DNA from: Bifidobacterium adolescentis ATCC 15703
Lineage (GTDB): Bacteria > Actinomycetota > Actinomycetes > Actinomycetales > Bifidobacteriaceae
DNA: 64,000 bases
Direction of reading: 5' to 3'
Assembly: GCF_000010425.1 (NCBI RefSeq)
Contig: NC_008618.1
Coordinates: forward strand, 861,946-925,945
Under the pieces are notes generated by a model that worked only from the letters and a program-made list of their open reading frames with translations, was not told where the DNA came from and ran no database searches. Positions 1 to 64,000 of the stretch are shown piece by piece. The position numbers and the translations under genes are program-made. Numbering within the stretch: position 1 is the stretch's first letter; each line of letters opens with the position of its first letter.

Positions 1-1615
1 TCCGTTCTACCCGATGATCATCTTCCGTACCCCGAAGGGCTGGACCTGCCCGAAGTTCATCGACGGCAAGAAGACCGAGGGCTCCTGGCGTTCCCACCAG
101 GTGCCGCTGGCTTCCGCCCGCGATACCGAGGCCCACTTCGAGGTCCTCAAGAACTGGCTCGAGTCCTACAAGCCGGAAGAGCTGTTCGACGAGAACGGCG
201 CCGTGAAGCCGGAAGTCACCGCCTTCATGCCGACCGGCGAACTGCGCATCGGTGAGAACCCGAACGCCAACGGTGGCCGCATCCGCGAAGAGCTGAAGCT
301 GCCGAAGCTGGAAGACTACGAGGTCAAGGAAGTCGCCGAGTACGGCCACGGCTGGGGCCAGCTCGAGGCCACCCGTCGTCTGGGCGTCTACACCCGCGAC
401 ATCATCAAGAACAACCCGGACTCCTTCCGTATCTTCGGACCGGATGAGACCGCTTCCAACCGTCTGCAGGCCGCTTACGACGTCACCAACAAGCAGTGGG
501 ACGCCGGCTACCTGTCCGCTCAGGTCGACGAGCACATGGCTGTCACCGGCCAGGTCACCGAGCAGCTTTCCGAGCACCAGATGGAAGGCTTCCTCGAGGG
601 CTACCTGCTGACCGGCCGTCACGGCATCTGGAGCTCCTATGAGTCCTTCGTGCACGTGATCGACTCCATGCTGAACCAGCACGCCAAGTGGCTCGAGGCT
701 ACCGTCCGCGAGATTCCGTGGCGCAAGCCGATCTCCTCCATGAACCTGCTCGTCTCCTCCCACGTGTGGCGTCAGGATCACAACGGCTTCTCCCACCAGG
801 ATCCGGGTGTCACCTCCGTCCTGCTGAACAAGTGCTTCAACAACGATCACGTGATCGGCATCTACTTCCCGGTGGATTCCAACATGCTGCTCGCTGTGGC
901 TGAGAAGTGCTACAAGTCCACCAACAAGATCAACGCCATCATCGCCGGCAAGCAGCCGGCCGCCACCTGGCTGACCCTGGACGAAGCTCGCGCCGAGCTC
1001 GAGAAGGGTGCTGCCGAGTGGAAGTGGGCTTCCAACGTGAAGTCCAACGATGAGGCTCAGATCGTGCTCGCCGCCACCGGTGATGTTCCGACTCAGGAAA
1101 TCATGGCCGCTGCCGACAAGCTGGACGCCATGGGCATCAAGTTCAAGGTCGTCAACGTGGTTGACCTGGTCAAGCTGCAGTCCGCCAAGGAGAACAACGA
1201 GGCCCTCTCCGATGAGGAGTTCGCTGAGCTGTTCACCGAGGACAAGCCGGTCCTGTTCGCTTACCACTCCTATGCCCGCGATGTGCGTGGTCTGATCTAC
1301 GATCGCCCGAACCACGACAACTTCAACGTTCACGGCTACGAGGAGCAGGGCTCCACCACCACCCCGTACGACATGGTTCGCGTGAACAACATCGATCGCT
1401 ACGAGCTCCAGGCTGAAGCTCTGCGCATGATTGACGCTGACAAGTACGCCGACAAGATCAACGAGCTCGAGGCCTTCCGTCAGGAAGCCTTCCAGTTCGC
1501 TGTCGACAACGGCTACGATCACCCGGATTACACCGACTGGGTCTACTCCGGTGTCAACACCAACAAGCAGGGTGCTATCTCCGCTACCGCCGCAACCGCT
1601 GGCGATAACGAGTGA
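1..1615 (+). CDS. xfp: Xylulose-5-phosphate/fructose-6-phosphate phosphoketolase (5'-truncated)
   Basis: Thiamine-diphosphate enzyme that cleaves xylulose 5-phosphate or fructose 6-phosphate with phosphate to acetyl phosphate plus a triose or tetrose phosphate, the key step of the bifid shunt. The reading frame is open to the left edge (first full codon at base 2), so the N-terminus lies outside the window. About 537 C-terminal residues are present; if the full protein is the usual 825 residues, the ATG at 14 is residue 293. With that offset the known active-site residues fall correctly: His320 (WRSHQ), Glu479 (SEHQ), His548 and His553 (DHNGFSH). A strong terminator follows the stop, and pta and ackA, which consume acetyl phosphate, lie next. 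The ATG at 14 should not be taken as the real start. Confidence 0.98.
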
Positions 1616-1644
1616 GCCTAGGCTATTTGGCCTGATTGCTTGAT

Positions 1645-1679
1645 AAAAGCCCCAAGGGATTGTTCCCTTGGGGCTTTTT
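1645..1679 (+). terminator. Rho-independent terminator of xfp
   Basis: A perfect hairpin, AAAAGCCCCAAGGGA, a four-base loop, then TCCCTTGGGGC running into TTTTT, starts 30 bases after the xfp stop. It separates xfp from pta. Confidence 0.93.
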
Positions 1680-1740
1680 CGTATTACGGTGCGATATGCT
1701 TGGCTTAAAACAGCAAAACCGCTAGCGCGTGTCAGTTACC

Positions 1741-1772
1741 GTTTGCACATTACAATTGCTCATTGTGCGAAC
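1741..1772. promoter_or_regulatory. Imperfect dyad in the pta upstream region
   Basis: GTTTGCACA at 1741-1749 is mirrored by TGTGCGAAC at 1764-1772 (8 of 9 positions), with arm centres about 23 bp apart, 46-77 bases upstream of the pta GTG. This is a possible regulator site between the xfp terminator and pta; I do not recognise the factor. Confidence 0.3.
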
Positions 1773-1817
1773 GATGCGGTATCGCACCCGAATAATGCGA
1801 AGTACATAGGAGACACC

Positions 1818-3488
1818 GTGAGTTTTACCAGCGTCACCATCATCAGTCCCGAAGCGGCTAACGGCCGTAATGTTGTCGCCCTTGGAGTCACCAAGACACT
1901 TGCCGCAGCCGGCAAGACCGGAGTGTTCCGTCCGGCGGTCTGCAGAAAAGACACCTTCACGGACGTGCTGATCGAAGCTTCCAATGCCGGTTTGAGCCGG
2001 GAACAGTCCGTCGGCGTGTGCCCCAAGCGCGCTCGTAACGATAAGGAAGGTTCGCGGGCGGATATCGTTGCGGCCTACACCCAAGCCGTAGAAACAGCCC
2101 GACCGGATGCCATGGTGATTGTCGGCACCGACAGGTCAGCAGTCAATGATCCCGCGATGTTCTCTTTCAACGCTGACGTCGCGGCAGACCTCCAATCGCC
2201 GGTCCTGCTGGCCGTATGCACTATCGAACGCACACCGGAACAAGTCAAAAGCACGGTTGAGGCATCCACCAAGGTCATCGAAGACGCCGGGAGCAAAGTC
2301 GTCGGCGTGTTCATTACTGGGTGTGACGACACGCAGCCGAATCCACTCAAAGCATGCTTCGTCGACTACCCGGTGCCGGTGTGGACGCTACCTGCCGTCG
2401 ATTTCAACGACGATGACGCCATCAGCAAGGCAGACGAAGCGTTCGCGACGAACGTCGACGCCGTGGAACTGACCGTGGCACTCGAATCGCCATTCGACGC
2501 CCCGACCACACCCTATGCTTTCCAATACGGTCTGCTGGGCAAGGCGAAGGCGGACAAGAAGACCATCGTGCTGCCGGAGGGCAACGAGGATCGCATCATC
2601 AAAGCCGCCGATTATCTGCTGGAGCGCGACATCGTCGATCTGATCATCGTCGGAGACGAAAACGCCATTCTCGCCCGCGGCCAGGAATTGGGATTGAAAT
2701 CGCTTGGCAAGGCGAAATTCCAAGCCAAGGATGATGAAACGGTGCTGGAACCCATGGTGGCGAAGCTGTGCGAGCTGCGCGCCAAGAAAGGCATGACCGA
2801 AGAGCAGGCGCGCAAACAGCTGGCCGATGACAGCTATTTCGGCACCATGCTTGTGGTGATGGGCATGGCGGACGGTCTCGTGTCCGGTTCCGTCAACTCC
2901 ACGGCCAATACCGTGCGTCCGGCCCTGCAGGTCATCAAGACCAAGCCAGGAACGTCGCTGGTCTCCGGAGCGTTCCTGATGTGTTTCAAGGACCATGCCG
3001 CCGTGTTCGCCGACTGTGCCATCAACCTTAACCCCAATGCCGAGCAGCTCGCCGAAATAGCAATCCAATCCGCCGAAACGGCCAAGGCGTTCGGCCTTGA
3101 ACCGAAGGTGGGCATGCTGTCCTATTCCACGCTGGGCTCCGGAAAAGGACCCGACGTCGACCTCGTCGAGGAAGCCACCACCATCGTCAAAGACAAGGCT
3201 CCCGACCTTGCGGTGGTCGGATCGATCCAGTTCGACGCGGCATGGTCTCCGACCGTGGCCGCGACCAAAGCCAAGGGCGATCCGGTGGCGGGCCATGTCA
3301 ATGTGTTCGTATTCCCGGATCTGTGCGCGGGCAACATCGCATACAAGGCGGTACAGCGTTCCTCGGGAGCGGCCGCCGTCGGGCCGGTGCTGCAGGGTCT
3401 CAACCGCCCGGTGAACGATCTGAGCCGTGGCGCCACGGTCCAGGACATCATCAACACCATCGCCCTGACCGCCATCGAGGCCCAGTAA
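1818..3488 (+). CDS. pta: Phosphate acetyltransferase
   Basis: Interconverts acetyl phosphate and acetyl-CoA, linking the phosphoketolase product to biosynthesis. The protein is 556 residues in the long two-part form: an N-terminal P-loop/DRTGG-like region and a C-terminal PTA catalytic domain from about residue 235 (KKTIVLPEGNEDR, then GLVSGSVNSTANTVRP and SYSTLGSGKGPDV). I chose the GTG at 1818 because AGGAG at 1807-1811 sits just upstream and translation from it opens with the conserved VTIISPEAANGRNVVALGV; a longer open frame back to 1668 runs through the xfp terminator and is not credible. ackA follows 89 bases on in the same direction. Confidence 0.96.
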   Translation: MSFTSVTIISPEAANGRNVVALGVTKTLAAAGKTGVFRPAVCRKDTFTDVLIEASNAGLSREQSVGVCPKRARNDKEGSRADIVAAYTQAVETARPDAMVIVGTDRSAVNDPAMFSFNADVAADLQSPVLLAVCTIERTPEQVKSTVEASTKVIEDAGSKVVGVFITGCDDTQPNPLKACFVDYPVPVWTLPAVDFNDDDAISKADEAFATNVDAVELTVALESPFDAPTTPYAFQYGLLGKAKADKKTIVLPEGNEDRIIKAADYLLERDIVDLIIVGDENAILARGQELGLKSLGKAKFQAKDDETVLEPMVAKLCELRAKKGMTEEQARKQLADDSYFGTMLVVMGMADGLVSGSVNSTANTVRPALQVIKTKPGTSLVSGAFLMCFKDHAAVFADCAINLNPNAEQLAEIAIQSAETAKAFGLEPKVGMLSYSTLGSGKGPDVDLVEEATTIVKDKAPDLAVVGSIQFDAAWSPTVAATKAKGDPVAGHVNVFVFPDLCAGNIAYKAVQRSSGAAAVGPVLQGLNRPVNDLSRGATVQDIINTIALTAIEAQ

Positions 3489-3577
3489 TCGGGCATTTTG
3501 TAGCAAGCAACGAGTAATCTAAGGTTTTGGAAAGTCGCGTAAGCGGCACATCGATTAACACATGGAGGATGCCCACA

Positions 3578-4807
3578 ATGGCGAAAACCGTCCTTGTCAT
3601 CAATTCCGGTTCCAGCTCTATCAAGTATCAGCTGGTTGATCTTGAAACCGGCGAAGGTATCGCTTCCGGTCTGGTCGAGAAGATCGGCGAGCCGGTTGAC
3701 GGTCATTACAAGCACGAGTACAACGGCGAGAAGCATGAGCTCGAAGAGCCGATTCACGACCATGAGCAGGGTCTGAAGCGCGTGCTCGGCTTCTTCGACG
3801 AGTTCGGCCCGAAGCTCGCCGACGCAGGCATCGTGGCCGTCGGCCATCGCGTGGTGCAGGGTGGTTCCATCTTCCCGAAGCCGGCTCTGGTCAACGACAA
3901 GACCATCGGCCAGGTCAAGGACCTCGCCGTGCTCGCCCCGCTGCACAACGGTCCGGAGGCCAAGGGCGCTGAGGTCATGCGCTCCCTGCTGCCGGATGTT
4001 CCGCAGATCTTCGTGTTCGATTCCTCCTTCTTCTTCCAGCTGCCGAAGGCTTCCAGCACCTACGCGCTGAACAAGGAAGTCGCCCAGCAGTACCATATCC
4101 GCCGTTACGGCGCCCATGGCACCTCCCACGAGTTCATCTCCTCCGTCGTGCCGTCCGTCATCGGCAAGCCGGCCGAAGGCCTCAAGCAGATCGTGCTGCA
4201 CATCGGCAACGGTGCTTCCGCCTCCGCCGAAATCTCCGGCAAGCCGGTTGAGACCTCCATGGGTCTGACCCCGCTGGAAGGCCTCGTGATGGGTGGCCGT
4301 ACCGGCGACATCGATCCGGCCGTCGTCTTCCACCTGATTCGCAACGCCCACATGAGCGTGGACGAACTGGACACCCTGTTCAACAAGCGTTCCGGCATGA
4401 TGGGTCTGACCGGCTTCGGCGACCTGCGTGAAGTGCATCGTCTGGTCGAAGAGGGCAACGAGGACGCCAAGCTGGCTCTCGACATCTACGTGCACCGCAT
4501 CGTCGGCTACATCGGCAACTACACCGCTCAGATGGGTGGCGTCGACGTGATCACCTTCACCGCAGGCGTTGGCGAGAACGATGACGTCGTGCGCAAGATG
4601 GTCTGCGACAAGCTCGCTCCGTTCGGCGTCAAGTTGGATGAGGAGAAGAACGCGACCCGTTCCAAGGAACCGCGCATCATCTCCACCCCGGATTCCGCAG
4701 TCACCATCTGCGTCATCCCGACCAACGAGGAGCTGGCCATCGCCCGCAAGTCCGCCGCCATCGCAGAAGAAGGCAAGGACTCCTACGGCAACGTCTTCTC
4801 CAAGTGA
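3578..4807 (+). CDS. ackA: Acetate kinase
   Basis: Transfers phosphate from acetyl phosphate to ADP, giving acetate and ATP; this is the main ATP-yielding step of the bifid shunt. 409 residues, normal for the family, with the ASKHA-fold signatures VLVINSGSSSIKYQL at the N-terminus, GHRVVQGG, the HIGNGAS phosphate-binding loop and AGVGEND. The start at 3578 (MAKTVLVIN) has a strong GGAGGA at 3564-3569; an in-frame ATG at 3527 would add 17 non-conserved residues. Codon use is highly biased, as in xfp, consistent with high expression. It probably shares transcripts with pta, although 89 bases separate the genes. Confidence 0.97.
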   Translation: MAKTVLVINSGSSSIKYQLVDLETGEGIASGLVEKIGEPVDGHYKHEYNGEKHELEEPIHDHEQGLKRVLGFFDEFGPKLADAGIVAVGHRVVQGGSIFPKPALVNDKTIGQVKDLAVLAPLHNGPEAKGAEVMRSLLPDVPQIFVFDSSFFFQLPKASSTYALNKEVAQQYHIRRYGAHGTSHEFISSVVPSVIGKPAEGLKQIVLHIGNGASASAEISGKPVETSMGLTPLEGLVMGGRTGDIDPAVVFHLIRNAHMSVDELDTLFNKRSGMMGLTGFGDLREVHRLVEEGNEDAKLALDIYVHRIVGYIGNYTAQMGGVDVITFTAGVGENDDVVRKMVCDKLAPFGVKLDEEKNATRSKEPRIISTPDSAVTICVIPTNEELAIARKSAAIAEEGKDSYGNVFSK

Positions 4808-4860
4808 GTGACGTGTCACGTTTCGGCTGGTAGAGGAACGTGACGGCAAACGGTATGAAT

Positions 4861-4916
4861 CTGCGCCGCCGTGCCTGATAATCGATATCATCGGTCAATC
4901 AGGCACGGCGGCGCAG
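4861..4916. terminator. Long inverted repeat after ackA, probable terminator
   Basis: Nineteen-base perfect arms (4861-4879 and 4898-4916, beginning CTGCGCCGCCGTGCC) enclose an 18-base loop. No T-run follows directly, so termination is inferred from stem strength and from its place between ackA and the next gene. Confidence 0.6.
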
Positions 4917-5022
4917 TGCGTTGGGCCCCCCTTTCCGCGATTCGCAAGGGATTGCTTGGTAGTACGATACGACAGGTTGCACTGTACCGTGCAATGATGT
5001 AAGAGAGAACGGTTGGTTATTC

Positions 5023-6843
5023 GTGGCTGCTAAACGACGTTTCGTCGGTTTGGACGGGCTTAAAGGCATAGCCCTTATTGCGATTGTGCTGTATCACTGC
5101 GATGAGCTTTCGCTTCAAGGCGGGTTTTTCGGTGTGGATGTGTTCTTCACCATCTCCGGTTTCCTGATTTTCTCATCGCTGCTCAATCGTATCGATTCAG
5201 GTAAAGGCTTGGAACTGGGGGAGTACTTCCTCAAACGGTTCCGCCGGATTTATCCCGCGCTGTTTGCTCTTATCCCGATTTCGGTGACGTTGGCATGGCT
5301 GGTGAACCGCGACATGCTTGTCGGCATCCGGAACCAGATCATGACCGTGCTTCTGGGATGCTACAACTGGTATGCCATCAGCAGCGGAGCCAGCTATTTC
5401 TCCCAGATGAACCCTGACATATTCCGTCACCTATGGTTCATGTCGTTGCTCATGCAGTTTTATCTGATCGCTCCATTCGTGGTTTTGCTGCTGCGAAAAA
5501 TCATCATCAGATGGGCTCCGGTATGCATACTGACAGCCCTTGCCGGAGCAAGCGCGGTATCCATGGGACTGCTATACCACTCTGGCGCTGACCCCACACG
5601 TGTGTATTTCGGCACCGACACGCACGCCATGGGCCTATGGCTCGGTGCCGCGCTGGCTTGGATACTGCCGATTCTCAGACATGAGCATGGGCGAGCCAAT
5701 GAATCGCGGATAATGGAACGATTCCATAAGATATGGATTCAATTCGGCCCGATAGTTGCCTTTGGCTCATTGCTGGCATTGCTGTGGATGATGCGGCATA
5801 TCACTCAAGGCCCAGCGGCGTTCCATGGCGGTATCTTCGTCGCCTCCGTGCTTGCTGTGGTGCTGATCGCAGGAACCATACCATTCGGATCCTGGATGCA
5901 GGATCTGCTTGTGTTCAAGCCGCTTGCCGCTTTGGGTCATTATTCGTATGGCATTTATCTGTGGCATTGGCCATTATGGCTGCTGCTGAGGTCCCTGCTG
6001 CCCCAGTGGGGCGCATGGCATGCCGACAGGCTGCTGGCCTTCACCTTCATCCTCACCGTGCTGTTCGCGTTCGCATCTTGGCGGCTGTTCGAGAAGCCAG
6101 TCGCTCGTGCGGGATTCATCGCGTTGATTCGTCCGATCAGTGGAGACGAAGCCGAGCATTGCGGCCGTCTGATATCCACGGTCGTGGTGCTGGCATGCTC
6201 ATGGAGCTTCTGCGGATACGCTGTGGCGACGGCACCGGAACAAACCAGTGTGGCGCAATCCTTGGGTATCAGCGCCAGGCTGTTGCAGCAACGCAATCAT
6301 GCCGCTTTGGAACGACGCAGAACACCGATGCCAAGGAAGCCACGGCATAAGATGCCGGATGGTTCGCAAATGGCCGCCATCGGAGATTCGGTGATGCTGG
6401 CGTCCAGCAAAGGATTGCGGGACACGTTCCCCAACATCATTGTGGATGCCGAAGTCTCACGGTCGATGGCGAAGGGACAGGGTCTTGTCGATCAATTGAA
6501 AGCGCAAGGGAATCTGCGCCCCTGGGTCTTGGTGGGACTTGCCACCAACTCCGTGGTGACCAATGATCAGCTTGACGATCTGCTGAATGATGTCGGCCCC
6601 GATCATGTGCTGGTGCTCATTAACGCGCACGCTCCCGTTTCATGGGTTCCTGGCACCAATGCCGTGTTGAAGCAATTCGCCGCGGCGCATTCCAACAACG
6701 TCGTACTGGTCGATTGGGACGGGACCATTTCCCAGCATGCTGACGAACTTGCCGGAGATGGCATCCATCCGGGAATGTCCAATACGATCTACGCGCAGGC
6801 GGTCAAGGATTCAATTGCCGCTTGGATCAAGCAAGGGCACTGA
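5023..6843 (+). CDS. Membrane O-acyltransferase (acyltransferase 3 family) with C-terminal SGNH domain
   Basis: 606 residues. The first ~370 are an acyltransferase-3 membrane domain with about ten hydrophobic segments: GLDGLKGIALIAIVLYH carries the family's catalytic-type His, followed by GFFGVDVFFTISGFLI and YSYGIYLWHWPLW. After a final membrane segment near 395-415, an extracytoplasmic SGNH-hydrolase-like domain shows block I (AAIGDSVML) and the C-terminal DGIHPG block carrying the Asp and His. Such OafA-like proteins acetylate cell-surface polysaccharides or peptidoglycan; the acceptor here is unknown. The GTG start at 5023 is weakly supported by AGAGAG at 5002-5007. Monocistronic between two long inverted repeats. 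Confidence 0.88.
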   Translation: MAAKRRFVGLDGLKGIALIAIVLYHCDELSLQGGFFGVDVFFTISGFLIFSSLLNRIDSGKGLELGEYFLKRFRRIYPALFALIPISVTLAWLVNRDMLVGIRNQIMTVLLGCYNWYAISSGASYFSQMNPDIFRHLWFMSLLMQFYLIAPFVVLLLRKIIIRWAPVCILTALAGASAVSMGLLYHSGADPTRVYFGTDTHAMGLWLGAALAWILPILRHEHGRANESRIMERFHKIWIQFGPIVAFGSLLALLWMMRHITQGPAAFHGGIFVASVLAVVLIAGTIPFGSWMQDLLVFKPLAALGHYSYGIYLWHWPLWLLLRSLLPQWGAWHADRLLAFTFILTVLFAFASWRLFEKPVARAGFIALIRPISGDEAEHCGRLISTVVVLACSWSFCGYAVATAPEQTSVAQSLGISARLLQQRNHAALERRRTPMPRKPRHKMPDGSQMAAIGDSVMLASSKGLRDTFPNIIVDAEVSRSMAKGQGLVDQLKAQGNLRPWVLVGLATNSVVTNDQLDDLLNDVGPDHVLVLINAHAPVSWVPGTNAVLKQFAAAHSNNVVLVDWDGTISQHADELAGDGIHPGMSNTIYAQAVKDSIAAWIKQGH

Positions 6844-6887
6844 TTGATGCGTTGACGACTTCCATACGAGGTCCGCCACATGCCGTC

Positions 6888-6940
6888 GCATATGAATGAT
6901 CCCCATTCCGTGGAAATCGGAATGGGGATCATTCATATGC
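6888..6940. terminator. Bidirectional terminator between convergent genes
   Basis: A 23-bp perfect inverted repeat (6888-6910 and 6918-6940, core GATCCCCATTCCG) with a seven-base loop lies between the acyltransferase (+) and the xanthine permease (-). Confidence 0.85.
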
Positions 6941-6963
6941 GGACGATGCCGATATTAGGGAAA

Positions 6964-8355
6964 TCAGGCCTCCTGATGCTGAGGAGCGGACAGGAAGTGC
7001 TCCTCGCTAGGCAGAACGGCGTTGAGAATCACAGCCACCACGAACGACACCGCGATGCAGTTGGAAGCGAAGATGGACTGGAACAGCGCCGGGAAGTTGG
7101 CGAAAATGTCGCCGACCTGGGTGAAACCGATGCCAATGGTCAGGCTCAACGCGGCGATGGTGATGTTGCGCTGCGTGTAACCGGCCTCGGAAATCATCTG
7201 GAATCCGGACAGGATGATATTGCCGAACATCATGATGGTGCAGCCGCCAAGCACAGCCTGCGGCAGGGAGTTGAAGACCTCTGCAACGGCCGGAACGAAG
7301 CTGGCGAGCACCAAAATCAGACCGCCGGAAAGAATCACCTTGCGGTTGACCACCTTGGTCATCGCCACCAGACCGATGTTCTGCGCGAACGAAGTCAATG
7401 GCAGGCAGCCGAACAAACCGGACACGGAGGAGATTAAGCCGTCGCCGGCAATAGCTCCGGCGGTTTCCTTGTCGGTGGGTTGACGGTCGAGACCGACCTT
7501 GGTAAGCGCCGCTGTGTCGCCCAACACCTCAACCGAGGAAACGACATACAGCAGAGCGAAGGAGATAATCGCACCCGGATCAAACTCAAGCTTGAACGGC
7601 ATGAAATGCGGCACCGACACGACCTGCAGATTGGCGAAACCGGAGAAATCGACCTTTCCCATGAAAATCGCGACCACATAGCCCACGACAAGGCCGAACA
7701 GCACGGAAAGCTGCTTGGCGGTGCCCTTCATGAGCAGCTGGAACGCAAGGCAAGCCACCAGCGAAATCAGGCCAAGCGTCAGATTCTGCCAGCTGCCGAA
7801 ATCCTTCGCGCCGGAACCGCCGCCGAAGCTCGTGGCGCCGACGGACAGGAGCGAAAAACCAATCGAGGTGACGACAATCGCGGAAACGATCGGCGGGACG
7901 AAACGACGCCAATACTTGGCCGTCAAACCAAGCACGACCTCCAACAGGCCGCCAAGCACCACGGCGCCGGCGACTGCGCCATAACCCTGATGCTGCGCGA
8001 TCGACATGGCGGCCGCGACGTAGGTGAAGGAAATGCCGGTGACCATCGGCAGACGGGAACCAATCAGCCACACACCGTACAGCTGCAGGCAGGTGCCGAG
8101 ACCTGCGACCAGCAGGCCGGCCTGAATGATGGCGGCGGACTGCGCGGCATCCATCTTGGCGGCCGTGGCCACCAGGAAGATAGGCGCGAGATTCGCCACG
8201 AACATGGCCATGACGTGCTGCAGGCCGAACGGAATGCCCTTCCAGAACGACACCGGTGCGTCAAGACTGCTCAACGCCTCAAAAGACACGCCTTTTTTAG
8301 TGTCTTTTGCCTTCGTCTTTTTTTCGGTTTTCTCTGTGTTCTTCTCTTCGCTCAA
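6964..8355 (-). CDS. pbuX: Xanthine/uracil permease (NCS2 family)
   Basis: 463-residue NCS2 nucleobase transporter with 12-14 hydrophobic segments. The charged Lys/Glu-rich N-terminus (~35 residues) precedes PFGLQHVMAMFVANLAPI, the family's QH motif on TM1, and the conserved TGISFTYVAA and SSVEVLGDTAA stretches. It lies 44 bases downstream of xpt on the same strand, so xanthine is the likely substrate: the permease imports the base and Xpt traps it as XMP. Uric acid or uracil transport cannot be excluded from sequence. Confidence 0.93.
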   Translation of the reverse strand: MSEEKNTEKTEKKTKAKDTKKGVSFEALSSLDAPVSFWKGIPFGLQHVMAMFVANLAPIFLVATAAKMDAAQSAAIIQAGLLVAGLGTCLQLYGVWLIGSRLPMVTGISFTYVAAAMSIAQHQGYGAVAGAVVLGGLLEVVLGLTAKYWRRFVPPIVSAIVVTSIGFSLLSVGATSFGGGSGAKDFGSWQNLTLGLISLVACLAFQLLMKGTAKQLSVLFGLVVGYVVAIFMGKVDFSGFANLQVVSVPHFMPFKLEFDPGAIISFALLYVVSSVEVLGDTAALTKVGLDRQPTDKETAGAIAGDGLISSVSGLFGCLPLTSFAQNIGLVAMTKVVNRKVILSGGLILVLASFVPAVAEVFNSLPQAVLGGCTIMMFGNIILSGFQMISEAGYTQRNITIAALSLTIGIGFTQVGDIFANFPALFQSIFASNCIAVSFVVAVILNAVLPSEEHFLSAPQHQEA

Positions 8356-8399
8356 CTGTTACATCCTCTCTTATAATCGTTTGAGCGTGCTGAAAAAAA

Positions 8400-8981
8400 T
8401 CAGGAGCGGAATTCGATGGTGCCGTTTTCCGGATCCATCGATTCGACGATTGCCAGGGAATCGACGTCGTACCCTTCCTCACGCAGCTGGTCGCCACCGC
8501 CTTGGAAGCCCTTTTCCACTGCGATGCCGATGCCTTCCACAGTGGCTCCGGCCTCATGGCATAGCTCGATCAGGCCTTTTAACGCCTTGCCGTTGGCAAG
8601 GAAATCGTCGATCAGCAGCACGTGGTCACCTTCATTGAGATAGCGCTTGGACACGATGACAGGGAACTCCTTCTGCTTGGTGAAGGAATACACGGTGGTC
8701 GTGTACTGGTCGCCGTCAAGATTGATGGACTGCGCCTTCTTGGCGAACACCACCGGGACATTGCCGAAATGACGGGCCACGACACAGGCGATGCCAATGC
8801 CGGAAGCCTCAATGGTCAGAATCTTATCGATGGTCTTGCCCTTGAAATGCTCGGCCCAAGCGGCGCCCATATGGTCGAACAGCTCGACATCGCACTGATG
8901 GTTGAGGAACGCGTCCACTTTCAGCACATTGCCGGGTTTGACGGTACCCTGCTGCACAATGCGCTCTTCAAGCTCCTTCAT
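8400..8981 (-). CDS. xpt: Xanthine phosphoribosyltransferase
   Basis: Converts xanthine and PRPP to XMP for reuse in guanine nucleotide synthesis. 193 residues, matching the Bacillus enzyme length. The PRPP-binding loop [14 protein letters not shown] is present, together with [14 protein letters not shown] and PVVFAKKAQ. The ATG at 8981 is preceded (minus strand) by AAGGGG; a longer frame to 9104 overlaps the divergent helicase promoter region and shows no family similarity. First gene of an xpt-pbuX operon. The ~120-base upstream region can form a small hairpin but shows no purine riboswitch core that I can recognise. Confidence 0.96.
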
Positions 8982-9169
8982 GAAACCCCTTAATCTTGTC
9001 GGCCGCGAAAGCGGCATCAGATGATGGCATACGGCGAGCCGTATATAGGAGTTCAGCATACGCGCCCCAATTGACCGTGCGAGTCGGACCCCTGACCTGC
9101 TCATGTGATAAACATGAATGCTGCGAACAAATGTTTGAATATGAGCGTGCGCGAAGAAAAGAGGAATCG

Positions 9170-11821
9170 GTGGAACAGAGCATGGGACCTGTGATGTGCG
9201 ATCCGCGGAGCCTGATAGAGGGACTCAACCCCCAACAGGAAGAAGCGGTGAAATACTACGGCCAGGCATTGCTCATCGGCGCCGGCGCAGGCTCAGGCAA
9301 GACCCGTGTGCTGACACGTCGCATCGCATGGCTGCTGGCGCATGGCTTCTGGGCAAGCAGCATCCTCGCCATCACCTTCACCAACAAGGCGGCCGCGGAA
9401 ATGCGTGAACGTCTCGTGACTTTGGTCGGGCCGGAAGCCGAACATATGTGGATCTCCACCTTCCACTCCGCCTGCGTACGCATCCTACGCCGCGACGGCA
9501 AGGAAATCGGCCTTAAATCGGGCTTCTCGATTTACGACACCGCGGACAGCGAGCGACTGGTCAAACTGATCGCAGCCGACCTGAACATCGATACGAAGCG
9601 GTATACGCCACGCATGCTGCTGGGCAAGATATCCGACTGCAAGAACGCGTTGGTTTCCTGGAAAGACCAGCTGAAAAAAGCGAACTGCGATTACACCCCG
9701 GGACAGCGTGGATACCAGGTGAGCGCCGGCGACGTCGACGAACTGGTCGCCGTCGTCTACGCCGAATACCAGCATCGTCTGGCGCTCGCCAACGCAGTCG
9801 ACTTCGACGATTTGATCATGCGCACCGTGGAATTGCTCCAAACCTGCCCGCAGGTGAGCGAATACTATCGGCACAGGTTCCGTTACATCTTCGTGGACGA
9901 GTATCAAGACACCAACCATGCCCAATATGTGCTCGTACGTGAATTGTCCGGCATCGATTCGGACGAACAGCCCGACCCGCAGGCGAGGGGAGCGGGCCGT
10001 GTGGGACCGAGCTGGATTACCGTGGTGGGTGATTCCGACCAATCCATCTACGCGTTCCGAGGTGCGGACATCCGTAACATCCAAGATTTCGAACAGGATT
10101 TCCCGAACGCCAAAACCATCATGCTCGAACAGAACTACCGTTCGACGCAGACCATCCTCGACGCGGCGAACGCGGTGATCGCGAAAAACGAAAACCGCAA
10201 GCCGAAGAAACTGTGGACGGCGCTTGGTCAAGGCGACAAAATCGTCGGCTATGCCGCCGACAACGCACAGCAGGAAGCCGGATGGATAGCGAACGAAATC
10301 GCACGAATCCACACCGAGGAAGACGTCGCTTACCGTGACATCGCCATCATGTACCGAGCCAACGCGCAGTCACGTTCGCTGGAAGAGGCCATGATCAACG
10401 CCAATCTGCCGTATCAGCTGGTCGGCGGCACCAAATTCTATGAACGTAGGGAAGTCAAGGACGCCATCGCGTATTTGCAGGCCATCGTGAATCCCGCGGA
10501 TAATGTGAACGTGCGGCGTATCCTCAATGTGCCTAAACGAGGACTCGGCGCACGCGCGGAGGGATTGGTGGCCGGCTACGCGGACGCGCATGGCCTCACG
10601 TTCTTCGAATCCATTGAACATATGGACCAGATTGAAGGCATGACAGGCCGTACCACCAAACCGTTGGGCGCATTCCGTGATCTGATGCACGAGCTGGCCG
10701 ATTTCGCCAAGGAACATGATTCGAAACCATCCGAAGTGGTGGCCGAAGTACTGGACAAAAGCGGTCTTCTGGAGGAATTGCAACGTTCCGAGGATCCGCA
10801 GGATGCTTCGCGTGTGGACAATCTTTCCCAGTTGCAGTCCGTGGCCGCCGAATTCGAGCAGAACACGCCGGATGCCACGTTGGCCGGTTTCCTGGAGACT
10901 ACGGCATTGGTCGCCGACTCGGATCAGTTGCCGGGAGAGGGCGAGGATTCCGGCAAGGTCACGATGATGACCTTGCATACGGCAAAAGGTTTGGAATATC
11001 CGTATGTGTTTCTTACGGGTATGGAACAGGGCACGTTCCCGCACCAGCGTGCCATGGAGGACACCAGCGAGCTGTCCGAGGAGCGTCGTCTGGCATACGT
11101 GGGCATCACCCGTGCGAAGCGTCGGCTGTATGTGACCCGTGCGGCGGTGCGTGCCCAATGGGGGCAGGCCAATGACATGATGCCCAGCCAGTTCCTGGAT
11201 GAGATTCCGGATGAACTCATCGATTGGAAACGTCGTGAGGCCGGTGTGGAGCGCATGCGCGCCAGCTGGGGAGATGACGACGAGTTCGGCGGGTGGGACG
11301 ATGATGACGATTTCGGATCCACTTCCTTCGGCGGATCGATGTACGGATCGTCGACATACGGTTCCTCATCGTATGGTTCTGGTTCTCGCGGATCGCATCC
11401 CACTTATGGGTCGTCTCATGGATCGCACAGCTCGTATGGTTCCGGACGGTCCTCCTACGGCTCGGGAAGCCGCCGTTTCTCTGGCGGATCGCACTCTGGC
11501 TCGTCCTCATACGGTTCGTATGGCTCATCCCGGTCGTCATACGGCTCCGGCAAGCCCTCCGGCAAATCCGGTAAGGTCACCACGCGCCGCGCCAAGCCAA
11601 AGGATCTGACGAAATCGGCTCCGGCAAGTTCGTTGGACGGCAACAACGGATTGAGCATTTCGGATTTCCAGATAGGCGACAGAATCACCCATGACCATTA
11701 CGGTTTGGGAAAGGTCATCGAAACGCAGGACAAGGGCGCGAATTCGGTGATCACCGTCGATTTCGGCACGGATGGCGTCAAACGATTGCTGCTTCGTGTG
11801 GCGCCTATTGAAAAGCTCTGA
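9170..11821 (+). CDS. pcrA: UvrD/PcrA-type ATP-dependent DNA helicase with Ser-Tyr-Gly-rich linker
   Basis: Superfamily 1A 3'-5' DNA helicase for repair and replication-conflict clearance, ~883 residues. It opens with the Q-motif LNPQQEEAV, Walker [11 protein letters not shown] (near residue 38), motif Ia [10 protein letters not shown], motif II DEYQDTN, motif [17 protein letters not shown], motif IV EQNYRST, motif [12 protein letters not shown] and motif [18 protein letters not shown]. The C-terminus ([17 protein letters not shown]) is the Tudor-like domain that in UvrD/PcrA binds RNA polymerase. Between them lies an acidic patch followed by ~85 residues of SYGSG-type low complexity. The start is uncertain: GTG 9170 has GAGGA five bases upstream; ATG 9182, 9194 or 9131 are alternatives. 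Confidence 0.93.
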
Positions 11822-11842
11822 CGTCTTTTTCCAATAGGCGCC
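11800..11842 (+). terminator. Terminator hairpin spanning the pcrA stop codon
   Basis: GGCGCCTATTG (11800-11810) pairs with CAATAGGCGCC (11832-11842); the stem extends inward through AAAA/TTTT with one bulged base, about 15 bp. The left arm lies inside the last pcrA codons. It has an internal T-run rather than a trailing one, so its efficiency is inferred. Confidence 0.6.
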
Positions 11843-11957
11843 CCTCGTGGCGGCGCCGTTGTGGGCTCATAACACGGATTGAGTGAAAAAACAAGTCTTT
11901 TCTTTCGGAGCATTTGTTGCGATAATCGGCGATGTTTGCTTTTCGAGAGGAAGAACC

Positions 11958-12356
11958 ATGCCAAGAAAACTGTTCGCCGCGATATCGCAGATTGTTCTGG
12001 GCGCGCTGATTGCCATCGCCCCACAGACCTTCGCGCATGTGTGTGCCGTCAAAGACATGCCCATGGCATGCCACTACACCGCTCGGGTCGCTCTGGGACT
12101 GGGCGTCGTCATCGCATTGCTGGCAATAATCGGATTTTTCGCGCCAAGCCGGGTCAGGGCCGGATTGGATATCGCCAATGCCGTGCTGGGCGTGCTTGTC
12201 GTTCTGGTGCCGACCATGCTGGTAGGCGTATGCAGAGGCTCCATGATGCATTGCCATATGGTGACGATGCCGACGCTTATCGTATTGGGCGTGCTGCTGG
12301 CGGCGCTCGCAGCAGTCGCCGCATATCTCGATCTCAAGCCGGCAAAGCGTGGCTGA
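11958..12356 (+). CDS. DUF4418 family membrane protein
   Basis: 132-residue protein with about four hydrophobic helices. Conserved-looking Cys/His/Met clusters lie on the loops: HVCAVKDMPMACHY near residue 27 and CRGSMMHCHMVTMP near residue 95, the kind of residues that could ligate a metal. DUF4418 proteins have no established function. The start at 11958 follows GAGAGGAAG; a longer frame from 11883 has no such site. It overlaps the FtsX-type permease by eight bases and begins a three-gene operon with it and the ATPase. A metal-related role for the trio is my inference. Confidence 0.85.
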   Translation: MPRKLFAAISQIVLGALIAIAPQTFAHVCAVKDMPMACHYTARVALGLGVVIALLAIIGFFAPSRVRAGLDIANAVLGVLVVLVPTMLVGVCRGSMMHCHMVTMPTLIVLGVLLAALAAVAAYLDLKPAKRG

Positions 12357-13569
12357 CGTGCCGCATATCACCCTTGCGAAACTACCGCTGGCCAATCTGC
12401 GTCGCAAACCATTCCGCACTTCGGCGCTTGTCATTGTGGTCGTCATGCTCACTGTGGCGTTCTATGGAGGCGCGCTGCTTTCCATGAACCTGAACAACGG
12501 GTTGAACAGCATGCGGGAACGTATGGGCGCCGATCTGATGGTCACGCCGCAGAACACGAAAAACCAGGCTGAGGCGTTGCTCACGGGAAACTCTTCGAGC
12601 ACGTTCTACTTCACCAATGACATTGGAGGCCAAATCGCCAAAGCGGACGGTGTGGGCGAAAGCACGGTGCAGACGTACATCTCCTCGCTTGCGGCAGCCT
12701 GCTGCGACGAAAAGGTGCAGATCATCGGCTTCAACCCCGACACCGACTTCGTCATCACTCCTTGGGTGGCTTCGCAATTCGACGGCACACTCCGTCGCGG
12801 CCAAATCATAGCAGGCGCCAGCATCAACGTGTCGGACAACAATACGGTCAAACTGTACGGTCATGAATTCCCCGTGGCCGCGCAACTGGCCGATACCGGA
12901 ACGTCACTGGACAATTCCGTATTCGTGAACATGGACACGGTGCCGGATGTCGTTTCCTATTCCGCGCAGGTCGGACATGCCGCGATTCCTGAAGAATACG
13001 CCGGCAAAGCGGTATCCGCCGTGCTCGTCAAAGTCAAGGACGGATATTCCGCACAACAGGTCGCCTCGAATATCGCAAAAGCCACGGGGATCGAAAGTTT
13101 GGGATATGTGTATCCGGGCGGCATCACGGCTACGACGAAAACGAATCTCAAGGTGATCATCCGCTATGTGGCGGTGTTCATCACGGTGTTCTGGACTATG
13201 GGATTGGTCGTGATGTTGGCGGTGTTTTCGTCGGCTATGAACGAACGCAAGCGTGAATTCGCCGCGTACCGTATTCTCGGCGCCGATCGTGCGACCCTGG
13301 TGGGCATTATCGTCAAGGAATCGGCAACCATCGGAGCTATTGGAGGTGTGATCGGTGTGACCTGTACCTCGTTGGTCGTGTTTCCGTTCAGTGGTCTGAT
13401 CGCTAAGGAACTTCAATTGCCGTATCTGCAGATTGGCGTCGGTAAAGTGGCGGTACTGATAGTCGTCGCTCTCCTGTTCGCCGTGCTTACGGGCCTGGTC
13501 GCATCCCTCGCCACAACGGTGCGTCTTTCCGCCCCACAGGCATACCTGACGCTGAGGGAGGGGGAGTGA
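12349..13569 (+). CDS. ABC transporter permease, FtsX/MacB-like
   Basis: 406 residues with the MacB/FtsX plan: TM1 (ALVIVVVMLTVAFYGGALL, ~26-45), a large extracytoplasmic region to about residue 265, then three C-terminal membrane segments forming the FtsX domain. The external domain contains SLAAACCDEKVQIIGF, a vicinal cysteine pair that is unusual for LolC/E-type proteins. Translation probably starts at GTG 12349 inside the end of the DUF4418 gene (coupled); GTG 12358 is possible. The ATPase start overlaps its stop (TGATG). Likely an exporter or mechanotransducing complex rather than an importer; substrate unknown. Confidence 0.88.
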   Translation: MADVPHITLAKLPLANLRRKPFRTSALVIVVVMLTVAFYGGALLSMNLNNGLNSMRERMGADLMVTPQNTKNQAEALLTGNSSSTFYFTNDIGGQIAKADGVGESTVQTYISSLAAACCDEKVQIIGFNPDTDFVITPWVASQFDGTLRRGQIIAGASINVSDNNTVKLYGHEFPVAAQLADTGTSLDNSVFVNMDTVPDVVSYSAQVGHAAIPEEYAGKAVSAVLVKVKDGYSAQQVASNIAKATGIESLGYVYPGGITATTKTNLKVIIRYVAVFITVFWTMGLVVMLAVFSSAMNERKREFAAYRILGADRATLVGIIVKESATIGAIGGVIGVTCTSLVVFPFSGLIAKELQLPYLQIGVGKVAVLIVVALLFAVLTGLVASLATTVRLSAPQAYLTLREGE

Positions 13570-14384
13570 TGCCGGAACAGTCCATATTGGAGGTTCGTGG
13601 CCTTACCCGTGAATTCGTACGCCGAGGCAAACCTTTCCCCGCGGTGGATGATGTGAATCTCACGCTCGATCCAGGCGAATTCATGGCGATCGTCGGCCGA
13701 TCCGGAAACGGCAAAAGCACTTTGCTCAATCTCGTCACGGGATTGCTGAAACCTACATCCGGTTCGATTCTGCTGGCCGGTAACGAGGTGACCACGTTAA
13801 ACGACAAACAGATGTCGATTTTGCGCAACCGCACCATCGGCTTCGTCACGCAGATCCAGACACTATTGCCGAACCTCACCGCAATCGACAATGTGGTCCT
13901 TCCCGCAGTGCTGCATCGCAACCCGTCTCGGTATGAAACCGAAATCGATGAACGGACGAATGACGCACAATCACAGGAACAGACGGCGTCTTCCGTCGTG
14001 GTCGATGGCCTTCCCGACGTCATCCAACCAGCTTCGACGCAGATGGCTTCTTCATCTCAGCCCGACCATTTGACGCAACGCGCGCAACATCTGTTGGATC
14101 AACTGCTTGTAGGCGAGCTTGCGACATGCTATCCGAAGGAGCTCTCTGGCGGCGAGATGCGCCGCGTCTCCATCGCCCGAGCGTTGATGAACAAGCCGAA
14201 ACTGCTGATCGCCGATGAACCGACAGGAGATCTGGATGCCGAAAGCGCCGCAATCGTCATGCGGCTGCTGCGGCAAGTAGCGGATGACGGTACCTCGGTG
14301 CTTATGGTTACCCATGATCCGGACACGCTTGCTTATGTGGACCATACCTATCGTATGGATAGGGGAGTGCTTACTCGGGCCTGA
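13569..14384 (+). CDS. ABC transporter ATP-binding protein, LolD/MacB-like, with internal insertion
   Basis: 271-residue ATPase energising the adjacent FtsX-type permease. Walker A GRSGNGKST (residues 43-51), Q-loop VTQIQTLLPNLT (~93-104), signature LSGGEMRR (~192-199), Walker B LLIADEPTGDLD and the switch His in VTHDP are all present. Between the Q-loop region and the signature a ~48-residue hydrophilic segment (about 120-168, rich in Ser, Gln, Asp, Thr) is inserted that normal LolD/MacB ATPases of ~225 residues lack. The ATG at 13569 overlaps the permease stop by one base, with GAGGGGGAG upstream. The last gene of the trio. Confidence 0.93.
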   Translation: MPEQSILEVRGLTREFVRRGKPFPAVDDVNLTLDPGEFMAIVGRSGNGKSTLLNLVTGLLKPTSGSILLAGNEVTTLNDKQMSILRNRTIGFVTQIQTLLPNLTAIDNVVLPAVLHRNPSRYETEIDERTNDAQSQEQTASSVVVDGLPDVIQPASTQMASSSQPDHLTQRAQHLLDQLLVGELATCYPKELSGGEMRRVSIARALMNKPKLLIADEPTGDLDAESAAIVMRLLRQVADDGTSVLMVTHDPDTLAYVDHTYRMDRGVLTRA

Positions 14385-14441
14385 CGTTTTTAAGACATGC
14401 CGATGTAGGTGAATCGGAGCATCTCGTCCGTCCCCCATGTG

Positions 14442-14653
14442 TATGATTAGCGATTGGTGTGCGCCCGGAAGGACGTATGCCGTCTGGAGTCTTAGCCCAT
14501 CAGTGGGTCGGCGGCCATCCGTGGTGTTCTGCATTGCGGGTCAAGCCGTTCGCGCATTGCGCGAAGAAGCACTGGAGAGGCTGGCTCAGCGTATGCCGGA
14601 CTTCGGCATACGTTCCGTTCAGACAACGACAGAACAAACAAAGGATTAAACCA
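14442..14653 (+). promoter_or_regulatory. Structured 5' leader of rpsD, candidate S4 autoregulatory region
   Basis: A -10-like TATGAT at 14442-14447 precedes ~200 bases of untranslated leader. Two clear hairpins are visible: TTCGCGC/GCGCGAA with a three-base loop (14549-14565), and CGTATGCCG/CGGCATACG with a five-base loop (14592-14614), 39 bases before the rpsD ATG. Ribosomal protein S4 is known to repress its own messenger through leader structures in several bacteria; that this leader does so is inference. Confidence 0.5.
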
Positions 14654-15280
14654 ATGACGAACGTTCAGCGTTCCCGCCGTCAGGTGCGTCTTTCCCGCGC
14701 CCTCGGCATCGCTCTGACCCCTAAGGCTCAGCGCATCTTCGAAAAGCGTCCGTATGCTCCTGGCGAGCACGGCCGCACCCGTCGCCGCACTGAATCCGAT
14801 TACGCAGTGCGTCTGCGCGAGAAGCAGCGTCTTCGCGCCCAGTACGGCATCTCCGAGAAGCAGCTCCGCGCCGCTTACGAGAAGGGCACCCACACCGCCG
14901 GCCAGACCGGCAACGCCATGCTGACCGATCTTGAGACCCGTCTCGACGCTCTGGTCCTGCGTGCAGGCTTCGCCCGCACCACCGCCCAGGCTCGCCAGTT
15001 CGTGGTCCATCGCCACATCCTCGTCGATGGCAACATCGTCGATCGTCCGTCCTACCGCGTCAAGCCGGGCCAGACCATCCAGGTCAAGGCCAAGAGCCAG
15101 ACCATGGTTCCGTTCCAGGCCGCTGCCGAAGGTGTGCACCGCGATGTGCTGCCGGCGGTTCCGGGCTACCTGGACGTCAACCTGCCTTCCCTGAAGGCCA
15201 CCCTGACCCGCAAGCCTGAAGCCGAGGAGATCCCGGTGCAGGTCAACATCCAGTACGTGGTCGAATTCTACGCCCGCTGA
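14654..15280 (+). CDS. rpsD: 30S ribosomal protein S4
   Basis: Primary 16S rRNA-binding protein that nucleates 30S assembly. 208 residues with the S4 N-terminal domain (KAQRIFEKRPYAPGEHGRTRR) and the S4 RNA-binding domain (LETRLDALVLRAGFARTTAQARQFVVHRHI). The ATG at 14654 has AAAGGA upstream at 14639-14644; the frame open from 14459 is just the leader. Highly biased codon use. Transcribed alone: structured leader upstream, strong terminator downstream, which is typical of actinobacteria where rpsD is outside the alpha operon. Confidence 0.98.
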   Translation: MTNVQRSRRQVRLSRALGIALTPKAQRIFEKRPYAPGEHGRTRRRTESDYAVRLREKQRLRAQYGISEKQLRAAYEKGTHTAGQTGNAMLTDLETRLDALVLRAGFARTTAQARQFVVHRHILVDGNIVDRPSYRVKPGQTIQVKAKSQTMVPFQAAAEGVHRDVLPAVPGYLDVNLPSLKATLTRKPEAEEIPVQVNIQYVVEFYAR

Positions 15281-15327
15281 TCTGGATTACCATACTGTAA
15301 GAACATACAGTTTAAGGACATACAGCG

Positions 15328-15369
15328 AAAGCCTCGCAGCCGTTACGGTTGCGAGGCTTCTCGTTTTTT
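15328..15369 (+). terminator. Rho-independent terminator of rpsD
   Basis: A 12-bp stem with one G-U pair (GCCTCGCAGCCG pairing with CGGTTGCGAGGC) and a TTAC-type loop is followed by TTCTCGTTTTTT, 47 bases after the rpsD stop. Confidence 0.92.
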
Positions 15370-15414
15370 ATGGCGTTTCCGGCGGCATGTCGTTTGGCTG
15401 ATTCCACAGGTACC

Positions 15415-16098
15415 ATGGAAACCATGTTGCTTCATCTTCATCTGGTCCGTCACGGACAGACGTTTTTCAACCGATATAACAGACTCCAGGGATGGTCGAA
15501 TTCCCCGTTGACCGATGCGGGACTTGCCGATGCGGACAAGGCCGCTGCCAAACTCCGGGACATTGAGTTCGCCGCGGCATACTGCTCCGACACCACACGC
15601 GCCCAGGTGACGGCACAACGGATCCTCGATGCGAACGAAGCCGCAGGACACGTTCGTCCGTCACTGGTCAGCGACATGCATTTCCGTGAGCAGTTCTACG
15701 GTTATTTCGAGGGACAGGACATGTCCGTCGCATGGACCGCTGCCGGTGGTCCCCATGGTGCGAAGAACTACAACGACATCGTCCGCAAATACGGGCTTGC
15801 CGCCACCCGCGACTTTCTCAAAGAAGCCGATCCGTTCCATGACGCCGAATCCGATAACGAGTATTGGCATCGTGTGGAGGACGGCTTCGCTTTGATTGCG
15901 GACAACCCTCGGCTTAAGAACGGCGACCACGTGCTGCAGATCTCCCACGGCAATACATTGTTGAGCCTTATGCACCGATTCGCCCCGGAAGGATACGATT
16001 TGAGCGAACGTCCGGCCAACGGTTCGGTGACCTGCCTTGATTTTGACACGAACGAACCCATGGACCGCGCGGTGAGTGTGGTCTCGTACAACCAGTGA
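15415..16098 (+). CDS. Histidine phosphatase family protein (phosphoglycerate mutase-like)
   Basis: ~227 residues of the histidine phosphatase superfamily. The catalytic RHG motif (LVRHGQTFFN) stands near residue 14, the phosphate-pocket Arg in SDTTRAQVTA near 60, and the second catalytic His in QISHGNTLL near 178. Members dephosphorylate sugar phosphates, nucleotides or cofactors; specificity cannot be told here. I prefer ATG 15415 (AGG five bases upstream); ATG 15424 (MLLHLHLVRHG) is equally plausible. A start at 15349 would lie in the rpsD terminator and is rejected. Confidence 0.88.
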   Translation: METMLLHLHLVRHGQTFFNRYNRLQGWSNSPLTDAGLADADKAAAKLRDIEFAAAYCSDTTRAQVTAQRILDANEAAGHVRPSLVSDMHFREQFYGYFEGQDMSVAWTAAGGPHGAKNYNDIVRKYGLAATRDFLKEADPFHDAESDNEYWHRVEDGFALIADNPRLKNGDHVLQISHGNTLLSLMHRFAPEGYDLSERPANGSVTCLDFDTNEPMDRAVSVVSYNQ

Positions 16099-16106
16099 AC
16101 GTATTT

Positions 16107-16125
16107 GCCACAGTCGTGGCTTTTT
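16107..16125 (+). terminator. Short hairpin with T-run after the histidine phosphatase
   Basis: GCCAC-AGTC-GTGGC followed by TTTTT, nine bases after the stop codon. The stem is only five base pairs, so it is a weak terminator candidate. Confidence 0.45.
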
Positions 16126-16184
16126 ACTAGTCTTATGCGGGTATTGTGTTCGCGGGCAACCGTGGAGCTGAAAAGAGGTACAAG

Positions 16185-16574
16185 ATGGGTGTTGGAGAGA
16201 TCGCCGGTCTGATTGCGGCAATTGCATTCGCGGTGCTTGCCGGTTTCATGATCTACCCGCTGATCCGTCTCGGCAAATTGTTCGACCAGATCGCGCAGAC
16301 CGTCAAAGACACCGGAGACCATGCGATTCCGGCGCTTGACGAGGGCGTGACCACGGTGCAGCAGGTGAACAAGTCCCTGGAGGATGTCAACAAGATCTCC
16401 GCCGCGGCGTCCACCACGGCCAATAATGTCGGCGCGCTGACTGATCTATATGGATCGTTCTTGGGCAAGCCCGTCATCAAGGTTGCGTCCGCCACCTATG
16501 CGTTGAAGTCCACTGTGCAGTCTTTCTTGGCTAAGAGAGACGTCAATCACGCGGCAGGCAATAAGGGGGAGTGA
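16185..16574 (+). CDS. DUF948 domain-containing protein
   Basis: 129 residues: an N-terminal membrane segment (AGLIAAIAFAVLAGFMIYPLI, ~6-26) followed by an alpha-helical, coiled-coil-like region with heptad spacing (TVQQVNKSLEDVNKISAAAS) and a short C-terminal part. The family is widespread in Gram-positives and has no defined function. The start at 16185 follows AAAAGAGG; ATG 16146 lacks a ribosome site. Its stop overlaps the next small gene by one base, and both precede alaS, the conserved order in actinobacteria. Confidence 0.88.
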   Translation: MGVGEIAGLIAAIAFAVLAGFMIYPLIRLGKLFDQIAQTVKDTGDHAIPALDEGVTTVQQVNKSLEDVNKISAAASTTANNVGALTDLYGSFLGKPVIKVASATYALKSTVQSFLAKRDVNHAAGNKGE

Positions 16575-16810
16575 TGTTCAAGCGTCTTTTCTGGGTCTCC
16601 ATCGGCGTGGGCATCGGTGTCGTCGCTGTCACAAAAGCGCAGGCATACGTTAAAGCCAACACACCGGACACCGCCCGCCAATTCCTGCTTGGTCCCGACC
16701 AGGACCATGTGACCATGCGCACGCTTGAAGGTCTGGTCAATGAGTTCAATGCCACGCGTCGAGCCCGCGAGGCTGAACTTAACAGCAAATATGCGGCGCG
16801 GAACGAGTAG
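16574..16810 (+). CDS. Small membrane-anchored protein (DUF6167-like)
   Basis: 78 residues with one N-terminal membrane segment ([17 protein letters not shown]) and a short charged helix ending in KYAARNE. It resembles the small protein found between the DUF948 gene and alaS in streptomycetes and other actinobacteria. Start ATG 16574 overlaps the preceding stop (TGATG) with GGGGGAG upstream, so translation is coupled. Function unknown. Confidence 0.75.
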
Positions 16811-16898
16811 TCGTTTTCCGCCCGACAGATACGCTCAAGCAACCAATCACACGTTTGGAAGGCATCAGGCCTCCAACAACAAAGGAGCTCAAATCCAC

Positions 16899-19577
16899 AT
16901 GCGCACTTCTGAAATCGCGAAGCGCTTTCTTGACTATTTCGAACAGCACGATCATCTTGTCGTTCCTTCGGCATCGTTGATTTCTCCGAACCCGACCACT
17001 CTGTTCACCATCGCTGGCATGGTCCCGTTCATCCCGTACCTCATGGGTGAGCAGACCCCGCCGAAGCACCGCATGGCTTCCAACCAGAAGTGCGTGCGTA
17101 CTCTGGACATCGACGAGGTCGGCAAGACCACCCGTCACGGCACGTTCTTCCAGATGCTTGGCAACTTCTCCTTCGGTGATTACTTCAAGGAGGAGGCCAT
17201 CCACTATGCGTATGAGCTGCTGACCACCCCGCAGGACAAGGGCGGCTACGGCTTCGATCCGGAGAAACTGTGGATGACCACTTTCACCGACGACGAGGAA
17301 GCCCGCTCGATGTGGAAGAACGAAGGCGTCGATCCTGAACATATCCAGATCATGGGTATGGAAGATAACTTCTGGACCACCGGTGGCCCTGGCCCTGGCG
17401 GTCCGTGCTCCGAAATCTATGTAGACCGTGGTCCAAAGTACGGTGTCGAAGGCGGCCCGATCGCCGACGAGAACCGTTACATTGAGATTTGGGATCTCGT
17501 GTTCGAAAACTACGAGGTCGACAACGTCAAGTCCAAGACCGACCTGCATATCGTCGGCGAGCTTGAGAACAAGAACATCGATACCGGCGCCGGTCTGGAA
17601 CGTCTCGCCTATCTGATGCAAGGCAAGCAGAACATCTATGAGACCGACGAGGTCTTCCCGGTCATCGAAGCCGCGCAGAAGCTTTCCGGCCGCACCTACG
17701 GCGATGACGAGGCCATGGACGTGCGTTTCCGTATCGTGGCCGACCACGTGCGTTCCGCGCTGATGATCATGTCCGACGGCGTCCGTCCGTCCAACAACGG
17801 CCGTGGCTATGTGCTGCGCCGCCTGCTGCGTCGAACCGTCAAGGCCATGCGCGAGCTCGGCGTGACAGAGCCGGTCATGCCGACCTTGCTGCCGACCTCC
17901 AAGGCCGCGATGGAACCGAGCTATCCGGAGCTTAACGACACCTTCCACGACGTGTCCGAAGCCGCCTACGGTGAGGAGGACGCGTTCCGCCGCACGCTCG
18001 AATCCGGCACCGAGATCTTCGACATGGCCGTGACGAAGGCCAAGCAGGGCGGCTCGGACCTCGTGTCCGGCGAGGATGCCTTCAAGCTGCACGACACTTA
18101 CGGCTTCCCGATTGAAATCACGCTCGAAATGGCCGCCGACCAGGGCGTGAAGGTGGATGAAGCCAAGTTCCGCGAGCTGATGGCCGAACAGAAGAGCCGT
18201 GCCCGTGCGGACGCGCTGAAGAAGCGCCACAACGTGGATTTGTCCGTCTATGACGACTTCAAGAAGACCCTGCTCCAGCCGATCGACTTCCTTGGCTACA
18301 CCGACATGTCCGCACGTGCCAAGGTTCTGGGCATCATGCAGGAGGGCAAGGGTTCCGTTCCCGCCGTCACCGGCCCGGCCAACATCGAGGTCATCCTCGA
18401 CCGCACGCCGTTCTACGCGCAGGCCGGAGGCCAGCTCGCCGATCAGGGCGAGATTCTGTCCGACGATGGCGCGGTGCTTGAGGTCGACGACGTGCAGAAG
18501 CCGATCAAGGACCTTATCGTCCACCAGTGCCGTCTGACCGAAGGCACGCTGGTTGTGGGCGCCGAAGTCAACGCGAACATCGATCTCGAGCGCCGTGGAG
18601 CCATTGCACGTTCCCACACCGCCACCCACATGGTGCACAAGGCGCTGCGTGAGGAACTTGGTCCGCAGGCCACCCAGCGTGGCTCCGAAGACGCTCCGAA
18701 CCGTCTGCGCTTCGATTTCCAATGGTCCAGCGCCCCCAGCAAGGACGCCATGAACGCCGTCGAAGCCCGCGTCAACGAGAAGCTTCGTGAGAACCTTGCC
18801 GTCACCACTCAGGAAATGAAGTTCGATGACGCCATCGCTCTTGGCGCCATGCATCTGTTCGGCGAGAAGTACGGCGACATCGTGCGTGTGGTGTCCATCG
18901 GCGAGGACGGCTGGAGCCGCGAGCTCTGCGGTGGCACCCATATCGACCACGTCGGCAAGATCGGCGCCATCAACATCATGTCCGAGGCGTCTATCGGTTC
19001 CGGCGTGCGCCGCGTGGACGCGGTCGTCGGCCAGGGCGCGTATGAGTTCAACGCCCGCGAGCACGCGCTGGTTTCCCAGCTTTCCGACATGGTCAACGCC
19101 CGTCCCGACGAACTCGCCGAGCGTGTGAACATGCTGCTTGCCAAGCTCAAGGAATCCGACCGTCGTCTTGCCGCAATGTACGAGTCCCAGCTTGCGGCCT
19201 CTGTGCCGACGCTGGTGGCTGAGGCCAAAGCTTCCTCGGCTCCGGTCAAGGTCGCCAAGAAGAACGTTGGACATTTCGGCTCCTTCGACGCGCTGCGCAA
19301 GACCGTGCTCGACGTGCGCGGCCAGCTCGGCGAAGATGCTCCGGTCGTGGTGGCTCTTGCCGGCATGAACGAGGACGGCAAGCCCATGGTCGCCGTGGCA
19401 ACCAACGAAGCGGCACGCAAGCAAGGCATCAAGGCTGGTGATCTGGTCCGTGGCGCTTCCAAGGTTCTTGGCGGTGGTGGCGGCGGCAAGCCGGACTTCG
19501 CACAGGGTGGCGGCGCGGACGCCACCAAGATCGACGAGGCACTTGAGGCATTGGCCGGCCAGGCTCTGAAGGGCTGA
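16899..19577 (+). CDS. alaS: Alanyl-tRNA synthetase
   Basis: Charges tRNA-Ala and edits mischarged Ser/Gly. 892 residues in the usual order: class II aminoacylation core from [14 protein letters not shown], with motif 2 [19 protein letters not shown]; tRNA-recognition helices; an editing domain with [11 protein letters not shown] and [10 protein letters not shown] carrying the zinc/active-site His and Cys residues; and a C-Ala domain ending with a Gly-rich [14 protein letters not shown] stretch. The ATG at 16899 is preceded by AAAGGAG at 16881-16887 (slightly long spacing). A small hairpin with a bulge (16853-16874) lies just before that site. ruvX begins ten bases after the stop. Confidence 0.97.
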
Positions 19578-19587
19578 TTCTCCAAGC

Positions 19588-20043
19588 ATGGTTTGGCTTG
19601 GTATCGATCTGGGTGATGCTCGGGTCGGACTTGCGTTGTCCGATCCCGAGCTCACCCTCGCACATCCCATAGGCAATATTCAAGTGTATGGGGATTCTTT
19701 CCGCGCGTTGGATGAAGTCATCGACGTCATTGGGGACGAGTCGGTGGACCATGTGGTGATTGGCCTGCCGTTGCTGCTGAACGGCGAAGAGGGGAAAAGC
19801 GCCAAAAAAGCGAGACGCTGGTCCGTCAATCTTGAAAAACGACTGCATGCGGCCGTGGAGGATGAATCATATTCGGTGACGCGGGTTCCCACCATTGAAT
19901 TGGTGGATGAGCGTCTGACGACAGTGACCGCACATCATCAGTTGTTCGATGCGCGCATCGGCGGACGCAAGCACCGTCCGATGGTCGACCAGCAATCTGC
20001 GGTGGTGATTTTGCAGACGGCGCTCGACCGAAGCAGAGAGTAA
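19588..20043 (+). CDS. ruvX: Holliday junction resolvase-like / pre-16S rRNA nuclease (YqgF family)
   Basis: 151-residue RNase H-fold protein. WLGIDLGDARVGLALSD opens the first strand with the catalytic Asp (residue ~7), VIGLPL corresponds to the second motif, and VDERLTT carries the third acidic pair. YqgF in E. coli trims the 5' end of pre-16S rRNA; a Holliday junction role is also claimed for the family. It lies between alaS and mltG, the standard bacterial neighbourhood. No good ribosome-binding site precedes ATG 19588, so it may rely on coupling from alaS ten bases upstream. Confidence 0.93.
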   Translation: MVWLGIDLGDARVGLALSDPELTLAHPIGNIQVYGDSFRALDEVIDVIGDESVDHVVIGLPLLLNGEEGKSAKKARRWSVNLEKRLHAAVEDESYSVTRVPTIELVDERLTTVTAHHQLFDARIGGRKHRPMVDQQSAVVILQTALDRSRE

Positions 20044-20057
20044 GGGGAGAGAGACCT

Positions 20058-21245
20058 TTGACCGATAATCTGAACGATTTTTTCTCCGATAACGCGCAGT
20101 GGGTCGATGATACGTCAGCGGGCTCGTCATTCGATGCCGCGTTGCCGCCGCAACCGCCGAAATCGCGACGCGACATGCGTAAACGACGTGAGCAACAACG
20201 TCGTCGTCGCTATGTCACAATCATCGCGGCTGCCGTCGTTGTCATTCTTGTCGTCGTCGGCGGCTTTTTCGGCGTGCGCATGGTTAAACATCTCAGGCAG
20301 ATGAACGCCAACGGCTCGCAAATCCAGATTGAGGATTACACCGGTTCGGGAGACAAAGACACGACGTTCACCGTGGAAACCGGACAAGGCGCAGCCGAAA
20401 TCGCACGAAATCTGGTCAAGGCGGACATCGTCAAATCCGAATCGGCGTTCACCTCCGCAGTCGCGGCCGCCGGCGCGACGCTTTACCCGGGTTCGTACGC
20501 GTTGAAGACGCATATGAAGGCGGCCGATGTCGTCAAGATCCTGTCCGACCAAAGCAAGGCCGGCGGTTTCGCCGAAGTCAAGGCCGGCGAACGGGTGTCC
20601 GATGTCATCGCCAACGCGGCCAAGATGTCAGGCAAGGACGTGTCCGAATTCCAAGCGGTCATCGACGGTGGCGGCGCGGGCATTCTGCCAGATGAAGCGG
20701 GTGGCAAATTCGAAGGATGGCTTGAGCCCGGATCCTACAGCGTCCAGGACAAGTCCGCCAAGGACATCCTCAAGGAAATGGTCACGGCACGCGTCAGCAA
20801 ACTGGACACATTGGGCGTGCCAGATGGAAGCGAACGCGAACGTATCATGAACATCGCGTCCATCGCCGAATCCGAGGCATGCAATCCTGACGATTACGGT
20901 AAGGTGGCGAGGGTCATCCTGAACAGAATCGACCAGGACATGCCGTTGGGCATGGACAGCACCGTTGCCTACGGGTTCAACACCACAGGCAGCAAGCTGA
21001 CAGACGAGCAGCTTGAGGATGGAAGCAACCCGTACAACACTCGCGTGAACAAAGGACTTCCTCCGACGCCGATCAGCAATCCCGGCGATTCCGCTATCCA
21101 AGCCGCGATGAATCCTCCGGAAGGCAAATGGCTGTACTTCGTCACCACCAACCTCAAGACCGGCGAGACGAAGTTCGTGGAAACCGAAGACGAATTCTGG
21201 AAGATTCGCGACGAATACAAAAGCAACAACGCGAATGCCAACTGA
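20058..21245 (+). CDS. mltG: Endolytic transglycosylase MltG (YceG-like)
   Basis: Cleaves nascent glycan strands in the periplasmic face of the membrane and is thought to set glycan length. 395 residues: a ~50-residue basic cytoplasmic tail (KRREQQRRRR), one membrane segment (YVTIIAAAVVVILVVVGGFFGV), a LysM-like region, then the YceG catalytic domain with IASIAESEACNPDDYGKVA; the first Glu of that motif aligns with the catalytic Glu of E. coli MltG. The start is TTG 20058 with a strong AAGGGGAGAG just upstream, a rare start codon that decides the N-terminus. Convergent with the peptidase gene 12 bases downstream. Confidence 0.94.
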   Translation: MTDNLNDFFSDNAQWVDDTSAGSSFDAALPPQPPKSRRDMRKRREQQRRRRYVTIIAAAVVVILVVVGGFFGVRMVKHLRQMNANGSQIQIEDYTGSGDKDTTFTVETGQGAAEIARNLVKADIVKSESAFTSAVAAAGATLYPGSYALKTHMKAADVVKILSDQSKAGGFAEVKAGERVSDVIANAAKMSGKDVSEFQAVIDGGGAGILPDEAGGKFEGWLEPGSYSVQDKSAKDILKEMVTARVSKLDTLGVPDGSERERIMNIASIAESEACNPDDYGKVARVILNRIDQDMPLGMDSTVAYGFNTTGSKLTDEQLEDGSNPYNTRVNKGLPPTPISNPGDSAIQAAMNPPEGKWLYFVTTNLKTGETKFVETEDEFWKIRDEYKSNNANAN

Positions 21246-21257
21246 CGGTATCACGCA

Positions 21258-21728
21258 TTAACACAACGCGTGCATCGCGATGCTTATCGCCCCGGCCACG
21301 ACAATGGTCGGGGCGAACGGCGTCTTACCGGCGAATCGCGTATGCTTCTGCGGGTCGAACCGTGTCCAAATCGCAAGCCACAGCAGCCCCAGCACACTAA
21401 TCGCAAACCACCAGAACATCACTGGAAACAGGCCGAACATGCCTACGGCCAAGCCGATAAGCAACGTCGTGGTGACGTCGCCGAATCCCAAAGCCCCTGG
21501 CTTGATGAGCGCAAGCGCACATTGCAGCACGGCGGATAACGCGGCGAACAACAGAGCCTGCAATGCCAGAAACAGTGAATTAACGGACAACGCATACGTG
21601 ATGTCCACAATGACCTGCGCCAAACACCCTACGGCGATCCACATGCGTGGAATGCGTCGTGCCCGGATATCCTCAACGCTGACGGCCATTCCACAGAGCA
21701 GACTCGGCAGGCAAATCATGTACCACAT
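21258..21728 (-). CDS. Prepilin-type leader peptidase (A24 family)
   Basis: 156-residue membrane aspartate peptidase of the small TadV/CpaA type. The first catalytic Asp is in SVEDIRARRIPR (residue 20) and the second in GFGDVTT (residue 84), the GxGD signature; about six hydrophobic segments surround them. Such enzymes trim Flp/Tad prepilins. No pilin gene is in the window, so its partners must lie elsewhere. It sits on the minus strand between mltG and aroC. Upstream codons in the same frame (up to 22256) are only the antisense of aroC. ATG 21728 is the outermost sensible start; ATG 21719 is possible. Confidence 0.85.
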   Translation of the reverse strand: MWYMICLPSLLCGMAVSVEDIRARRIPRMWIAVGCLAQVIVDITYALSVNSLFLALQALLFAALSAVLQCALALIKPGALGFGDVTTTLLIGLAVGMFGLFPVMFWWFAISVLGLLWLAIWTRFDPQKHTRFAGKTPFAPTIVVAGAISIAMHALC

Positions 21729-21777
21729 ACCGTTAAGATAGTCCACGAATCGTATTTGGCAGAAAAGGAGTGTTGGC

Positions 21778-22971
21778 ATGTTGCGCTGGCAGACAGCAGG
21801 TGAATCGCACGGCGAAGCGCTTGTCGCCATGATCGAGGGGCTGCCTGCGGGCATCCACGTCACTACTGAGGATATCGTCGGCGCATTGGCACGCCGACGT
21901 CTCGGATATGGCCGTGGTGCGCGCATGAAATTCGAACAGGACAAGGTCCGCATGCTCACCGGTGTGCGTTTCGGCGAGACCATCGGCTCTCCCGTCGCCA
22001 TCGAGATCGCCAATACCGAATGGCCGAAATGGACCGAGGTGATGAGCGCCGATCCGCTTGACCATGACATTCCGCGCGAAGGCCGCAACGCGCCGCTATC
22101 CCGTCCCCGTCCGGGGCATGCCGATCTGACTGGCATGCGCAAGTACGGTTTCGACGACGCCCGTCCAGTGCTGGAACGTTCCAGCGCACGTGAGACCGCG
22201 TCGCGTGTGGCCTTAGGCGAGGTCGCCAAGCAGTTCCTTGAGCAGACGTTGGGCATACGTACCGTCTCTCATGTGCTGTCAATCGGTGGTGCTGGCATCA
22301 CCGACCCGCAGAATGCGGTGCTGCCGAAGCCTGAGGACCTCGAAGCATTGGACGCTTCGCCGGTGCGCACATTGGATAAGACGGCCGAACAGCAGATGAT
22401 CGCACGCATCGACGAGGCCAAGGAGAACGCCGATACCTTAGGCGGCGTGATCGAGGTCGTGGTATACGGCGTTCCGGCTGGAATCGGCACGTACGTTGAA
22501 TCGGACCGCAGGCTGGACGCGGCATTGGCCAGTGCCGTCATGGGCGTCCAGGCCATCAAGGGCGTGGAGATCGGGGACGGTTTCCTTGAGGCGATGCGTC
22601 CTGGCTCCCAGGCGCACGACGAAATGGCGGTTGGCGACGATGGCCGCATCACACGTCTGAGCAATCGTGCGGGCGGAATCGAAGGCGGCATGTCCAACGG
22701 CCAGCCGATTGTGGTGCGTGCCGCGATGAAGCCGATTCCATCCATTCCAAAGGCGCTTCGCACCGTCGACGTCACCACCGGCGAGGCGGCCCAGGCCATC
22801 AACCAGCGTTCCGACAACACCGCCGTTCCCGCGGCGGCCGTCGTGGCCGAGGCGATGGTGCGCCTCACCATCGCGCAATACGTGCTGGAGAAGTTCGGCG
22901 GCGACAGTGTGGCCGAAACCAAGCGCAACGCCGAATCCTATGTGGCGTCCTGGCCGGAGCACATGAGGTGA
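21778..22971 (+). CDS. aroC: Chorismate synthase
   Basis: Final step of the shikimate pathway, converting EPSP to chorismate with reduced FMN. 397 residues; family signatures [18 protein letters not shown] (N-terminal), [23 protein letters not shown] and [10 protein letters not shown] are all present. AAAAGGAG eight bases before ATG 21778. The stop overlaps the GTG of aroKB by three bases, so the two are translationally coupled. With aroKB and aroQ it makes a compact aromatic amino-acid operon. Confidence 0.97.
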
Positions 22972-24608
22972 CCGATTCGATGGCTGGAATGCGTAGACCC
23001 GTCGCCGTCATCATCGGCATGATGGGCGCGGGCAAGACCCGCGTCGGCAAGGAAGTGGCGCAGATGATGCAACTGCCGTTCGCCGACGCCGACAACGAGA
23101 TCGAACATGACGCGGGAATGAAGATTCCCGAATATTTCGAAAGGTACGGCGAACCGGAGTTCCGTAAGCTGGAAAGCGACGTTGTGCTTGACATGCTGGA
23201 GGATTTCGACGGCATCTTCTCCTTGGGCGGGGGCGCTCCAATGACCCCGTCCATCCAGCAGGGGCTCGCCGAATACATCGCCGACGGCGGCAAGGTCGTG
23301 TATTTGATGGCCGATCCGAAGGAAGCCATGGAACGCGCCAACCGCGGCGGCGGCCGTCCGATGCTCAACGGCGACGCCAACGAGCGTTGGAAGAAGTTGT
23401 ACAAGGAACGCGACCCGGTGTTCAGACGCGTGGCCAATGTGCAGGTGCGCACCCACGGACAAACCCCGCAAGTGGCCGCGAGAAAGCTGATGGAAATGAT
23501 CGATCAACGTATCGTCCACGTCACCGGATTCACCATCGAACCATACGATGTGTGCATAGGCGAAGGTGTGATGAGCCAGCTTGCGCAGGTGTTGGGAGAC
23601 GAGCCCGCCAAAGTGGCATTGATTCACACCCAGCCGGTGCAACGGCATTCCGACCGCGCGCGCACGCTGTTGCGCCAGTCCGGTTATGACGTGCACGACA
23701 TCGTCATTCCCGATGCTGAAGCCGGCAAGACCATCGAAGTGGCCAACGGCATCTGGCAGCGTCTGGGGGAGGAAGGCTTCACCCGTTCTGATGCGATTGT
23801 CGGTCTCGGCGGTGGCGCAGCCACCGATCTGGCCGGTTTCGTGGCCGCCACATGGATGCGTGGCATCCGCTACGTCAACTGCCCGACCTCGCTGCTGGCC
23901 ATGGTCGACGCCTCCACCGGCGGCAAAACCGGCATCAACACTCCACAAGGCAAGAACCTCGTCGGCTCGTTCTATACGCCGGCCGGCGTGCTCGCCGACA
24001 TGGGAGCACTCGCCTCGTTGCCGAACGACATCTTCATCGAAGGTCTGGGCGAAGTGGCGAAATCCGGTTTCATCATGGATCCGGAGATTCTGCGCATGCT
24101 TGAAGACCATGCCGACGAGCTGCGCTCGTTCGACGGTTCGACGTTCCTTGACTCCGATCTGAAGGATGTGGTCGCCGAACTCATCGAACGTACCGTGACG
24201 GTGAAGGCGTACCATGTGTCCGCCGACCTCAAAGAAGCCGGATTGCGTGAATTCCTCAACTACGGACATACGCTTGGCCATGCCATCGAAAAACTCGAAC
24301 ACTTCCGCTGGAGGCACGGCAACGCCGTCGCCGTCGGTTGCGTCTATGCGGCCGAACTGTCCCATCTGCTCGGCTACATCGACCAGGATCTGGTCGACTA
24401 CCATCGTTCGCTGCTCGGCTCGCTCGGCCTGCCGACATCATGGAACAATGGCAGCTGGGATGATGTGCTGGCGCTCATGCACCGAGACAAGAAGGCCCGC
24501 GGCAACAAACTGCGTTTCGTCATACTCGGCTCGCTCGGCCATCCCATCCACCTCGAGGATCCGCCGGCGGACGCCGTCGAGGAGGCGTTCCGACGCATCC
24601 AGCGGTAG
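22968..24608 (+). CDS. aroKB: Bifunctional shikimate kinase / 3-dehydroquinate synthase
   Basis: One 546-residue protein with two enzymes of the shikimate pathway. Residues ~10-180 are shikimate kinase: Walker [14 protein letters not shown], shikimate-binding DADNEIE and GGGAPM, lid RGGGRPML. From ~185 on is 3-dehydroquinate synthase: [21 protein letters not shown] (NAD-binding), [16 protein letters not shown] and metal-ligand [10 protein letters not shown]. No frame break or stop separates the halves. The GTG start at 22968 is inside GTGA of the aroC stop; ATG 22980 is the alternative. aroQ follows 36 bases downstream. Confidence 0.95.
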
Positions 24609-24644
24609 GACGCAATCGCAAGAACGAACACAAAAGGAAGCAAT

Positions 24645-25094
24645 ATGACCAAAGTAGTGGTTGTCAACGGACCGAACCTCGGCCGTCTCGGAGTGCGCCA
24701 GCCTGACGTATACGGCAAGCAGGATCTTGAGACCCTGCGCAAACTGTGCACCGAATGGGGTCATGAACTGGGGCTTGACGTGGAAGTGCGTCAAAGCGAC
24801 GACGAGGCCGAGATGATTCATTGGATGCATCAGGCCGCGGACGAAAAAACGCCGATCGTCATGAACCCTGCCGCCTTCACCCATTATTCCTATGGACTCG
24901 CCGACGCGGCGTATATGGTCATCGATGAAGGTCTGCCGCTTATGGAGGTGCATATCTCCAACCCGTCCGCACGCGACGAGTTCCGCAAGCGTTCCGTGAT
25001 CTCTCCGGTGGCCACCGGCACCATCACCGGCATGGGATTCTATGGCTACAAGCTGGCAATCGAAGCGGTTGCGCACTTGTTGGAAGAACGCTGA
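24645..25094 (+). CDS. aroQ: 3-dehydroquinate dehydratase, type II
   Basis: Removes water from 3-dehydroquinate to give 3-dehydroshikimate. 149 residues, the usual type II size. NGPNLGRLGVRQPDVYG contains the active-site Asn and the catalytic Tyr; NPAAFTHYSYGLADA and EVHISNPSARDEFR carry the remaining substrate contacts. Strong AAAAGGAAG before ATG 24645. Last gene of the aro operon, followed by a terminator. Confidence 0.96.
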   Translation: MTKVVVVNGPNLGRLGVRQPDVYGKQDLETLRKLCTEWGHELGLDVEVRQSDDEAEMIHWMHQAADEKTPIVMNPAAFTHYSYGLADAAYMVIDEGLPLMEVHISNPSARDEFRKRSVISPVATGTITGMGFYGYKLAIEAVAHLLEER

Positions 25095-25117
25095 CATCGA
25101 CATTCCGTCATGGATTC

Positions 25118-25152
25118 AGCCGGATGCCTGTCTTTAAGGCATCCGGCTTTTT
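25118..25152 (+). terminator. Rho-independent terminator of the aro operon
   Basis: AGCCGGATGCCT and AGGCATCCGGCT form a perfect 12-bp stem with a seven-base loop, followed by TTTTT, 23 bases after aroQ. Confidence 0.93.
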
Positions 25153-25207
25153 CGTGCCAATGAGGACGACGCATATCCCGGTCTCCCCGGATTGGTATAC
25201 AGTGATA

Positions 25208-25223
25208 TTGCAAACGTATGCAA
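25208..25223. promoter_or_regulatory. LacI-family operator-like palindrome upstream of the amylase pseudogene
   Basis: TTGCAAACGTATGCAA is a near-perfect 16-bp palindrome centred on CG, the form bound by LacI/GalR regulators. It ends 32-38 bases before the candidate start codons of the alpha-amylase, next to AT-rich TATACA/GATATT sequence, so binding would probably block transcription. Confidence 0.6.
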
Positions 25224-25255
25224 ACCGGGAGCATGGCGAAGTGACGAAGAGGTCG

Positions 25256-26760
25256 ATGACTATGGGCGCAATCGCAAGAAGAATCACACGTGTCATTACG
25301 GCGGTCGTATGCGTCGCGGTATCGGTCGGTGTCTCAGTCGCCACGCTTCACGTGCCGACACGTGAAGGCGGCGGGGAACGTTTCAATCCCGCGCGATACC
25401 GCAGCGACGTGATCGTGACCATGTTCCAAGCCAATTGGAAATCCGTCGCCCGCGAATGCGGCGAAGTGTTGGGACCCGAAGGCGTCGGCTACGTACAGGT
25501 CTCGCCGCCGCAGGAAAGCATCCAAGGCGCGCAGTGGTGGACGAGCTATCAGCCGGTAAGCTACAAACTTGACTCCAAAGAAGGCACCGAAGCTGAATTT
25601 AAGAACATGGTCCGGCAATGCAAGGCCGCGGGCGTCGGCGTGATCGCGGATACGGTCATCAACCACACCACCGGCGTCGACAAAACACAAGGGACCGGCA
25701 CCGCCGGAAGCCCCTACGACAATAAAGGCGATTTCCCTGAAGCCGGATACACGCCATCGGACTTCCATGCCCCCTGTTCTATCTGGACGTACCGCGACGC
25801 CGAAAGCGTGTGGAACTGCCAGGTATCGGGTTTGCAGGACCTTGATACATCAAGCCCGCACGTGCGCGACGTGCTGTCTGACTATTTTGTGAAGCTTCTC
25901 GACTACGGCGTCGCCGGATTCCGCGTGGATGCCGTCAAACACATGCCTCCGGAAGACGTACTGGCCATCAAGAAACTCGTTGCGAAGAAATCCGGACGTT
26001 CCATGAACGACATCTGGTGGACGCAGGAAGTGATTGGCGACAATGCGGAAGCCGCCGAAATCCAACCGAGGAACTATCTCAAAACCGGCCAGGTGAACGA
26101 ATTCCAGTACGCATATCGGCTTAAGTCCCTGTTCTCCAACTCGCTGGCAGGCGGAAGCCTGTCGATCAAAGACATTCCGCAGAACATCACCGACAGTGGC
26201 AAGGCCAGCGTATTCGTGACGAATTGGGATACCGAACGCAACAACATGACGCTCACCTACAAGGACGGCGACGCCTACCAGCTAGCGAACGCGTTCATGC
26301 TGGCCTACCCGTATGGCACCCCAACGTGTTCTCCGGATACGAATTCCATGACACCGACTCGGGAGCTCCAGGCGCCACTGCAACCAGCGTGCCCGATATT
26401 GACTGCTCCAAAGACTCCGGCTGAAGCTGCACCGAACGCTGGCCTGACGTGCACGGTATGGTCGGCTGGCATAATGTCGCAGGCGACGCGCCGCTCTCCG
26501 ATTGGCAGGATGACGGCGACAACATGATCGCCTTCGGTCGAGGGGGACGTGCCTTCATCGCCATCAACAATTCCGTGCGCACACGTACTGTGACGTACCA
26601 CACGGCTTTGCCGGCAGGGGAGTATTGCGATGTCTATGCTTCCGCCGACTGTTCCGGCAGCGTGCATGTGCGTTTCGACGGGGATGCCACACTGACGGTT
26701 CCTGCCGGTAGTGCAGTGGCCTTCCATATCGCCGCGACACCGTATACCGTGAGACAATGA
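25256..26760 (+). pseudogene. Secreted alpha-amylase (GH13), disrupted by a frameshift and a stop codon
   Basis: A single-domain secreted alpha-amylase, about 500 residues when reconstructed. A signal peptide (MGAIARRITRVITAVVC and a hydrophobic run) precedes a GH13 barrel with GFRVDAVKH (nucleophile), TQEVIG (acid/base) and FVTNWDTER. The frame breaks at the C-run 26319-26322: ACC CCA ACG continues correctly only if one C is restored, giving YPYGTPNVFSGYEF. In the restored frame a TGA at 26422-26424 interrupts DCSKDSG*SCTERW, where TGG (Trp) is expected. Beyond it the frame stays open to 26760 and matches the apuB amylase domain. A single-base sequencing error could explain the first lesion but not the second. 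The start may be ATG 25262 (GAAGAGG nine bases upstream). Confidence 0.88.
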
Positions 26761-27077
26761 TTGCAATCGTTTGCTGTTTTTGCAGCTATTTCTGAATGTT
26801 TTCTGCTTGACTTGCAGAAAAAAATTTTGCTTGCAGCAACAGGTTGCACTTCGGCATATATGAAGTGCATGTGCAGCAGAGGGTCACGCTGTTTCATTGC
26901 CACGCGCAGCCATTGGCATACAGTTAACTCTGATTCAGAGTGTAAACGTATGCATATTCATCGTCGAGTGGATTCTGAATCATCCGCGTGGATGCGGATG
27001 TCCATGGCGCATACGTTGCCGGTTGCGGAGCCTGCCATGGGCGCTTGAACCGGCCTCACAGATGAGAACGGAGAACA
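26761..27077. other. Gene-free control region upstream of apuB
   Basis: 317 bases without a credible gene, AT-richer than its surroundings. It contains a LacI-type site at its left end, a TTGCT/AGCAA dyad (26827-26839), a perfect seven-plus-seven palindrome ACTCTGA-T-TCAGAGT (26927-26941) that runs into TGTAAACGTATGCA (26941-26954), another CG-centred LacI-like half match, and the apuB ribosome site GGAG (27070-27073). I could not place a confident promoter. Confidence 0.6.
26763..26774. promoter_or_regulatory. LacI-family operator-like palindrome downstream of the pseudogene, upstream of apuB
   Basis: GCAATCGTTTGC is one base from the perfect CG-centred palindrome GCAAACGTTTGC and shares the GCAA..CG..TTGC/ATGC core with the site at 25208-25223. 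It is ~300 bases before the apuB start, so it may be an auxiliary rather than a promoter-blocking site. Confidence 0.45.
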
Positions 27078-30000
27078 ATGGTCGTTCAGACGAACCGGCC
27101 GTTTGGCCGTGTGGTGGCAATAGGAGCCACCGCAGCCATGGCGTGCGCCTCGCTGGTCGCGGCGCCGATTATGGCCCAAGCGCAATCCAACGCGCAGGTC
27201 AGCGCCAAAAAGGATGTGCAGGTCATCGCGTTCCAACAGACATGGAACACGATCGCCAAGGAATGCACCGAAACATATGGTCCCGAAGGCGTGGGCTACG
27301 TCGAAGTATCGCCGCCGCAGGAATCCATCCAAGGCACCCAATGGTGGACGAGCTACCAGCCGGTGAGCTACAAGCTTGACTCCAAACTCGGCGCCGAAGC
27401 GGAATTCGCAAGCATGATCAAGCAGTGCAGCGCCGCCGGCGTTAACGTCATCGCCGATGTGGTTCTGAACCAAACCACCGGATCCGATGTGGCCAAAGGC
27501 GAACAGGCCGGCGTTGCTGGAAGCAAATACAACGGTTCCACCGGCGACTACCCGGGATTCGCCACCAAGCAGTATCCGGACGGCATCACCGCAGCAGACT
27601 TCCACAGCTGCGACAAGAACATCTCCAACTACACCAATCAGCAGGAAGTGCAGGAATGCCGCCTGAGCTCCATGTGGGACTTCAACTCCGAAAACGAGAA
27701 GGTGCAGGACATCCAGTCCGACTATCTCGTCAAGCTGTGGAATCTTGGCGTACGTGGCTTCCGTATGGACGCCGTCAAGCACATCCACACGGACAGCATG
27801 AAGGCCATCAAGGAGAAGTTCGCCAAGAAGATTGGCCAGAACGCCAATGACATCTACTGGATTCAGGAGGTCATCGGCAATTCCTCCGAAGCCGCAGGCA
27901 TCCAGCCGGGCAACTATGTGCAGAACGGCACCGTGACCGAGTTCGGCTTCAAGTCCGAAATGAACCAATACTTCAAGGACAAGGTCGCCAAGCTCAAAGG
28001 ACTGAACGAAAGACTGAGCAAGGATCTGGCCTCCAAGGACGCCAACGTGTTCGTCACCAACTGGGACACCGCCCGCAACCAGGGCGCGCTCACCTACAAG
28101 GACGGTGCGAAATATCAGCTGGCCAACGCGTTTATGCTCGCCTACGATTACGGCACGCCGCGACTGCTCTCCGACTACAAGTGGGATGACGGCCACAATG
28201 ATGACGGTGCGCCTGGCGCCACCGCGGCTTCCGTGCCGGACGTGGATATGAACAAGGAATGCTCCACGAACAACTCCGCATGGAACTGCGAGCAGCGTTG
28301 GACCTCCACCCGCGGCATGATCGCCTTCCATAATTACGTAGGTGACGCCGAAATGACCGATTGGCAGGATGACGGCGGCGACAACATCGCCTTCTCCCGC
28401 GACGACCGTGGTTTCATCGCCATCAACAACGGCAAGAAAGAGAAGGACGTCACCTATACGACGTCCCTCGCCGACGGCGAATACTGCGACGTGTATGCCA
28501 CAATGGACTGCTCCAAGACGGTGACCGTCAAGGGCGGCAAGGTCGAGACGAAGGTTCCGGCACGTTCCGCGATCGCGCTGTATGCAGGTGCCACCAAGGC
28601 CTCGCATCCCGCCGCCTCCACTGCGACCGATCCGTCCGATCCGGACGTAAGCAAAATCGACGACGAGGTGACGGCCACCGACAAGACCATCACCATCTAT
28701 TACAAGCCCGCGGATTCCACATGGAAAACCCCGAAGGTGCACTATGGTCTTGGCGACGACTGGAACCAGCCGGAAGCCGACATGACGCTCGATGAGCAGG
28801 GCTATTACCGTGCCACCATCGATACGAAGGGCAAGAAGATCGACTTCGTGTTCCATGACGCCGACACGGATCAGTGGGAGAACCCGGACGGTGGAGGCAA
28901 CTACCATGCCAACGCCGGTATCATCCAGGTCGGTGTGGCCGGCCAGGAGCTGTCCATCGGCAATCCCGAGTCCGTCGGGCAGAAGACCCGTCTCGTAGTG
29001 CACTACAAGCCCGCAAAGGCTGATGGCCAGCGAGGCGTATACGTGTGGGGCACCTCCACTGACGGAACCGATATCACGGCCACGAACCATCCGTTCACCG
29101 GAACCGATTGCTGGGGCAAGGTGGCGACGCTCGACTTCGATGGCGAATTCACCGATTTCGGCTTCATCATCACCACCGAGGACTGGAACAAGTACGGTGG
29201 TGACCGTAAGGCCACGGTCAATAAGACCGGCACCGCAGAAGTGTGGATCGACGGCACCAAGAACGAGGACAAGGGCGAATCCACCACAGTGGAAACCCTC
29301 GACTCCGCTCCCGCCGACTACAATTGCAAGGCCGATACCGTGAACGTCACCGTGCATTACTACCGCGATGACGGCCTCTACTACAATGCCAAGGACACCA
29401 AGGTGACCGTGCCGCAGTGGGATATCTGGACCTGGTCGAGCAATTGGAACGGCGGCAACGCCACCTTCGATTCCCATGACGATTGGGGCGAGGTCGCGAA
29501 GTATTCCGTGCCGAATTACACCTATAGCAACGCGGATGGCAATTCCGACATCGGCATGCTGCGCAGGTATGGTTCTGACGCATGGGCTTCCAAAGACCCG
29601 GATGACGCCAACCATATGATCCCGTCCGACGCGCTCGTATTCGACGCAGACGGCAACGCTTCCGCCGAAGTGTGGCTGGTCGGCGGCGATCCCACGGTGT
29701 ATTCCTCCCGTCCGTCTCTGAAGATCGCACTTAAGTCCGCTGAGATCTCCGATTTCAAGGAACTGACCGCGCGTCTGTCGAAGAAGCCGGCCGATGGCGC
29801 CATCACGAAGGCCATGGTGGCCGTCAAGGACGCCGATGGCAACAAGGTCGATGTTGAGGACGTCACCGTCAATAAGAGCACGGTGAAGATCAAGACCGCC
29901 AAGAAGCTCGCCGTCACCGGCAAGTACACCATTGAGATCGAGGGCATGGGCTCTCAGACGGCCATCGCCGGCGCTCTGGTGCGTACCGACGCCTTCGACA

Positions 30001-32357
30001 AGGCATACGCCTATGATGGCGACGATTTGGGCGCTACCTTCAAGGAGGCTCGGACCGGTTTCAAGGTGTGGGCTCCGACCGCCACCAAGGTAGAGCTCGT
30101 CATCTACAAGTCCACCGATCCGAACGCCGAAGTCGACAAGACCATCGATATGACCGGCGAAGACAAGGGCGTGTGGAGCGCCACGGTGAAGAAGCTCGCT
30201 TCCGGCACCGCATACTCCTACAAGCTCACTTTCGCCGATGGCACGGTCAACACCTCCTCCGATCCGTACGCCACCGCCGCGGTCGCCAATGGCGAGCGTT
30301 CCGTGGTGCTGTCCAAGGAGGATATGGGATCCGCCGGCAAGCGCATGCCGGCCTTCGGCAAGACCACTGACGCCACCATCGCGGAAATGAACATTCGCGA
30401 CTTCTCCATCAACCCGAATTCCGGCATTTCCGCAGACAAGCAGGGCAAGTACCTGGGTGTCGTGGAATCCGGCACGAAGACGAAGGAAGGCGCCACCTCC
30501 GGCCTTGACTACCTGAAGCAGCTGGGCATCAGCCATGTGCAGATCATGCCGATGTACGATTATGGTTCCGTCGATGAGACCGGCGACCTGAGCTACAACG
30601 CGAATGGCGCGCAGAACTGGGGCTACGATCCGGAGAACTACAACGTGCCGGAAGGCTCGTATTCCTCCAATCCGTCCAACCCGAGCTCCCGTGTCGCCGA
30701 AATGAAGCAGATGGTCAAGGAACTGCATAAGAACGACATCCGCGTCATCATGGATGTGGTGTACAACCACGTCTACAATGCGGCGAACCACTCGTTCAAC
30801 AAGACGGTTCCGGGCTACTATTTCCGCTATGACGCCAACGGTTCGCTGGTCAACAACTCCGGCTGCGGCAACGATACGGCCTCCGAACGCAAGATGATGC
30901 GCAAATATATCGTCGATTCGGTGACCTATTGGGCGAAGAACTACAACGTGGATGGCTTCCGATTCGACCTTATGGGCCTGATCGACACCGAAACCATGAA
31001 GGAAGTCCGCGCCGCGCTCGACAAGATCGATCCGTCCATCATCATCCTCGGCGAAGGCTGGGATATGAACACCACGATGGACAAGAGCAAGATGACCATC
31101 CAGCCGAACGCCTACCAGGTCGCATCGGACGGCAAGAACAACGGCATTGCCTTCTTCAACGATTCCATCCGTGATGGTCTGAAGGGCTCCGTGTTCGACA
31201 GCGCCGACACTGGCTTCGTGTCCGGCAAGGCCGGTCAGGAGAAGCTCATCGCGCACAATGCGTTGGGCTGCCAGTATGACGCCGAAGCGGAAACGACCTG
31301 CTGGAACGGCAATGCGCAGGATCATTACGCGGATGCCGGCCAGGTGGTCAACTACGCCGAAATCCACGACAACCTGACCCTGTACGACAAGCTCAAGGCA
31401 TCCGTTCCGACGGATGACGAGGCCACCACCGTGGCCCGCGCCAAGCTCGCCGATTCCGTGGTCTACCTGTCCGAAGGCATTCCGGCCATCCAGCTCGGCC
31501 AGGAGTTCCTGCGCACCAAGGGCGGCAACGGCAACAGCTACAACGCAGGTGACGCGGCGAACGCCATCGACTGGAACCGCGCCGCGCAATACGCCGATTC
31601 CGTCGACTACGTCAAGGGTCTGATCAAGCTGCGTAAGCAGATCAAGGCGCTGCGCCTGACCAACTACGACGACATCAACGACAGTGTGACGATGCTCAAG
31701 TCCGATGAAGGCGTCGTAGCCTATCAGGCAAAGGATTCCAGCGGCACCTACATGGTGATCTTCAACGCCAACAACGAGCCCGCCGCCGTTGAAGGCATAG
31801 GCGCCGGCAAGTACAACGTGCTCGCCGGCGACGGCACCGTGTACGACGAGAACGCCAAGGATGCCTTCGTCCGCAAGGGCTCCACGTACACTGCAGGCGC
31901 GCTGTCCGCCACCGTGCTCAAGGTCGCCTCTGCCGACGATGTCGTTCCCGTTATCAGCGGAATGACCGAATCGACGACCATCACCGTGGGATCCAAGTTC
32001 GATTCGATGGCCGGCGTCACTGCCGATGACTCCATTGATGGTGATCTGACCGACGGCATCAAGGTCGAAGGCACTGTGGACGCCGGCAAGGTGGGCGACT
32101 ACAAGCTGGTCTATTCCGTGAGCAATTCCCGCGGCAAGACCACAACGTTTACCCGAACGGTCCATGTCCAGAAGAAGGTTGTCGTCCCTACGGCCGAGGC
32201 GAATGCAGCCAGCGGTAAAAAGAACGAGAACGCATCACGGGCGCAGAGTCCGGCAACCGGCTCCAACGTCATGGGCCTCGCCCTGGCGATCGCGGCGCTC
32301 GTCATCGCAGCGGGCGCGCTGATCGTCTCCCACAGGAAGGAGGTCAGCAACCGATAA
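27078..32357 (+). CDS. apuB: Bifunctional amylopullulanase (alpha-amylase plus type I pullulanase), surface-anchored
   Basis: 1759-residue extracellular enzyme for starch, glycogen and pullulan. In order: signal peptide (to about residue 36, AQAQS); GH13 alpha-amylase (~45-525) with nucleophile D231 (GFRMDAVKH), acid/base E264 (IQEVIG) and D330 (FVTNWDT); three starch-binding modules of CBM25/CBM41 character (~560-900; HYKPAKADGQRGVYVWG, HYYRDDGLYYN); a CBM48-type module (~1000-1090; FKVWAPTATKVEL); pullulanase core with NWGYDPENYNVPEGSY, DVVYNHVY, D1297 (FRFDLM), E1326 (GEGWD) and D1431 (EIHDN); an Ig-like DUF5011 module; then SPATG, a hydrophobic helix and HRKEVSNR. ApuB of Bifidobacterium breve has this two-enzyme plan. 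The ATG at 27078 has GGAG upstream. The amylase half is paralogous to the adjacent pseudogene. Confidence 0.95.
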   Translation: MVVQTNRPFGRVVAIGATAAMACASLVAAPIMAQAQSNAQVSAKKDVQVIAFQQTWNTIAKECTETYGPEGVGYVEVSPPQESIQGTQWWTSYQPVSYKLDSKLGAEAEFASMIKQCSAAGVNVIADVVLNQTTGSDVAKGEQAGVAGSKYNGSTGDYPGFATKQYPDGITAADFHSCDKNISNYTNQQEVQECRLSSMWDFNSENEKVQDIQSDYLVKLWNLGVRGFRMDAVKHIHTDSMKAIKEKFAKKIGQNANDIYWIQEVIGNSSEAAGIQPGNYVQNGTVTEFGFKSEMNQYFKDKVAKLKGLNERLSKDLASKDANVFVTNWDTARNQGALTYKDGAKYQLANAFMLAYDYGTPRLLSDYKWDDGHNDDGAPGATAASVPDVDMNKECSTNNSAWNCEQRWTSTRGMIAFHNYVGDAEMTDWQDDGGDNIAFSRDDRGFIAINNGKKEKDVTYTTSLADGEYCDVYATMDCSKTVTVKGGKVETKVPARSAIALYAGATKASHPAASTATDPSDPDVSKIDDEVTATDKTITIYYKPADSTWKTPKVHYGLGDDWNQPEADMTLDEQGYYRATIDTKGKKIDFVFHDADTDQWENPDGGGNYHANAGIIQVGVAGQELSIGNPESVGQKTRLVVHYKPAKADGQRGVYVWGTSTDGTDITATNHPFTGTDCWGKVATLDFDGEFTDFGFIITTEDWNKYGGDRKATVNKTGTAEVWIDGTKNEDKGESTTVETLDSAPADYNCKADTVNVTVHYYRDDGLYYNAKDTKVTVPQWDIWTWSSNWNGGNATFDSHDDWGEVAKYSVPNYTYSNADGNSDIGMLRRYGSDAWASKDPDDANHMIPSDALVFDADGNASAEVWLVGGDPTVYSSRPSLKIALKSAEISDFKELTARLSKKPADGAITKAMVAVKDADGNKVDVEDVTVNKSTVKIKTAKKLAVTGKYTIEIEGMGSQTAIAGALVRTDAFDKAYAYDGDDLGATFKEARTGFKVWAPTATKVELVIYKSTDPNAEVDKTIDMTGEDKGVWSATVKKLASGTAYSYKLTFADGTVNTSSDPYATAAVANGERSVVLSKEDMGSAGKRMPAFGKTTDATIAEMNIRDFSINPNSGISADKQGKYLGVVESGTKTKEGATSGLDYLKQLGISHVQIMPMYDYGSVDETGDLSYNANGAQNWGYDPENYNVPEGSYSSNPSNPSSRVAEMKQMVKELHKNDIRVIMDVVYNHVYNAANHSFNKTVPGYYFRYDANGSLVNNSGCGNDTASERKMMRKYIVDSVTYWAKNYNVDGFRFDLMGLIDTETMKEVRAALDKIDPSIIILGEGWDMNTTMDKSKMTIQPNAYQVASDGKNNGIAFFNDSIRDGLKGSVFDSADTGFVSGKAGQEKLIAHNALGCQYDAEAETTCWNGNAQDHYADAGQVVNYAEIHDNLTLYDKLKASVPTDDEATTVARAKLADSVVYLSEGIPAIQLGQEFLRTKGGNGNSYNAGDAANAIDWNRAAQYADSVDYVKGLIKLRKQIKALRLTNYDDINDSVTMLKSDEGVVAYQAKDSSGTYMVIFNANNEPAAVEGIGAGKYNVLAGDGTVYDENAKDAFVRKGSTYTAGALSATVLKVASADDVVPVISGMTESTTITVGSKFDSMAGVTADDSIDGDLTDGIKVEGTVDAGKVGDYKLVYSVSNSRGKTTTFTRTVHVQKKVVVPTAEANAASGKKNENASRAQSPATGSNVMGLALAIAALVIAAGALIVSHRKEVSNR

Positions 32358-32392
32358 GACCATAATCGTCTGACTGCATCTCCTATTCCTGG

Positions 32393-32429
32393 AAGATGGG
32401 GCCGCGCATGAAGCGCGGCCCCATCTTTT
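32393..32429 (+). terminator. Rho-independent terminator of apuB
   Basis: GATGGGGCCGCGC and GCGCGGCCCCATC form a perfect 13-bp stem with loop ATGAA, then TTTTC. Confidence 0.92.
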
Positions 32430-32480
32430 CATATAGTCCGAAACACGCCACGTCTCACACCGCTGATAAACTGAAGTTCC

Positions 32481-34142
32481 ATGGTTAGAAGACAACATGG
32501 CAATTCTCAAGAGCACGTCACCAAGCATATTTTCGTTACCGGCGGCGTAGTCTCCTCCCTTGGCAAAGGCCTGACCGCCTCCTCCCTTGGCCGCCTGCTC
32601 CGTAGCCGCGGCATCAAGGTTTTGCAGCAGAAGCTCGATCCGTACATCAACGTGGATCCGGGCACGATGAATCCTTTCCAGCACGGTGAGGTCTATGTCA
32701 CCGAAGATGGCGCGGAAACCGATCTCGACATCGGCCACTACGAGCGTTTCCTCGACGTGTACCTGAGCCAGAAGGCCAACGTCACCACCGGCCAGATCTA
32801 TCAGGAGGTGCTGCGCAAGGAACGCGCCGGCGAATACCTCGGCCAGTGCGTGCAGGTCATCCCTCACATCACCAACGAAATCAAGTCCCGTATGCGCGCG
32901 CAGGCGTCCGATGACGTCGACGTGATCATCACCGAAATCGGCGGCACCGTCGGCGACATTGAATCCCAGCCGTTCCTGGAGGCCGCTCGTGAAGTACGCC
33001 GCGACCTGGGCGCCGAAAACTGCATGTTCGTGCACGTCTCCCTGGTGCCGTACATCGCCGCCGCGCATGAGCTCAAGACCAAGCCGACCCAGCATTCCGT
33101 CATGATGCTGCGCCAGCTCGGCATCTCCCCGGACGCGCTCGTGCTGCGTTCCGACCGGCCGCTCAACCAGTCCATCAAGGACAAGATCTCCCTGATGTGC
33201 GACGTGGACTCCGAAGGCGTCGTCAACTGCGTGGACGCTCCGAGCATCTACGACGTGCCGAAGACCCTGTTCGACGAAGGCCTCGACGCCTACGTGGTGC
33301 GTGAACTCGGCCTGCCGTTCCATGACGTCGACTGGGACGAGTGGGAGGACCTGCTCGAACGCGTGCACCATCCGAAGCACGAGGTCAACGTGGCCATCGT
33401 CGGCAAGTACATTGACCTGCCGGACGCCTACCTGTCCGTCACCGAGGCCATCAAGGCCGGCGGCTTCGCCAACTGGGCCAAGGTCAACGTCAAGTGGGTG
33501 GCCGCCGACAAGTGCGCCACCGAAGAAGGCGCCGCGGCGGCCCTCGACCAGGTCGACGGCATCGTGATTCCGGGCGGCTTCGGCATCCGTGGCATCGACG
33601 GCAAGATCGGCGCCCTGCGTTACGCCCGCGAGCACAAGCTGCCGGCCCTCGGCCTGTGCCTCGGTCTGCAGTCCATGGTCATCGAATACGCACGCGATGT
33701 CCTCGGCATCACCGACGCGAACTCCTCCGAATTCGATCCGGATTGCGCCAACCCGGTCATCGCCACCATGGAAGAGCAGAAGGACATCGTCGCCGGCAAG
33801 GGCGACATGGGTCACACCATGCGTCTGGGCTCCTACCCGGCGGAACTGGAGGAAGGCTCCATTGTCGCCGAACTGTACGGCACCACGCATGTCACCGAAC
33901 GCCACCGCCACCGTTACGAGGTGAACGTGGCATACAAGGATCGTCTGCGCGAAGGCGGTCTGGTCATCTCCGGCCAGAGCCCTGACGGCGAACTCACCGA
34001 ATTCGTCGAACTGCCGCGCGAGGTGCATCCGTTCTACGTGGCCACCCAGGCCCATCCGGAATTCAAGTCCCGTCCGACCAAGCCGCATCCGCTGTTCGCG
34101 GGTCTGGTCAAGGCCGCTCTGGACCACCAGCAGGCGCGCTGA
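32481..34142 (+). CDS. pyrG: CTP synthase
   Basis: Amidates UTP to CTP using glutamine and ATP. 553 residues: N-terminal synthetase domain with [21 protein letters not shown] and [18 protein letters not shown], then a class I glutamine amidotransferase domain from about residue 300 with the nucleophile Cys in GLCLGLQSM and the His-Glu pair in HPEFKS near the C-terminus. No clear Shine-Dalgarno precedes ATG 32481, so a leaderless or weakly initiated message is possible. Monocistronic between two terminators. Confidence 0.97.
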
Positions 34143-34174
34143 GACGATTTGAGCGCATAAGCTCGATTCATCGC

Positions 34175-34213
34175 AAAGCGGAAGACCGAATCTGCATGGT
34201 CTTCCGCTTTTTT
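34175..34213 (+). terminator. Rho-independent terminator of pyrG
   Basis: AAAGCGGAAGACC and GGTCTTCCGCTTT form a 13-bp stem with a ten-base loop and a trailing T-run. Confidence 0.93.
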
Positions 34214-34239
34214 GTAAGGCAAATCACGGGCGAATACTG

Positions 34240-34250
34240 TCGAATTTCGA
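34240..34250. promoter_or_regulatory. Short palindrome upstream of the suf operon
   Basis: TCGAA-T-TTCGA, five-plus-five, 75 bases before the sufB GTG. It is a possible regulator site; no SufR or IscR gene is visible nearby to support an assignment. Confidence 0.25.
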
Positions 34251-34324
34251 ATAAGGTCTAGTGTTTCGCTGTGTGTTCTGTTAGGTTGTCATAGGTATCA
34301 ATGAGTGAATGGAGGCAGCGTACG

Positions 34325-35821
34325 GTGGCAGAGAACCAAGCGTCCAACGCCGCGGCCGACGTGGAGATGAGCCAGTATGTGGCTGATCGCACGCGCGTGA
34401 ACGAAGACAAGATCAAGCAGGATGACGAGATCATCGAGCAATTCGGTGACTACAACTACGGTTGGCACGATACGGACTTCGCCGGCGAGGCGGCGAAGAA
34501 AGGCATCGACGAGAACGTCGTGCGTGCCATCTCCGCCGACAAACACGAGCCGGAATGGATGCTGGAAAAGCGATTGGAAGGGTATCGCGATTTCATCAAC
34601 CGTCCAATGCCGCAGTGGGGCGTCGATTTGAAGGACTTCGACGCCGACGATTTCAAGTACTACGTCAAGCCGATCGACAAGCAGGCCACCACTTGGGAGG
34701 AACTGCCCGACGAAATCCGCTCCACGTACGACAAGCTCGGCATTCCGGAAGCGGAGAAAAGCAGACTCGTCTCCGGCGTCGCCGCGCAGTACGAGTCCGA
34801 GGTCATCTACAATTCAATCCAGAAGGATCTCGAAGAGCAGGGCGTCATCTTCGTCGACACCGACACCGCCGTGCAAAAGTACCCGGAACTCGTCAAGAAG
34901 TATTTCGGCAAATGCATTCCGAGCAACGACAACAAATTCTCGGCATTGAACACCGCCGCATGGTCGGGCGGCTCGTTCGTATACGTGCCGAAGGGCGTGC
35001 ACGTGGACATCCCGCTGCAGGCATACTTCCGCATCAACACGCCGAACATGGGACAGTTCGAACGCACGCTGATCATCGCTGATGAAGGCTCCTACGTGCA
35101 TTACGTGGAAGGCTGCACCGCGCCGATCTACTCCACCGACTCGCTGCATTCCGGCGTGGTGGAGATCTTCGTCGAGCCGCACGCCCGTGTGCGTTACACC
35201 ACCGTGCAGAACTGGTCGAACAACGTGTACAACCTGGTGACGCAGCGCGCCTACGTGCGTGAGGGCGGCACCATGGAATGGGTGGACGGCAACATCGGCT
35301 CGAAAGCCACCATGAAGTATCCGGCATGCATCCTCGCCGAGCCGTATGCGAAGGCCAGCACCATGTCGTTGGGCTTCGCCGGTAAGGGACAGTACCAGGA
35401 CACGGGCGCGAAGATGATTCACCTCGCCCCGCATACCAGCTCCACCATCGTGGCGAAGTCGATTTCCCGTGGCGGCGGACGTTCCGCATACCGTGGCCTC
35501 GTCAAAATCGTCAAGGGCGCGGAAGGGTCCTCCAATTCGACGGTCTGCGACGCTTTGCTCGTCGACGAATTCAGCCGTTCCGACACGTACCCGCATGTGG
35601 ATGTGCGTGAGGACAACGTCTCCATGGCGCATGAGGCCACCGTTTCCAAGGTCTCCGAAGACCAGCTGTTCTATCTGATGAGCCGCGGCCTGTCCGAAGA
35701 CGAGGCCATGGGCATGATCGTGCGCGGCTTCGTCGAACCGATCAGTCGCGAGCTGCCGATGGAATACGCGCTCGAATTGAACCGTTTGGTGGAATTGCAG
35801 ATGGAAGGATCGGTGGGCTGA
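34325..35821 (+). CDS. sufB: Fe-S cluster assembly scaffold protein SufB
   Basis: Core of the SufBCD scaffold on which Fe-S clusters are built. 498 residues; the C-terminal SUF-FeS core includes [36 protein letters not shown] with the conserved Cys, and the C-terminal [18 protein letters not shown] 34325 is chosen because GGAGG at 34311-34315 is nine bases upstream; ATG 34301 would place that ribosome site inside the gene and has only a weak AGG ahead. First gene of sufBDCSU; sufD starts five bases after the stop. Confidence 0.95.
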
Positions 35822-35826
35822 TCACC

Positions 35827-37050
35827 ATGGCACAAACTCAGGAAATCAACATCCCCGTCGCGGATCCGTCCGATCCGTACGCGAATCCGGCGGCCATGCC
35901 GTCATCCGCGGACCGCGCTCCACGCTCATTCGACATCGAAGCGTTCGCCAAGCCGGACCGCAAACAGGAGGACTGGCGCTACACGCCGATAGAGCGCATC
36001 GAGGAGTTCTTCGATGTGTTCGAACCATCCAATGAAACGCAGGTCACCGTTTCCATGATCGACGGGTCGCCGCTTGCCGAAGGCGTCACGTATGCCGAAG
36101 GCACGGTGGGGGACACCGGCACAGGCATCGTCTCCAAGCCGAACGACCGCGTGTCCGCAGTCGAATGGAATTCCGGCAAACGCGCTGGAATACTGACCAT
36201 CGACGGTGAGATCGACCAGCCGGTGCTCGTCAAAATGCATGGCACCGGCAAGGACCTCGACGCGTTCCACCTGTCGATCATCGCAGCCGACCGCGCCCAT
36301 GCCGACGTGGTCGTCGAACATGACGGCGACGCACGTCTCGCCGAAGGCGTGGAAATCACCACAGGCAAGGACTCCCACATTTCCACCACCTTCATCCAGG
36401 AATGGAACAAGGACTCCAAACACGTCGGCAACCAGCGCATCCACGTGGGCGAGGAGGCGTCCCTGCGCCATTCCGTGGTCACCCTCGGTGGTGATGTCGT
36501 GCGCATTCGCATGGACCAGGACTTCGGCGGCGAACAGGGCGACCTCAACATGCTCGGCATCTACTTCGTGGACCCGGACGAGCATATCGAACACCGCACG
36601 ATGGTGGTGCACAACCATCCCGAATGCAAGAGCCGCGTGGTCTACAAGGGCGCGCTCGACGGCAAGGGCGCGCACTCCACATGGGTCGGCAACGCGCTGA
36701 TCGAGCCTACCGCGCCAGGCACCGACTCCTACGAGCTCAACCGCAATCTGGTGCTCACCCCAGGTGCCATCGCCGATTCCGAGCCGAATCTGGAAATCGA
36801 AAACGGCAACATCATCGGTGCCGGCCACGCCTCATCCGTCGGACGATTCGACGACGAAGAGCTGTTCTACCTCGAATCGCGCGGCATCTCGGAAAACGAG
36901 GCCCGCAAGCTCGTGGTGCGTGGCTTCTTCGGCGAGCTCGTCGAGGAAATCGGCATTCCGGCGATTTCCGAGCATCTTATGAACGTCATCGACAAGCGCC
37001 TGGCCCGCGGCGAAAGCGACGCGATCGCACAGGTATTGGAAGAGAAATAA
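35827..37050 (+). CDS. sufD: Fe-S cluster assembly protein SufD
   Basis: Partner of SufB in the SufBC2D complex. 407 residues with the SufBD beta-helix core (DLNMLGIYFVDPDEHIEHRTMV) and C-terminal SVGRFDDEELFYLESRGISE, matching SufB but without its cluster Cys. The N-terminal W-R-Y-T-P motif (DWRYTPIERI) is typical of SufD. Operon position between sufB and sufC. Confidence 0.95.
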   Translation: MAQTQEINIPVADPSDPYANPAAMPSSADRAPRSFDIEAFAKPDRKQEDWRYTPIERIEEFFDVFEPSNETQVTVSMIDGSPLAEGVTYAEGTVGDTGTGIVSKPNDRVSAVEWNSGKRAGILTIDGEIDQPVLVKMHGTGKDLDAFHLSIIAADRAHADVVVEHDGDARLAEGVEITTGKDSHISTTFIQEWNKDSKHVGNQRIHVGEEASLRHSVVTLGGDVVRIRMDQDFGGEQGDLNMLGIYFVDPDEHIEHRTMVVHNHPECKSRVVYKGALDGKGAHSTWVGNALIEPTAPGTDSYELNRNLVLTPGAIADSEPNLEIENGNIIGAGHASSVGRFDDEELFYLESRGISENEARKLVVRGFFGELVEEIGIPAISEHLMNVIDKRLARGESDAIAQVLEEK

Positions 37051-37065
37051 TCGTCAGGAGAAACC

Positions 37066-37845
37066 ATGTCAACCCTTGAAATCAAAGATCTGTACGCGCA
37101 CGTCGAAACCAAGGACGGCATCAAGCCGATCCTCAAAGGCGTGAACCTGACCGTCAACTCCGGTGAAACCCATGCCATCATGGGCCCCAACGGTTCCGGC
37201 AAATCCACCCTGGCATACACGCTGGCCGGCCACCCGAAGTACATCGTCGACTCCGGCCAGGTGCTGCTCGACGGCGAGGACATCCTCAAGATGACCCCGG
37301 ACGAGCGAGCCAAGGCGGGCATCTTCCTGGCCATGCAGTACCCGGTCGAAGTGCCGGGCGTGTCCATGACCAATTTCCTGCGCACCGCCAAAACCGAAGT
37401 GGACGGCAAGGCGCCGGCCATCCGTACGTGGACGAAGGAACTGTCCGAAGCCATGAAGCGGCTCAAGATGGACCCGAAGTTCGCCACCCGTTCCGTGAAC
37501 GAAGGCTTCTCCGGCGGTGAGAAGAAGCGCGCGGAAGTGCTGCAGCTCGAACTGCTCAAGCCGAAGTTCGCCATCCTCGACGAAACCGACTCCGGCCTCG
37601 ACGTCGACGCGCTGCGCATCGTTTCCGAAGGTGTGAACCGTGCCAAAGAAGCCAACCAGTTCGGTATCCTCATGGTCACCCACTACACCCGCATCCTGCG
37701 TTACATCAAGCCGGACATCGTGCACGTGTTCGCCGACGGCCACTTCATCAAGACCGGCGGTCCGGAACTCGCCGACGAGCTTGAGGAGACCGGCTACGAC
37801 GCATACCTGCCGGAAGGCTCCGATTCGGAAAGCGCATTGGCATGA
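37066..37845 (+). CDS. sufC: Fe-S cluster assembly ATPase SufC
   Basis: ABC-type ATPase that powers the SufBCD scaffold. 259 residues; Walker A GPNGSGKST, Q-loop AMQYPVEVPGV, signature FSGGEKKRAE and Walker B FAILDETDSGLDVDAL, all SufC-specific variants (an aspartate follows the Walker B Glu region as DETDSGLD). AGGAGAAACC precedes ATG 37066. Overlaps sufS by four bases (ATGA). Confidence 0.96.
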   Translation: MSTLEIKDLYAHVETKDGIKPILKGVNLTVNSGETHAIMGPNGSGKSTLAYTLAGHPKYIVDSGQVLLDGEDILKMTPDERAKAGIFLAMQYPVEVPGVSMTNFLRTAKTEVDGKAPAIRTWTKELSEAMKRLKMDPKFATRSVNEGFSGGEKKRAEVLQLELLKPKFAILDETDSGLDVDALRIVSEGVNRAKEANQFGILMVTHYTRILRYIKPDIVHVFADGHFIKTGGPELADELEETGYDAYLPEGSDSESALA

Positions 37846-39116
37846 CCGATTTCGCAGCGATCCGCAGCCAATTTCCGATTCTCGACCAGGAAATCCACGG
37901 CCATCCGCTGGTATACCTCGATTCCGCCGCGACATCGCAGAAGCCGCAGTGCGTGATCGACGCGGAATCGGACTTCTACCGCACCATCAACGCCGGAGTG
38001 CACCGAGGCGCGCATGAGCTTGCCGCGCGTAGCACCATGGCGTTCGAGGATGCGCGCGCCAAAGTGGCCAAGCTGGTTGGCGCCGATTCGGCGGAAGGCG
38101 AAGAGGAGATCGTCGTCACCGCCGGCGCCACCGCAGGACTGAACCTGTTGGCCACCGCATTCGGCAACGCGTCGCTTGGACGCGGGGGAGAGGCCGCCAA
38201 GCGTTTCGCGTTGAAACCGGGCGATGAGATCGTCGTCACCAAGGCGGAACACCATTCCGTGCTGCTGCCGTTCCAGGAACTTGCGCTGCGCACCGGCGCC
38301 ACGCTCAAATGGTTCGACTTGGACGAGGAAGGCCGTGTGCGTTCCGACACCGCGAACGAAGTAATCACCGACCGCACGAAGATCGTTGCCGTCACGCATG
38401 TGGGCAATACCACAGGAGCGATTACCGACATCGCGCCGATTATCCGCCGCGCCCACGAGGTGGGTGCCGTGTTCGTGCTCGACGCATGCCAGTCCGTGCC
38501 GCACCTCAAAGTGGATTTCCACGCTTTGGACGTCGACTTCGCCGCATGGAGCGCCCACAAAATGTATGGCCCGACCGGCGTCGGATTCCTCTATGGCAAG
38601 CGTGAAATGCTTGAGGCATTGCCTCCGGCCAATTTCGGCGGATCCATGGTGGAGCTTGCCTGGATGGACCAGGAAGCCCAGTACATGGAGCCTCCCGCAC
38701 GATTCGAAGCGGGCACGCAGCCGGTGGCACAGGTCGTCGCCGCCGGTGTCGCCGCCGAATGGCTGATGAACATCGGCATGGAAAACCTCGAGGCGCACGA
38801 ACGCACCATCACCGACGAACTGCTCAAAATGGGCGATATCGACGGCATCCGAATCCTCGGACCCCGCTCCAACAAGGAGCGCATCGGTACCGTCGCGTTC
38901 GAAGTCGAAGGCGTGCACCCGCACGACGTCGGCCAGTTCATCGACGCGCAGGGCATCGCCATCCGCGTCGGACACCACTGCGCGCAGCCGGTGCACCGCC
39001 ACTTCGGCGTGTATGCCTCCAACCGCGCGTCCAGCGGCATCTACAATTCGGTCGAAGACGCGCAGGCCCTCATCGAGGCGCTCGGCAAAGTTCGTCCGTT
39101 CTTTGGAGTTGAGTAA
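37842..39116 (+). CDS. sufS: Cysteine desulfurase SufS
   Basis: PLP enzyme that removes sulfur from cysteine for Fe-S assembly. 424 residues: YLDSAATSQKP near the N-terminus, VTKAEHHSVLLPFQELA, VLDACQSVPH, the PLP Lys in SAHKMYGPTGVG, and the catalytic Cys in RVGHHCAQPVHRHFGV near residue 380. Group II (SufS/CsdA) type. Translationally coupled to sufC; sufU follows after six bases. Confidence 0.96.
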   Translation: MTDFAAIRSQFPILDQEIHGHPLVYLDSAATSQKPQCVIDAESDFYRTINAGVHRGAHELAARSTMAFEDARAKVAKLVGADSAEGEEEIVVTAGATAGLNLLATAFGNASLGRGGEAAKRFALKPGDEIVVTKAEHHSVLLPFQELALRTGATLKWFDLDEEGRVRSDTANEVITDRTKIVAVTHVGNTTGAITDIAPIIRRAHEVGAVFVLDACQSVPHLKVDFHALDVDFAAWSAHKMYGPTGVGFLYGKREMLEALPPANFGGSMVELAWMDQEAQYMEPPARFEAGTQPVAQVVAAGVAAEWLMNIGMENLEAHERTITDELLKMGDIDGIRILGPRSNKERIGTVAFEVEGVHPHDVGQFIDAQGIAIRVGHHCAQPVHRHFGVYASNRASSGIYNSVEDAQALIEALGKVRPFFGVE

Positions 39117-39122
39117 CGAAAT

Positions 39123-39674
39123 ATGAGTGATTTTGAGATGTCCGGAAGCGACCTTGAGCAGATGTACCAGGAAGTCATCCTCGAAGCCGCGAAGAACCCG
39201 CACGGCAAGGAGCATTTCGCACCTGACCTCGCTTCGGAAAACGCCTCGCATGCCGCCGAAACCACGGTGCAGGCCAGCCACGAATACTGCACGCCGGGAG
39301 AATCGCACCAATTCAACCCGACCTGTGGTGACGAGGCCACCATCCATGCCGAAGTCTCCGATGCCGAGCCATACACCATCGAACGGCTCGTATGGGATGG
39401 CCACGGATGCTCCATCTCCCAAGCCAGCCTGTCCGTCATGGTCGATCTCGTCGAAGGCAAAACCGTGGACGAGGCCATGAAACTCGCCGAAACCTTCCAT
39501 AAGCTTATGGAGTCACGCGGCAAAGGACTGAATGACGAACAGGCCGAGGAATCCTTGGAGGACGGCATCGTCTTCCAAGGGGTCTCCCAGTATCCGATGC
39601 GCATCAAATGCGCGCTGCTCGGCTGGGAGGGCATGAAGGACGCCGTGGCCAAGGCTCTGGCCGCGAAAGCCTGA
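39123..39674 (+). CDS. sufU: Sulfur-transfer protein SufU (NifU-like)
   Basis: Zinc-dependent sulfurtransferase that accepts sulfur from SufS in Gram-positives. 183 residues. Conserved Cys positions appear in FNPTCGDEA, GHGCSISQAS and IKCALLGWE, with an Asp after the first; an additional Cys (HEYCTP) lies in an insertion before the first motif. Last gene of the operon proper: a separate promoter serves the next gene. Confidence 0.94.
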   Translation: MSDFEMSGSDLEQMYQEVILEAAKNPHGKEHFAPDLASENASHAAETTVQASHEYCTPGESHQFNPTCGDEATIHAEVSDAEPYTIERLVWDGHGCSISQASLSVMVDLVEGKTVDEAMKLAETFHKLMESRGKGLNDEQAEESLEDGIVFQGVSQYPMRIKCALLGWEGMKDAVAKALAAKA

Positions 39675-39704
39675 GCCTTCAACTCGGCGTTTGGAAAAAC
39701 ACTA

Positions 39705-39733
39705 GTGACAAACCCCAAGCGACGCGCTATTCT
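39705..39733 (+). promoter_or_regulatory. Sigma-70-type promoter of the sufT-like gene
   Basis: GTGACA (39705-39710), a 17-bp spacer and TATTCT (39728-39733) lie 46 bases before the start codon of the downstream gene. The element match is moderate but the spacing is ideal. Confidence 0.55.
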
Positions 39734-39778
39734 TGCTCAACAGATACAAGCAACGTCCATCAACAGTTTGGAGAGACA

Positions 39779-40366
39779 ATGAGCGACACCCTGGTACCCG
39801 AACCGCAGGCGTCGATCTTCGATTCCGTGACCAAGGCCTTGGGCAACGATGAGGACGCGGCCCGTCGCGTCATGCTCAATCCGAACCTGGCCAAAGGGTT
39901 CAAGGACGGCAAACCGGTGAACAAGGAATCCAAAAAAGACGGGCAGGACACTTGCGGCTGTGGCAATCATGCCGACGCGTGCGGATGCTCCCAACCGCAG
40001 GATGACGACATTCCGCTGAAAGCCGTCGACGATATCGGACGTGCCACGGCAGCTGACGTGAAAGAAGCCCTGCACCAGGTCATCGACCCGGAACTCGGCA
40101 TCGACGTCATCGACCTTGGTCTGGTTTACGGCATCGAAATCGACGAACTGGGCCGAGCCATCATCACGATGACGCTCACCACGCCGGCCTGCCCGCTGAC
40201 CGACCTGATCGAAGACGAATGCGCCAGCACCCTCGCCGGTCTCGTCGAAGAATTCCGCATCGACTGGACCTGGCAACCTCGTTGGACGATGGACAAGATC
40301 ACGCCGGAAGGCCGTGACCAGCTCGCCGCGCTCGGCTTCAATTTCGACAATCTGCCGAAATACTGA
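39779..40366 (+). CDS. sufT: SufT-like MIP18/DUF59 Fe-S maturation protein with Cys-rich insert
   Basis: 195 residues. The C-terminal ~110 form a DUF59 (MIP18) domain: VKEALHQVIDPELGIDVIDLGLVYG, the T-T-P-A-C-P-L motif (TLTTPACPLTD) with its conserved Cys, and IDWTWQPRW. These proteins aid Fe-S protein maturation. The N-terminal ~80 residues are unusual: a Lys-rich stretch and a compact CGCGNHADACGC cluster that could bind a metal. GGAGAG precedes ATG 39779. It has its own promoter although it directly follows sufU. Confidence 0.9.
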   Translation: MSDTLVPEPQASIFDSVTKALGNDEDAARRVMLNPNLAKGFKDGKPVNKESKKDGQDTCGCGNHADACGCSQPQDDDIPLKAVDDIGRATAADVKEALHQVIDPELGIDVIDLGLVYGIEIDELGRAIITMTLTTPACPLTDLIEDECASTLAGLVEEFRIDWTWQPRWTMDKITPEGRDQLAALGFNFDNLPKY

Positions 40367-40370
40367 CGTT

Positions 40371-40410
40371 TGCTGCGGTTGCCGTGCAGTGAACCGCAGC
40401 CGCCAAACGT
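40371..40410. terminator. First hairpin between sufT and glgC
   Basis: GTTTG-CTGCGGTT and AACCGCAG-(CCGC)-CAAAC form an interrupted stem around an ~11-base loop just after the sufT stop. It has no T-run and probably acts with the stronger hairpin that follows. Confidence 0.4.
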
Positions 40411-40428
40411 AAGAAAAACGGAACAACA

Positions 40429-40471
40429 TACGAAAGGCGCGCCTCCCGAACGGGGAAGCGCGCCTTTCGTA
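40429..40471. terminator. Bidirectional terminator between sufT and glgC
   Basis: Arms TACGAAAGGCGCGC and GCGCGCCTTTCGTA (14 bp, perfect), extended by a CCC/GGG pairing in the loop region. It lies between convergent genes. Confidence 0.8.
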
Positions 40472-40483
40472 TTACGACGTATG

Positions 40484-41728
40484 TCAGTCGTCGACCACGG
40501 TACCCTTCGGCACCACGGTGATGCCTTCCGGCGTGACGGTGAAGCCACGCGCCAAATCATGCTCGGTATCGATGCCAACGGTCGAATTCTCCGTCAACAC
40601 GACGTTCTTGTCGAGAATCGCCTTGTAGACCCGCGCGCGACGGTTGACGACCACACCGTCGAACAGAATCGAATCGACGACCTGAGACCACGAATGGATG
40701 CGCACGTTCGGCGACAGGACGGAATGGTGCACCTCGCCGCCGGAAACGATGACGCCGGGGGAGACGATCGAATCGGTGGCATGGCCCAGGCGGTCGCGGC
40801 CGGCATGCACGAACTTCGCCGGCGGCAGGTTGCCGGACAGCGTGTAGATAGGCCATTCGGTGTTGTACAGGTTGAACTCCGGCACATAGGAGATCAGATC
40901 CATATGCGCATCGTAGAACTGCTTCAGCGTGCCCACGTCACGCCAGTAGGCGTGGTCGGTCGGTGTGGCTCCCGGAATCTCGTTGGAATTGAAATCGTAG
41001 ACGCCGGCCTCGTTGCGTGCCGCGAAATACGGCGCGATGTCGCCGCCCATATCATGCTTCGTATCCTCGGCCTTCTCATCCAACGAAAGCGCCGCGAACA
41101 AGGCATCGGTGTTGGCCACATAGTTGCCCATGGAGGCCAGGATGGAATTCGGGTCGTCCGGCAGTCCCGTGGTGGTCTGCGGCTTCTCCTGGAAGCTCTT
41201 GATCATATTCGGATGATCGGGATCGACCTCGATCACACCGAACTGGTTGGACTGGCTGATGGGCTGACGGATGCCGGCAACGGTGAATTCCGCGCCGGAT
41301 TCGATGTGCTGCTGCACCATCTGCTGGAAATCCATGCGATAGACATGGTCGGCGCCGACAATCACCACGATGTCGGGCTGCACGTCCTCAATGATGTTGA
41401 TGGTCTGGTAGATGGCGTCGGCCGAGCCGAGATACCAATGCTTGCCGAGACGCTGCTGCGCCGGCACAGGGGAGACGTAGTTGCCCAACAGCGGCGAGAA
41501 ACGCCATACAGTGGAGATATGGCGGTCAAGCGAATGGGACTTGTACTGGGTAAGCACGACCGTCTGCATGTAGCCGGAATTCACCAGATTGCTCAGCGGA
41601 AAATCAATCAGACGGAACACGCCGCCGAATGGGACGGCAGGCTTGGCCCTGTCCCTGGTCAATGGCATCAGACGGGTGCCCTCACCGCCTGCCAGCACGA
41701 TGGAAAGAATCTTTGGGTTCTTCGCCAT
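40484..41728 (-). CDS. glgC: Glucose-1-phosphate adenylyltransferase
   Basis: Makes ADP-glucose, the committed step of glycogen synthesis. 414 residues: nucleotidyltransferase domain with [38 protein letters not shown] and YWRDVGTL, then a C-terminal left-handed beta-helix ([22 protein letters not shown]). The ATG at 41728 (MAKNPKILS) follows AGAGGAG on the minus strand; a longer frame to 41806 lacks support. Upstream (minus) two TGAAACG repeats near 41868-41889 hint at a regulator site. Its product feeds storage glycogen, the endogenous counterpart of the starch handled by apuB. Confidence 0.96.
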
Positions 41729-41907
41729 GGGAACTCCTCTCTGAGAGCGTCTTGCGACACCGTACGCACGGTCGGTCCGCTTCATCACGAAACCGCTTAC
41801 GCACACTATGATTGCATAAATTCAGCAAATCGCAAGGAGTTTGCAGCGCGAGTCTTGAAAATTTCCAGTTCGTTTCAGCAACGTTTCACCATGCGTTCAT
41901 GCGCGTC

Positions 41908-42786
41908 TCACGCATGATGGTCCACTCGACGCGTCGCATAGAAGGCGACCGCGCTTGATGCGGCGACATTGAGACTGTCCACGCCGTGGCTCATGGGAAT
42001 CTTCACCGTAAGGTCGGCGCGGGAGATGGTGTGGTGCGACAGTCCATCTCCTTCGGTACCGAAAATCAACGCGAGCTTGTCAATATGGTCGCTTTCAGTC
42101 TCGGCGTTGTTGAGACGGCGGACCAATTCGGCCAAAGAAATGGAATCATCCTCAAGCGCCATCGCTACGGTGGTGAACCCCAGATCATGCAGTTCCCGCA
42201 TGCCGGTGAACGGCCAATAATGCTTGTCGTCCCCTCCGATGCGCGTCCACGGCACTTGGAACACCGTGCCCATGGACACGCGTGCCGCGCGCCGGTACAA
42301 CGGGTCGCCACAGGACGGAGTGACGAGCACCGCATCCACGTCGAGCGCCGCAGCCGAACGCATGAGAGCGCCCACATTCGTGTGGTCGACGATATTCTCC
42401 ATGACCGCGACCCGTCGAGCGCCACGGCAGACCTCTTCGACGCTGGGCAGGGACCAGCGTTTCATCGCGGCAAGGGCTCCGCGATGCAGCCGGTAGCCGG
42501 TTAGACGTTTGAGCTGCTCAGGCGAAGCGACATACACGGGAATGCCATCGCCCCAACGTTTCTCGATGACATCGAACATGCCGCTCATGCCGTCGATCCA
42601 CGACTCCTCGACCAGCAGGGAAATCGGCTCGCGTCCAGCGGCCAGGGCACGGTCTATCACTTTGGGCGATTCGGCGATGAACAATCCCTTGCTGGGCTCC
42701 AGCCTGTTGCGCAGCTGGATTTCCGTGAGATTCACATAAGCCGCCACACGCTCGTCGTCGATGGAGTCAAGATGAATGAACCGCAT
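41908..42786 (-). CDS. SpoU/TrmH-type RNA 2'-O-methyltransferase
   Basis: 292-residue SPOUT methyltransferase. N-terminal substrate-binding domain (IQLRNRLEPSKGLFIAESPKVI) then the SPOUT knot: motif 1 ENIVDHTNVGALMRSAAAL, motif 2 LALIFGTEGDGLSHHTI and motif 3 IPMSHGVDSLNVAASSAVAFY. Probably a 23S rRNA or tRNA ribose methylase; the target cannot be read from sequence. ATG 42786 has no strong ribosome site. Transcribed toward glgC, with the glgC upstream region (179 bases) after it. Confidence 0.92.
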   Translation of the reverse strand: MRFIHLDSIDDERVAAYVNLTEIQLRNRLEPSKGLFIAESPKVIDRALAAGREPISLLVEESWIDGMSGMFDVIEKRWGDGIPVYVASPEQLKRLTGYRLHRGALAAMKRWSLPSVEEVCRGARRVAVMENIVDHTNVGALMRSAAALDVDAVLVTPSCGDPLYRRAARVSMGTVFQVPWTRIGGDDKHYWPFTGMRELHDLGFTTVAMALEDDSISLAELVRRLNNAETESDHIDKLALIFGTEGDGLSHHTISRADLTVKIPMSHGVDSLNVAASSAVAFYATRRVDHHA

Positions 42787-42821
42787 TGCCCGTATTCCGC
42801 CAATCTTTCGTCAGATACAAG

Positions 42822-42847
42822 AAAACCCCTTGTCTCCAAGGGGTTTA
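42822..42847 (-). terminator. Terminator of the tRNA-Leu gene
   Basis: AAACCCCTTG (42823-42832) and CAAGGGGTTT (42837-42846) form a perfect 10-bp stem with a four-base loop; on the minus strand TTTTC follows. It stands between the tRNA and the methyltransferase start. Confidence 0.85.
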
Positions 42848-42853
42848 TTCCGG

Positions 42854-42941
42854 TGTCCGGAGCGGGACTTGAACCCGCACGCCTGTATAAAATAGGCACT
42901 AGCACCTCAAGCTAGCGCGTCTACCATTCCGCCACCCGGAC
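42854..42941 (-). tRNA. tRNA-Leu (anticodon GAG)
   Basis: 88-nucleotide type II tRNA on the minus strand. Acceptor GTCCGGG pairs with TCCGGAC (one G-U), D-arm region TGGCGGAATGGTAGACGC, anticodon stem-loop CTAGC-TTGAGGT-GCTAG with GAG in the loop, a long variable arm (GCCTATTTTATACAGGC, the hallmark of Leu/Ser/Tyr tRNAs), and T-arm GCGGG-TTCAAGT-CCCGC. Discriminator A; the CCA end is not encoded. Reads CUC and CUU codons. Confidence 0.97.
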
Positions 42942-42971
42942 AGGTGTGTTGCTCAGCGGCAACGAATGAAA

Positions 42972-42999
42972 ACTATAGCAGTTGAAATCCATGATGCAA
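42972..42999 (-). promoter_or_regulatory. Promoter of tRNA-Leu(GAG)
   Basis: On the minus strand TTGCAT (42999-42994), a 16-bp spacer and TATAGT (42977-42972) stand ~31 bases before the tRNA 5' end. Confidence 0.65.
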
Positions 43000-43062
43000 A
43001 TCCCGGCGTGTCGCGATAGGTCCGATATGGGTTATGTGGGGTTCCTGATAGGCTCGGAAGCT

Positions 43063-43860
43063 ATGACTGATGCCCTTTTTCTGCTTGATACGGACCATGA
43101 CGACGTACCGGTGAACAGCGACGAGCTCAACGCCGGATGGAGGCTGACGCTTCCCTCATCCGTACGCAGGCACGCCATCCAGGCCATGCGATTGAAGGAC
43201 GGCGACGAACTGCAGCTTTCCGACGGCAGGGGATTGCGCATCCACGCCGTACTGCGCGACGTGCAGCAGGGAATCGCGGAAGTGCTGCGATTCGGCAAGG
43301 AGCCGCAGCCGGTCACCAGGCTCGCGCTGGTGCAGGCTCTCGCCAAAACCGGCCATGACGAGCAGGCGATCGATATGGCCACGCAGATCGGCGTCGATCA
43401 GGTGATTCCCTGGCAGGCCGACCGTTCCATCGCCAAATGGAAGGCAGGACGTACTGACAAAAAGTGGAGGCAGGTGCTGGAATCCGCCACCGAACAGTCG
43501 CGCAGATCGTGGACGCCCCAGCTGGACGATTGCGTGACCAGCAAGCAGGTGGTCGCCATCTGCAAGCGCGCATGCGTGCATGGCGACATGGTGATCGTGC
43601 TGCATCAAGATGCCACGAAGACCTGGGAACAACTGGAAACCGGTATCGCCAAACTGTCCGATACGTGTCTGAAGGACGGACGTCCGCGCACCATATATGT
43701 GCTCGTCGGTCCGGAAGGCGGCATCAGCGACGCCGAAGTCGAGGCGTTCACGAAAGCCGGCGCCGAAGTGTGCGTGCTGGGAAGCAACATCCTACGTGCG
43801 TCCACCGCCGGTCCGGTCGCGCTGTCATTGCTCGCGCGAGCATTGGGACGTTTCGTCTGA
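43063..43860 (+). CDS. rsmE: 16S rRNA (uracil1498-N3)-methyltransferase
   Basis: 265-residue SPOUT methylase that modifies U1498 of 16S rRNA. PUA-like N-terminal part (LPSSVRRHAIQAMRLKDGDELQLSDGRG), then VQALAKTGHDEQAIDMATQIGV, SATEQSRRSWTPQL, the SAM loop VLVGPEGGISDAEVEAF and LGSNILRASTAGPVAL, all diagnostic. ATG 43063 is the usual N-terminus (MTDALFLLD), preceded only by GGAAG; ATG 43027 is a possible upstream start. A HIT-family gene follows 94 bases on. Confidence 0.94.
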   Translation: MTDALFLLDTDHDDVPVNSDELNAGWRLTLPSSVRRHAIQAMRLKDGDELQLSDGRGLRIHAVLRDVQQGIAEVLRFGKEPQPVTRLALVQALAKTGHDEQAIDMATQIGVDQVIPWQADRSIAKWKAGRTDKKWRQVLESATEQSRRSWTPQLDDCVTSKQVVAICKRACVHGDMVIVLHQDATKTWEQLETGIAKLSDTCLKDGRPRTIYVLVGPEGGISDAEVEAFTKAGAEVCVLGSNILRASTAGPVALSLLARALGRFV

Positions 43861-43954
43861 TCCCGGCTCCATTGCGTGAAATTGCCGGAATCGCCCCGTT
43901 TCCTGCTGGTGTAGCATGGTAGCGAAGGTTTTTCCAATACCGATAAGGAGCGTT

Positions 43955-44290
43955 ATGAGCGACAAGGATTGCCTGTTCTGCAAGATCATCGCAGGTGAGA
44001 TTCCCAGCGAGAAGGTGTACGAGGACGATGCCACCTACGCCTTCAAGGACATCAATCCGAAAGCCAAGGTGCACGTACTGATCGTGCCGCGCAAGCACTA
44101 CGCGAACGTCGCCGAACTCGCCAAAGAGGATCCGGCACAGCTCGCCCACATGGCCGAAGTGGCGCAGAAAATCGCCGACCAGGAGTTCCATGGCGCCTTC
44201 CGTCTGATCTTCAACACCGGAATCGACGCCGGACAGACCGTGTTCCACGTGCACGCCCACGTGCTTACCGGCGAAAAGCTCGACGAATAG
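43955..44290 (+). CDS. HIT family nucleotide-binding protein
   Basis: 111 residues: [20 protein letters not shown] with a zinc-type Cys pair, [18 protein letters not shown], and the triad HVHAHVL near the C-terminus, where the central His forms the nucleotidyl intermediate. HINT-type phosphoramidase; physiological substrate unknown. AAGGAG ideally placed before ATG 43955. First of the HIT-phoH-ybeY-corC-era run. Confidence 0.94.
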
Positions 44291-44334
44291 TCCACATACT
44301 GCCTACCGCCAATACCGACATCGGAAGAGGTTCT

Positions 44335-45468
44335 GTGCCCACCACTACACGCACCATCGCGATACCCCAACAGCTTGATCCGGTGACCGTGCTCGGCCCT
44401 GTGGACGAGGTACTTCGGGAAGTCGAACGTGCGTTCCCCGACCTGACCATCATCGTACGGGGCAACCGCATCGCCATCATGTCGCATTCCAGCAAATCCG
44501 AATCCCAAGCCGCCCAAGCCGAACAGGTGGTTGCCGATATCATCCAAGCCGCCTATACCGCGCCGATGGACGCCGATACCGTCCGTCGCATGCTCGACCA
44601 GAACGTGCTTAAAAATCCGGTCCGCGCCACACATCCCGGCCACGGCCGCGTGGTGGAGGAATTGCGCATGGCCGGCAGGCAACAGTCGCACGCGTCCCAT
44701 CGTGAGGAAACCGCCGACAGGCGGCGTCCTCACGTGCCGGGCGTCATCACCTTCGCGCTCGGCAAACCGGTCCGTGCCAAAACCGCCGGACAGATAGCCT
44801 ACGTCAACGCCATCGAATCGCACACCATCACCTTCGCCATCGGACCGGCAGGCACCGGCAAAACCTATCTTGCCGTAGCCAAAGCGGTACGTGCTTTCCA
44901 AGACAGGCAGGTCCGGCGCATCATACTGACCCGTCCCGCCGTCGAAGCAGGGGAGAACCTCGGTTTCCTGCCGGGCACGCTCAACGAAAAGGTCGACCCG
45001 TACCTGCGACCGCTGTACGACGCGCTGTCCGACATGCTCGGAGCGGACCAGCTCAAGCGATACATGGACGACGGCACCATCGAAGTGGCGCCGCTCGCCT
45101 ACATGCGCGGCCGCACGCTCAACGACGCGTTCGTGATCCTCGACGAGGCCCAGAACACCACCGAACAGCAGATGAAGATGTTCCTGACCCGACTGGGATT
45201 CAACACCAAAATGGTCATCACCGGCGACGTGACCCAAGTGGATCTGACCGTGCCGAAATCAGGTCTGGCCACCATCGAACGCATCCTCGACGGCATCGAC
45301 GACATCGCCTTCGCCCACCTGAAGCCCGAAGACGTGGTCCGCCACGCGCTCGTGGGCAAAATCGTCGCCGCTTACGACAGGCACACGGCCATAGCGGGAG
45401 ACCACAGCAGAAGCGCGCGTGCCGCATCATCGCAACCATTCGACGACAAGAACAAGGAAAACGCATAA
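44335..45468 (+). CDS. phoH: PhoH-like ATPase
   Basis: 377 residues. An N-terminal KH-like region ([12 protein letters not shown]) precedes the PhoH P-loop domain: Walker [34 protein letters not shown], Walker [12 protein letters not shown] and sensor TGDVTQVDL. The family partners YbeY and is thought to act in RNA metabolism. GTG 44335 follows GGAAGAGG. The stop directly abuts the ybeY ATG. Confidence 0.95.
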
Positions 45469-46014
45469 ATGAGCGTTGAAGTGACGAACGAAACCGCCTG
45501 GCAGATCGACGGCAAAATCTTTTCCGACCTCGGCGTATGGGTCATGAGCCAGATGAGGGTCAGCACACAATCCGACCTGACCATCATGTTCGTGGACCCG
45601 GATCCCATCGCCCAACTGCACATGCGTTGGATGAACCTCGAAGGCCCCACCGACGTCATGAGCTTCCCAATGGACGAACTGCGCCCCGGAGACGGCGGAA
45701 CCGAAATGGAAGGCGTGCTGGGCGACATCGTGCTATGCCCGTGGGTGGCCGCCCAGCAGGCGCTCGCGGCCGGCCACAGCACCATGGAGGAAATGATGCT
45801 GCTGACCATCCACGGCATCCTCCACCTGCTCGGATACGACCATGTCACACCCGAACAGGAACGGCAGATGTTCGGCTTGCAACGCCAGCTGCTATTGACG
45901 TTCTTCGCGCTTCGACAGGGAGCCGGCGCGCGGGCGACGCTTCCCGCCGGCACGCCGGATGCGCTCGCCGAATGGGACCGCGAACACGCGGCCGGCGGCA
46001 AAACGGCCAAATGA
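45469..46014 (+). CDS. ybeY: Endoribonuclease YbeY, rRNA maturation factor
   Basis: 181-residue zinc-dependent RNase that trims the 16S 3' end and helps ribosome quality control. The metal motif [11 protein letters not shown] near residue 118 and the family's MSFPMDE segment are intact. The C-terminus has ~25 extra residues beyond typical YbeY ([17 protein letters not shown]). Start ATG 45469 immediately follows the phoH TAA, so translation is coupled. Confidence 0.95.
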
Positions 46015-46062
46015 CGGCATGATGCATCATCCGACGGTTTCGAAAGTGGGGGTTGACGAACC

Positions 46063-47481
46063 ATGGAAACAACGACTATCACGATGATTGCGATTCTCGT
46101 CGTCATCGCATTGCTGCTGGTCTGGCTGTCGCTGTCGATGGCCGCGACGGAAGGCGCGGTGGGACGTGTCACGAGGGCAAGTCTGAACAACCTCATTCTT
46201 GAGATTCAGACGGATACGGAGGCGTCGCAATTCATACGCGACAAGAAGATCAAACGCATCCACAAGGTGCAGCGGCTGATCGCCGACCGCTACGCGACCG
46301 CCGGTTCATGCGCGTTCTTCCGCATCACCTGCAATGTGCTTGACGGTGTGTTGGTCGCCGCGATCGCGTCGTTGTGCGATGCACCGTTATGGGCGGGACT
46401 GCTTGTCGGCTTCGTGTTCGCGCTGGTGGTCGCGGTGATTTCGCTGCTGGTCCGTCCACGTAGCGCGGGCGCCTCCAAACCGGTCGATCTGATGCTGAAG
46501 CATGCCGATGCGGCGTCGGTCGCGGTGGCTTTGACGCCGTTCGCTAAAATCGGCGGACAGAAGGATGCGAAACGTCATTCGAATGATCTGTCGGACGATG
46601 AGGAGCTTGAAAAAATCCAACTCGAACAAGGGCGCGCCACCATAGATCGTCTGGTCGAGGCGAATGATTTCGACCCTGAGGTTTCCGAAATGCTGCGCAA
46701 CGTATTGACGTTGTCCGAAACGTTGACGCGTGAGATCATGGTGCCGCGCACTGATATGATTTGCATCGAACGCGGGGAGACGCTGGAGAACATGCTGAAA
46801 TTGTGCTCCCGTTCCGGATTCTCCCGTATACCGGTCATCGGCGATGATGTGGATGATCTGGTCGGCGTGGCATACCTGAAGGATGCCGTGCGCGCCACGG
46901 CGTTCAATCCCGCGGCGATATCCCGCGATGTCGAATCCATCGTCCGTGACCCGATGCTGGTGCCCGAATCCAAGCCGGTCGACGACCTGTTCCACCAGAT
47001 GCAGCGCACCCGCCAGCATGTGGCTATCGTCGTGGATGAATACGGCGGCATCGCCGGCCTGGTCACCATCGAAGACACCATCGAACAGATCGTCGGCGAA
47101 CTGGAGGACGAGCACGACCGTACCCAGCATGCCGATCCGGAACAAATCGGCGAGAACAAATGGAGCATGCCGGCACGCACGCCCATCGCCGACTTGGAGG
47201 AGATCTTCGAAATCGACATCGACGAGGACGACGTCGACACGGTATACGGTCTGCTCACCAAGCTGCTTGGCCGCGTGCCGATCGTCGGTTCGACGGCCGT
47301 CACCAGGGGCCTGCGCCTGACCGCGGTCGACTCCGCGGGACGCCGCAAGAAAGTGTCCACCATCGTGGTGGAACCGGCCCACGTCGAGGGCGTGGACGAA
47401 ACTGAACAACACGAAGACCATACGAACGGTGCCGAAGAGGCATCCCATGACGACAAGGATTCCAAGGACAAGCATGACTGA
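46063..47481 (+). CDS. CNNM/CorC-like membrane protein with CBS domains
   Basis: 472 residues of the haemolysin-C-like UPF0053 family. N-terminal membrane part with three hydrophobic segments (~7-27, ~95-112, ~114-135) in a short DUF21-like arrangement, then two CBS domains (MVPRTDMICIERGETLENML; IVRDPMLVPESKPVDDLF with VVDEYGGIAGLVTIEDTIEQIVGE) and a CorC_HlyC domain. The tail is very acidic and Lys/His-rich. Relatives export or sense magnesium or cobalt. The end overlaps era. Confidence 0.92.
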   Translation: METTTITMIAILVVIALLLVWLSLSMAATEGAVGRVTRASLNNLILEIQTDTEASQFIRDKKIKRIHKVQRLIADRYATAGSCAFFRITCNVLDGVLVAAIASLCDAPLWAGLLVGFVFALVVAVISLLVRPRSAGASKPVDLMLKHADAASVAVALTPFAKIGGQKDAKRHSNDLSDDEELEKIQLEQGRATIDRLVEANDFDPEVSEMLRNVLTLSETLTREIMVPRTDMICIERGETLENMLKLCSRSGFSRIPVIGDDVDDLVGVAYLKDAVRATAFNPAAISRDVESIVRDPMLVPESKPVDDLFHQMQRTRQHVAIVVDEYGGIAGLVTIEDTIEQIVGELEDEHDRTQHADPEQIGENKWSMPARTPIADLEEIFEIDIDEDDVDTVYGLLTKLLGRVPIVGSTAVTRGLRLTAVDSAGRRKKVSTIVVEPAHVEGVDETEQHEDHTNGAEEASHDDKDSKDKHD

Positions 47482-48472
47482 CGCAGATGTGACCGAACCG
47501 GCTTCCCAGCATTCCGACGCCGAAGCCCCCGTTCCATATCGTTCCGGCTTCGTCGCGGTGGTCGGACGTCCGAACGTCGGCAAATCGACGCTGATCAACG
47601 CGCTTATCGGCACGCAGATCGCCATCGCCTCATCCCGTCCGGAGACTACACGTAAGGCCATCCGCGGCATTCTGACCACAGACAACGCGCAGATCGTGCT
47701 GGTCGATACCCCCGGTATCCACCGTCCGCGTACGCTGCTCGGACAGCGGCTGAACGATGTCGTCGACGAATCGCTATCCGATGTCGACGCGATCGCCTTC
47801 CTGCTACCCGCCGACCAGGAAATCGGCCCCGGCGACAAACGCATTCTGAGCAGGCTGCGTTCTGATTTCGCCGTCAAACGCGACGACGGCACATTCAAAT
47901 GGAAGGTGCCGCTGATCGCCATCGTCACCAAAATCGACGAATTGGACCGAAGCGCTTTGATCGACAAGCTCATCGAAATCAACGAGTTCGCCGACTTCAC
48001 CGACATTGTGCCGGTGAGCGCCCTCGAGCACGACAATCTCGCCGAAGTACGCAACGTGCTGGTGGAGAACATGCCCGAAGGACCGCAGATGTATCCGGCC
48101 GAGCAAATCACCGAAGAACGTCCGGAAGACACCATCGCCGAACTGATTCGAGGCGCGTTCCTGGAGGAATTGGATGACGAGCTGCCGCATTCGCTCGCCG
48201 TGGTGGTGGATTCCATCGAATATCCGGAAGACAACGACAGCGGCGAATCCTACGCGGGCAAGGCGCAGGTGATTGTGTCGATCTACGTGGAACGTGATTC
48301 GCAGAAGCCGATCATCATCGGACATAACGCGGAGCATCTGGTACGCGTCAAGAAGAAGCTGCGCACCGCGGTCAACCGCATCGTCGGGCAGAAGGCCAAG
48401 CTCGACCTGCATGTCAAGGTGGCCAAGGGATGGCAGTCGGATCCTAAGCAGCTTGAGAAGCTGGGCTTCTAA
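47474..48472 (+). CDS. era: GTPase Era
   Basis: Ribosome-associated GTPase needed for 16S maturation and 30S assembly. ~332 residues: G1 GRPNVGKST, G2 SSRPETTR, G3 DTPGIH, G4 TKID, G5 VSAL, then a C-terminal KH domain (VVVDSIEYPED, GHNAEHLVRVKKKLRTAVNRIVGQKAKLDL split over the RNA-binding helix-turn). ATG 47474 has AAGGA six bases upstream and overlaps the CBS gene by eight bases; ATG 47447 with GAAGAGG is an equally good alternative. The last 25 bases of the reading frame are duplicated downstream. Confidence 0.95.
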   Translation: MTDADVTEPASQHSDAEAPVPYRSGFVAVVGRPNVGKSTLINALIGTQIAIASSRPETTRKAIRGILTTDNAQIVLVDTPGIHRPRTLLGQRLNDVVDESLSDVDAIAFLLPADQEIGPGDKRILSRLRSDFAVKRDDGTFKWKVPLIAIVTKIDELDRSALIDKLIEINEFADFTDIVPVSALEHDNLAEVRNVLVENMPEGPQMYPAEQITEERPEDTIAELIRGAFLEELDDELPHSLAVVVDSIEYPEDNDSGESYAGKAQVIVSIYVERDSQKPIIIGHNAEHLVRVKKKLRTAVNRIVGQKAKLDLHVKVAKGWQSDPKQLEKLGF

Positions 48473-48579
48473 GCCGCTTAGGATCCGCTTCGCGGCGAAG
48501 CCGCTCACTTCGCCTACGGTCAGCCCACTGGGCTGCCCGTTTGACGGCTCAGCCAAGCAGCTTGAGAAGCTGGGCTTCT
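48446..48579 (+). repeat. 25-bp direct repeat of the era 3' end around a palindrome-rich spacer
   Basis: The 25 bases 48446-48470 (encoding KQLEKLGF) recur exactly at 48555-48579. The repeat itself holds AGCTT-GAG-AAGCT. The spacer has two perfect seven-plus-seven palindromes, GCTTCGC-G-GCGAAGC (48487-48501) and CAGCCCA-C-TGGGCTG (48521-48535). GGATCCTAAGC (48439-48449) also pairs with GCTTAGGATCC (48476-48486) across the era stop. Looks like a small inserted or duplicated element. Confidence 0.8.
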
Positions 48580-48603
48580 GATTTTTTTCCGGGTGGGAAC
48601 AAT

Positions 48604-48638
48604 AAAGCCTGCCGCTGTTTATGCGGCAGGCTTTCTTA
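48604..48638. terminator. Terminator between era and the acyl-CoA ligase
   Basis: AAAGCCTGCCGC and GCGGCAGGCTTT form a 12-bp stem around a seven-base loop, followed by CTTAT on the plus strand and preceded by ATAAA that would give a T-rich tail on the minus strand. It lies between convergent genes. Confidence 0.85.
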
Positions 48639-48665
48639 TGCTCTAAGCTTGTTGGTGCTGGATGG

Positions 48666-50702
48666 TCACTTCTTCTTGGTGTACATTTGCGTGTTCAGCA
48701 GGGTGGCGTAACGCTTGATCACCTTCGGACGGATGACCTTCATGGAAGCGGTCATCAAACCGTTCTCCTGTGTGAACTCCTCCGGCAGGATGATGAACTT
48801 ACGCACGGATTCGGCACGGGACACGCCCTCATTGGCCTGATCGACCCACTTCTGGACTTCGGCGCGGACGGCCGCGTTGCTGGAGGCCTCCTCCATCGAC
48901 ATATCTCGGTTGAGACCCTTGCTTTCCAGCCATGGACGCAACGCTTCCTCGTCAAGCGTGATCAGCGCGGAGATGAACGGACGCTTGTCGCCAAGCACCA
49001 ACGCCTGAGAGACGAATTCGCAACGCTTGATGACATCCTCGATCGGGCCAGGGGAGACGTTCTTGCCGCCGGCGGTGATGATGAGATCCTTCTTGCGTCC
49101 GATGATGTACAGGAAGCCATCGTCGTCAATGCGGCCCAAGTCGCCGGTCTTGTACCAGCCATCCTCGGTAAAGGAATCCTCGGTGGCCTCGCCGTTCTTA
49201 TGGTACTTCGGGAACACCGAAGCGCCCTTGACCTGAATCTCCCCATCCTCGGCGATACGCAGCTCGAAACCAGGGAACGCGATGCCGACGGAACCCTGAT
49301 GATACGGCACGCCAAGCACGTTGAACGCGCACGGCGCGGTGGTTTCGGTCAATCCGTAGCCTTCGTAGACCGGCACGCCGGCACCACGGAAGAACGCCAA
49401 CAACTCCGGATCAAGCGGCGCACCGCCCGCGACGATCCACTTGGCGCGTCCGCCGAGCACCTCACGCAGCGAGGCATAGACCACCGGATCGAACGCCGCG
49501 CGACGTGCCTTGGTAAGCGTTCCGGTCTTCCCCTTGGTGCTGACTTCCTTCATATAATTCTGCGCGGCGACCACGGCTGCGGCGAAAGCAACGCCCTTGG
49601 CGCCATGACCGGCCTTCTGGGAAGCAGCGTTGTACACCTTCTCCAGCACACGCGGAACAACGATCATGATGGTCGGCTTGGCCACCTGCAAATCGGCGGT
49701 CAACGTCTTGATGCCCTGCGCGATATAAATATGCAGATTGCTTGCTACGCAGATGTAGTTGATGGCACGGGCGAAGGAATGCGCCTGAGGCAGGAACAGC
49801 AGGACGGTGTTCTTCTTGTCATGCAGCAGTTCCGGCATATAATCGGGCAGATTGAACGCGGTGGCGCAATAATGCTCATGCGTCATCTCCACGCCCTTCG
49901 GCGCGGCGGTCGAACCGGACGTGTACACAATGGAGCACAGATCGGTCTTCTGCACGGAATCGATTCGCGCATCGAGCGCCTCATCGCTCACACCGGAGCC
50001 ATACGCCTTGATCTCGTCAAGACCACCGGTCTCGAAGCAGACGATGTGCTCCAAAGTCGGGCATTCGGTTTCGGCCCCGTCCGCCTTCGCCTTCATATCA
50101 GTGGTTTCCACGACCAGCAGACGCGCATCGGAATTGTTGACGATATTGCGGATCTGCTCGGCGGAATCGGTATCGTAAATCGTGGCGAGCACGCCGCCGC
50201 AGGCCATGACGGCCGCGTCGAACACATCCCAATCGTAGGAGGTGCGGCACATGAAAGCCACGCCATCGCCCTTCTTCAAACCATAATGCAGCAAGCCCTT
50301 CGCGACGGCGCGGATGTCGGCGAGCGTCTCATTTGCGGTCTTGGTGTGCCAATCGCCATCTTGCTTGAACGTGTACAATGGTTCGTCGCCCATACGAGCG
50401 GCGCGGTCGGCGTAGATATCGTAGATGGAGGTGCCTTCGTCTAGCGGCGGATTGCCCTCTGTCTTCGTGGTCAACAGTCCGGTTTCGGGGTCAAGGAACG
50501 TGGTGGACGGGTATCCCGGTCCCCATTCAGCGGTGTGCGGCAGCTCGATATGGCCATCGGGGGAGAGGATGCTGTTCGGGTCGTTGTAATCCGGTGTATT
50601 GCCGGAATCGTCGCTGACCGGGTGCACGAAATCGTTGCCCAGGCGCAACGCCTTTCTTGCGAGATTAGTGGCCTGCTTGTTCAACGAGGTGATGATGGAC
50701 AC
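48666..50702 (-). CDS. fadD: Long-chain fatty acid-CoA ligase (AMP-forming)
   Basis: 678 residues of the ANL superfamily, the long FAA1/ACSL-like form. Adenylation motif SIVYTSGSTAAPKGVEMTH, GYGLTETTAPC, then YKTGDLGRIDDDGFLYIIGRKKDLIITAGGKNVSP with the hinge Asp and ligase motif, and ALITLDEEALRPWL in the small C-terminal domain. It activates fatty acids to acyl-CoA; in bifidobacteria, which lack beta-oxidation, this would supply lipid synthesis. GTG 50702 has TAGGAG six bases upstream on the minus strand. Single gene. Confidence 0.93.
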   Translation of the reverse strand: MSIITSLNKQATNLARKALRLGNDFVHPVSDDSGNTPDYNDPNSILSPDGHIELPHTAEWGPGYPSTTFLDPETGLLTTKTEGNPPLDEGTSIYDIYADRAARMGDEPLYTFKQDGDWHTKTANETLADIRAVAKGLLHYGLKKGDGVAFMCRTSYDWDVFDAAVMACGGVLATIYDTDSAEQIRNIVNNSDARLLVVETTDMKAKADGAETECPTLEHIVCFETGGLDEIKAYGSGVSDEALDARIDSVQKTDLCSIVYTSGSTAAPKGVEMTHEHYCATAFNLPDYMPELLHDKKNTVLLFLPQAHSFARAINYICVASNLHIYIAQGIKTLTADLQVAKPTIMIVVPRVLEKVYNAASQKAGHGAKGVAFAAAVVAAQNYMKEVSTKGKTGTLTKARRAAFDPVVYASLREVLGGRAKWIVAGGAPLDPELLAFFRGAGVPVYEGYGLTETTAPCAFNVLGVPYHQGSVGIAFPGFELRIAEDGEIQVKGASVFPKYHKNGEATEDSFTEDGWYKTGDLGRIDDDGFLYIIGRKKDLIITAGGKNVSPGPIEDVIKRCEFVSQALVLGDKRPFISALITLDEEALRPWLESKGLNRDMSMEEASSNAAVRAEVQKWVDQANEGVSRAESVRKFIILPEEFTQENGLMTASMKVIRPKVIKRYATLLNTQMYTKKK

Positions 50703-50765
50703 GTGACTCTCCTACGTATATAAACGGTATCTAAAGAAGGAATGATAGCCCGTCGCGCGCGACAC

Positions 50766-50791
50766 GTCACCTTACGGTAGCGTAAGGTGAC
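50766..50791. promoter_or_regulatory. Perfect palindrome between fadD and pntAA
   Basis: GTCACCTTACG and CGTAAGGTGAC are perfect 11-base arms separated by GTAG, 64 bases upstream of the fadD GTG and ~147 before pntAA. It lies in the divergent control region and lacks a T-run, so an operator is more likely than a terminator. Confidence 0.55.
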
Positions 50792-50937
50792 AGGCCATCA
50801 GGGAAACGGGCGGCGCATGCCGGATACAGCCCGTGATTCGAAAGATGAACGATTGCGGCCGCGATGTTGCCGTGTACGTTACACTTGGGCGCTGTATCTG
50901 TTCATTAGATTTCTTTAACGAGGAAGAAAGGGCACCT

Positions 50938-52083
50938 ATGGCTGAAAAAGCTGAAGCCACCGTGGTCTTCGGAGTTCTCAATGAGACTTCCGAACACGAG
51001 TCCCGTGTTGCTCTGACACCGGATATCGTAACGAGGTTGCGTAAATCAGGTGTTACATGTCTGATTGAGTCCGGTGCGGGCGTCGCATCGCACTACGTTG
51101 ATGAAGATTATACGAAGGCGGGCGCGCAGGTCGTCTCCGCCGACGATGTGATAGCACGCGCCGACGCGCTGGGTTTTGTGGACCGTCCAAGCAATGAGCT
51201 GCTCGCCCGCGTCAAGCAGGGCACATGGATCATTGGCATGTTGGGATCGTTCACCGATGCCGATTACGTCGCCGCGATCGAGAAGGCCGGTCTGGTCGGC
51301 GTCGCCATGGAAAAGCTGCCGCGTCAGCTGAGCTCCGCGCAGTCCATGGACGAAATGACGTCGCAGAACTCCGTGATGGGCTACAAGGCCGCCATCGTGG
51401 CAGCCAACGCGTACGGTTCCTTCCTGCCGATGATGACCACCGCCGCTGGCACCATCCGCCCGGCCAAGGTGCTTATTCTGGGCGCCGGTATCGCCGGCCT
51501 GCAGGCCATCGGCACCGCCAAGCGTCTCGGCGCCGTCGTCACCGCGTACGACGTGCGTCCGGCATCCAAGGGCGAAGTCGAATCCTTGGGCGCCAAGTTC
51601 CTCGACCTTGGTCTTGACTTCTCCAAGGGCCAGGGCGAAGGCGGCTACGCACGCGCGCTGAGCGCCGAAGAGCAGGCCCAGCAGCAGGCCGCGGTCGATC
51701 AGAAGGCCGCCGGCTTCGACATCGTCATCACCACCGCCAAAGTGCCGGGACGCAAGCCTCCGGTCCTTCTGACCAAGGCCGGTGTGGCCGGTCTGCATCG
51801 TGGCGCCGTCATCGTCGATTGCGCGGCAAGCGACCTTGGCGGCAATGTCGAAGGCTCCTCCGTCGGCACCCAGGTCACCGACAACGGCGTGACCATCATC
51901 GGCGCCCCGTATCTGGCCAGCGGCGTGTCCACCACCGCATCCAACCTGCTGAGCCGCAACGTGGCCGACGTGCTGGCGCATTTCGTGCGTGACGGCAAGC
52001 TCGCCATCGACCTGAACGAAGAGCTCGACAACGCCATGGTCGTGGCCGGCCGCGGCGAGGAAGCCAAGAAGGAAGAGGAGTAA
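50938..52083 (+). CDS. pntAA: NAD(P) transhydrogenase subunit alpha, part 1 (PntAA)
   Basis: Hydride-donor domain I of the proton-translocating transhydrogenase, binding NAD(H). 381 residues: AlaDH/PNT N-terminal domain (VVFGVLNETSEHESRVALTP) and NAD-binding domain (VLILGAGIAGLQAIGTAKRLGA), with the RQD-loop-like region EKLPRQLSSAQSMDEMTSQNSVMGY. The C-terminus is charged (EEAKKEEE). ATG 50938 follows GAGGAAGAAAGGG. The three-gene split form (AA, AB, B) is followed exactly. Confidence 0.95.
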   Translation: MAEKAEATVVFGVLNETSEHESRVALTPDIVTRLRKSGVTCLIESGAGVASHYVDEDYTKAGAQVVSADDVIARADALGFVDRPSNELLARVKQGTWIIGMLGSFTDADYVAAIEKAGLVGVAMEKLPRQLSSAQSMDEMTSQNSVMGYKAAIVAANAYGSFLPMMTTAAGTIRPAKVLILGAGIAGLQAIGTAKRLGAVVTAYDVRPASKGEVESLGAKFLDLGLDFSKGQGEGGYARALSAEEQAQQQAAVDQKAAGFDIVITTAKVPGRKPPVLLTKAGVAGLHRGAVIVDCAASDLGGNVEGSSVGTQVTDNGVTIIGAPYLASGVSTTASNLLSRNVADVLAHFVRDGKLAIDLNEELDNAMVVAGRGEEAKKEEE

Positions 52084-52087
52084 AGCA

Positions 52088-52393
52088 ATGGATATCGTCG
52101 TTGCGATCACACTGTTCGTCCTCGCGCTGCTCATCGGCGTCGAGGTCATCGGCAAGGTGCCCGCCACCCTGCACACCCCGCTGATGTCGGGCGCCAACTC
52201 CATCCACGGCATCGTCATCGCGGGCGTCGTCATCGTCGCCGCGCACGCCACCAGTCCGCTCGCCTGGGTGTTCATCTTCCTGGCCGCCGTGCTGGGCACG
52301 ATGAACGTCGTCGGCGGCTACGTCGTCACCGACCGCATGCTGGAGATGTTCAAGTCCGACAAGGGCAAGAAGAAGGAAGAGGAGGCCAAGTAA
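52088..52393 (+). CDS. pntAB: NAD(P) transhydrogenase subunit alpha, part 2 (PntAB)
   Basis: 101-residue membrane piece of domain II: three hydrophobic helices (IVVAITLFVLALLIGVEVI, IHGIVIAGVVIVAAHA, VFIFLAAVLGTMNVVGGYVV) and a Lys/Glu tail. The conserved LHTPLMSGANSIHGI loop of the proton channel is present. Four bases after pntAA, and its stop directly abuts the pntB ATG. Confidence 0.95.
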   Translation: MDIVVAITLFVLALLIGVEVIGKVPATLHTPLMSGANSIHGIVIAGVVIVAAHATSPLAWVFIFLAAVLGTMNVVGGYVVTDRMLEMFKSDKGKKKEEEAK

Positions 52394-53839
52394 ATGGGTA
52401 CCCTGGCCGAAATGCTGAGCACGCCGCTCGGCGTCATCGAATGGTTCGTCTACCTGCTGGCCGCAGTGATGTTCGTCATCGGCCTGCACCTGATGAACTC
52501 CCCGAAGACCGCCCGCAAGGGCAACATGGTCTCCGCCATCGGCATGGTGTTCGCCGTGGCCATGGCCTTCATCGTGCTGTTCGCCGGTGAGATCTCCAAC
52601 GGTTTCAAACACTCCGTCGCCGTCGTGGTGCTGATCGTCGGCATCGTCATCGGCGCCGTGGCGGGCGTGGTCTCCGCCAAGAAGGTCAAGATGACCGACA
52701 TGCCGCAGCTTGTCTCCGTGTTCAACACCGTAGGCGGTGGCGCGGCTGCGCTTGTTGCTCTGAACGACATTCTGACCTCCGCCGAAACTCCGTCCATTGT
52801 GGTGCTCATCACTGCTGGACTGGGCATTATGATCGGCTCCGTCACCTTCTCCGGCTCGCTGATCGCAGCCGGCAAGCTGCAGGGCATCAAGTGGGTCAAG
52901 AAGCTGAGCCTGCCGGGCAAGGGCTTCTGGAACATCCTGTTCGTCGTGCTCACCATCGTGTCCTTCGTGATGCTGTGCGTGCAGCCGAACCAGCGTCTGC
53001 TCTGGTCGATCCTGACCACCGTGTTCGCCCTGTGCTACGGCCTCGTGTTCGTCATCCCGATCGGCGGCGCTGATATGCCGGTCGTCATCTCCGTGTTGAA
53101 CGCCTGCACCGGCACCGCAGTGGCCATGTCCGGTCTGGCCATCAACAACATCGCCCTGATCGTGGCCGGCGCGCTCGTCGGTGCGGCGGGCGTGACCCTG
53201 TCCATCGCCATGTCCAAGGCCATGAACCGTCCGCTGCTGTCCGTCCTTGCCGGCGGCTTTGGCGGATCCAACGCCGCTGCCGGCGCTGGTGAAGGTCCTG
53301 AAGGCACCATGAAGGAAACCTCCGCCGACGATCTGGCCGTCCAGCTCGTCTACGCAGAGAAGGTCATCTTCGTGCCGGGCTTCGGTCTGGCCCAGGCCCA
53401 GGCCCAGCGTGAGCTCGCTGACCTTGGCACCCTGCTCAAGGACCACGGCGTCGAAGTCTCCTACGCCATCCATCCGGTGGCAGGCCGTATGCCTGGCCAT
53501 ATGAACGTGCTGCTCGCCGAGGCCAACGTCCCGTATGAGGAGCTCGTCGACCTGGATGACATCAATCCGCAGTTCCCGCAGGCCAACGTGGCTCTGGTGG
53601 TCGGCGCCAACGACGTGACCAATCCGGCCGCCCGCAAGCCGGGCACCCCGGTTTCCGGCATGCCGATTCTCGACGTCGACAAGGCGCAGAACGTGGTGGT
53701 CATGAAGCGTGGCCGTGGCACCGGTTATGCCGGCATCCAGAACGAGCTGTACTTCGAAGACAACACGCAGATGCTGTTTGGTGACGCCAAGGCGAGTCTG
53801 CAGGCCGTCATCGCAGCGGTCAAGGAACTCATCAACTGA
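52394..53839 (+). CDS. pntB: NAD(P) transhydrogenase subunit beta (PntB)
   Basis: 481 residues. Eight or nine N-terminal membrane helices of domain II, with TDMPQLVSVFNTVGGGAAAL, then a soluble NADP(H)-binding domain III: VIFVPGFGLAQAQAQ, AIHPVAGRMPGHMNVLLAEA, NVALVVGANDVTNPAA and VVMKRGRGTGYAGIQNELYF. The enzyme links the proton gradient to NADPH supply. Last gene of pntAA-AB-B, with a terminator 30 bases after. Confidence 0.96.
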   Translation: MGTLAEMLSTPLGVIEWFVYLLAAVMFVIGLHLMNSPKTARKGNMVSAIGMVFAVAMAFIVLFAGEISNGFKHSVAVVVLIVGIVIGAVAGVVSAKKVKMTDMPQLVSVFNTVGGGAAALVALNDILTSAETPSIVVLITAGLGIMIGSVTFSGSLIAAGKLQGIKWVKKLSLPGKGFWNILFVVLTIVSFVMLCVQPNQRLLWSILTTVFALCYGLVFVIPIGGADMPVVISVLNACTGTAVAMSGLAINNIALIVAGALVGAAGVTLSIAMSKAMNRPLLSVLAGGFGGSNAAAGAGEGPEGTMKETSADDLAVQLVYAEKVIFVPGFGLAQAQAQRELADLGTLLKDHGVEVSYAIHPVAGRMPGHMNVLLAEANVPYEELVDLDDINPQFPQANVALVVGANDVTNPAARKPGTPVSGMPILDVDKAQNVVVMKRGRGTGYAGIQNELYFEDNTQMLFGDAKASLQAVIAAVKELIN

Positions 53840-53868
53840 CGGACCGGCTCGTCGCCTACGCGAAGATC

Positions 53869-53901
53869 AGGCCCTTCCTCTTTTTGGAGGAAGGGCCTTT
53901 T
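53869..53901 (+). terminator. Rho-independent terminator of pnt operon
   Basis: AGGCCCTTCCTC and GAGGAAGGGCCT form a perfect 12-bp stem with a T-rich six-base loop, followed by TTTTGTT. Confidence 0.93.
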
Positions 53902-53914
53902 GTTATTGCGCAAG

Positions 53915-53962
53915 TTGTCCACAGACAGGTATGGGGGTGTGGATAGGTGGAAATTGTCCACT
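53915..53962. promoter_or_regulatory. Cluster of three DnaA-box-like sites
   Basis: TTGTCCACA (53915-53923, the actinobacterial DnaA-box consensus), TGTGGATAG (53938-53946, reverse of CTATCCACA) and TTGTCCACT (53954-53962) fall within 48 bp, 84-131 bases upstream of an uncharacterised gene. No dnaA, dnaN or rpmH is nearby, so this is not the usual origin locus. Confidence 0.5.
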
Positions 53963-54045
53963 TATTCACTTTTTTCAAAGGATTGTGACGGAGAGGTGGA
54001 CGGATATGCGACAGTAGGTGCATCTCTACGACGAAGGAGTTGCAT

Positions 54046-55413
54046 ATGACAGTTGCCGTGGCCACGCCATTCAATATGGACGAACAGGCTTTCCTGCAAA
54101 CGATGGATCGGCTGATCGAGCGCTTCGACCGGTACAGCTCGGGGCGTTGTTTCGCGGACCTTGATCGGATACGTCTCGAACACGATATGGAAGGTCCGCT
54201 TTCCCTGTTCGATGACGTGGTGCACGAGCTTGCGGATGACTTGTTCGGCGGCACGTCATGGCCGGTGAACCTCGACATGGATATGATCATATTGGATCGG
54301 TTCCAAATAGGCTATGATGCCGAATTCCTGACCGGATGCCGCAATGTGGTTCGTAAATACGGCATGAGCGCATGGCTGTATGAAATGATTAATGATGCTT
54401 CCGTCGCGGTGGCGACGCATCGGCCGAGCAACAGGATGCCGTTCCAGCTTGGTCTGTTCGATACACGTGAGGTGTTCCGAAGGAAAAAGACCAAGGGGAA
54501 GAAGAGCGGAGGCGGAAGGAGGAAACGGCTCGAATGCATGATGGAATACCTGCGACAGACCTACCGTCTGGCCGCATACACTCTGTTGCGATGGGGAGGG
54601 GGCGAGCCTAGGGCCGCTGATGCGGCGCTGATGGTTCTCGCTTATGGGGGATTGGGTATGTGTATGCTCCGCGATGATCCGAAAGTGGTCGAATTGGGAT
54701 GTGATCCCGATTTCCGATACAGGCATGTATGCGCCCAGTTGCAGGATATGCGGATCAAGGCGGATCTGGAATATGCCTGTTCTGTGGATCTGAGCGTCAC
54801 CAGCTCATTGGAATATCCGGCTTGCCTCGATGCCAGATATCTGTATGACGCCGAACACATTGTGGAGGCATATCGGAATCTGTGGGATGAGAACACTAAG
54901 CCCGTCGCCCAACTACTGGCCGAGATCGAGGACAATGGCGTATATGAAGTGGAGGATATATGGAAAGACCCGCTCTATCTGCATGACCTTGCCATCTCCC
55001 TTATGGGGCCGTCGGCTTCGGGTCTTCTCCAGGAAGGCTTCAGACTGCGTGATCGAACCATGTTCGAGAATGGTGTCAAAGAACTTGACAGCCAGGCACG
55101 CAATGTGAGGAAGGCTGGTCTGCTGCTTACCCTTGCCGGATATATCTTTTTCGCCGAACCGGAGGATCGCATGGATGCGATGCTCGCTTCGCACAAGGAT
55201 CGCAAACGCATGTTGGACAACTATGAAAAGCTTGGCGAAATGGCCGCGACCATCGCCTTGTACCGTCTTCCTCGGGATCGCGAATCGCTTCGGGCAGTGC
55301 GGGCCCTGCTCATGCATGAGACGGGCGTGTACGCGGACAAGATGGGAGAGCTCATGGGTCTCGCCGACGAGCCGGACGGGGAAGACGAAGCCACCGCTCC
55401 GGTCATGGGGTGA
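54046..55413 (+). CDS. Uncharacterised protein, 455 residues
   Basis: I do not recognise this protein. It is soluble, largely helical by composition, acidic at both ends and with a strongly basic patch near residues 145-165 (FRRKKTKGKKSGGGRRKR). No membrane segment, signal peptide or nucleotide-binding motif is visible. GAAGGAG six bases before ATG 54046 makes the start firm, and codon use looks coding throughout, though weaker in bias than the flanking housekeeping genes. It stands alone between the pnt terminator, with a DnaA-box-like cluster in its promoter region, and the MATE-MerR operon. Confidence 0.8.
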   Translation: MTVAVATPFNMDEQAFLQTMDRLIERFDRYSSGRCFADLDRIRLEHDMEGPLSLFDDVVHELADDLFGGTSWPVNLDMDMIILDRFQIGYDAEFLTGCRNVVRKYGMSAWLYEMINDASVAVATHRPSNRMPFQLGLFDTREVFRRKKTKGKKSGGGRRKRLECMMEYLRQTYRLAAYTLLRWGGGEPRAADAALMVLAYGGLGMCMLRDDPKVVELGCDPDFRYRHVCAQLQDMRIKADLEYACSVDLSVTSSLEYPACLDARYLYDAEHIVEAYRNLWDENTKPVAQLLAEIEDNGVYEVEDIWKDPLYLHDLAISLMGPSASGLLQEGFRLRDRTMFENGVKELDSQARNVRKAGLLLTLAGYIFFAEPEDRMDAMLASHKDRKRMLDNYEKLGEMAATIALYRLPRDRESLRAVRALLMHETGVYADKMGELMGLADEPDGEDEATAPVMG

Positions 55414-55454
55414 AAGACGGTTTTCCGCATATTGGACATGACAATGCTTTGGGA

Positions 55455-55485
55455 TTGACTCTACAACCATTGTAAGGTTTAGCCT
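55455..55485 (+). promoter_or_regulatory. MerR-type promoter with 19-bp spacer
   Basis: TTGACT (55455-55460), a 19-bp spacer CTACAACCATTGTAAGGTT containing an imperfect dyad CTACAA..TTGTAAG, and TAGCCT (55480-55485). The over-long spacer with a dyad between the elements is the hallmark of promoters activated by MerR-family regulators, and a MerR gene is the second gene of the operon it drives. Confidence 0.75.
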
Positions 55486-55531
55486 TCCTGCTGGAAGACA
55501 TAGGCCGAAACGGGAGGATAAGAGACAACCC

Positions 55532-56881
55532 ATGGGAAAGAACCTGACAACGGGAAGCGTGTTCAGAACGATCGTCACCTTCGCGTTGCCATATCTGCTG
55601 TCGTATTTCCTGCAGACGCTGTACGGCATGGCCGATCTGTTCATCGCCGGACAGTTCATCGGCATCGACGGCATCACCGCGGTGGCGAACGGCAGCCAGG
55701 TGCTGTACATGCTCACCGTGGTCATCGTGGGTCTTGCCATGGGCGCGACCGTCACCATCGGCCGTGCGGTCGGCGCGAACAGGCTCGACCGTGCGGCCAA
55801 GGCCATCGGCAACGTCATCACGCTGTTCGCAGGAATCGCGTTGGCGCTGACGGTCGTTCTGCTGTTGAACGTGCACAACATCATCTCGCTGATCGGCGTG
55901 CCAGTCGAAGCCGTCGAGGGAACCGCGCAGTATCTGACCATCTGCTATATCGGCATCCCGTTCATCGTCGCGTACAACATTATCAGCTCGGTGTTCCGTG
56001 GGATGGGCGATTCGAAAAGCCCCATGTATTTCATTGCGGTTGCATGCTTCTGCAACATCGTGTTCGACTACCTGTTTATGGGCTGGCTGCGTCTTGGTCC
56101 CTCGGGCGCGGCATTGGGCACCACACTGGCGCAGGCCATCAGTGTGACCGTGACATTGGTGGCGATTCGCCGCCGGCGTACGGGCATCAGACTGAAGTTC
56201 GGCGATCTTCGCCCCGATAGGGCCATGCTCCGCGGCATTCTCGGCATCGGAGTGCCGACGGCGGTTCAGGACGGCTGCATCCAGATCGCCTTCATCATCA
56301 TCACGGTCATCGCCAACTACCGTGGCCTGAACGATGCGGCAGCTGTCGGCGTCGTCGAAAAGGTGATCAGCGCGTTGTTCCTGGTACCGTCGTCCATGCT
56401 GGCCACGGTATCCGCCGTCTCGGCGCAGAACATCGGTGCCGGCAGGATGGAGCGAGCGACGAAGACACTGCGATACGCCACCGCGATCACCGTCGTCTAC
56501 GGCATCGTCATATCGATTGTGGTGGAACTGACGGCGGGCTCCATCGTCGGCCTGTTCACCACCGATGCGACGGTAATCCTGCTGGGAACACAGTACATCC
56601 GCAGCTACATCGTCGACAGCATCTTCGCGGGCATCCACTTCTGCTTCAGCGGCTTCTTCGCCGCATGCGGGCGCTCCTATATCGGATTCATCCACAATAT
56701 CGTGGCCATCACCCTGGTCCGTGTGCCCGGGGCGTATCTGGCATCCAAGCTGTTCCCGAACACCTTGTTCCCCATGGGCGTCGCCGCACCCGCCGGATCG
56801 CTGCTTTCCGTGCTGATCTGTCTTGGCTTCTACGCGTGGCTCAAGCGTCACGGCGTAATTTCGGAGAAGGCGCGTGCATGA
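55532..56881 (+). CDS. MATE family efflux transporter
   Basis: 449-residue multidrug/toxin exporter with twelve predicted membrane helices in two homologous halves. Family features include LPYLLSYFLQTLYGMADLFIAGQFIG near the N-terminus, VFRGMGDSKSPM at the end of the first half and GVPTAVQDGCIQIAF at the start of the second. AGGAT upstream of ATG 55532. Its stop overlaps the start of the MerR regulator (ATGA), so pump and regulator are made together under the 19-bp-spacer promoter. Confidence 0.94.
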   Translation: MGKNLTTGSVFRTIVTFALPYLLSYFLQTLYGMADLFIAGQFIGIDGITAVANGSQVLYMLTVVIVGLAMGATVTIGRAVGANRLDRAAKAIGNVITLFAGIALALTVVLLLNVHNIISLIGVPVEAVEGTAQYLTICYIGIPFIVAYNIISSVFRGMGDSKSPMYFIAVACFCNIVFDYLFMGWLRLGPSGAALGTTLAQAISVTVTLVAIRRRRTGIRLKFGDLRPDRAMLRGILGIGVPTAVQDGCIQIAFIIITVIANYRGLNDAAAVGVVEKVISALFLVPSSMLATVSAVSAQNIGAGRMERATKTLRYATAITVVYGIVISIVVELTAGSIVGLFTTDATVILLGTQYIRSYIVDSIFAGIHFCFSGFFAACGRSYIGFIHNIVAITLVRVPGAYLASKLFPNTLFPMGVAAPAGSLLSVLICLGFYAWLKRHGVISEKARA

Positions 56882-57738
56882 CGGCGAGTGAGCGAAGTGG
56901 AGGGCGCGACGCTTTGCCGGGTGACGGCAGACTGTTCCGTATAGGCAAGGTTGCAGATATGTTCAATGTGTCGCTGGGCACGCTTCGGCATTATGAGCGT
57001 TGCGGCTTGCTGGAACCCGAATATATCGACCCGCGCACCGGGTACCGGTATTACGGTGCCAAGCAGTTCGAGGTGCTGAACACCATCCGGTACCTGCGTG
57101 TGCTGGATATGCCGTTGACGCAGATAGCCGAGTTCCTGCACAATCGCGACGTGCATGTCATCGAGGACAAGCTTGTTGCACAGAAAGCCCTGATCGAGCG
57201 CAAACAGCATGAGCTGGAAATGGTCCAGCGGAAGATCGACCATCGCTTGGAGCGGCTGCGGGACGCTGAGCAGTCCGAATTCGACGTGATACGTGTTGTG
57301 CGGCAACCCGCCTGCAGGATCGTCTGGATCAGGGATTCACCGAAGGTCGACTCGTATCTCGGCCTGGAATATTCGATCCGCAAGCTGGAGCAGCATCAGA
57401 AGGATTCGCTGGTCTTCCTCGGCAAGGTCGGCGTCGGCATTGACAAGGAATCGTTGGAACAGGGCGGATATGCCGATTACGGGTTGGTGTTCCTATTGCT
57501 TGACGACGAGGACGAATATGAGGGCGACACCGTGGCATTGCCGGAGACCGATTGCGTGCGCATCCGGTTCCGGGGGAGTCATGGCGATGCCCCCGACCGG
57601 TATCGCGAGCTGATATGGTACACCGCAGAGCAGGGTCTCGACATCACCGGGTTCTCACGTGAGATCGCGTTGATCGATGAAGGGTTGACATCGGATCCCG
57701 CCCAGTTCGTGACCGAGATCTGCATCCCGGTGCGCTAG
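56878..57738 (+). CDS. MerR family regulator with C-terminal effector-binding domain (BmrR-like)
   Basis: 286 residues. Helix-turn-helix of the MerR type from about residue 20 (FRIGKVADMFNVSLGTLRHYERCGLLEPEYIDPRTGYRYY), a long dimerisation helix (~85-128, LIERKQHELEMVQRKIDHRLERL), then a GyrI-like effector domain. BmrR-class proteins bind hydrophobic cationic drugs and twist the 19-bp spacer to activate. ATG 56878 is inside the MATE stop. Likely activator of its own operon in response to a pump substrate; that link is inference. Confidence 0.93.
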   Translation: MTASERSGGRDALPGDGRLFRIGKVADMFNVSLGTLRHYERCGLLEPEYIDPRTGYRYYGAKQFEVLNTIRYLRVLDMPLTQIAEFLHNRDVHVIEDKLVAQKALIERKQHELEMVQRKIDHRLERLRDAEQSEFDVIRVVRQPACRIVWIRDSPKVDSYLGLEYSIRKLEQHQKDSLVFLGKVGVGIDKESLEQGGYADYGLVFLLLDDEDEYEGDTVALPETDCVRIRFRGSHGDAPDRYRELIWYTAEQGLDITGFSREIALIDEGLTSDPAQFVTEICIPVR

Positions 57739-57761
57739 CCACTTTCCGGCGACGTGTGGCG

Positions 57762-58331
57762 CTACTTGGCTTTCTCCTTCAGGGTCGGCGCAAGGGTGCC
57801 GGCCAGCGCGCGCTCGCCCGGCCTGGCCAATGGGCCGACCAGTTCATGCGCCGTGTACGGCTCCTCAAGATAGGCGATGTCGGATTCGCTGAGTTTTACT
57901 CCAAGTGCTTCGATGACATCATCCACGCGCTCCGTCTTCGAGCAGCCGACGATCGGTGCCGTGACGTCCTTGGCCCAATGCCAGGCGAGGGCGATCCGCG
58001 CCATCGGCACGCCGAGCCGTTCCGCGAGCCCGTGCACGCGTTCGATGATCGGCATATCCTGCGCACGTGCCTGATCGTACTTGTTGCGCATGGTGCCGTC
58101 GGTGGTGCCGCGTTTGGAATCGGAATCCCAGGACGGATGGGTCAGATGGCCGGACGCCATGGGGAGTATGGGGTGAGCGCCATGTTGTACTGACGGCTGT
58201 TCGGTGGCGTCGGCATCGATGGTCCACTGATGGAACTACGGGGAGGTCTTGCCGAAACTCATACCGCCAAGGCAGACCTTGGAAACTTGGATGCCGGACC
58301 ATCCCAGTGGGGCGTAGCTCATGTCAGTCAT
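57762..58331 (-). pseudogene. Aldo/keto reductase, decayed (stop, large internal deletion, frameshift)
   Basis: The minus strand encodes a recognisable aldo/keto reductase start (MSYAPLGWSGIQVSKVC, then LGGMSFGKTSP), a TAG stop at 58239-58237, and FHQWTIDADATE in the same frame. Near 58193-58202 the sequence jumps to the C-terminal third (CRQYNMALTPYSP in another frame), then shifts again at a CCCC run (58161-58164) into MASGHLTHPSWDSDSKR and the intact end (APIVGCSKTERVDD, LEEPYTAHELVGPLARPGE). Roughly 150-190 catalytic residues, including the Tyr and Lys of the active site, are missing. The 132-codon open frame from 58160 is only the tail. Convergent with the MerR gene. Confidence 0.88.
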
Positions 58332-58525
58332 ACTGAAGCTCTTCTGCCGTTGATGTTCGGAAGGTCAGCATATCCCGTTTCGATTGGCAGAACCAATACC
58401 TCGCATGAATGGTTTGATATGCAATCGACGCATGGAACGATATACCATACTCACATTGGACATTCTTTTTCGCCGGGCGTTGAATAGGGAACGGTACAGA
58501 GCATAAATGAAAGGACGGGTCGACA

Positions 58526-58933
58526 ATGGAAAATCCGAGCGCATTCCCGATGGGAGAACCGAACGACGGCTTCGCGCAGTACTTCGTGGGACAGAGCTAC
58601 CTTGCTCCGGTGCTCGAGACTCCGCAGATTGCCATCCATAACGTGACCTTCGAGCCGGGTTGCCGCAACAACTGGCACATCCATCACAACGCGGCGCAGG
58701 TACTCATCGCGGTCGGCGGTCGCGGTTACTACCAGATCGAGGGACAGGAGCCAAAGGAGCTCAAGGCCGGGCAGGCCGTCTGCATCCCCGCGGATACGAA
58801 GCACTGGCATGGCGCCGCCCCCGGCGAATCATGCTCGCATCTAGCCTTCATGGTCCCTGCGGGCGATCCGGCATCCATGAGCAACGAATGGCTCGAGCCG
58901 GTGGATGCCGAAGCCTACGGCAAACTTGCCTGA
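58526..58933 (+). CDS. Cupin domain protein
   Basis: 135-residue single-domain cupin. Motif 1 has NWHIHHNAAQVLIAVGGRGYYQ with metal ligands His and His and a Gln in the usual Glu place; motif 2 ends CIPADTKHWHGAAPG with the third His. Relatives include carboxymuconolactone-decarboxylase-associated cupins and (R)-mandelonitrile-lyase-like enzymes; function here is unknown. GAAAGGAC upstream of ATG 58526. It is divergent from the aldo/keto reductase remnant, so the two may once have shared regulation. Confidence 0.9.
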   Translation: MENPSAFPMGEPNDGFAQYFVGQSYLAPVLETPQIAIHNVTFEPGCRNNWHIHHNAAQVLIAVGGRGYYQIEGQEPKELKAGQAVCIPADTKHWHGAAPGESCSHLAFMVPAGDPASMSNEWLEPVDAEAYGKLA

Positions 58934-58953
58934 GGTCTGTTGTTCTTATATGG

Positions 58954-58988
58954 AGGGCCATCCTGCAAAAGTGGGATGGCCCTTTTTG
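58954..58988 (+). terminator. Rho-independent terminator of the cupin gene
   Basis: AGGGCCATCC and GGATGGCCCT form a perfect 10-bp stem around a ten-base loop followed by TTTTT. Confidence 0.92.
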
Positions 58989-59108
58989 TTGTTCAGGGCG
59001 ATAACGGTTTGAAGCCTTGCGGCGAGTGGCGTCATGCGAGGAAATCCGCAAGCAGATTGTACAAGTAGCTTGTGTAAGTGCTATGGCGGCCAGCTGGAGG
59101 CAATCGAA

Positions 59109-59585
59109 ATGGATACGAAAGACGAATATTCGACATCGGATGTCGCCATGGAATTGGCGATTGCGGTCAGCAGGCTGCAAGCTCGGATGAAGCATGAGGC
59201 CGGCATCGCGGAACGGGGCATCACCGCTTCGCAGCTTGCCATGTTGAAGCGGCTGGATACCGAGGGAGAACTGTCGGTATCGACTTTGGCCGCGTACGAA
59301 CACGTATCGCAACAGGCCATCACCCAGCGTCTTGAACTACTGAGGTCCACAGGGTATGTCACACAGCATGCCGATTCGAAAGATCGTCGTCGTCGACTGG
59401 TCGGCTTGACCGATGAAGGACATGCGTTCCTCGCCCACGTAACCGCTAGCCAAACAACTTGGCTGGCGCATGCCATCGAATATGCATTGGATGACGGCGA
59501 GCGCGGGGACCTCGCCGCTGCGACCACATTGATCGAACGCATCGCCGCCACGGAATCGCTGCCGACGGGAGGCGACACGCGATGA
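59109..59585 (+). CDS. MarR family transcriptional regulator
   Basis: 158 residues with a winged helix: ITASQLAMLKRLDTEGELSVSTLAAYEHVSQQAITQRLELLRSTGYV (recognition helix VSQQAITQRL) and wing HADSKDRRRRLVGLTDEGHAF. ATG 59109 follows GGAGG. The stop overlaps the MFS exporter start (ATGA). In the upstream region ACAAG-TAG-CTTGT (59061-59073) is a possible self-operator. Probably represses itself and the adjoining pump. Confidence 0.93.
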   Translation: MDTKDEYSTSDVAMELAIAVSRLQARMKHEAGIAERGITASQLAMLKRLDTEGELSVSTLAAYEHVSQQAITQRLELLRSTGYVTQHADSKDRRRRLVGLTDEGHAFLAHVTASQTTWLAHAIEYALDDGERGDLAAATTLIERIAATESLPTGGDTR

Positions 59586-60958
59586 AGACGGCTGATAAGA
59601 CAAGAGAAACTCCCGCGTTTCCCAAGACCTTCATCATGGCGATGATATTTGGGGTCGGTCTCAACCCTGTCAACAGCACGCTTATCTCGACGGCGCTCGC
59701 ACCGATTTCACATGATTTGCGGATTGATGCCGGAAGGGCGACCCTGCTGATATCTGCGCTGTACCTGACATGTGCCATCGCGCAGCCGACGGCGGGCAAG
59801 CTTTCTGAGATCATTGGTCCTCGCTCGGTGTTCATGGCCGGTGCGGCATTGGTCATGATTGGAGGACTACTGGGTGGTTTCGCTCCGAATCTCGGCGTGC
59901 TGCTGACGTCGCGTGTGCTTATTGGTGCGGGCACATCCTGTGGCTATCCTGCTGCCATGCTGCTGGTTCGCAGACGGGCCGATCGCATGGGATTGGCGGA
60001 ACCGCCTTCGTTGGTCCTTTCCATTCTCGCTATGGTGGGACTGGTGCTCATCGCTGTCGGTCCACCGTTGGGCGGCCTGTTGGTCACCTTTTTGGGATGG
60101 CGCTCCACCTTCTTCGTCAACGTGTTGGTCGGCATCATCACGATTGTGCTGGGATTGGCAAGCATCGAGCCCGATGCGAAGCATGAACATCGCATGACCG
60201 TATCCTTCTTCATCGCGCATCTCGATGTCATGGGTCTGTTGCTATTCTCCATCACAATCAGCGCGCTGCTGATTGTTCTTATGAGTTTGCCTACTTTCGA
60301 CAAGGTGTCCGGTTGCGTCACTGTCATCGCTTTGTTGGCTTTTGTCGCGTGGGAGTTGCATGCGGCAACGCCTTTCGTCGATGTGCGTTCACTCGCGGCG
60401 GATAGTGTGATGACGTTGAATTTTCTGCGTGCGATGCTCACCATGCTTGGCGCTTATGTGGTCATGTACGCCTTGCCCCAGTGGCTGGAGGATGCCTGCC
60501 ATATGAACGCCGGTGTTTCCGGCATGTTCATCATTCCGATGGGGGTGGTGGCGACAGTGGCTTCGTTATCCATCGCGAAGAAGCCGATAGTGCGCCTGCC
60601 GTTGATGGTGTGCTGTTCGGCGATGGTGACGGTGGGCATGTTGTTGACTTGCACGTCATCCGCTGGCATGGTCGTATTGCCGTTGACCGCCTCCGCTGTC
60701 GCGGGACTGGTGTTGGGACTCAGCATGTCGACCAGTCAGACCGTGCTATATCGCCGAGCGGCATCCGAGCATATTGGCACGTCGTCTGGTCTGCTGCGCA
60801 CGTCCATCTATATCGGGTCTATCGGTGCGTCCTCATTGAGTGGCGTGTTCTTCGGTGAGACGGTCACTGATGGAGGGCTCCACGGCATTGGCATCACAGT
60901 TGCGGTTTTGGGGGTCGCCGCGCTATTGGCAACGGTTATGGATCGTACGTTGCGGTAG
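59582..60958 (+). CDS. MFS transporter, drug-exporter type
   Basis: 458 residues, 12-14 hydrophobic segments. GLNPVNSTLISTALAPISHDL in TM1 and AQPTAGKLSEIIGPRSVFMAG (motif A variant with a Gly-Lys-Leu-Ser core) indicate the drug:H+ antiporter group; the GPPLGGLLVTFLGWRSTFFVNVLVG stretch matches motif C of exporters. Coupled to the MarR regulator by a four-base overlap. Substrate unknown. Confidence 0.92.
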   Translation: MKTADKTRETPAFPKTFIMAMIFGVGLNPVNSTLISTALAPISHDLRIDAGRATLLISALYLTCAIAQPTAGKLSEIIGPRSVFMAGAALVMIGGLLGGFAPNLGVLLTSRVLIGAGTSCGYPAAMLLVRRRADRMGLAEPPSLVLSILAMVGLVLIAVGPPLGGLLVTFLGWRSTFFVNVLVGIITIVLGLASIEPDAKHEHRMTVSFFIAHLDVMGLLLFSITISALLIVLMSLPTFDKVSGCVTVIALLAFVAWELHAATPFVDVRSLAADSVMTLNFLRAMLTMLGAYVVMYALPQWLEDACHMNAGVSGMFIIPMGVVATVASLSIAKKPIVRLPLMVCCSAMVTVGMLLTCTSSAGMVVLPLTASAVAGLVLGLSMSTSQTVLYRRAASEHIGTSSGLLRTSIYIGSIGASSLSGVFFGETVTDGGLHGIGITVAVLGVAALLATVMDRTLR

Positions 60959-61021
60959 TCCGGGGAAGTTGTCCGCATCGTGAATGATGGTACGGATGGC
61001 CTCGCGTGCCGGATATACTGG

Positions 61022-61092
61022 ACTGCGGTGATGGGACTCGCCTGAAGCCGTTACAGGCTTCGAACCGCAAACCCGCTGATGGTTCCTACGAC
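61022..61092 (+). ncRNA. Fluoride riboswitch (crcB motif)
   Basis: The region carries the crcB-RNA pattern: GCGGTGATGG with ACTCGCC closing the first helix, a GAAGCC..GGCTTC hairpin, AACCGC that can pair with the opening GCGGT, and the pseudoknot-associated CTGATGGTTCCTAC. It follows a -10-like TATACT at 61014-61019 and precedes two crcB fluoride-channel genes, the classic partners. Fluoride binding is expected to raise crcB expression; I cannot see a clear terminator or anti-ribosome-site switch in the 97 bases before crcB. Confidence 0.88.
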
Positions 61093-61189
61093 ATAGGGTG
61101 TGCTGTACCTTATGGCTTTCAGCGGTTGTGGCATCGCCATTCTTCCATGTCTGTCATATTGGTTCGGCACCTCGCTGGAAAGAAGATAC

Positions 61190-61645
61190 ATGGCACGACA
61201 ACATATCATTCGAGTCGATCTCATATGCGTGGTGTTCCTTGGGGGATGCATCGGAACCGCATTACGCTACGCTTGTTCGGTCATTCCCGACTGCGGCGCA
61301 TTCCATATCGGCACATTCGCGGCGAATATGGCCGCCTGCTTCGTATACGCGGCGCTTTCGGCATGGCTGGGAGGAACCCGCAGAATCGTGGGACGCGCGA
61401 AGGAATATGTGAACCGTGGATGTGGCATGGGCATGTGTGGAGGATTGTCCACCATGTCCACTCTCGCCCTCGAGGAATTCACTATGCTGCATGACGGCAA
61501 AGCCATGGATTGTGCGGCGTATTGTTGCACGACCTTCATCGTGGGCTGTCTGCTGGCATACGTTGGCGCGCATGTCGGGCTGCGGTTTGCCGGTACTGAG
61601 CATAACGATGGTGATCGCCATGCCATGGGCAAGGAGGCGGACTGA
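61190..61645 (+). CDS. crcB: Fluoride channel CrcB/Fluc, first subunit
   Basis: 151 residues with four hydrophobic helices. Fluc signatures: GGCIGTALRYACS in TM1, GTFAANMAACFVYAAL in TM2 and GMCGGLSTMSTLALEE in TM3. GGAAAGAAG before ATG 61190; upstream in-frame codons belong to the riboswitch. A charged C-terminal tail (EHNDGDRHAMGKEAD) is unusual. Overlaps the second crcB by one base, and the two may form a heterodimer as in many Gram-positives. Confidence 0.92.
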   Translation: MARQHIIRVDLICVVFLGGCIGTALRYACSVIPDCGAFHIGTFAANMAACFVYAALSAWLGGTRRIVGRAKEYVNRGCGMGMCGGLSTMSTLALEEFTMLHDGKAMDCAAYCCTTFIVGCLLAYVGAHVGLRFAGTEHNDGDRHAMGKEAD

Positions 61646-62019
61646 TGAATAATGCGGTCATCGCCGTATCGGTGTGCCTGTGTGGTGGTCTCGGCGCCGC
61701 CGCAAGGTATGTTTGTGATTCCGTTATCAAAGCTTCTTGGCATAAGGCATTTCCTTTGTCGACCTTTGTGATCAACAGTATTGCCGGATTCCTGGCAGGC
61801 GTGATTGCAGGTCTGTACTCACGCCGGTTTCTGTCGGATCCCGCGCATGTGATGTTGGCGACCGGCTTCCTTGGTGGATTCTCCACATTCTCCACCATGA
61901 TGAACGAATCCGTGACGTTGTTGCGCGGTGGGCGGATCACCGTGTTCGTGGGATATGTGCTGACGTCGGTGGTGGTTCCTGTGATGGCCGCGGCATTGGG
62001 ATATTGCCTTGTCGTCTGA
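61645..62019 (+). CDS. crcB: Fluoride channel CrcB/Fluc, second subunit
   Basis: 124 residues, four helices: GGLGAAARYVCD, PLSTFVINSIAGFLAG and TGFLGGFSTFSTMMNE, where the last contains the Thr/Ser track and Phe residues of the fluoride path. AAGGAGG before ATG 61645. With the preceding gene it forms a riboswitch-controlled pair. Confidence 0.94.
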   Translation: MNNAVIAVSVCLCGGLGAAARYVCDSVIKASWHKAFPLSTFVINSIAGFLAGVIAGLYSRRFLSDPAHVMLATGFLGGFSTFSTMMNESVTLLRGGRITVFVGYVLTSVVVPVMAAALGYCLVV

Positions 62020-62106
62020 GACTGGAGCGAGGACGTTGACTCGGGGCGTCGTTTCATTGTCTCTGGGTATGGATGGTTTATGGATTACCGCGACGCGGAT
62101 TGGATA

Positions 62107-62121
62107 GTTTTCCATGAAAAC
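62107..62121. promoter_or_regulatory. Palindrome upstream of the ECF transporter genes
   Basis: GTTTTC-CAT-GAAAAC, perfect six-base arms, 79 bases before the S-component start. Nearby CCGCG-A-CGCGG is a second short palindrome. Possible operator; no regulator gene is adjacent in the window. Confidence 0.35.
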
Positions 62122-62199
62122 GAGGAAAAACTATTGTCTTTTCCGTGTTTCCTCGATACATTGGTGGCTGGCCGCCCATGACAATCGAAAGGACTGACC

Positions 62200-62817
62200 A
62201 TGACGCAGCAGGGCATGTCGACCAAGTCGAGGCATCTGACCATTCCCGATCTCATCACGATAGGTGTGTTCACTGCCTTGTATTTCGTGCTGGTCGCCGT
62301 GGCCACGCTGTTCAGTTCCGTGGCTTTGATGGGATTCGGCATGATTCTTCTGCCTGCGGTCGCCGCATTGATCTGTGGTTGCGTATATATGCTCCTGGTT
62401 GCCAAGGTCGGAAAATTCGGCGCGATTAGCGTGATGGGCATCGTCGTCGGATTGTTCTTGTTCGTATCCGGACATTTCATCCTTTCCCTTGCTGCGAGCA
62501 TCGTGTTTCCGGTCATCGCTGATGCCATCGCTCGCGCCGGGGACTATCGGAGCAAGACAGGTATCCTGGCGAGTTATGTCGTGTTCTGCTATGGGCTGAC
62601 CGGTCCGATTCTGCCGTTGTGGTTCATGAAGGATGCCTATGTGGCCAGTCTGCAGGCCCGTGGCAAGGACTCGTCCTATATCGATGGTGTGTTCGCACAT
62701 GTCAATACCGGCACGTTTTTCATTGCCATGATAGCGGTACTGGTATGTGCGTTGCTCGGAGGCTGGTTTGGGCAGCGTATGCTGAAGAAGCATTTTGCGA
62801 AGACCGGCATCATCTGA
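62200..62817 (+). CDS. ECF transporter substrate-specific component (MptD/Trep_Strep family)
   Basis: 205-residue membrane protein with five or six helices, starting IPDLITIGVFTALYFVLVAVA. The family is the S component of energy-coupling-factor importers of uncertain substrate. GAAAGGA precedes ATG 62200. The stop overlaps the EcfT start (TGATG), followed by the ATPase, so all three are one operon. Vitamin or trace-nutrient uptake is likely; the substrate is not readable from sequence. Confidence 0.88.
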   Translation: MTQQGMSTKSRHLTIPDLITIGVFTALYFVLVAVATLFSSVALMGFGMILLPAVAALICGCVYMLLVAKVGKFGAISVMGIVVGLFLFVSGHFILSLAASIVFPVIADAIARAGDYRSKTGILASYVVFCYGLTGPILPLWFMKDAYVASLQARGKDSSYIDGVFAHVNTGTFFIAMIAVLVCALLGGWFGQRMLKKHFAKTGII

Positions 62818-63503
62818 TGGCCCTGGACCCAAGAACCAAACTGTACCTAGTGGCATTGGCCAACCTGTTGCTGTTCTTCCATGTCGACGTGGTTGTGGAG
62901 TCGCTTACAGTATTGCTGCTTCTTCTGCCACTGCTCGGCGCGGGACGATGGGCGGCTGCGGTACGCTTCGGTTGCATCTATGTATTGCTACTGGTGGGGA
63001 CTTGGGCATCGACGCTTGACGATGGCGGCAGCTGGTTGCATATGCTTGGTTTGCTTTGTGTCGGCATCCGGATGATGATGCCTTGTCTGATTGCCGGCAT
63101 ATACGCATTCACCACGACTACGGCCAGTCAATTCGTGTGTGCCCTGCGGCGCATGCGCATTCCGGAGACGATTGTGATTCCATGTGTGGTGTGCATCCGG
63201 TTCTTCCCGACAATCCATGACGATTACCATCAGATTCGTGACGCGATGGCATTACGTGGCATCGCCCAGGGGACATTCGCCCTGCTCCGTCATCCGGCTC
63301 AGTCTTTGGAATACATCCTGATGCCGTTGTTGATGAACGCTACGGGGGTCGCCCAGGATTTGTCCGTAGCCGCACTGACCAAAGGAATCGGCATTCGCGG
63401 GCCTCATACATGTCATACCGAAATCCGCATGCATGGCATTGATTGGGCATGGATGGTCATCTGCACGGTTCCTCTGGCATTGGGCATTGGAGGAGCATGG
63501 TGA
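62817..63503 (+). CDS. ECF transporter transmembrane component EcfT
   Basis: 228 residues; hydrophobic N-terminal helices (YLVALANLLLFFHVDVVVESL) and the coupling helices with the Ala-Arg-Gly type signature: RDAMALRGI and AALTKGIGIRG. Also VIPCVVCIRFFPTIHDDY. Couples the S component to the ATPases. ATG 62817 overlaps the upstream stop; the stop overlaps the ATPase start. Confidence 0.9.
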   Translation: MALDPRTKLYLVALANLLLFFHVDVVVESLTVLLLLLPLLGAGRWAAAVRFGCIYVLLLVGTWASTLDDGGSWLHMLGLLCVGIRMMMPCLIAGIYAFTTTTASQFVCALRRMRIPETIVIPCVVCIRFFPTIHDDYHQIRDAMALRGIAQGTFALLRHPAQSLEYILMPLLMNATGVAQDLSVAALTKGIGIRGPHTCHTEIRMHGIDWAWMVICTVPLALGIGGAW

Positions 63504-64000
63504 GTATCGGAAGTGATATCAATCGGATAGTCGCATGGACGCAACGGTGCTCATTCGCATATCATGCTGATGAAGCTGCTGAGGTCGATGCGCTGAATGA
63601 CATCAGCTGTGCCATACCGCAAGGCGAGATTGCCATCTTATGTGGACAAAGCGGCTGTGGCAAAACCACGTACACACGTTTGCTCAATGGTCTGATACCT
63701 GGTTTCTATTCCGGCGATTTGCAGGGCATCCATATGACGTGCGGAATCCGCGCCGGATTGGCTCCTGTGGAAAGCTATGTGGGACAGGTGGGCAGCGTAT
63801 TCCAGAATCCGAAGACGCAGTATTTCAATGCCGATTCCACCGATGAGCTGGCATTCCCCTGCGAGAATACGGGCATGTCTCCCGCGCGGATTCGGCAACG
63901 CGTGCATGATGTCGCGGAGCAGTTTCACATCAGGCATCTATTAGGTCGTAGGATCATGACGCTTTCAGGTGGCCAGAAGCAACAGCTTGCTGTCGCGGCA
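63500..64000 (+). CDS. ECF transporter ATP-binding protein (3'-truncated by window end)
   Basis: The frame is open from GTG 63500 (GGAGGAG at 63489-63495) to the window edge, 167 codons. Walker A GQSGCGKTTYTRLLNGL, Q-loop GSVFQNPKTQYFN and signature LSGGQKQQLAVAA mark an EcfA-type ATPase. In this family the gene often continues as a fused double ATPase, which cannot be judged here. ATG 63497 is an alternative start but leaves one base after the ribosome site. Confidence 0.92.
   Translation, partial: MSIGSDINRIVAWTQRCSFAYHADEAAEVDALNDISCAIPQGEIAILCGQSGCGKTTYTRLLNGLIPGFYSGDLQGIHMTCGIRAGLAPVESYVGQVGSVFQNPKTQYFNADSTDELAFPCENTGMSPARIRQRVHDVAEQFHIRHLLGRRIMTLSGGQKQQLAVAA

Follow-up and report, generated by a model that had tools for sequence, protein, structure and literature searches.

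A variant SPATG sorting signal at the C-terminus of the amylopullulanase ApuB of Bifidobacterium adolescentis, a putative class E sortase substrate

Organization of the apuB locus

The window analyzed here, i.e., the whole stretch of 64,000 nucleotides, comes from the genome of Bifidobacterium adolescentis ATCC 15703, whose 2,089,645 bases form one contig. The apuB gene (27078..32357; this and all features below lie on the plus strand, with positions counted in the window) encodes a bifunctional amylopullulanase of 1759 amino acids, as identified by Pfam and NCBIfam matches of its translation. The order of domains is an N-terminal alpha-amylase with a C-terminal beta domain, PUD domains, CBM48 with a type I pullulanase, an Ig-like domain, and a sorting signal. 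A putative Sec-type signal peptide is seen by eye at approximately residues 1–35 (27078..27182), with a predicted cleavage site (...MAQA/QS). The Bact_surface_Ig-like domain (PF16403; residues 1631–1697; 31968..32168; E-value 7.6e-17 for the whole protein) is likely a stalk; it is followed by a linker (32169..32246) that is weakly conserved in the pairwise alignment with the relative from B. ruminantium.

Downstream of apuB, a 17-bp hairpin (32391..32429; folding energy –34.4 kcal/mol, z-score –7.88), whose 3' arm ends with ATCTTTT, is a likely terminator; the consensus terminator scan missed it. No Cna_B/SpaA pilin domain matches ApuB at E-values up to 1. Alpha-amylase-like ORFs located upstream in the window end without a sorting signal of this kind.

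A three-part signal at the end of ApuB

The protein ends with ...RAQ-SPATG-SN-VMGLALAIAALVIAAGALIV-SHRKEVSNR; the full C-terminal sequence is RAQSPATGSNVMGLALAIAALVIAAGALIVSHRKEVSNR. The pentapeptide SPATG (residues 1724–1728; 32247..32261) starts 36 residues before the end, within the range of about 30–45 residues of sorting signals; the hydrophobic stretch VMGLALAIAALVIAAGALIV (32268..32327) has a mean Kyte–Doolittle value of 2.75 over 20 residues; and the nine-residue basic tail (32328..32354) carries His, Arg, Lys, and Arg plus one Glu. Both the layout and the coordinates proposed for this region in the first-pass annotation (SPATG, a hydrophobic helix of about 20 residues, and a basic tail at 32247–32357) are correct, as is the reading of the first residue, P4, as Ser in place of the usual Leu.

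The combination is rare. When stop-to-stop ORFs of at least 50 amino acids from the whole window were tested for a [x][P/A/S]xTG pentapeptide followed by a hydrophobic stretch and at least two Lys or Arg among the last 12 residues, ApuB was alone among 670 ORFs, and 6 of 134,000 shuffled tails matched. The general models of anchors score ApuB below threshold, with 15.9 bits for Gram_pos_anchor of Pfam (PF00746; cut-off 20) and 16.3 bits for NF033846 of NCBIfam (cut-off 23.5), and no match to TIGR01167 is listed at E-values up to 1; taken alone, these models would have missed the signal. Its identity was therefore tested by descent. A leave-out profile built from the tails of 33 other ApuB relatives, none of them having Ser or Thr at P4, finds ApuB with an E-value of 3.7e-6 when the whole genome is searched. 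Within the window ApuB is the only significant match (E-value 6e-6; the next one has 2.2).

Conservation of the signal in ApuB relatives

We compared the C-termini of 45 ApuB relatives, which are the best matches in 45 Bifidobacterium genomes with the source genome included; those in G051 and a few other genomes are partial or split matches. In 40 of 45, a pentapeptide of the form xxxTG is followed by a hydrophobic segment and a tail that is mostly basic. Four of the remaining five (G034, G004, G046, and G009) end in another, repeat domain, which matches DUF5648 in the one that was scanned. The fifth is a masked record (L060), where another frame shows LSATG. In the alignment of the 40 signals, Thr and Gly form the only invariant columns. 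Position P4 is occupied by Leu, Ile, Val, or Met in 32 signals, by Thr in four, by Ser in three, and by His in one; position P3 is Ala or Ser in 31 of 40. All seven ApuBs with Ser or Thr at P4 have Pro or Ala at P3.

B. adolescentis and B. ruminantium (G069) share the heptapeptide SPATGSN without change, whereas the linker preceding it shows numerous substitutions and a gap of seven residues between the two. Since SPATG is intact next to a diverged linker, and the TG pair and the layout are retained among relatives, the signal appears to be kept rather than decayed; judged from these sequence relationships, the ApuB C-terminus is a sorting signal by descent. The label "degenerate", given to it initially, hence does not agree with the conservation. 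Slow or lost cleavage of a decaying signal, with much of ApuB shed like a secreted amylase, seems quite improbable: a related amylase may plausibly be secreted freely, given the signal-less alpha-amylase-like ORFs upstream, and four relatives have no sorting signal at all, but these four carry the C-terminal repeat domain instead, and the B. adolescentis signal has a profile score like that of its peers, apart from being conserved in B. ruminantium.

The polar residue at P4 does not have a single, never-reversed origin, as three changes are required in the tree built from 30 ApuB rows. Well-supported branches force two of the changes to or from polar P4, with species having Val, Ile, or Leu in between. 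The ApuB of B. breve UCC2003 is reportedly an extracellular type II amylopullulanase, the same type as the protein considered here; the relative in G014, a genome that we take to be B. breve, has the same layout with LPNTG as the pentapeptide.

Sortases of B. adolescentis and known sorting systems

The search with PF04203 reveals four sortases in the B. adolescentis genome. Classified by the best NCBIfam class for each match, one belongs to class E and three to class C, with none of the four in class B. The class E sortase (C1:45551-46192) scores 251.6 bits with NF033747 (cut-off 160), and 111 of 112 Bifidobacterium genomes have a class E match above this value, the exception being G079, an assembly that is 91% complete. 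A class E-type client in the B. adolescentis genome is a GH26/CBM11 protein with LSRTG. One ORF of 740 amino acids with LGKTG was found only by reading a stretch of the same genome, hence the profile misses some signals.

Each class C sortase has a nearby anchor-like ORF in the stretch read (LPTTG, LPLTG, and QPHTG). These pilin-type signals share Pro at P3 with ApuB, which might thus be handled by a class C (pilus) sortase; we regard this as the least probable explanation, for Ala or Ser prevails at P3 of the ApuB relatives, and no sortase gene is seen beside apuB, whose downstream neighbor is an ORF recognized by eye as CTP synthase. No match to PF04203 falls in the window, all four sortases of the genome being located elsewhere.

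The closest known system is that of B. bifidum. There, the class E sortase (BF1_0427) is the housekeeping one; in its mutants aberrant proteins of the membrane fraction pile up, and the three that were identified are enzymes with [L/I]SxTG; 26 proteins with [L/I/V][S/A]xTG are listed, mostly glycoside hydrolases; and [L/I/V][S/A/P]xTG is proposed by its authors as the class E motif (PMC8603203). ApuB is similar in the genus, the sortase class, the signal layout, and the type of client, mostly large extracellular glycosidases. The differences are at P4, which is Leu, Ile, or Val in B. bifidum (the only letters that the survey searched) and Ser in ApuB, and in the absence of an amylopullulanase from the table of 26 (PMC8603203). 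Compared with the proposed motif, Pro at P3 of ApuB fits [S/A/P], while Ser at P4 is not aliphatic. For class E of B. bifidum, the use of signals other than LPxTG is established (PMC8603203).

SrtE1 of Streptomyces coelicolor cleaves LPETG and LAETG with a two-fold preference for Ala (PMC5148588), so that Pro at P3 is no obstacle to class E. Its S4 pocket was modeled as non-polar and holding Leu, with the P4 side chain placed against T291, P293, S294, N295, V296, V298, L299, T318, and I331 (PMC5148588). The system of SrtE1/SrtE2 with the LAxTG chaplins thus resembles the one proposed for ApuB in the sortase class, Ala or Pro at P3, and the cut between Thr and Gly, but has Leu at P4, where ApuB has Ser.

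SrtB of Clostridioides difficile cleaves SPKTG (PMC4155245, PMC4371152), hence Ser at P4 is no bar to sortases as such. There, Ser-Pro-x-Thr-Gly is a true sorting motif, as in SPATG of ApuB, the motif of the system being (S/P)PxTG (PMC4155245, PMC4371152). The same enzyme did not cleave LPETG (PMC4155245), so Leu and Ser can exclude each other in one enzyme. SrtB belongs to class B, unlike the four PF04203 matches of B. adolescentis, which are of class E or C. For a gut IgA metallopeptidase (IgA protease), an SPXTG motif is described as a likely sortase anchor site (PMC12402451).

The idea that B. adolescentis has a special sortase for SPATG was considered and rejected: no sortase was found beyond the class E enzyme and the three of class C, and the class E catalytic domain has no residue private to B. 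adolescentis among the 43 sequences compared (151 positions). The latter observation, together with the non-polar model of the S4 pocket (PMC5148588), is in line with the main rival explanation, a plain membrane anchor. Here, class E would refuse Ser at P4 (with Pro at P3), and ApuB would stay uncleaved, projecting through the wall; the helix and the basic tail alone are enough for a C-terminal anchor. We consider this unlikely. An uncleaved pentapeptide would be free to drift, yet all 40 related signals retain the TG pair, SPATG is the same in B. adolescentis and B. ruminantium, and each of the seven relatives with Ser or Thr at P4 has retained Pro or Ala at P3.

Distribution of Ser and Thr at P4

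We also surveyed the tails of all listed matches of the leave-out profile with an E-value of at most 0.01, comprising 53 rows from 11 adolescentis-group genomes and 126 rows from 14 other genomes. Rows with no TG pentapeptide and hydrophobic stretch near the end were dropped (5 of 53 and 2 of 126), and the ApuB rows (seven in the group and 11 outside) were excluded from the counts, which take in several members of one family. Fisher values for the counts allow neither for such family membership nor for common ancestry. One of the dropped outside rows, in G071, has LANSG instead of a TG pentapeptide.

Ser or Thr at P4 is seen in 11 of 41 non-ApuB signals in the group vs. 5 of 113 outside. The excess is wholly contained in four genomes (G005, G029, G045, and G059), with 9 of 14 signals, or 5 of 10 without the SAKTG family; the rest of the group, B. 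adolescentis included, has 2 of 27, no more than outside. The outside cases come from G043 (3 of 18: TANTG, TANTG, and TAPTG) and G017 (2 of 8: TAHTG and TAATG). The first count, made with a profile that contained group rows, suggested Ser/Thr at P4 across the whole adolescentis group; this was ruled out by the leave-out profile and a larger outside sample, which confine the excess to the four genomes. A limited literature search, covering sources in part, yielded no report of Ser or Thr at P4 in Bifidobacterium, which is not proof of absence.

The SAKTG proteins were rejected as class E clients: the one that was scanned carries a Cna_B domain. Three of four SAKTG loci were covered with sufficient flanking sequence, and in these three the SAKTG gene lies between an ORF that has a sortase signature and an LPSTG ORF. 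As the family is pilin-like in its Cna_B domain and sortase-signature neighbor, the counts are given both with and without it; the latter have SAKTG/FAKTG removed and other pilin-type signals kept.

Direct exchanges at P4 are seen between near-identical tails, i.e., SAKTG/FAKTG, TANTG/VANTG (with a three-residue insertion), and SPRTG/LPRTG; the SPRTG match has an E-value of 0.039 and stands outside the survey counts. The only other candidate with Ser or Thr at P4 seen in B. adolescentis is a weak one, a TASTG protein of 181 amino acids with no Pfam domain, which has E-values of 0.005 and 0.016 with the profiles containing and lacking group rows, respectively.

Class E sortase and its candidate clients in a sister lineage

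The four genomes with the excess form a sister lineage, in which G005 is presumably B. angulatum, and the other three (G045, G029, and G059) are B. merycicum, B. erythrocebi, and B. pongonis. ApuB ends with TAATG in all four. Outside the SAKTG family, 5 of the 10 non-ApuB signals of this lineage begin with Thr, compared with 7 of 138 elsewhere; by eye, the 10 signals fall into four families (TANTG, TAQTG, LASTG, and LSKTG), two of which have Thr.

In the comparison of class E catalytic domains, T169S, L185S, T187K, and H222S are common to the four sister genomes and are seen in none of the 39 others (residue numbers are those of the B. adolescentis open frame, where Met is residue 3). Positions were transferred from SrtE1 by the sequence pattern and an alignment with 5go5, rather than residue by residue to 5cuw. 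By the pattern, P293 of SrtE1 corresponds to P186; T187 then falls at S294, a listed pocket position, with L185 adjoining; H222, located ahead of the catalytic Arg, is three positions N-terminal to the residue equivalent to I331. Hence, one of the four private residues is strictly in the S4 list, and two more are beside listed ones.

The private residues and the excess of Thr at P4 coincide in one clade; this is a suggestive sequence correlation only. Tentatively, the class E sortase of these genomes and its clients may have co-evolved toward a new signal, [T/S]AxTG, with SPATG/SPNTG, present in B. adolescentis, B. ruminantium, and G060, representing an early tolerant stage; we find this doubtful. 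The suggestion that a sortase of unusual specificity cleaves the signal thus remains a live idea for the sister lineage and is less so for B. adolescentis. The proposed check for co-occurrence of xPxTG variants with a particular sortase yields no extra enzyme in the B. adolescentis genome; instead, it points to the sister lineage as a candidate for changed class E specificity.

Discussion

The layout of the ApuB signal, its descent from related signals, and the sortases present with their classes are direct observations. The layout is ordinary; its only new element is the putative Ser variant at P4. The ApuB C-terminus is probably a functional wall sorting signal of the type that serves class E in Bifidobacterium, with display at the wall as the likely result. 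We infer that the class E sortase acts on ApuB, accepts Ser, and leaves the protein wall-bound. Following export directed by the signal peptide, the helix and the basic tail would hold ApuB in the membrane; the single housekeeping class E sortase would cut SPATG between Thr and Gly and join ApuB to a peptidoglycan precursor; and the amylase, pullulanase, and carbohydrate-binding parts would be displayed at the wall on the Ig-like stalk. Ser at P4 would then be a tolerated variant of the usual Leu, Ile, Val, or Met. Retention of the starch enzyme at the surface, expected in the first-pass annotation, is likewise the outcome that we consider likely.

Several observations were counted against the action of class E: the non-polar S4 pocket of the SrtE1 model and the mutual exclusion of Leu and Ser in SrtB (PMC5148588, PMC4155245); the lack of a private change in the B. 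adolescentis enzyme to explain Ser; and the absence of a Ser/Thr excess near B. adolescentis, the weakness of the TASTG candidate, and the sub-threshold scores of the general models. Sortase anchoring of ApuB is not mentioned in the accessible portions of the literature on bifidobacterial starch use, alpha-glucan enzymes, vaginal amylase, comparative genomics of B. adolescentis, B. dentium, and B. pseudocatenulatum.

Holding a starch enzyme at the surface is relevant to how a starch-degrading Bifidobacterium of the gut reserves the products for itself. Surveys based on LPxTG or [L/I/V][S/A]xTG would miss ApuB both in B. adolescentis and in six relatives; in one sister lineage, they would also overlook roughly half of the remaining profile-found signals. 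The specificity of class E is little studied, and sister species with closely similar clients, but different P4 and S4-loop residues, provide a natural test set for it.

Other anchor-type proteins and pilin loci

Besides the amylopullulanase ApuB, the strongest putative client of a class E (housekeeping) sortase found in the B. adolescentis genome is a GH26/CBM11 protein with an LSRTG motif (G000:C1:1281085-1281189; L050). A 740-aa ORF on the reverse strand of the same contig (L049, 3073-5292) ends with LGKTG, a hydrophobic stretch and a basic tail; since it is among the listed matches of neither profile search of this genome, the survey of signals is incomplete.

An LPTTG anchor ORF adjoins a class C (pilus) sortase on the forward strand (L047 of the same contig, 6006-6215). 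Its open frame spans only 70 aa, hence, the pilin gene may be frameshifted; in B. breve, switching of pilus genes by slippage has been described (PMC9187656). Pilin-like FAKTG tails are near-identical in two different genomes, G048 (L250) and G098 (L267), and match the SAKTG family of a sister lineage, which suggests that a pilus locus was transferred recently or that an assembly contains stray contigs; the contig that carries one of the two tails is 4748 bases long.

Surroundings of apuB

Just 5' of apuB, at 25124-26760 of the window (forward strand), lies a paralogue of the N-terminal part of ApuB that resembles alpha-amylases. The gene looks frameshifted, as its matches to ApuB divide between two ORFs in different frames: 25124-26527 (48% to ApuB residues 12-366) and 26449-26760 (53% to residues 412-507), the latter with no sorting signal at its end. 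The ORF listing also gives a 1735-aa antisense ORF beneath most of apuB (26958-32165, reverse strand), most likely a codon-bias artefact rather than a gene.

Between apuB and the next ORF, CTP synthase-like by eye, lies a 17-bp hairpin (32391-32429; fold -34.4 kcal/mol, z -7.88), with ATCTTTT at the end of its 3' arm. It is likely a terminator, despite not being picked up by the terminator consensus scan.

ApuB relatives without a sorting signal

The C-termini of the ApuB relatives of G034, G004, G046, and G009 (L025, L026, L028, and L030, respectively), when read, carry no sorting signal. All four terminate in similar repeats, which match DUF5648 (PF18885) in the single relative scanned. These relatives may have another way of surface retention.
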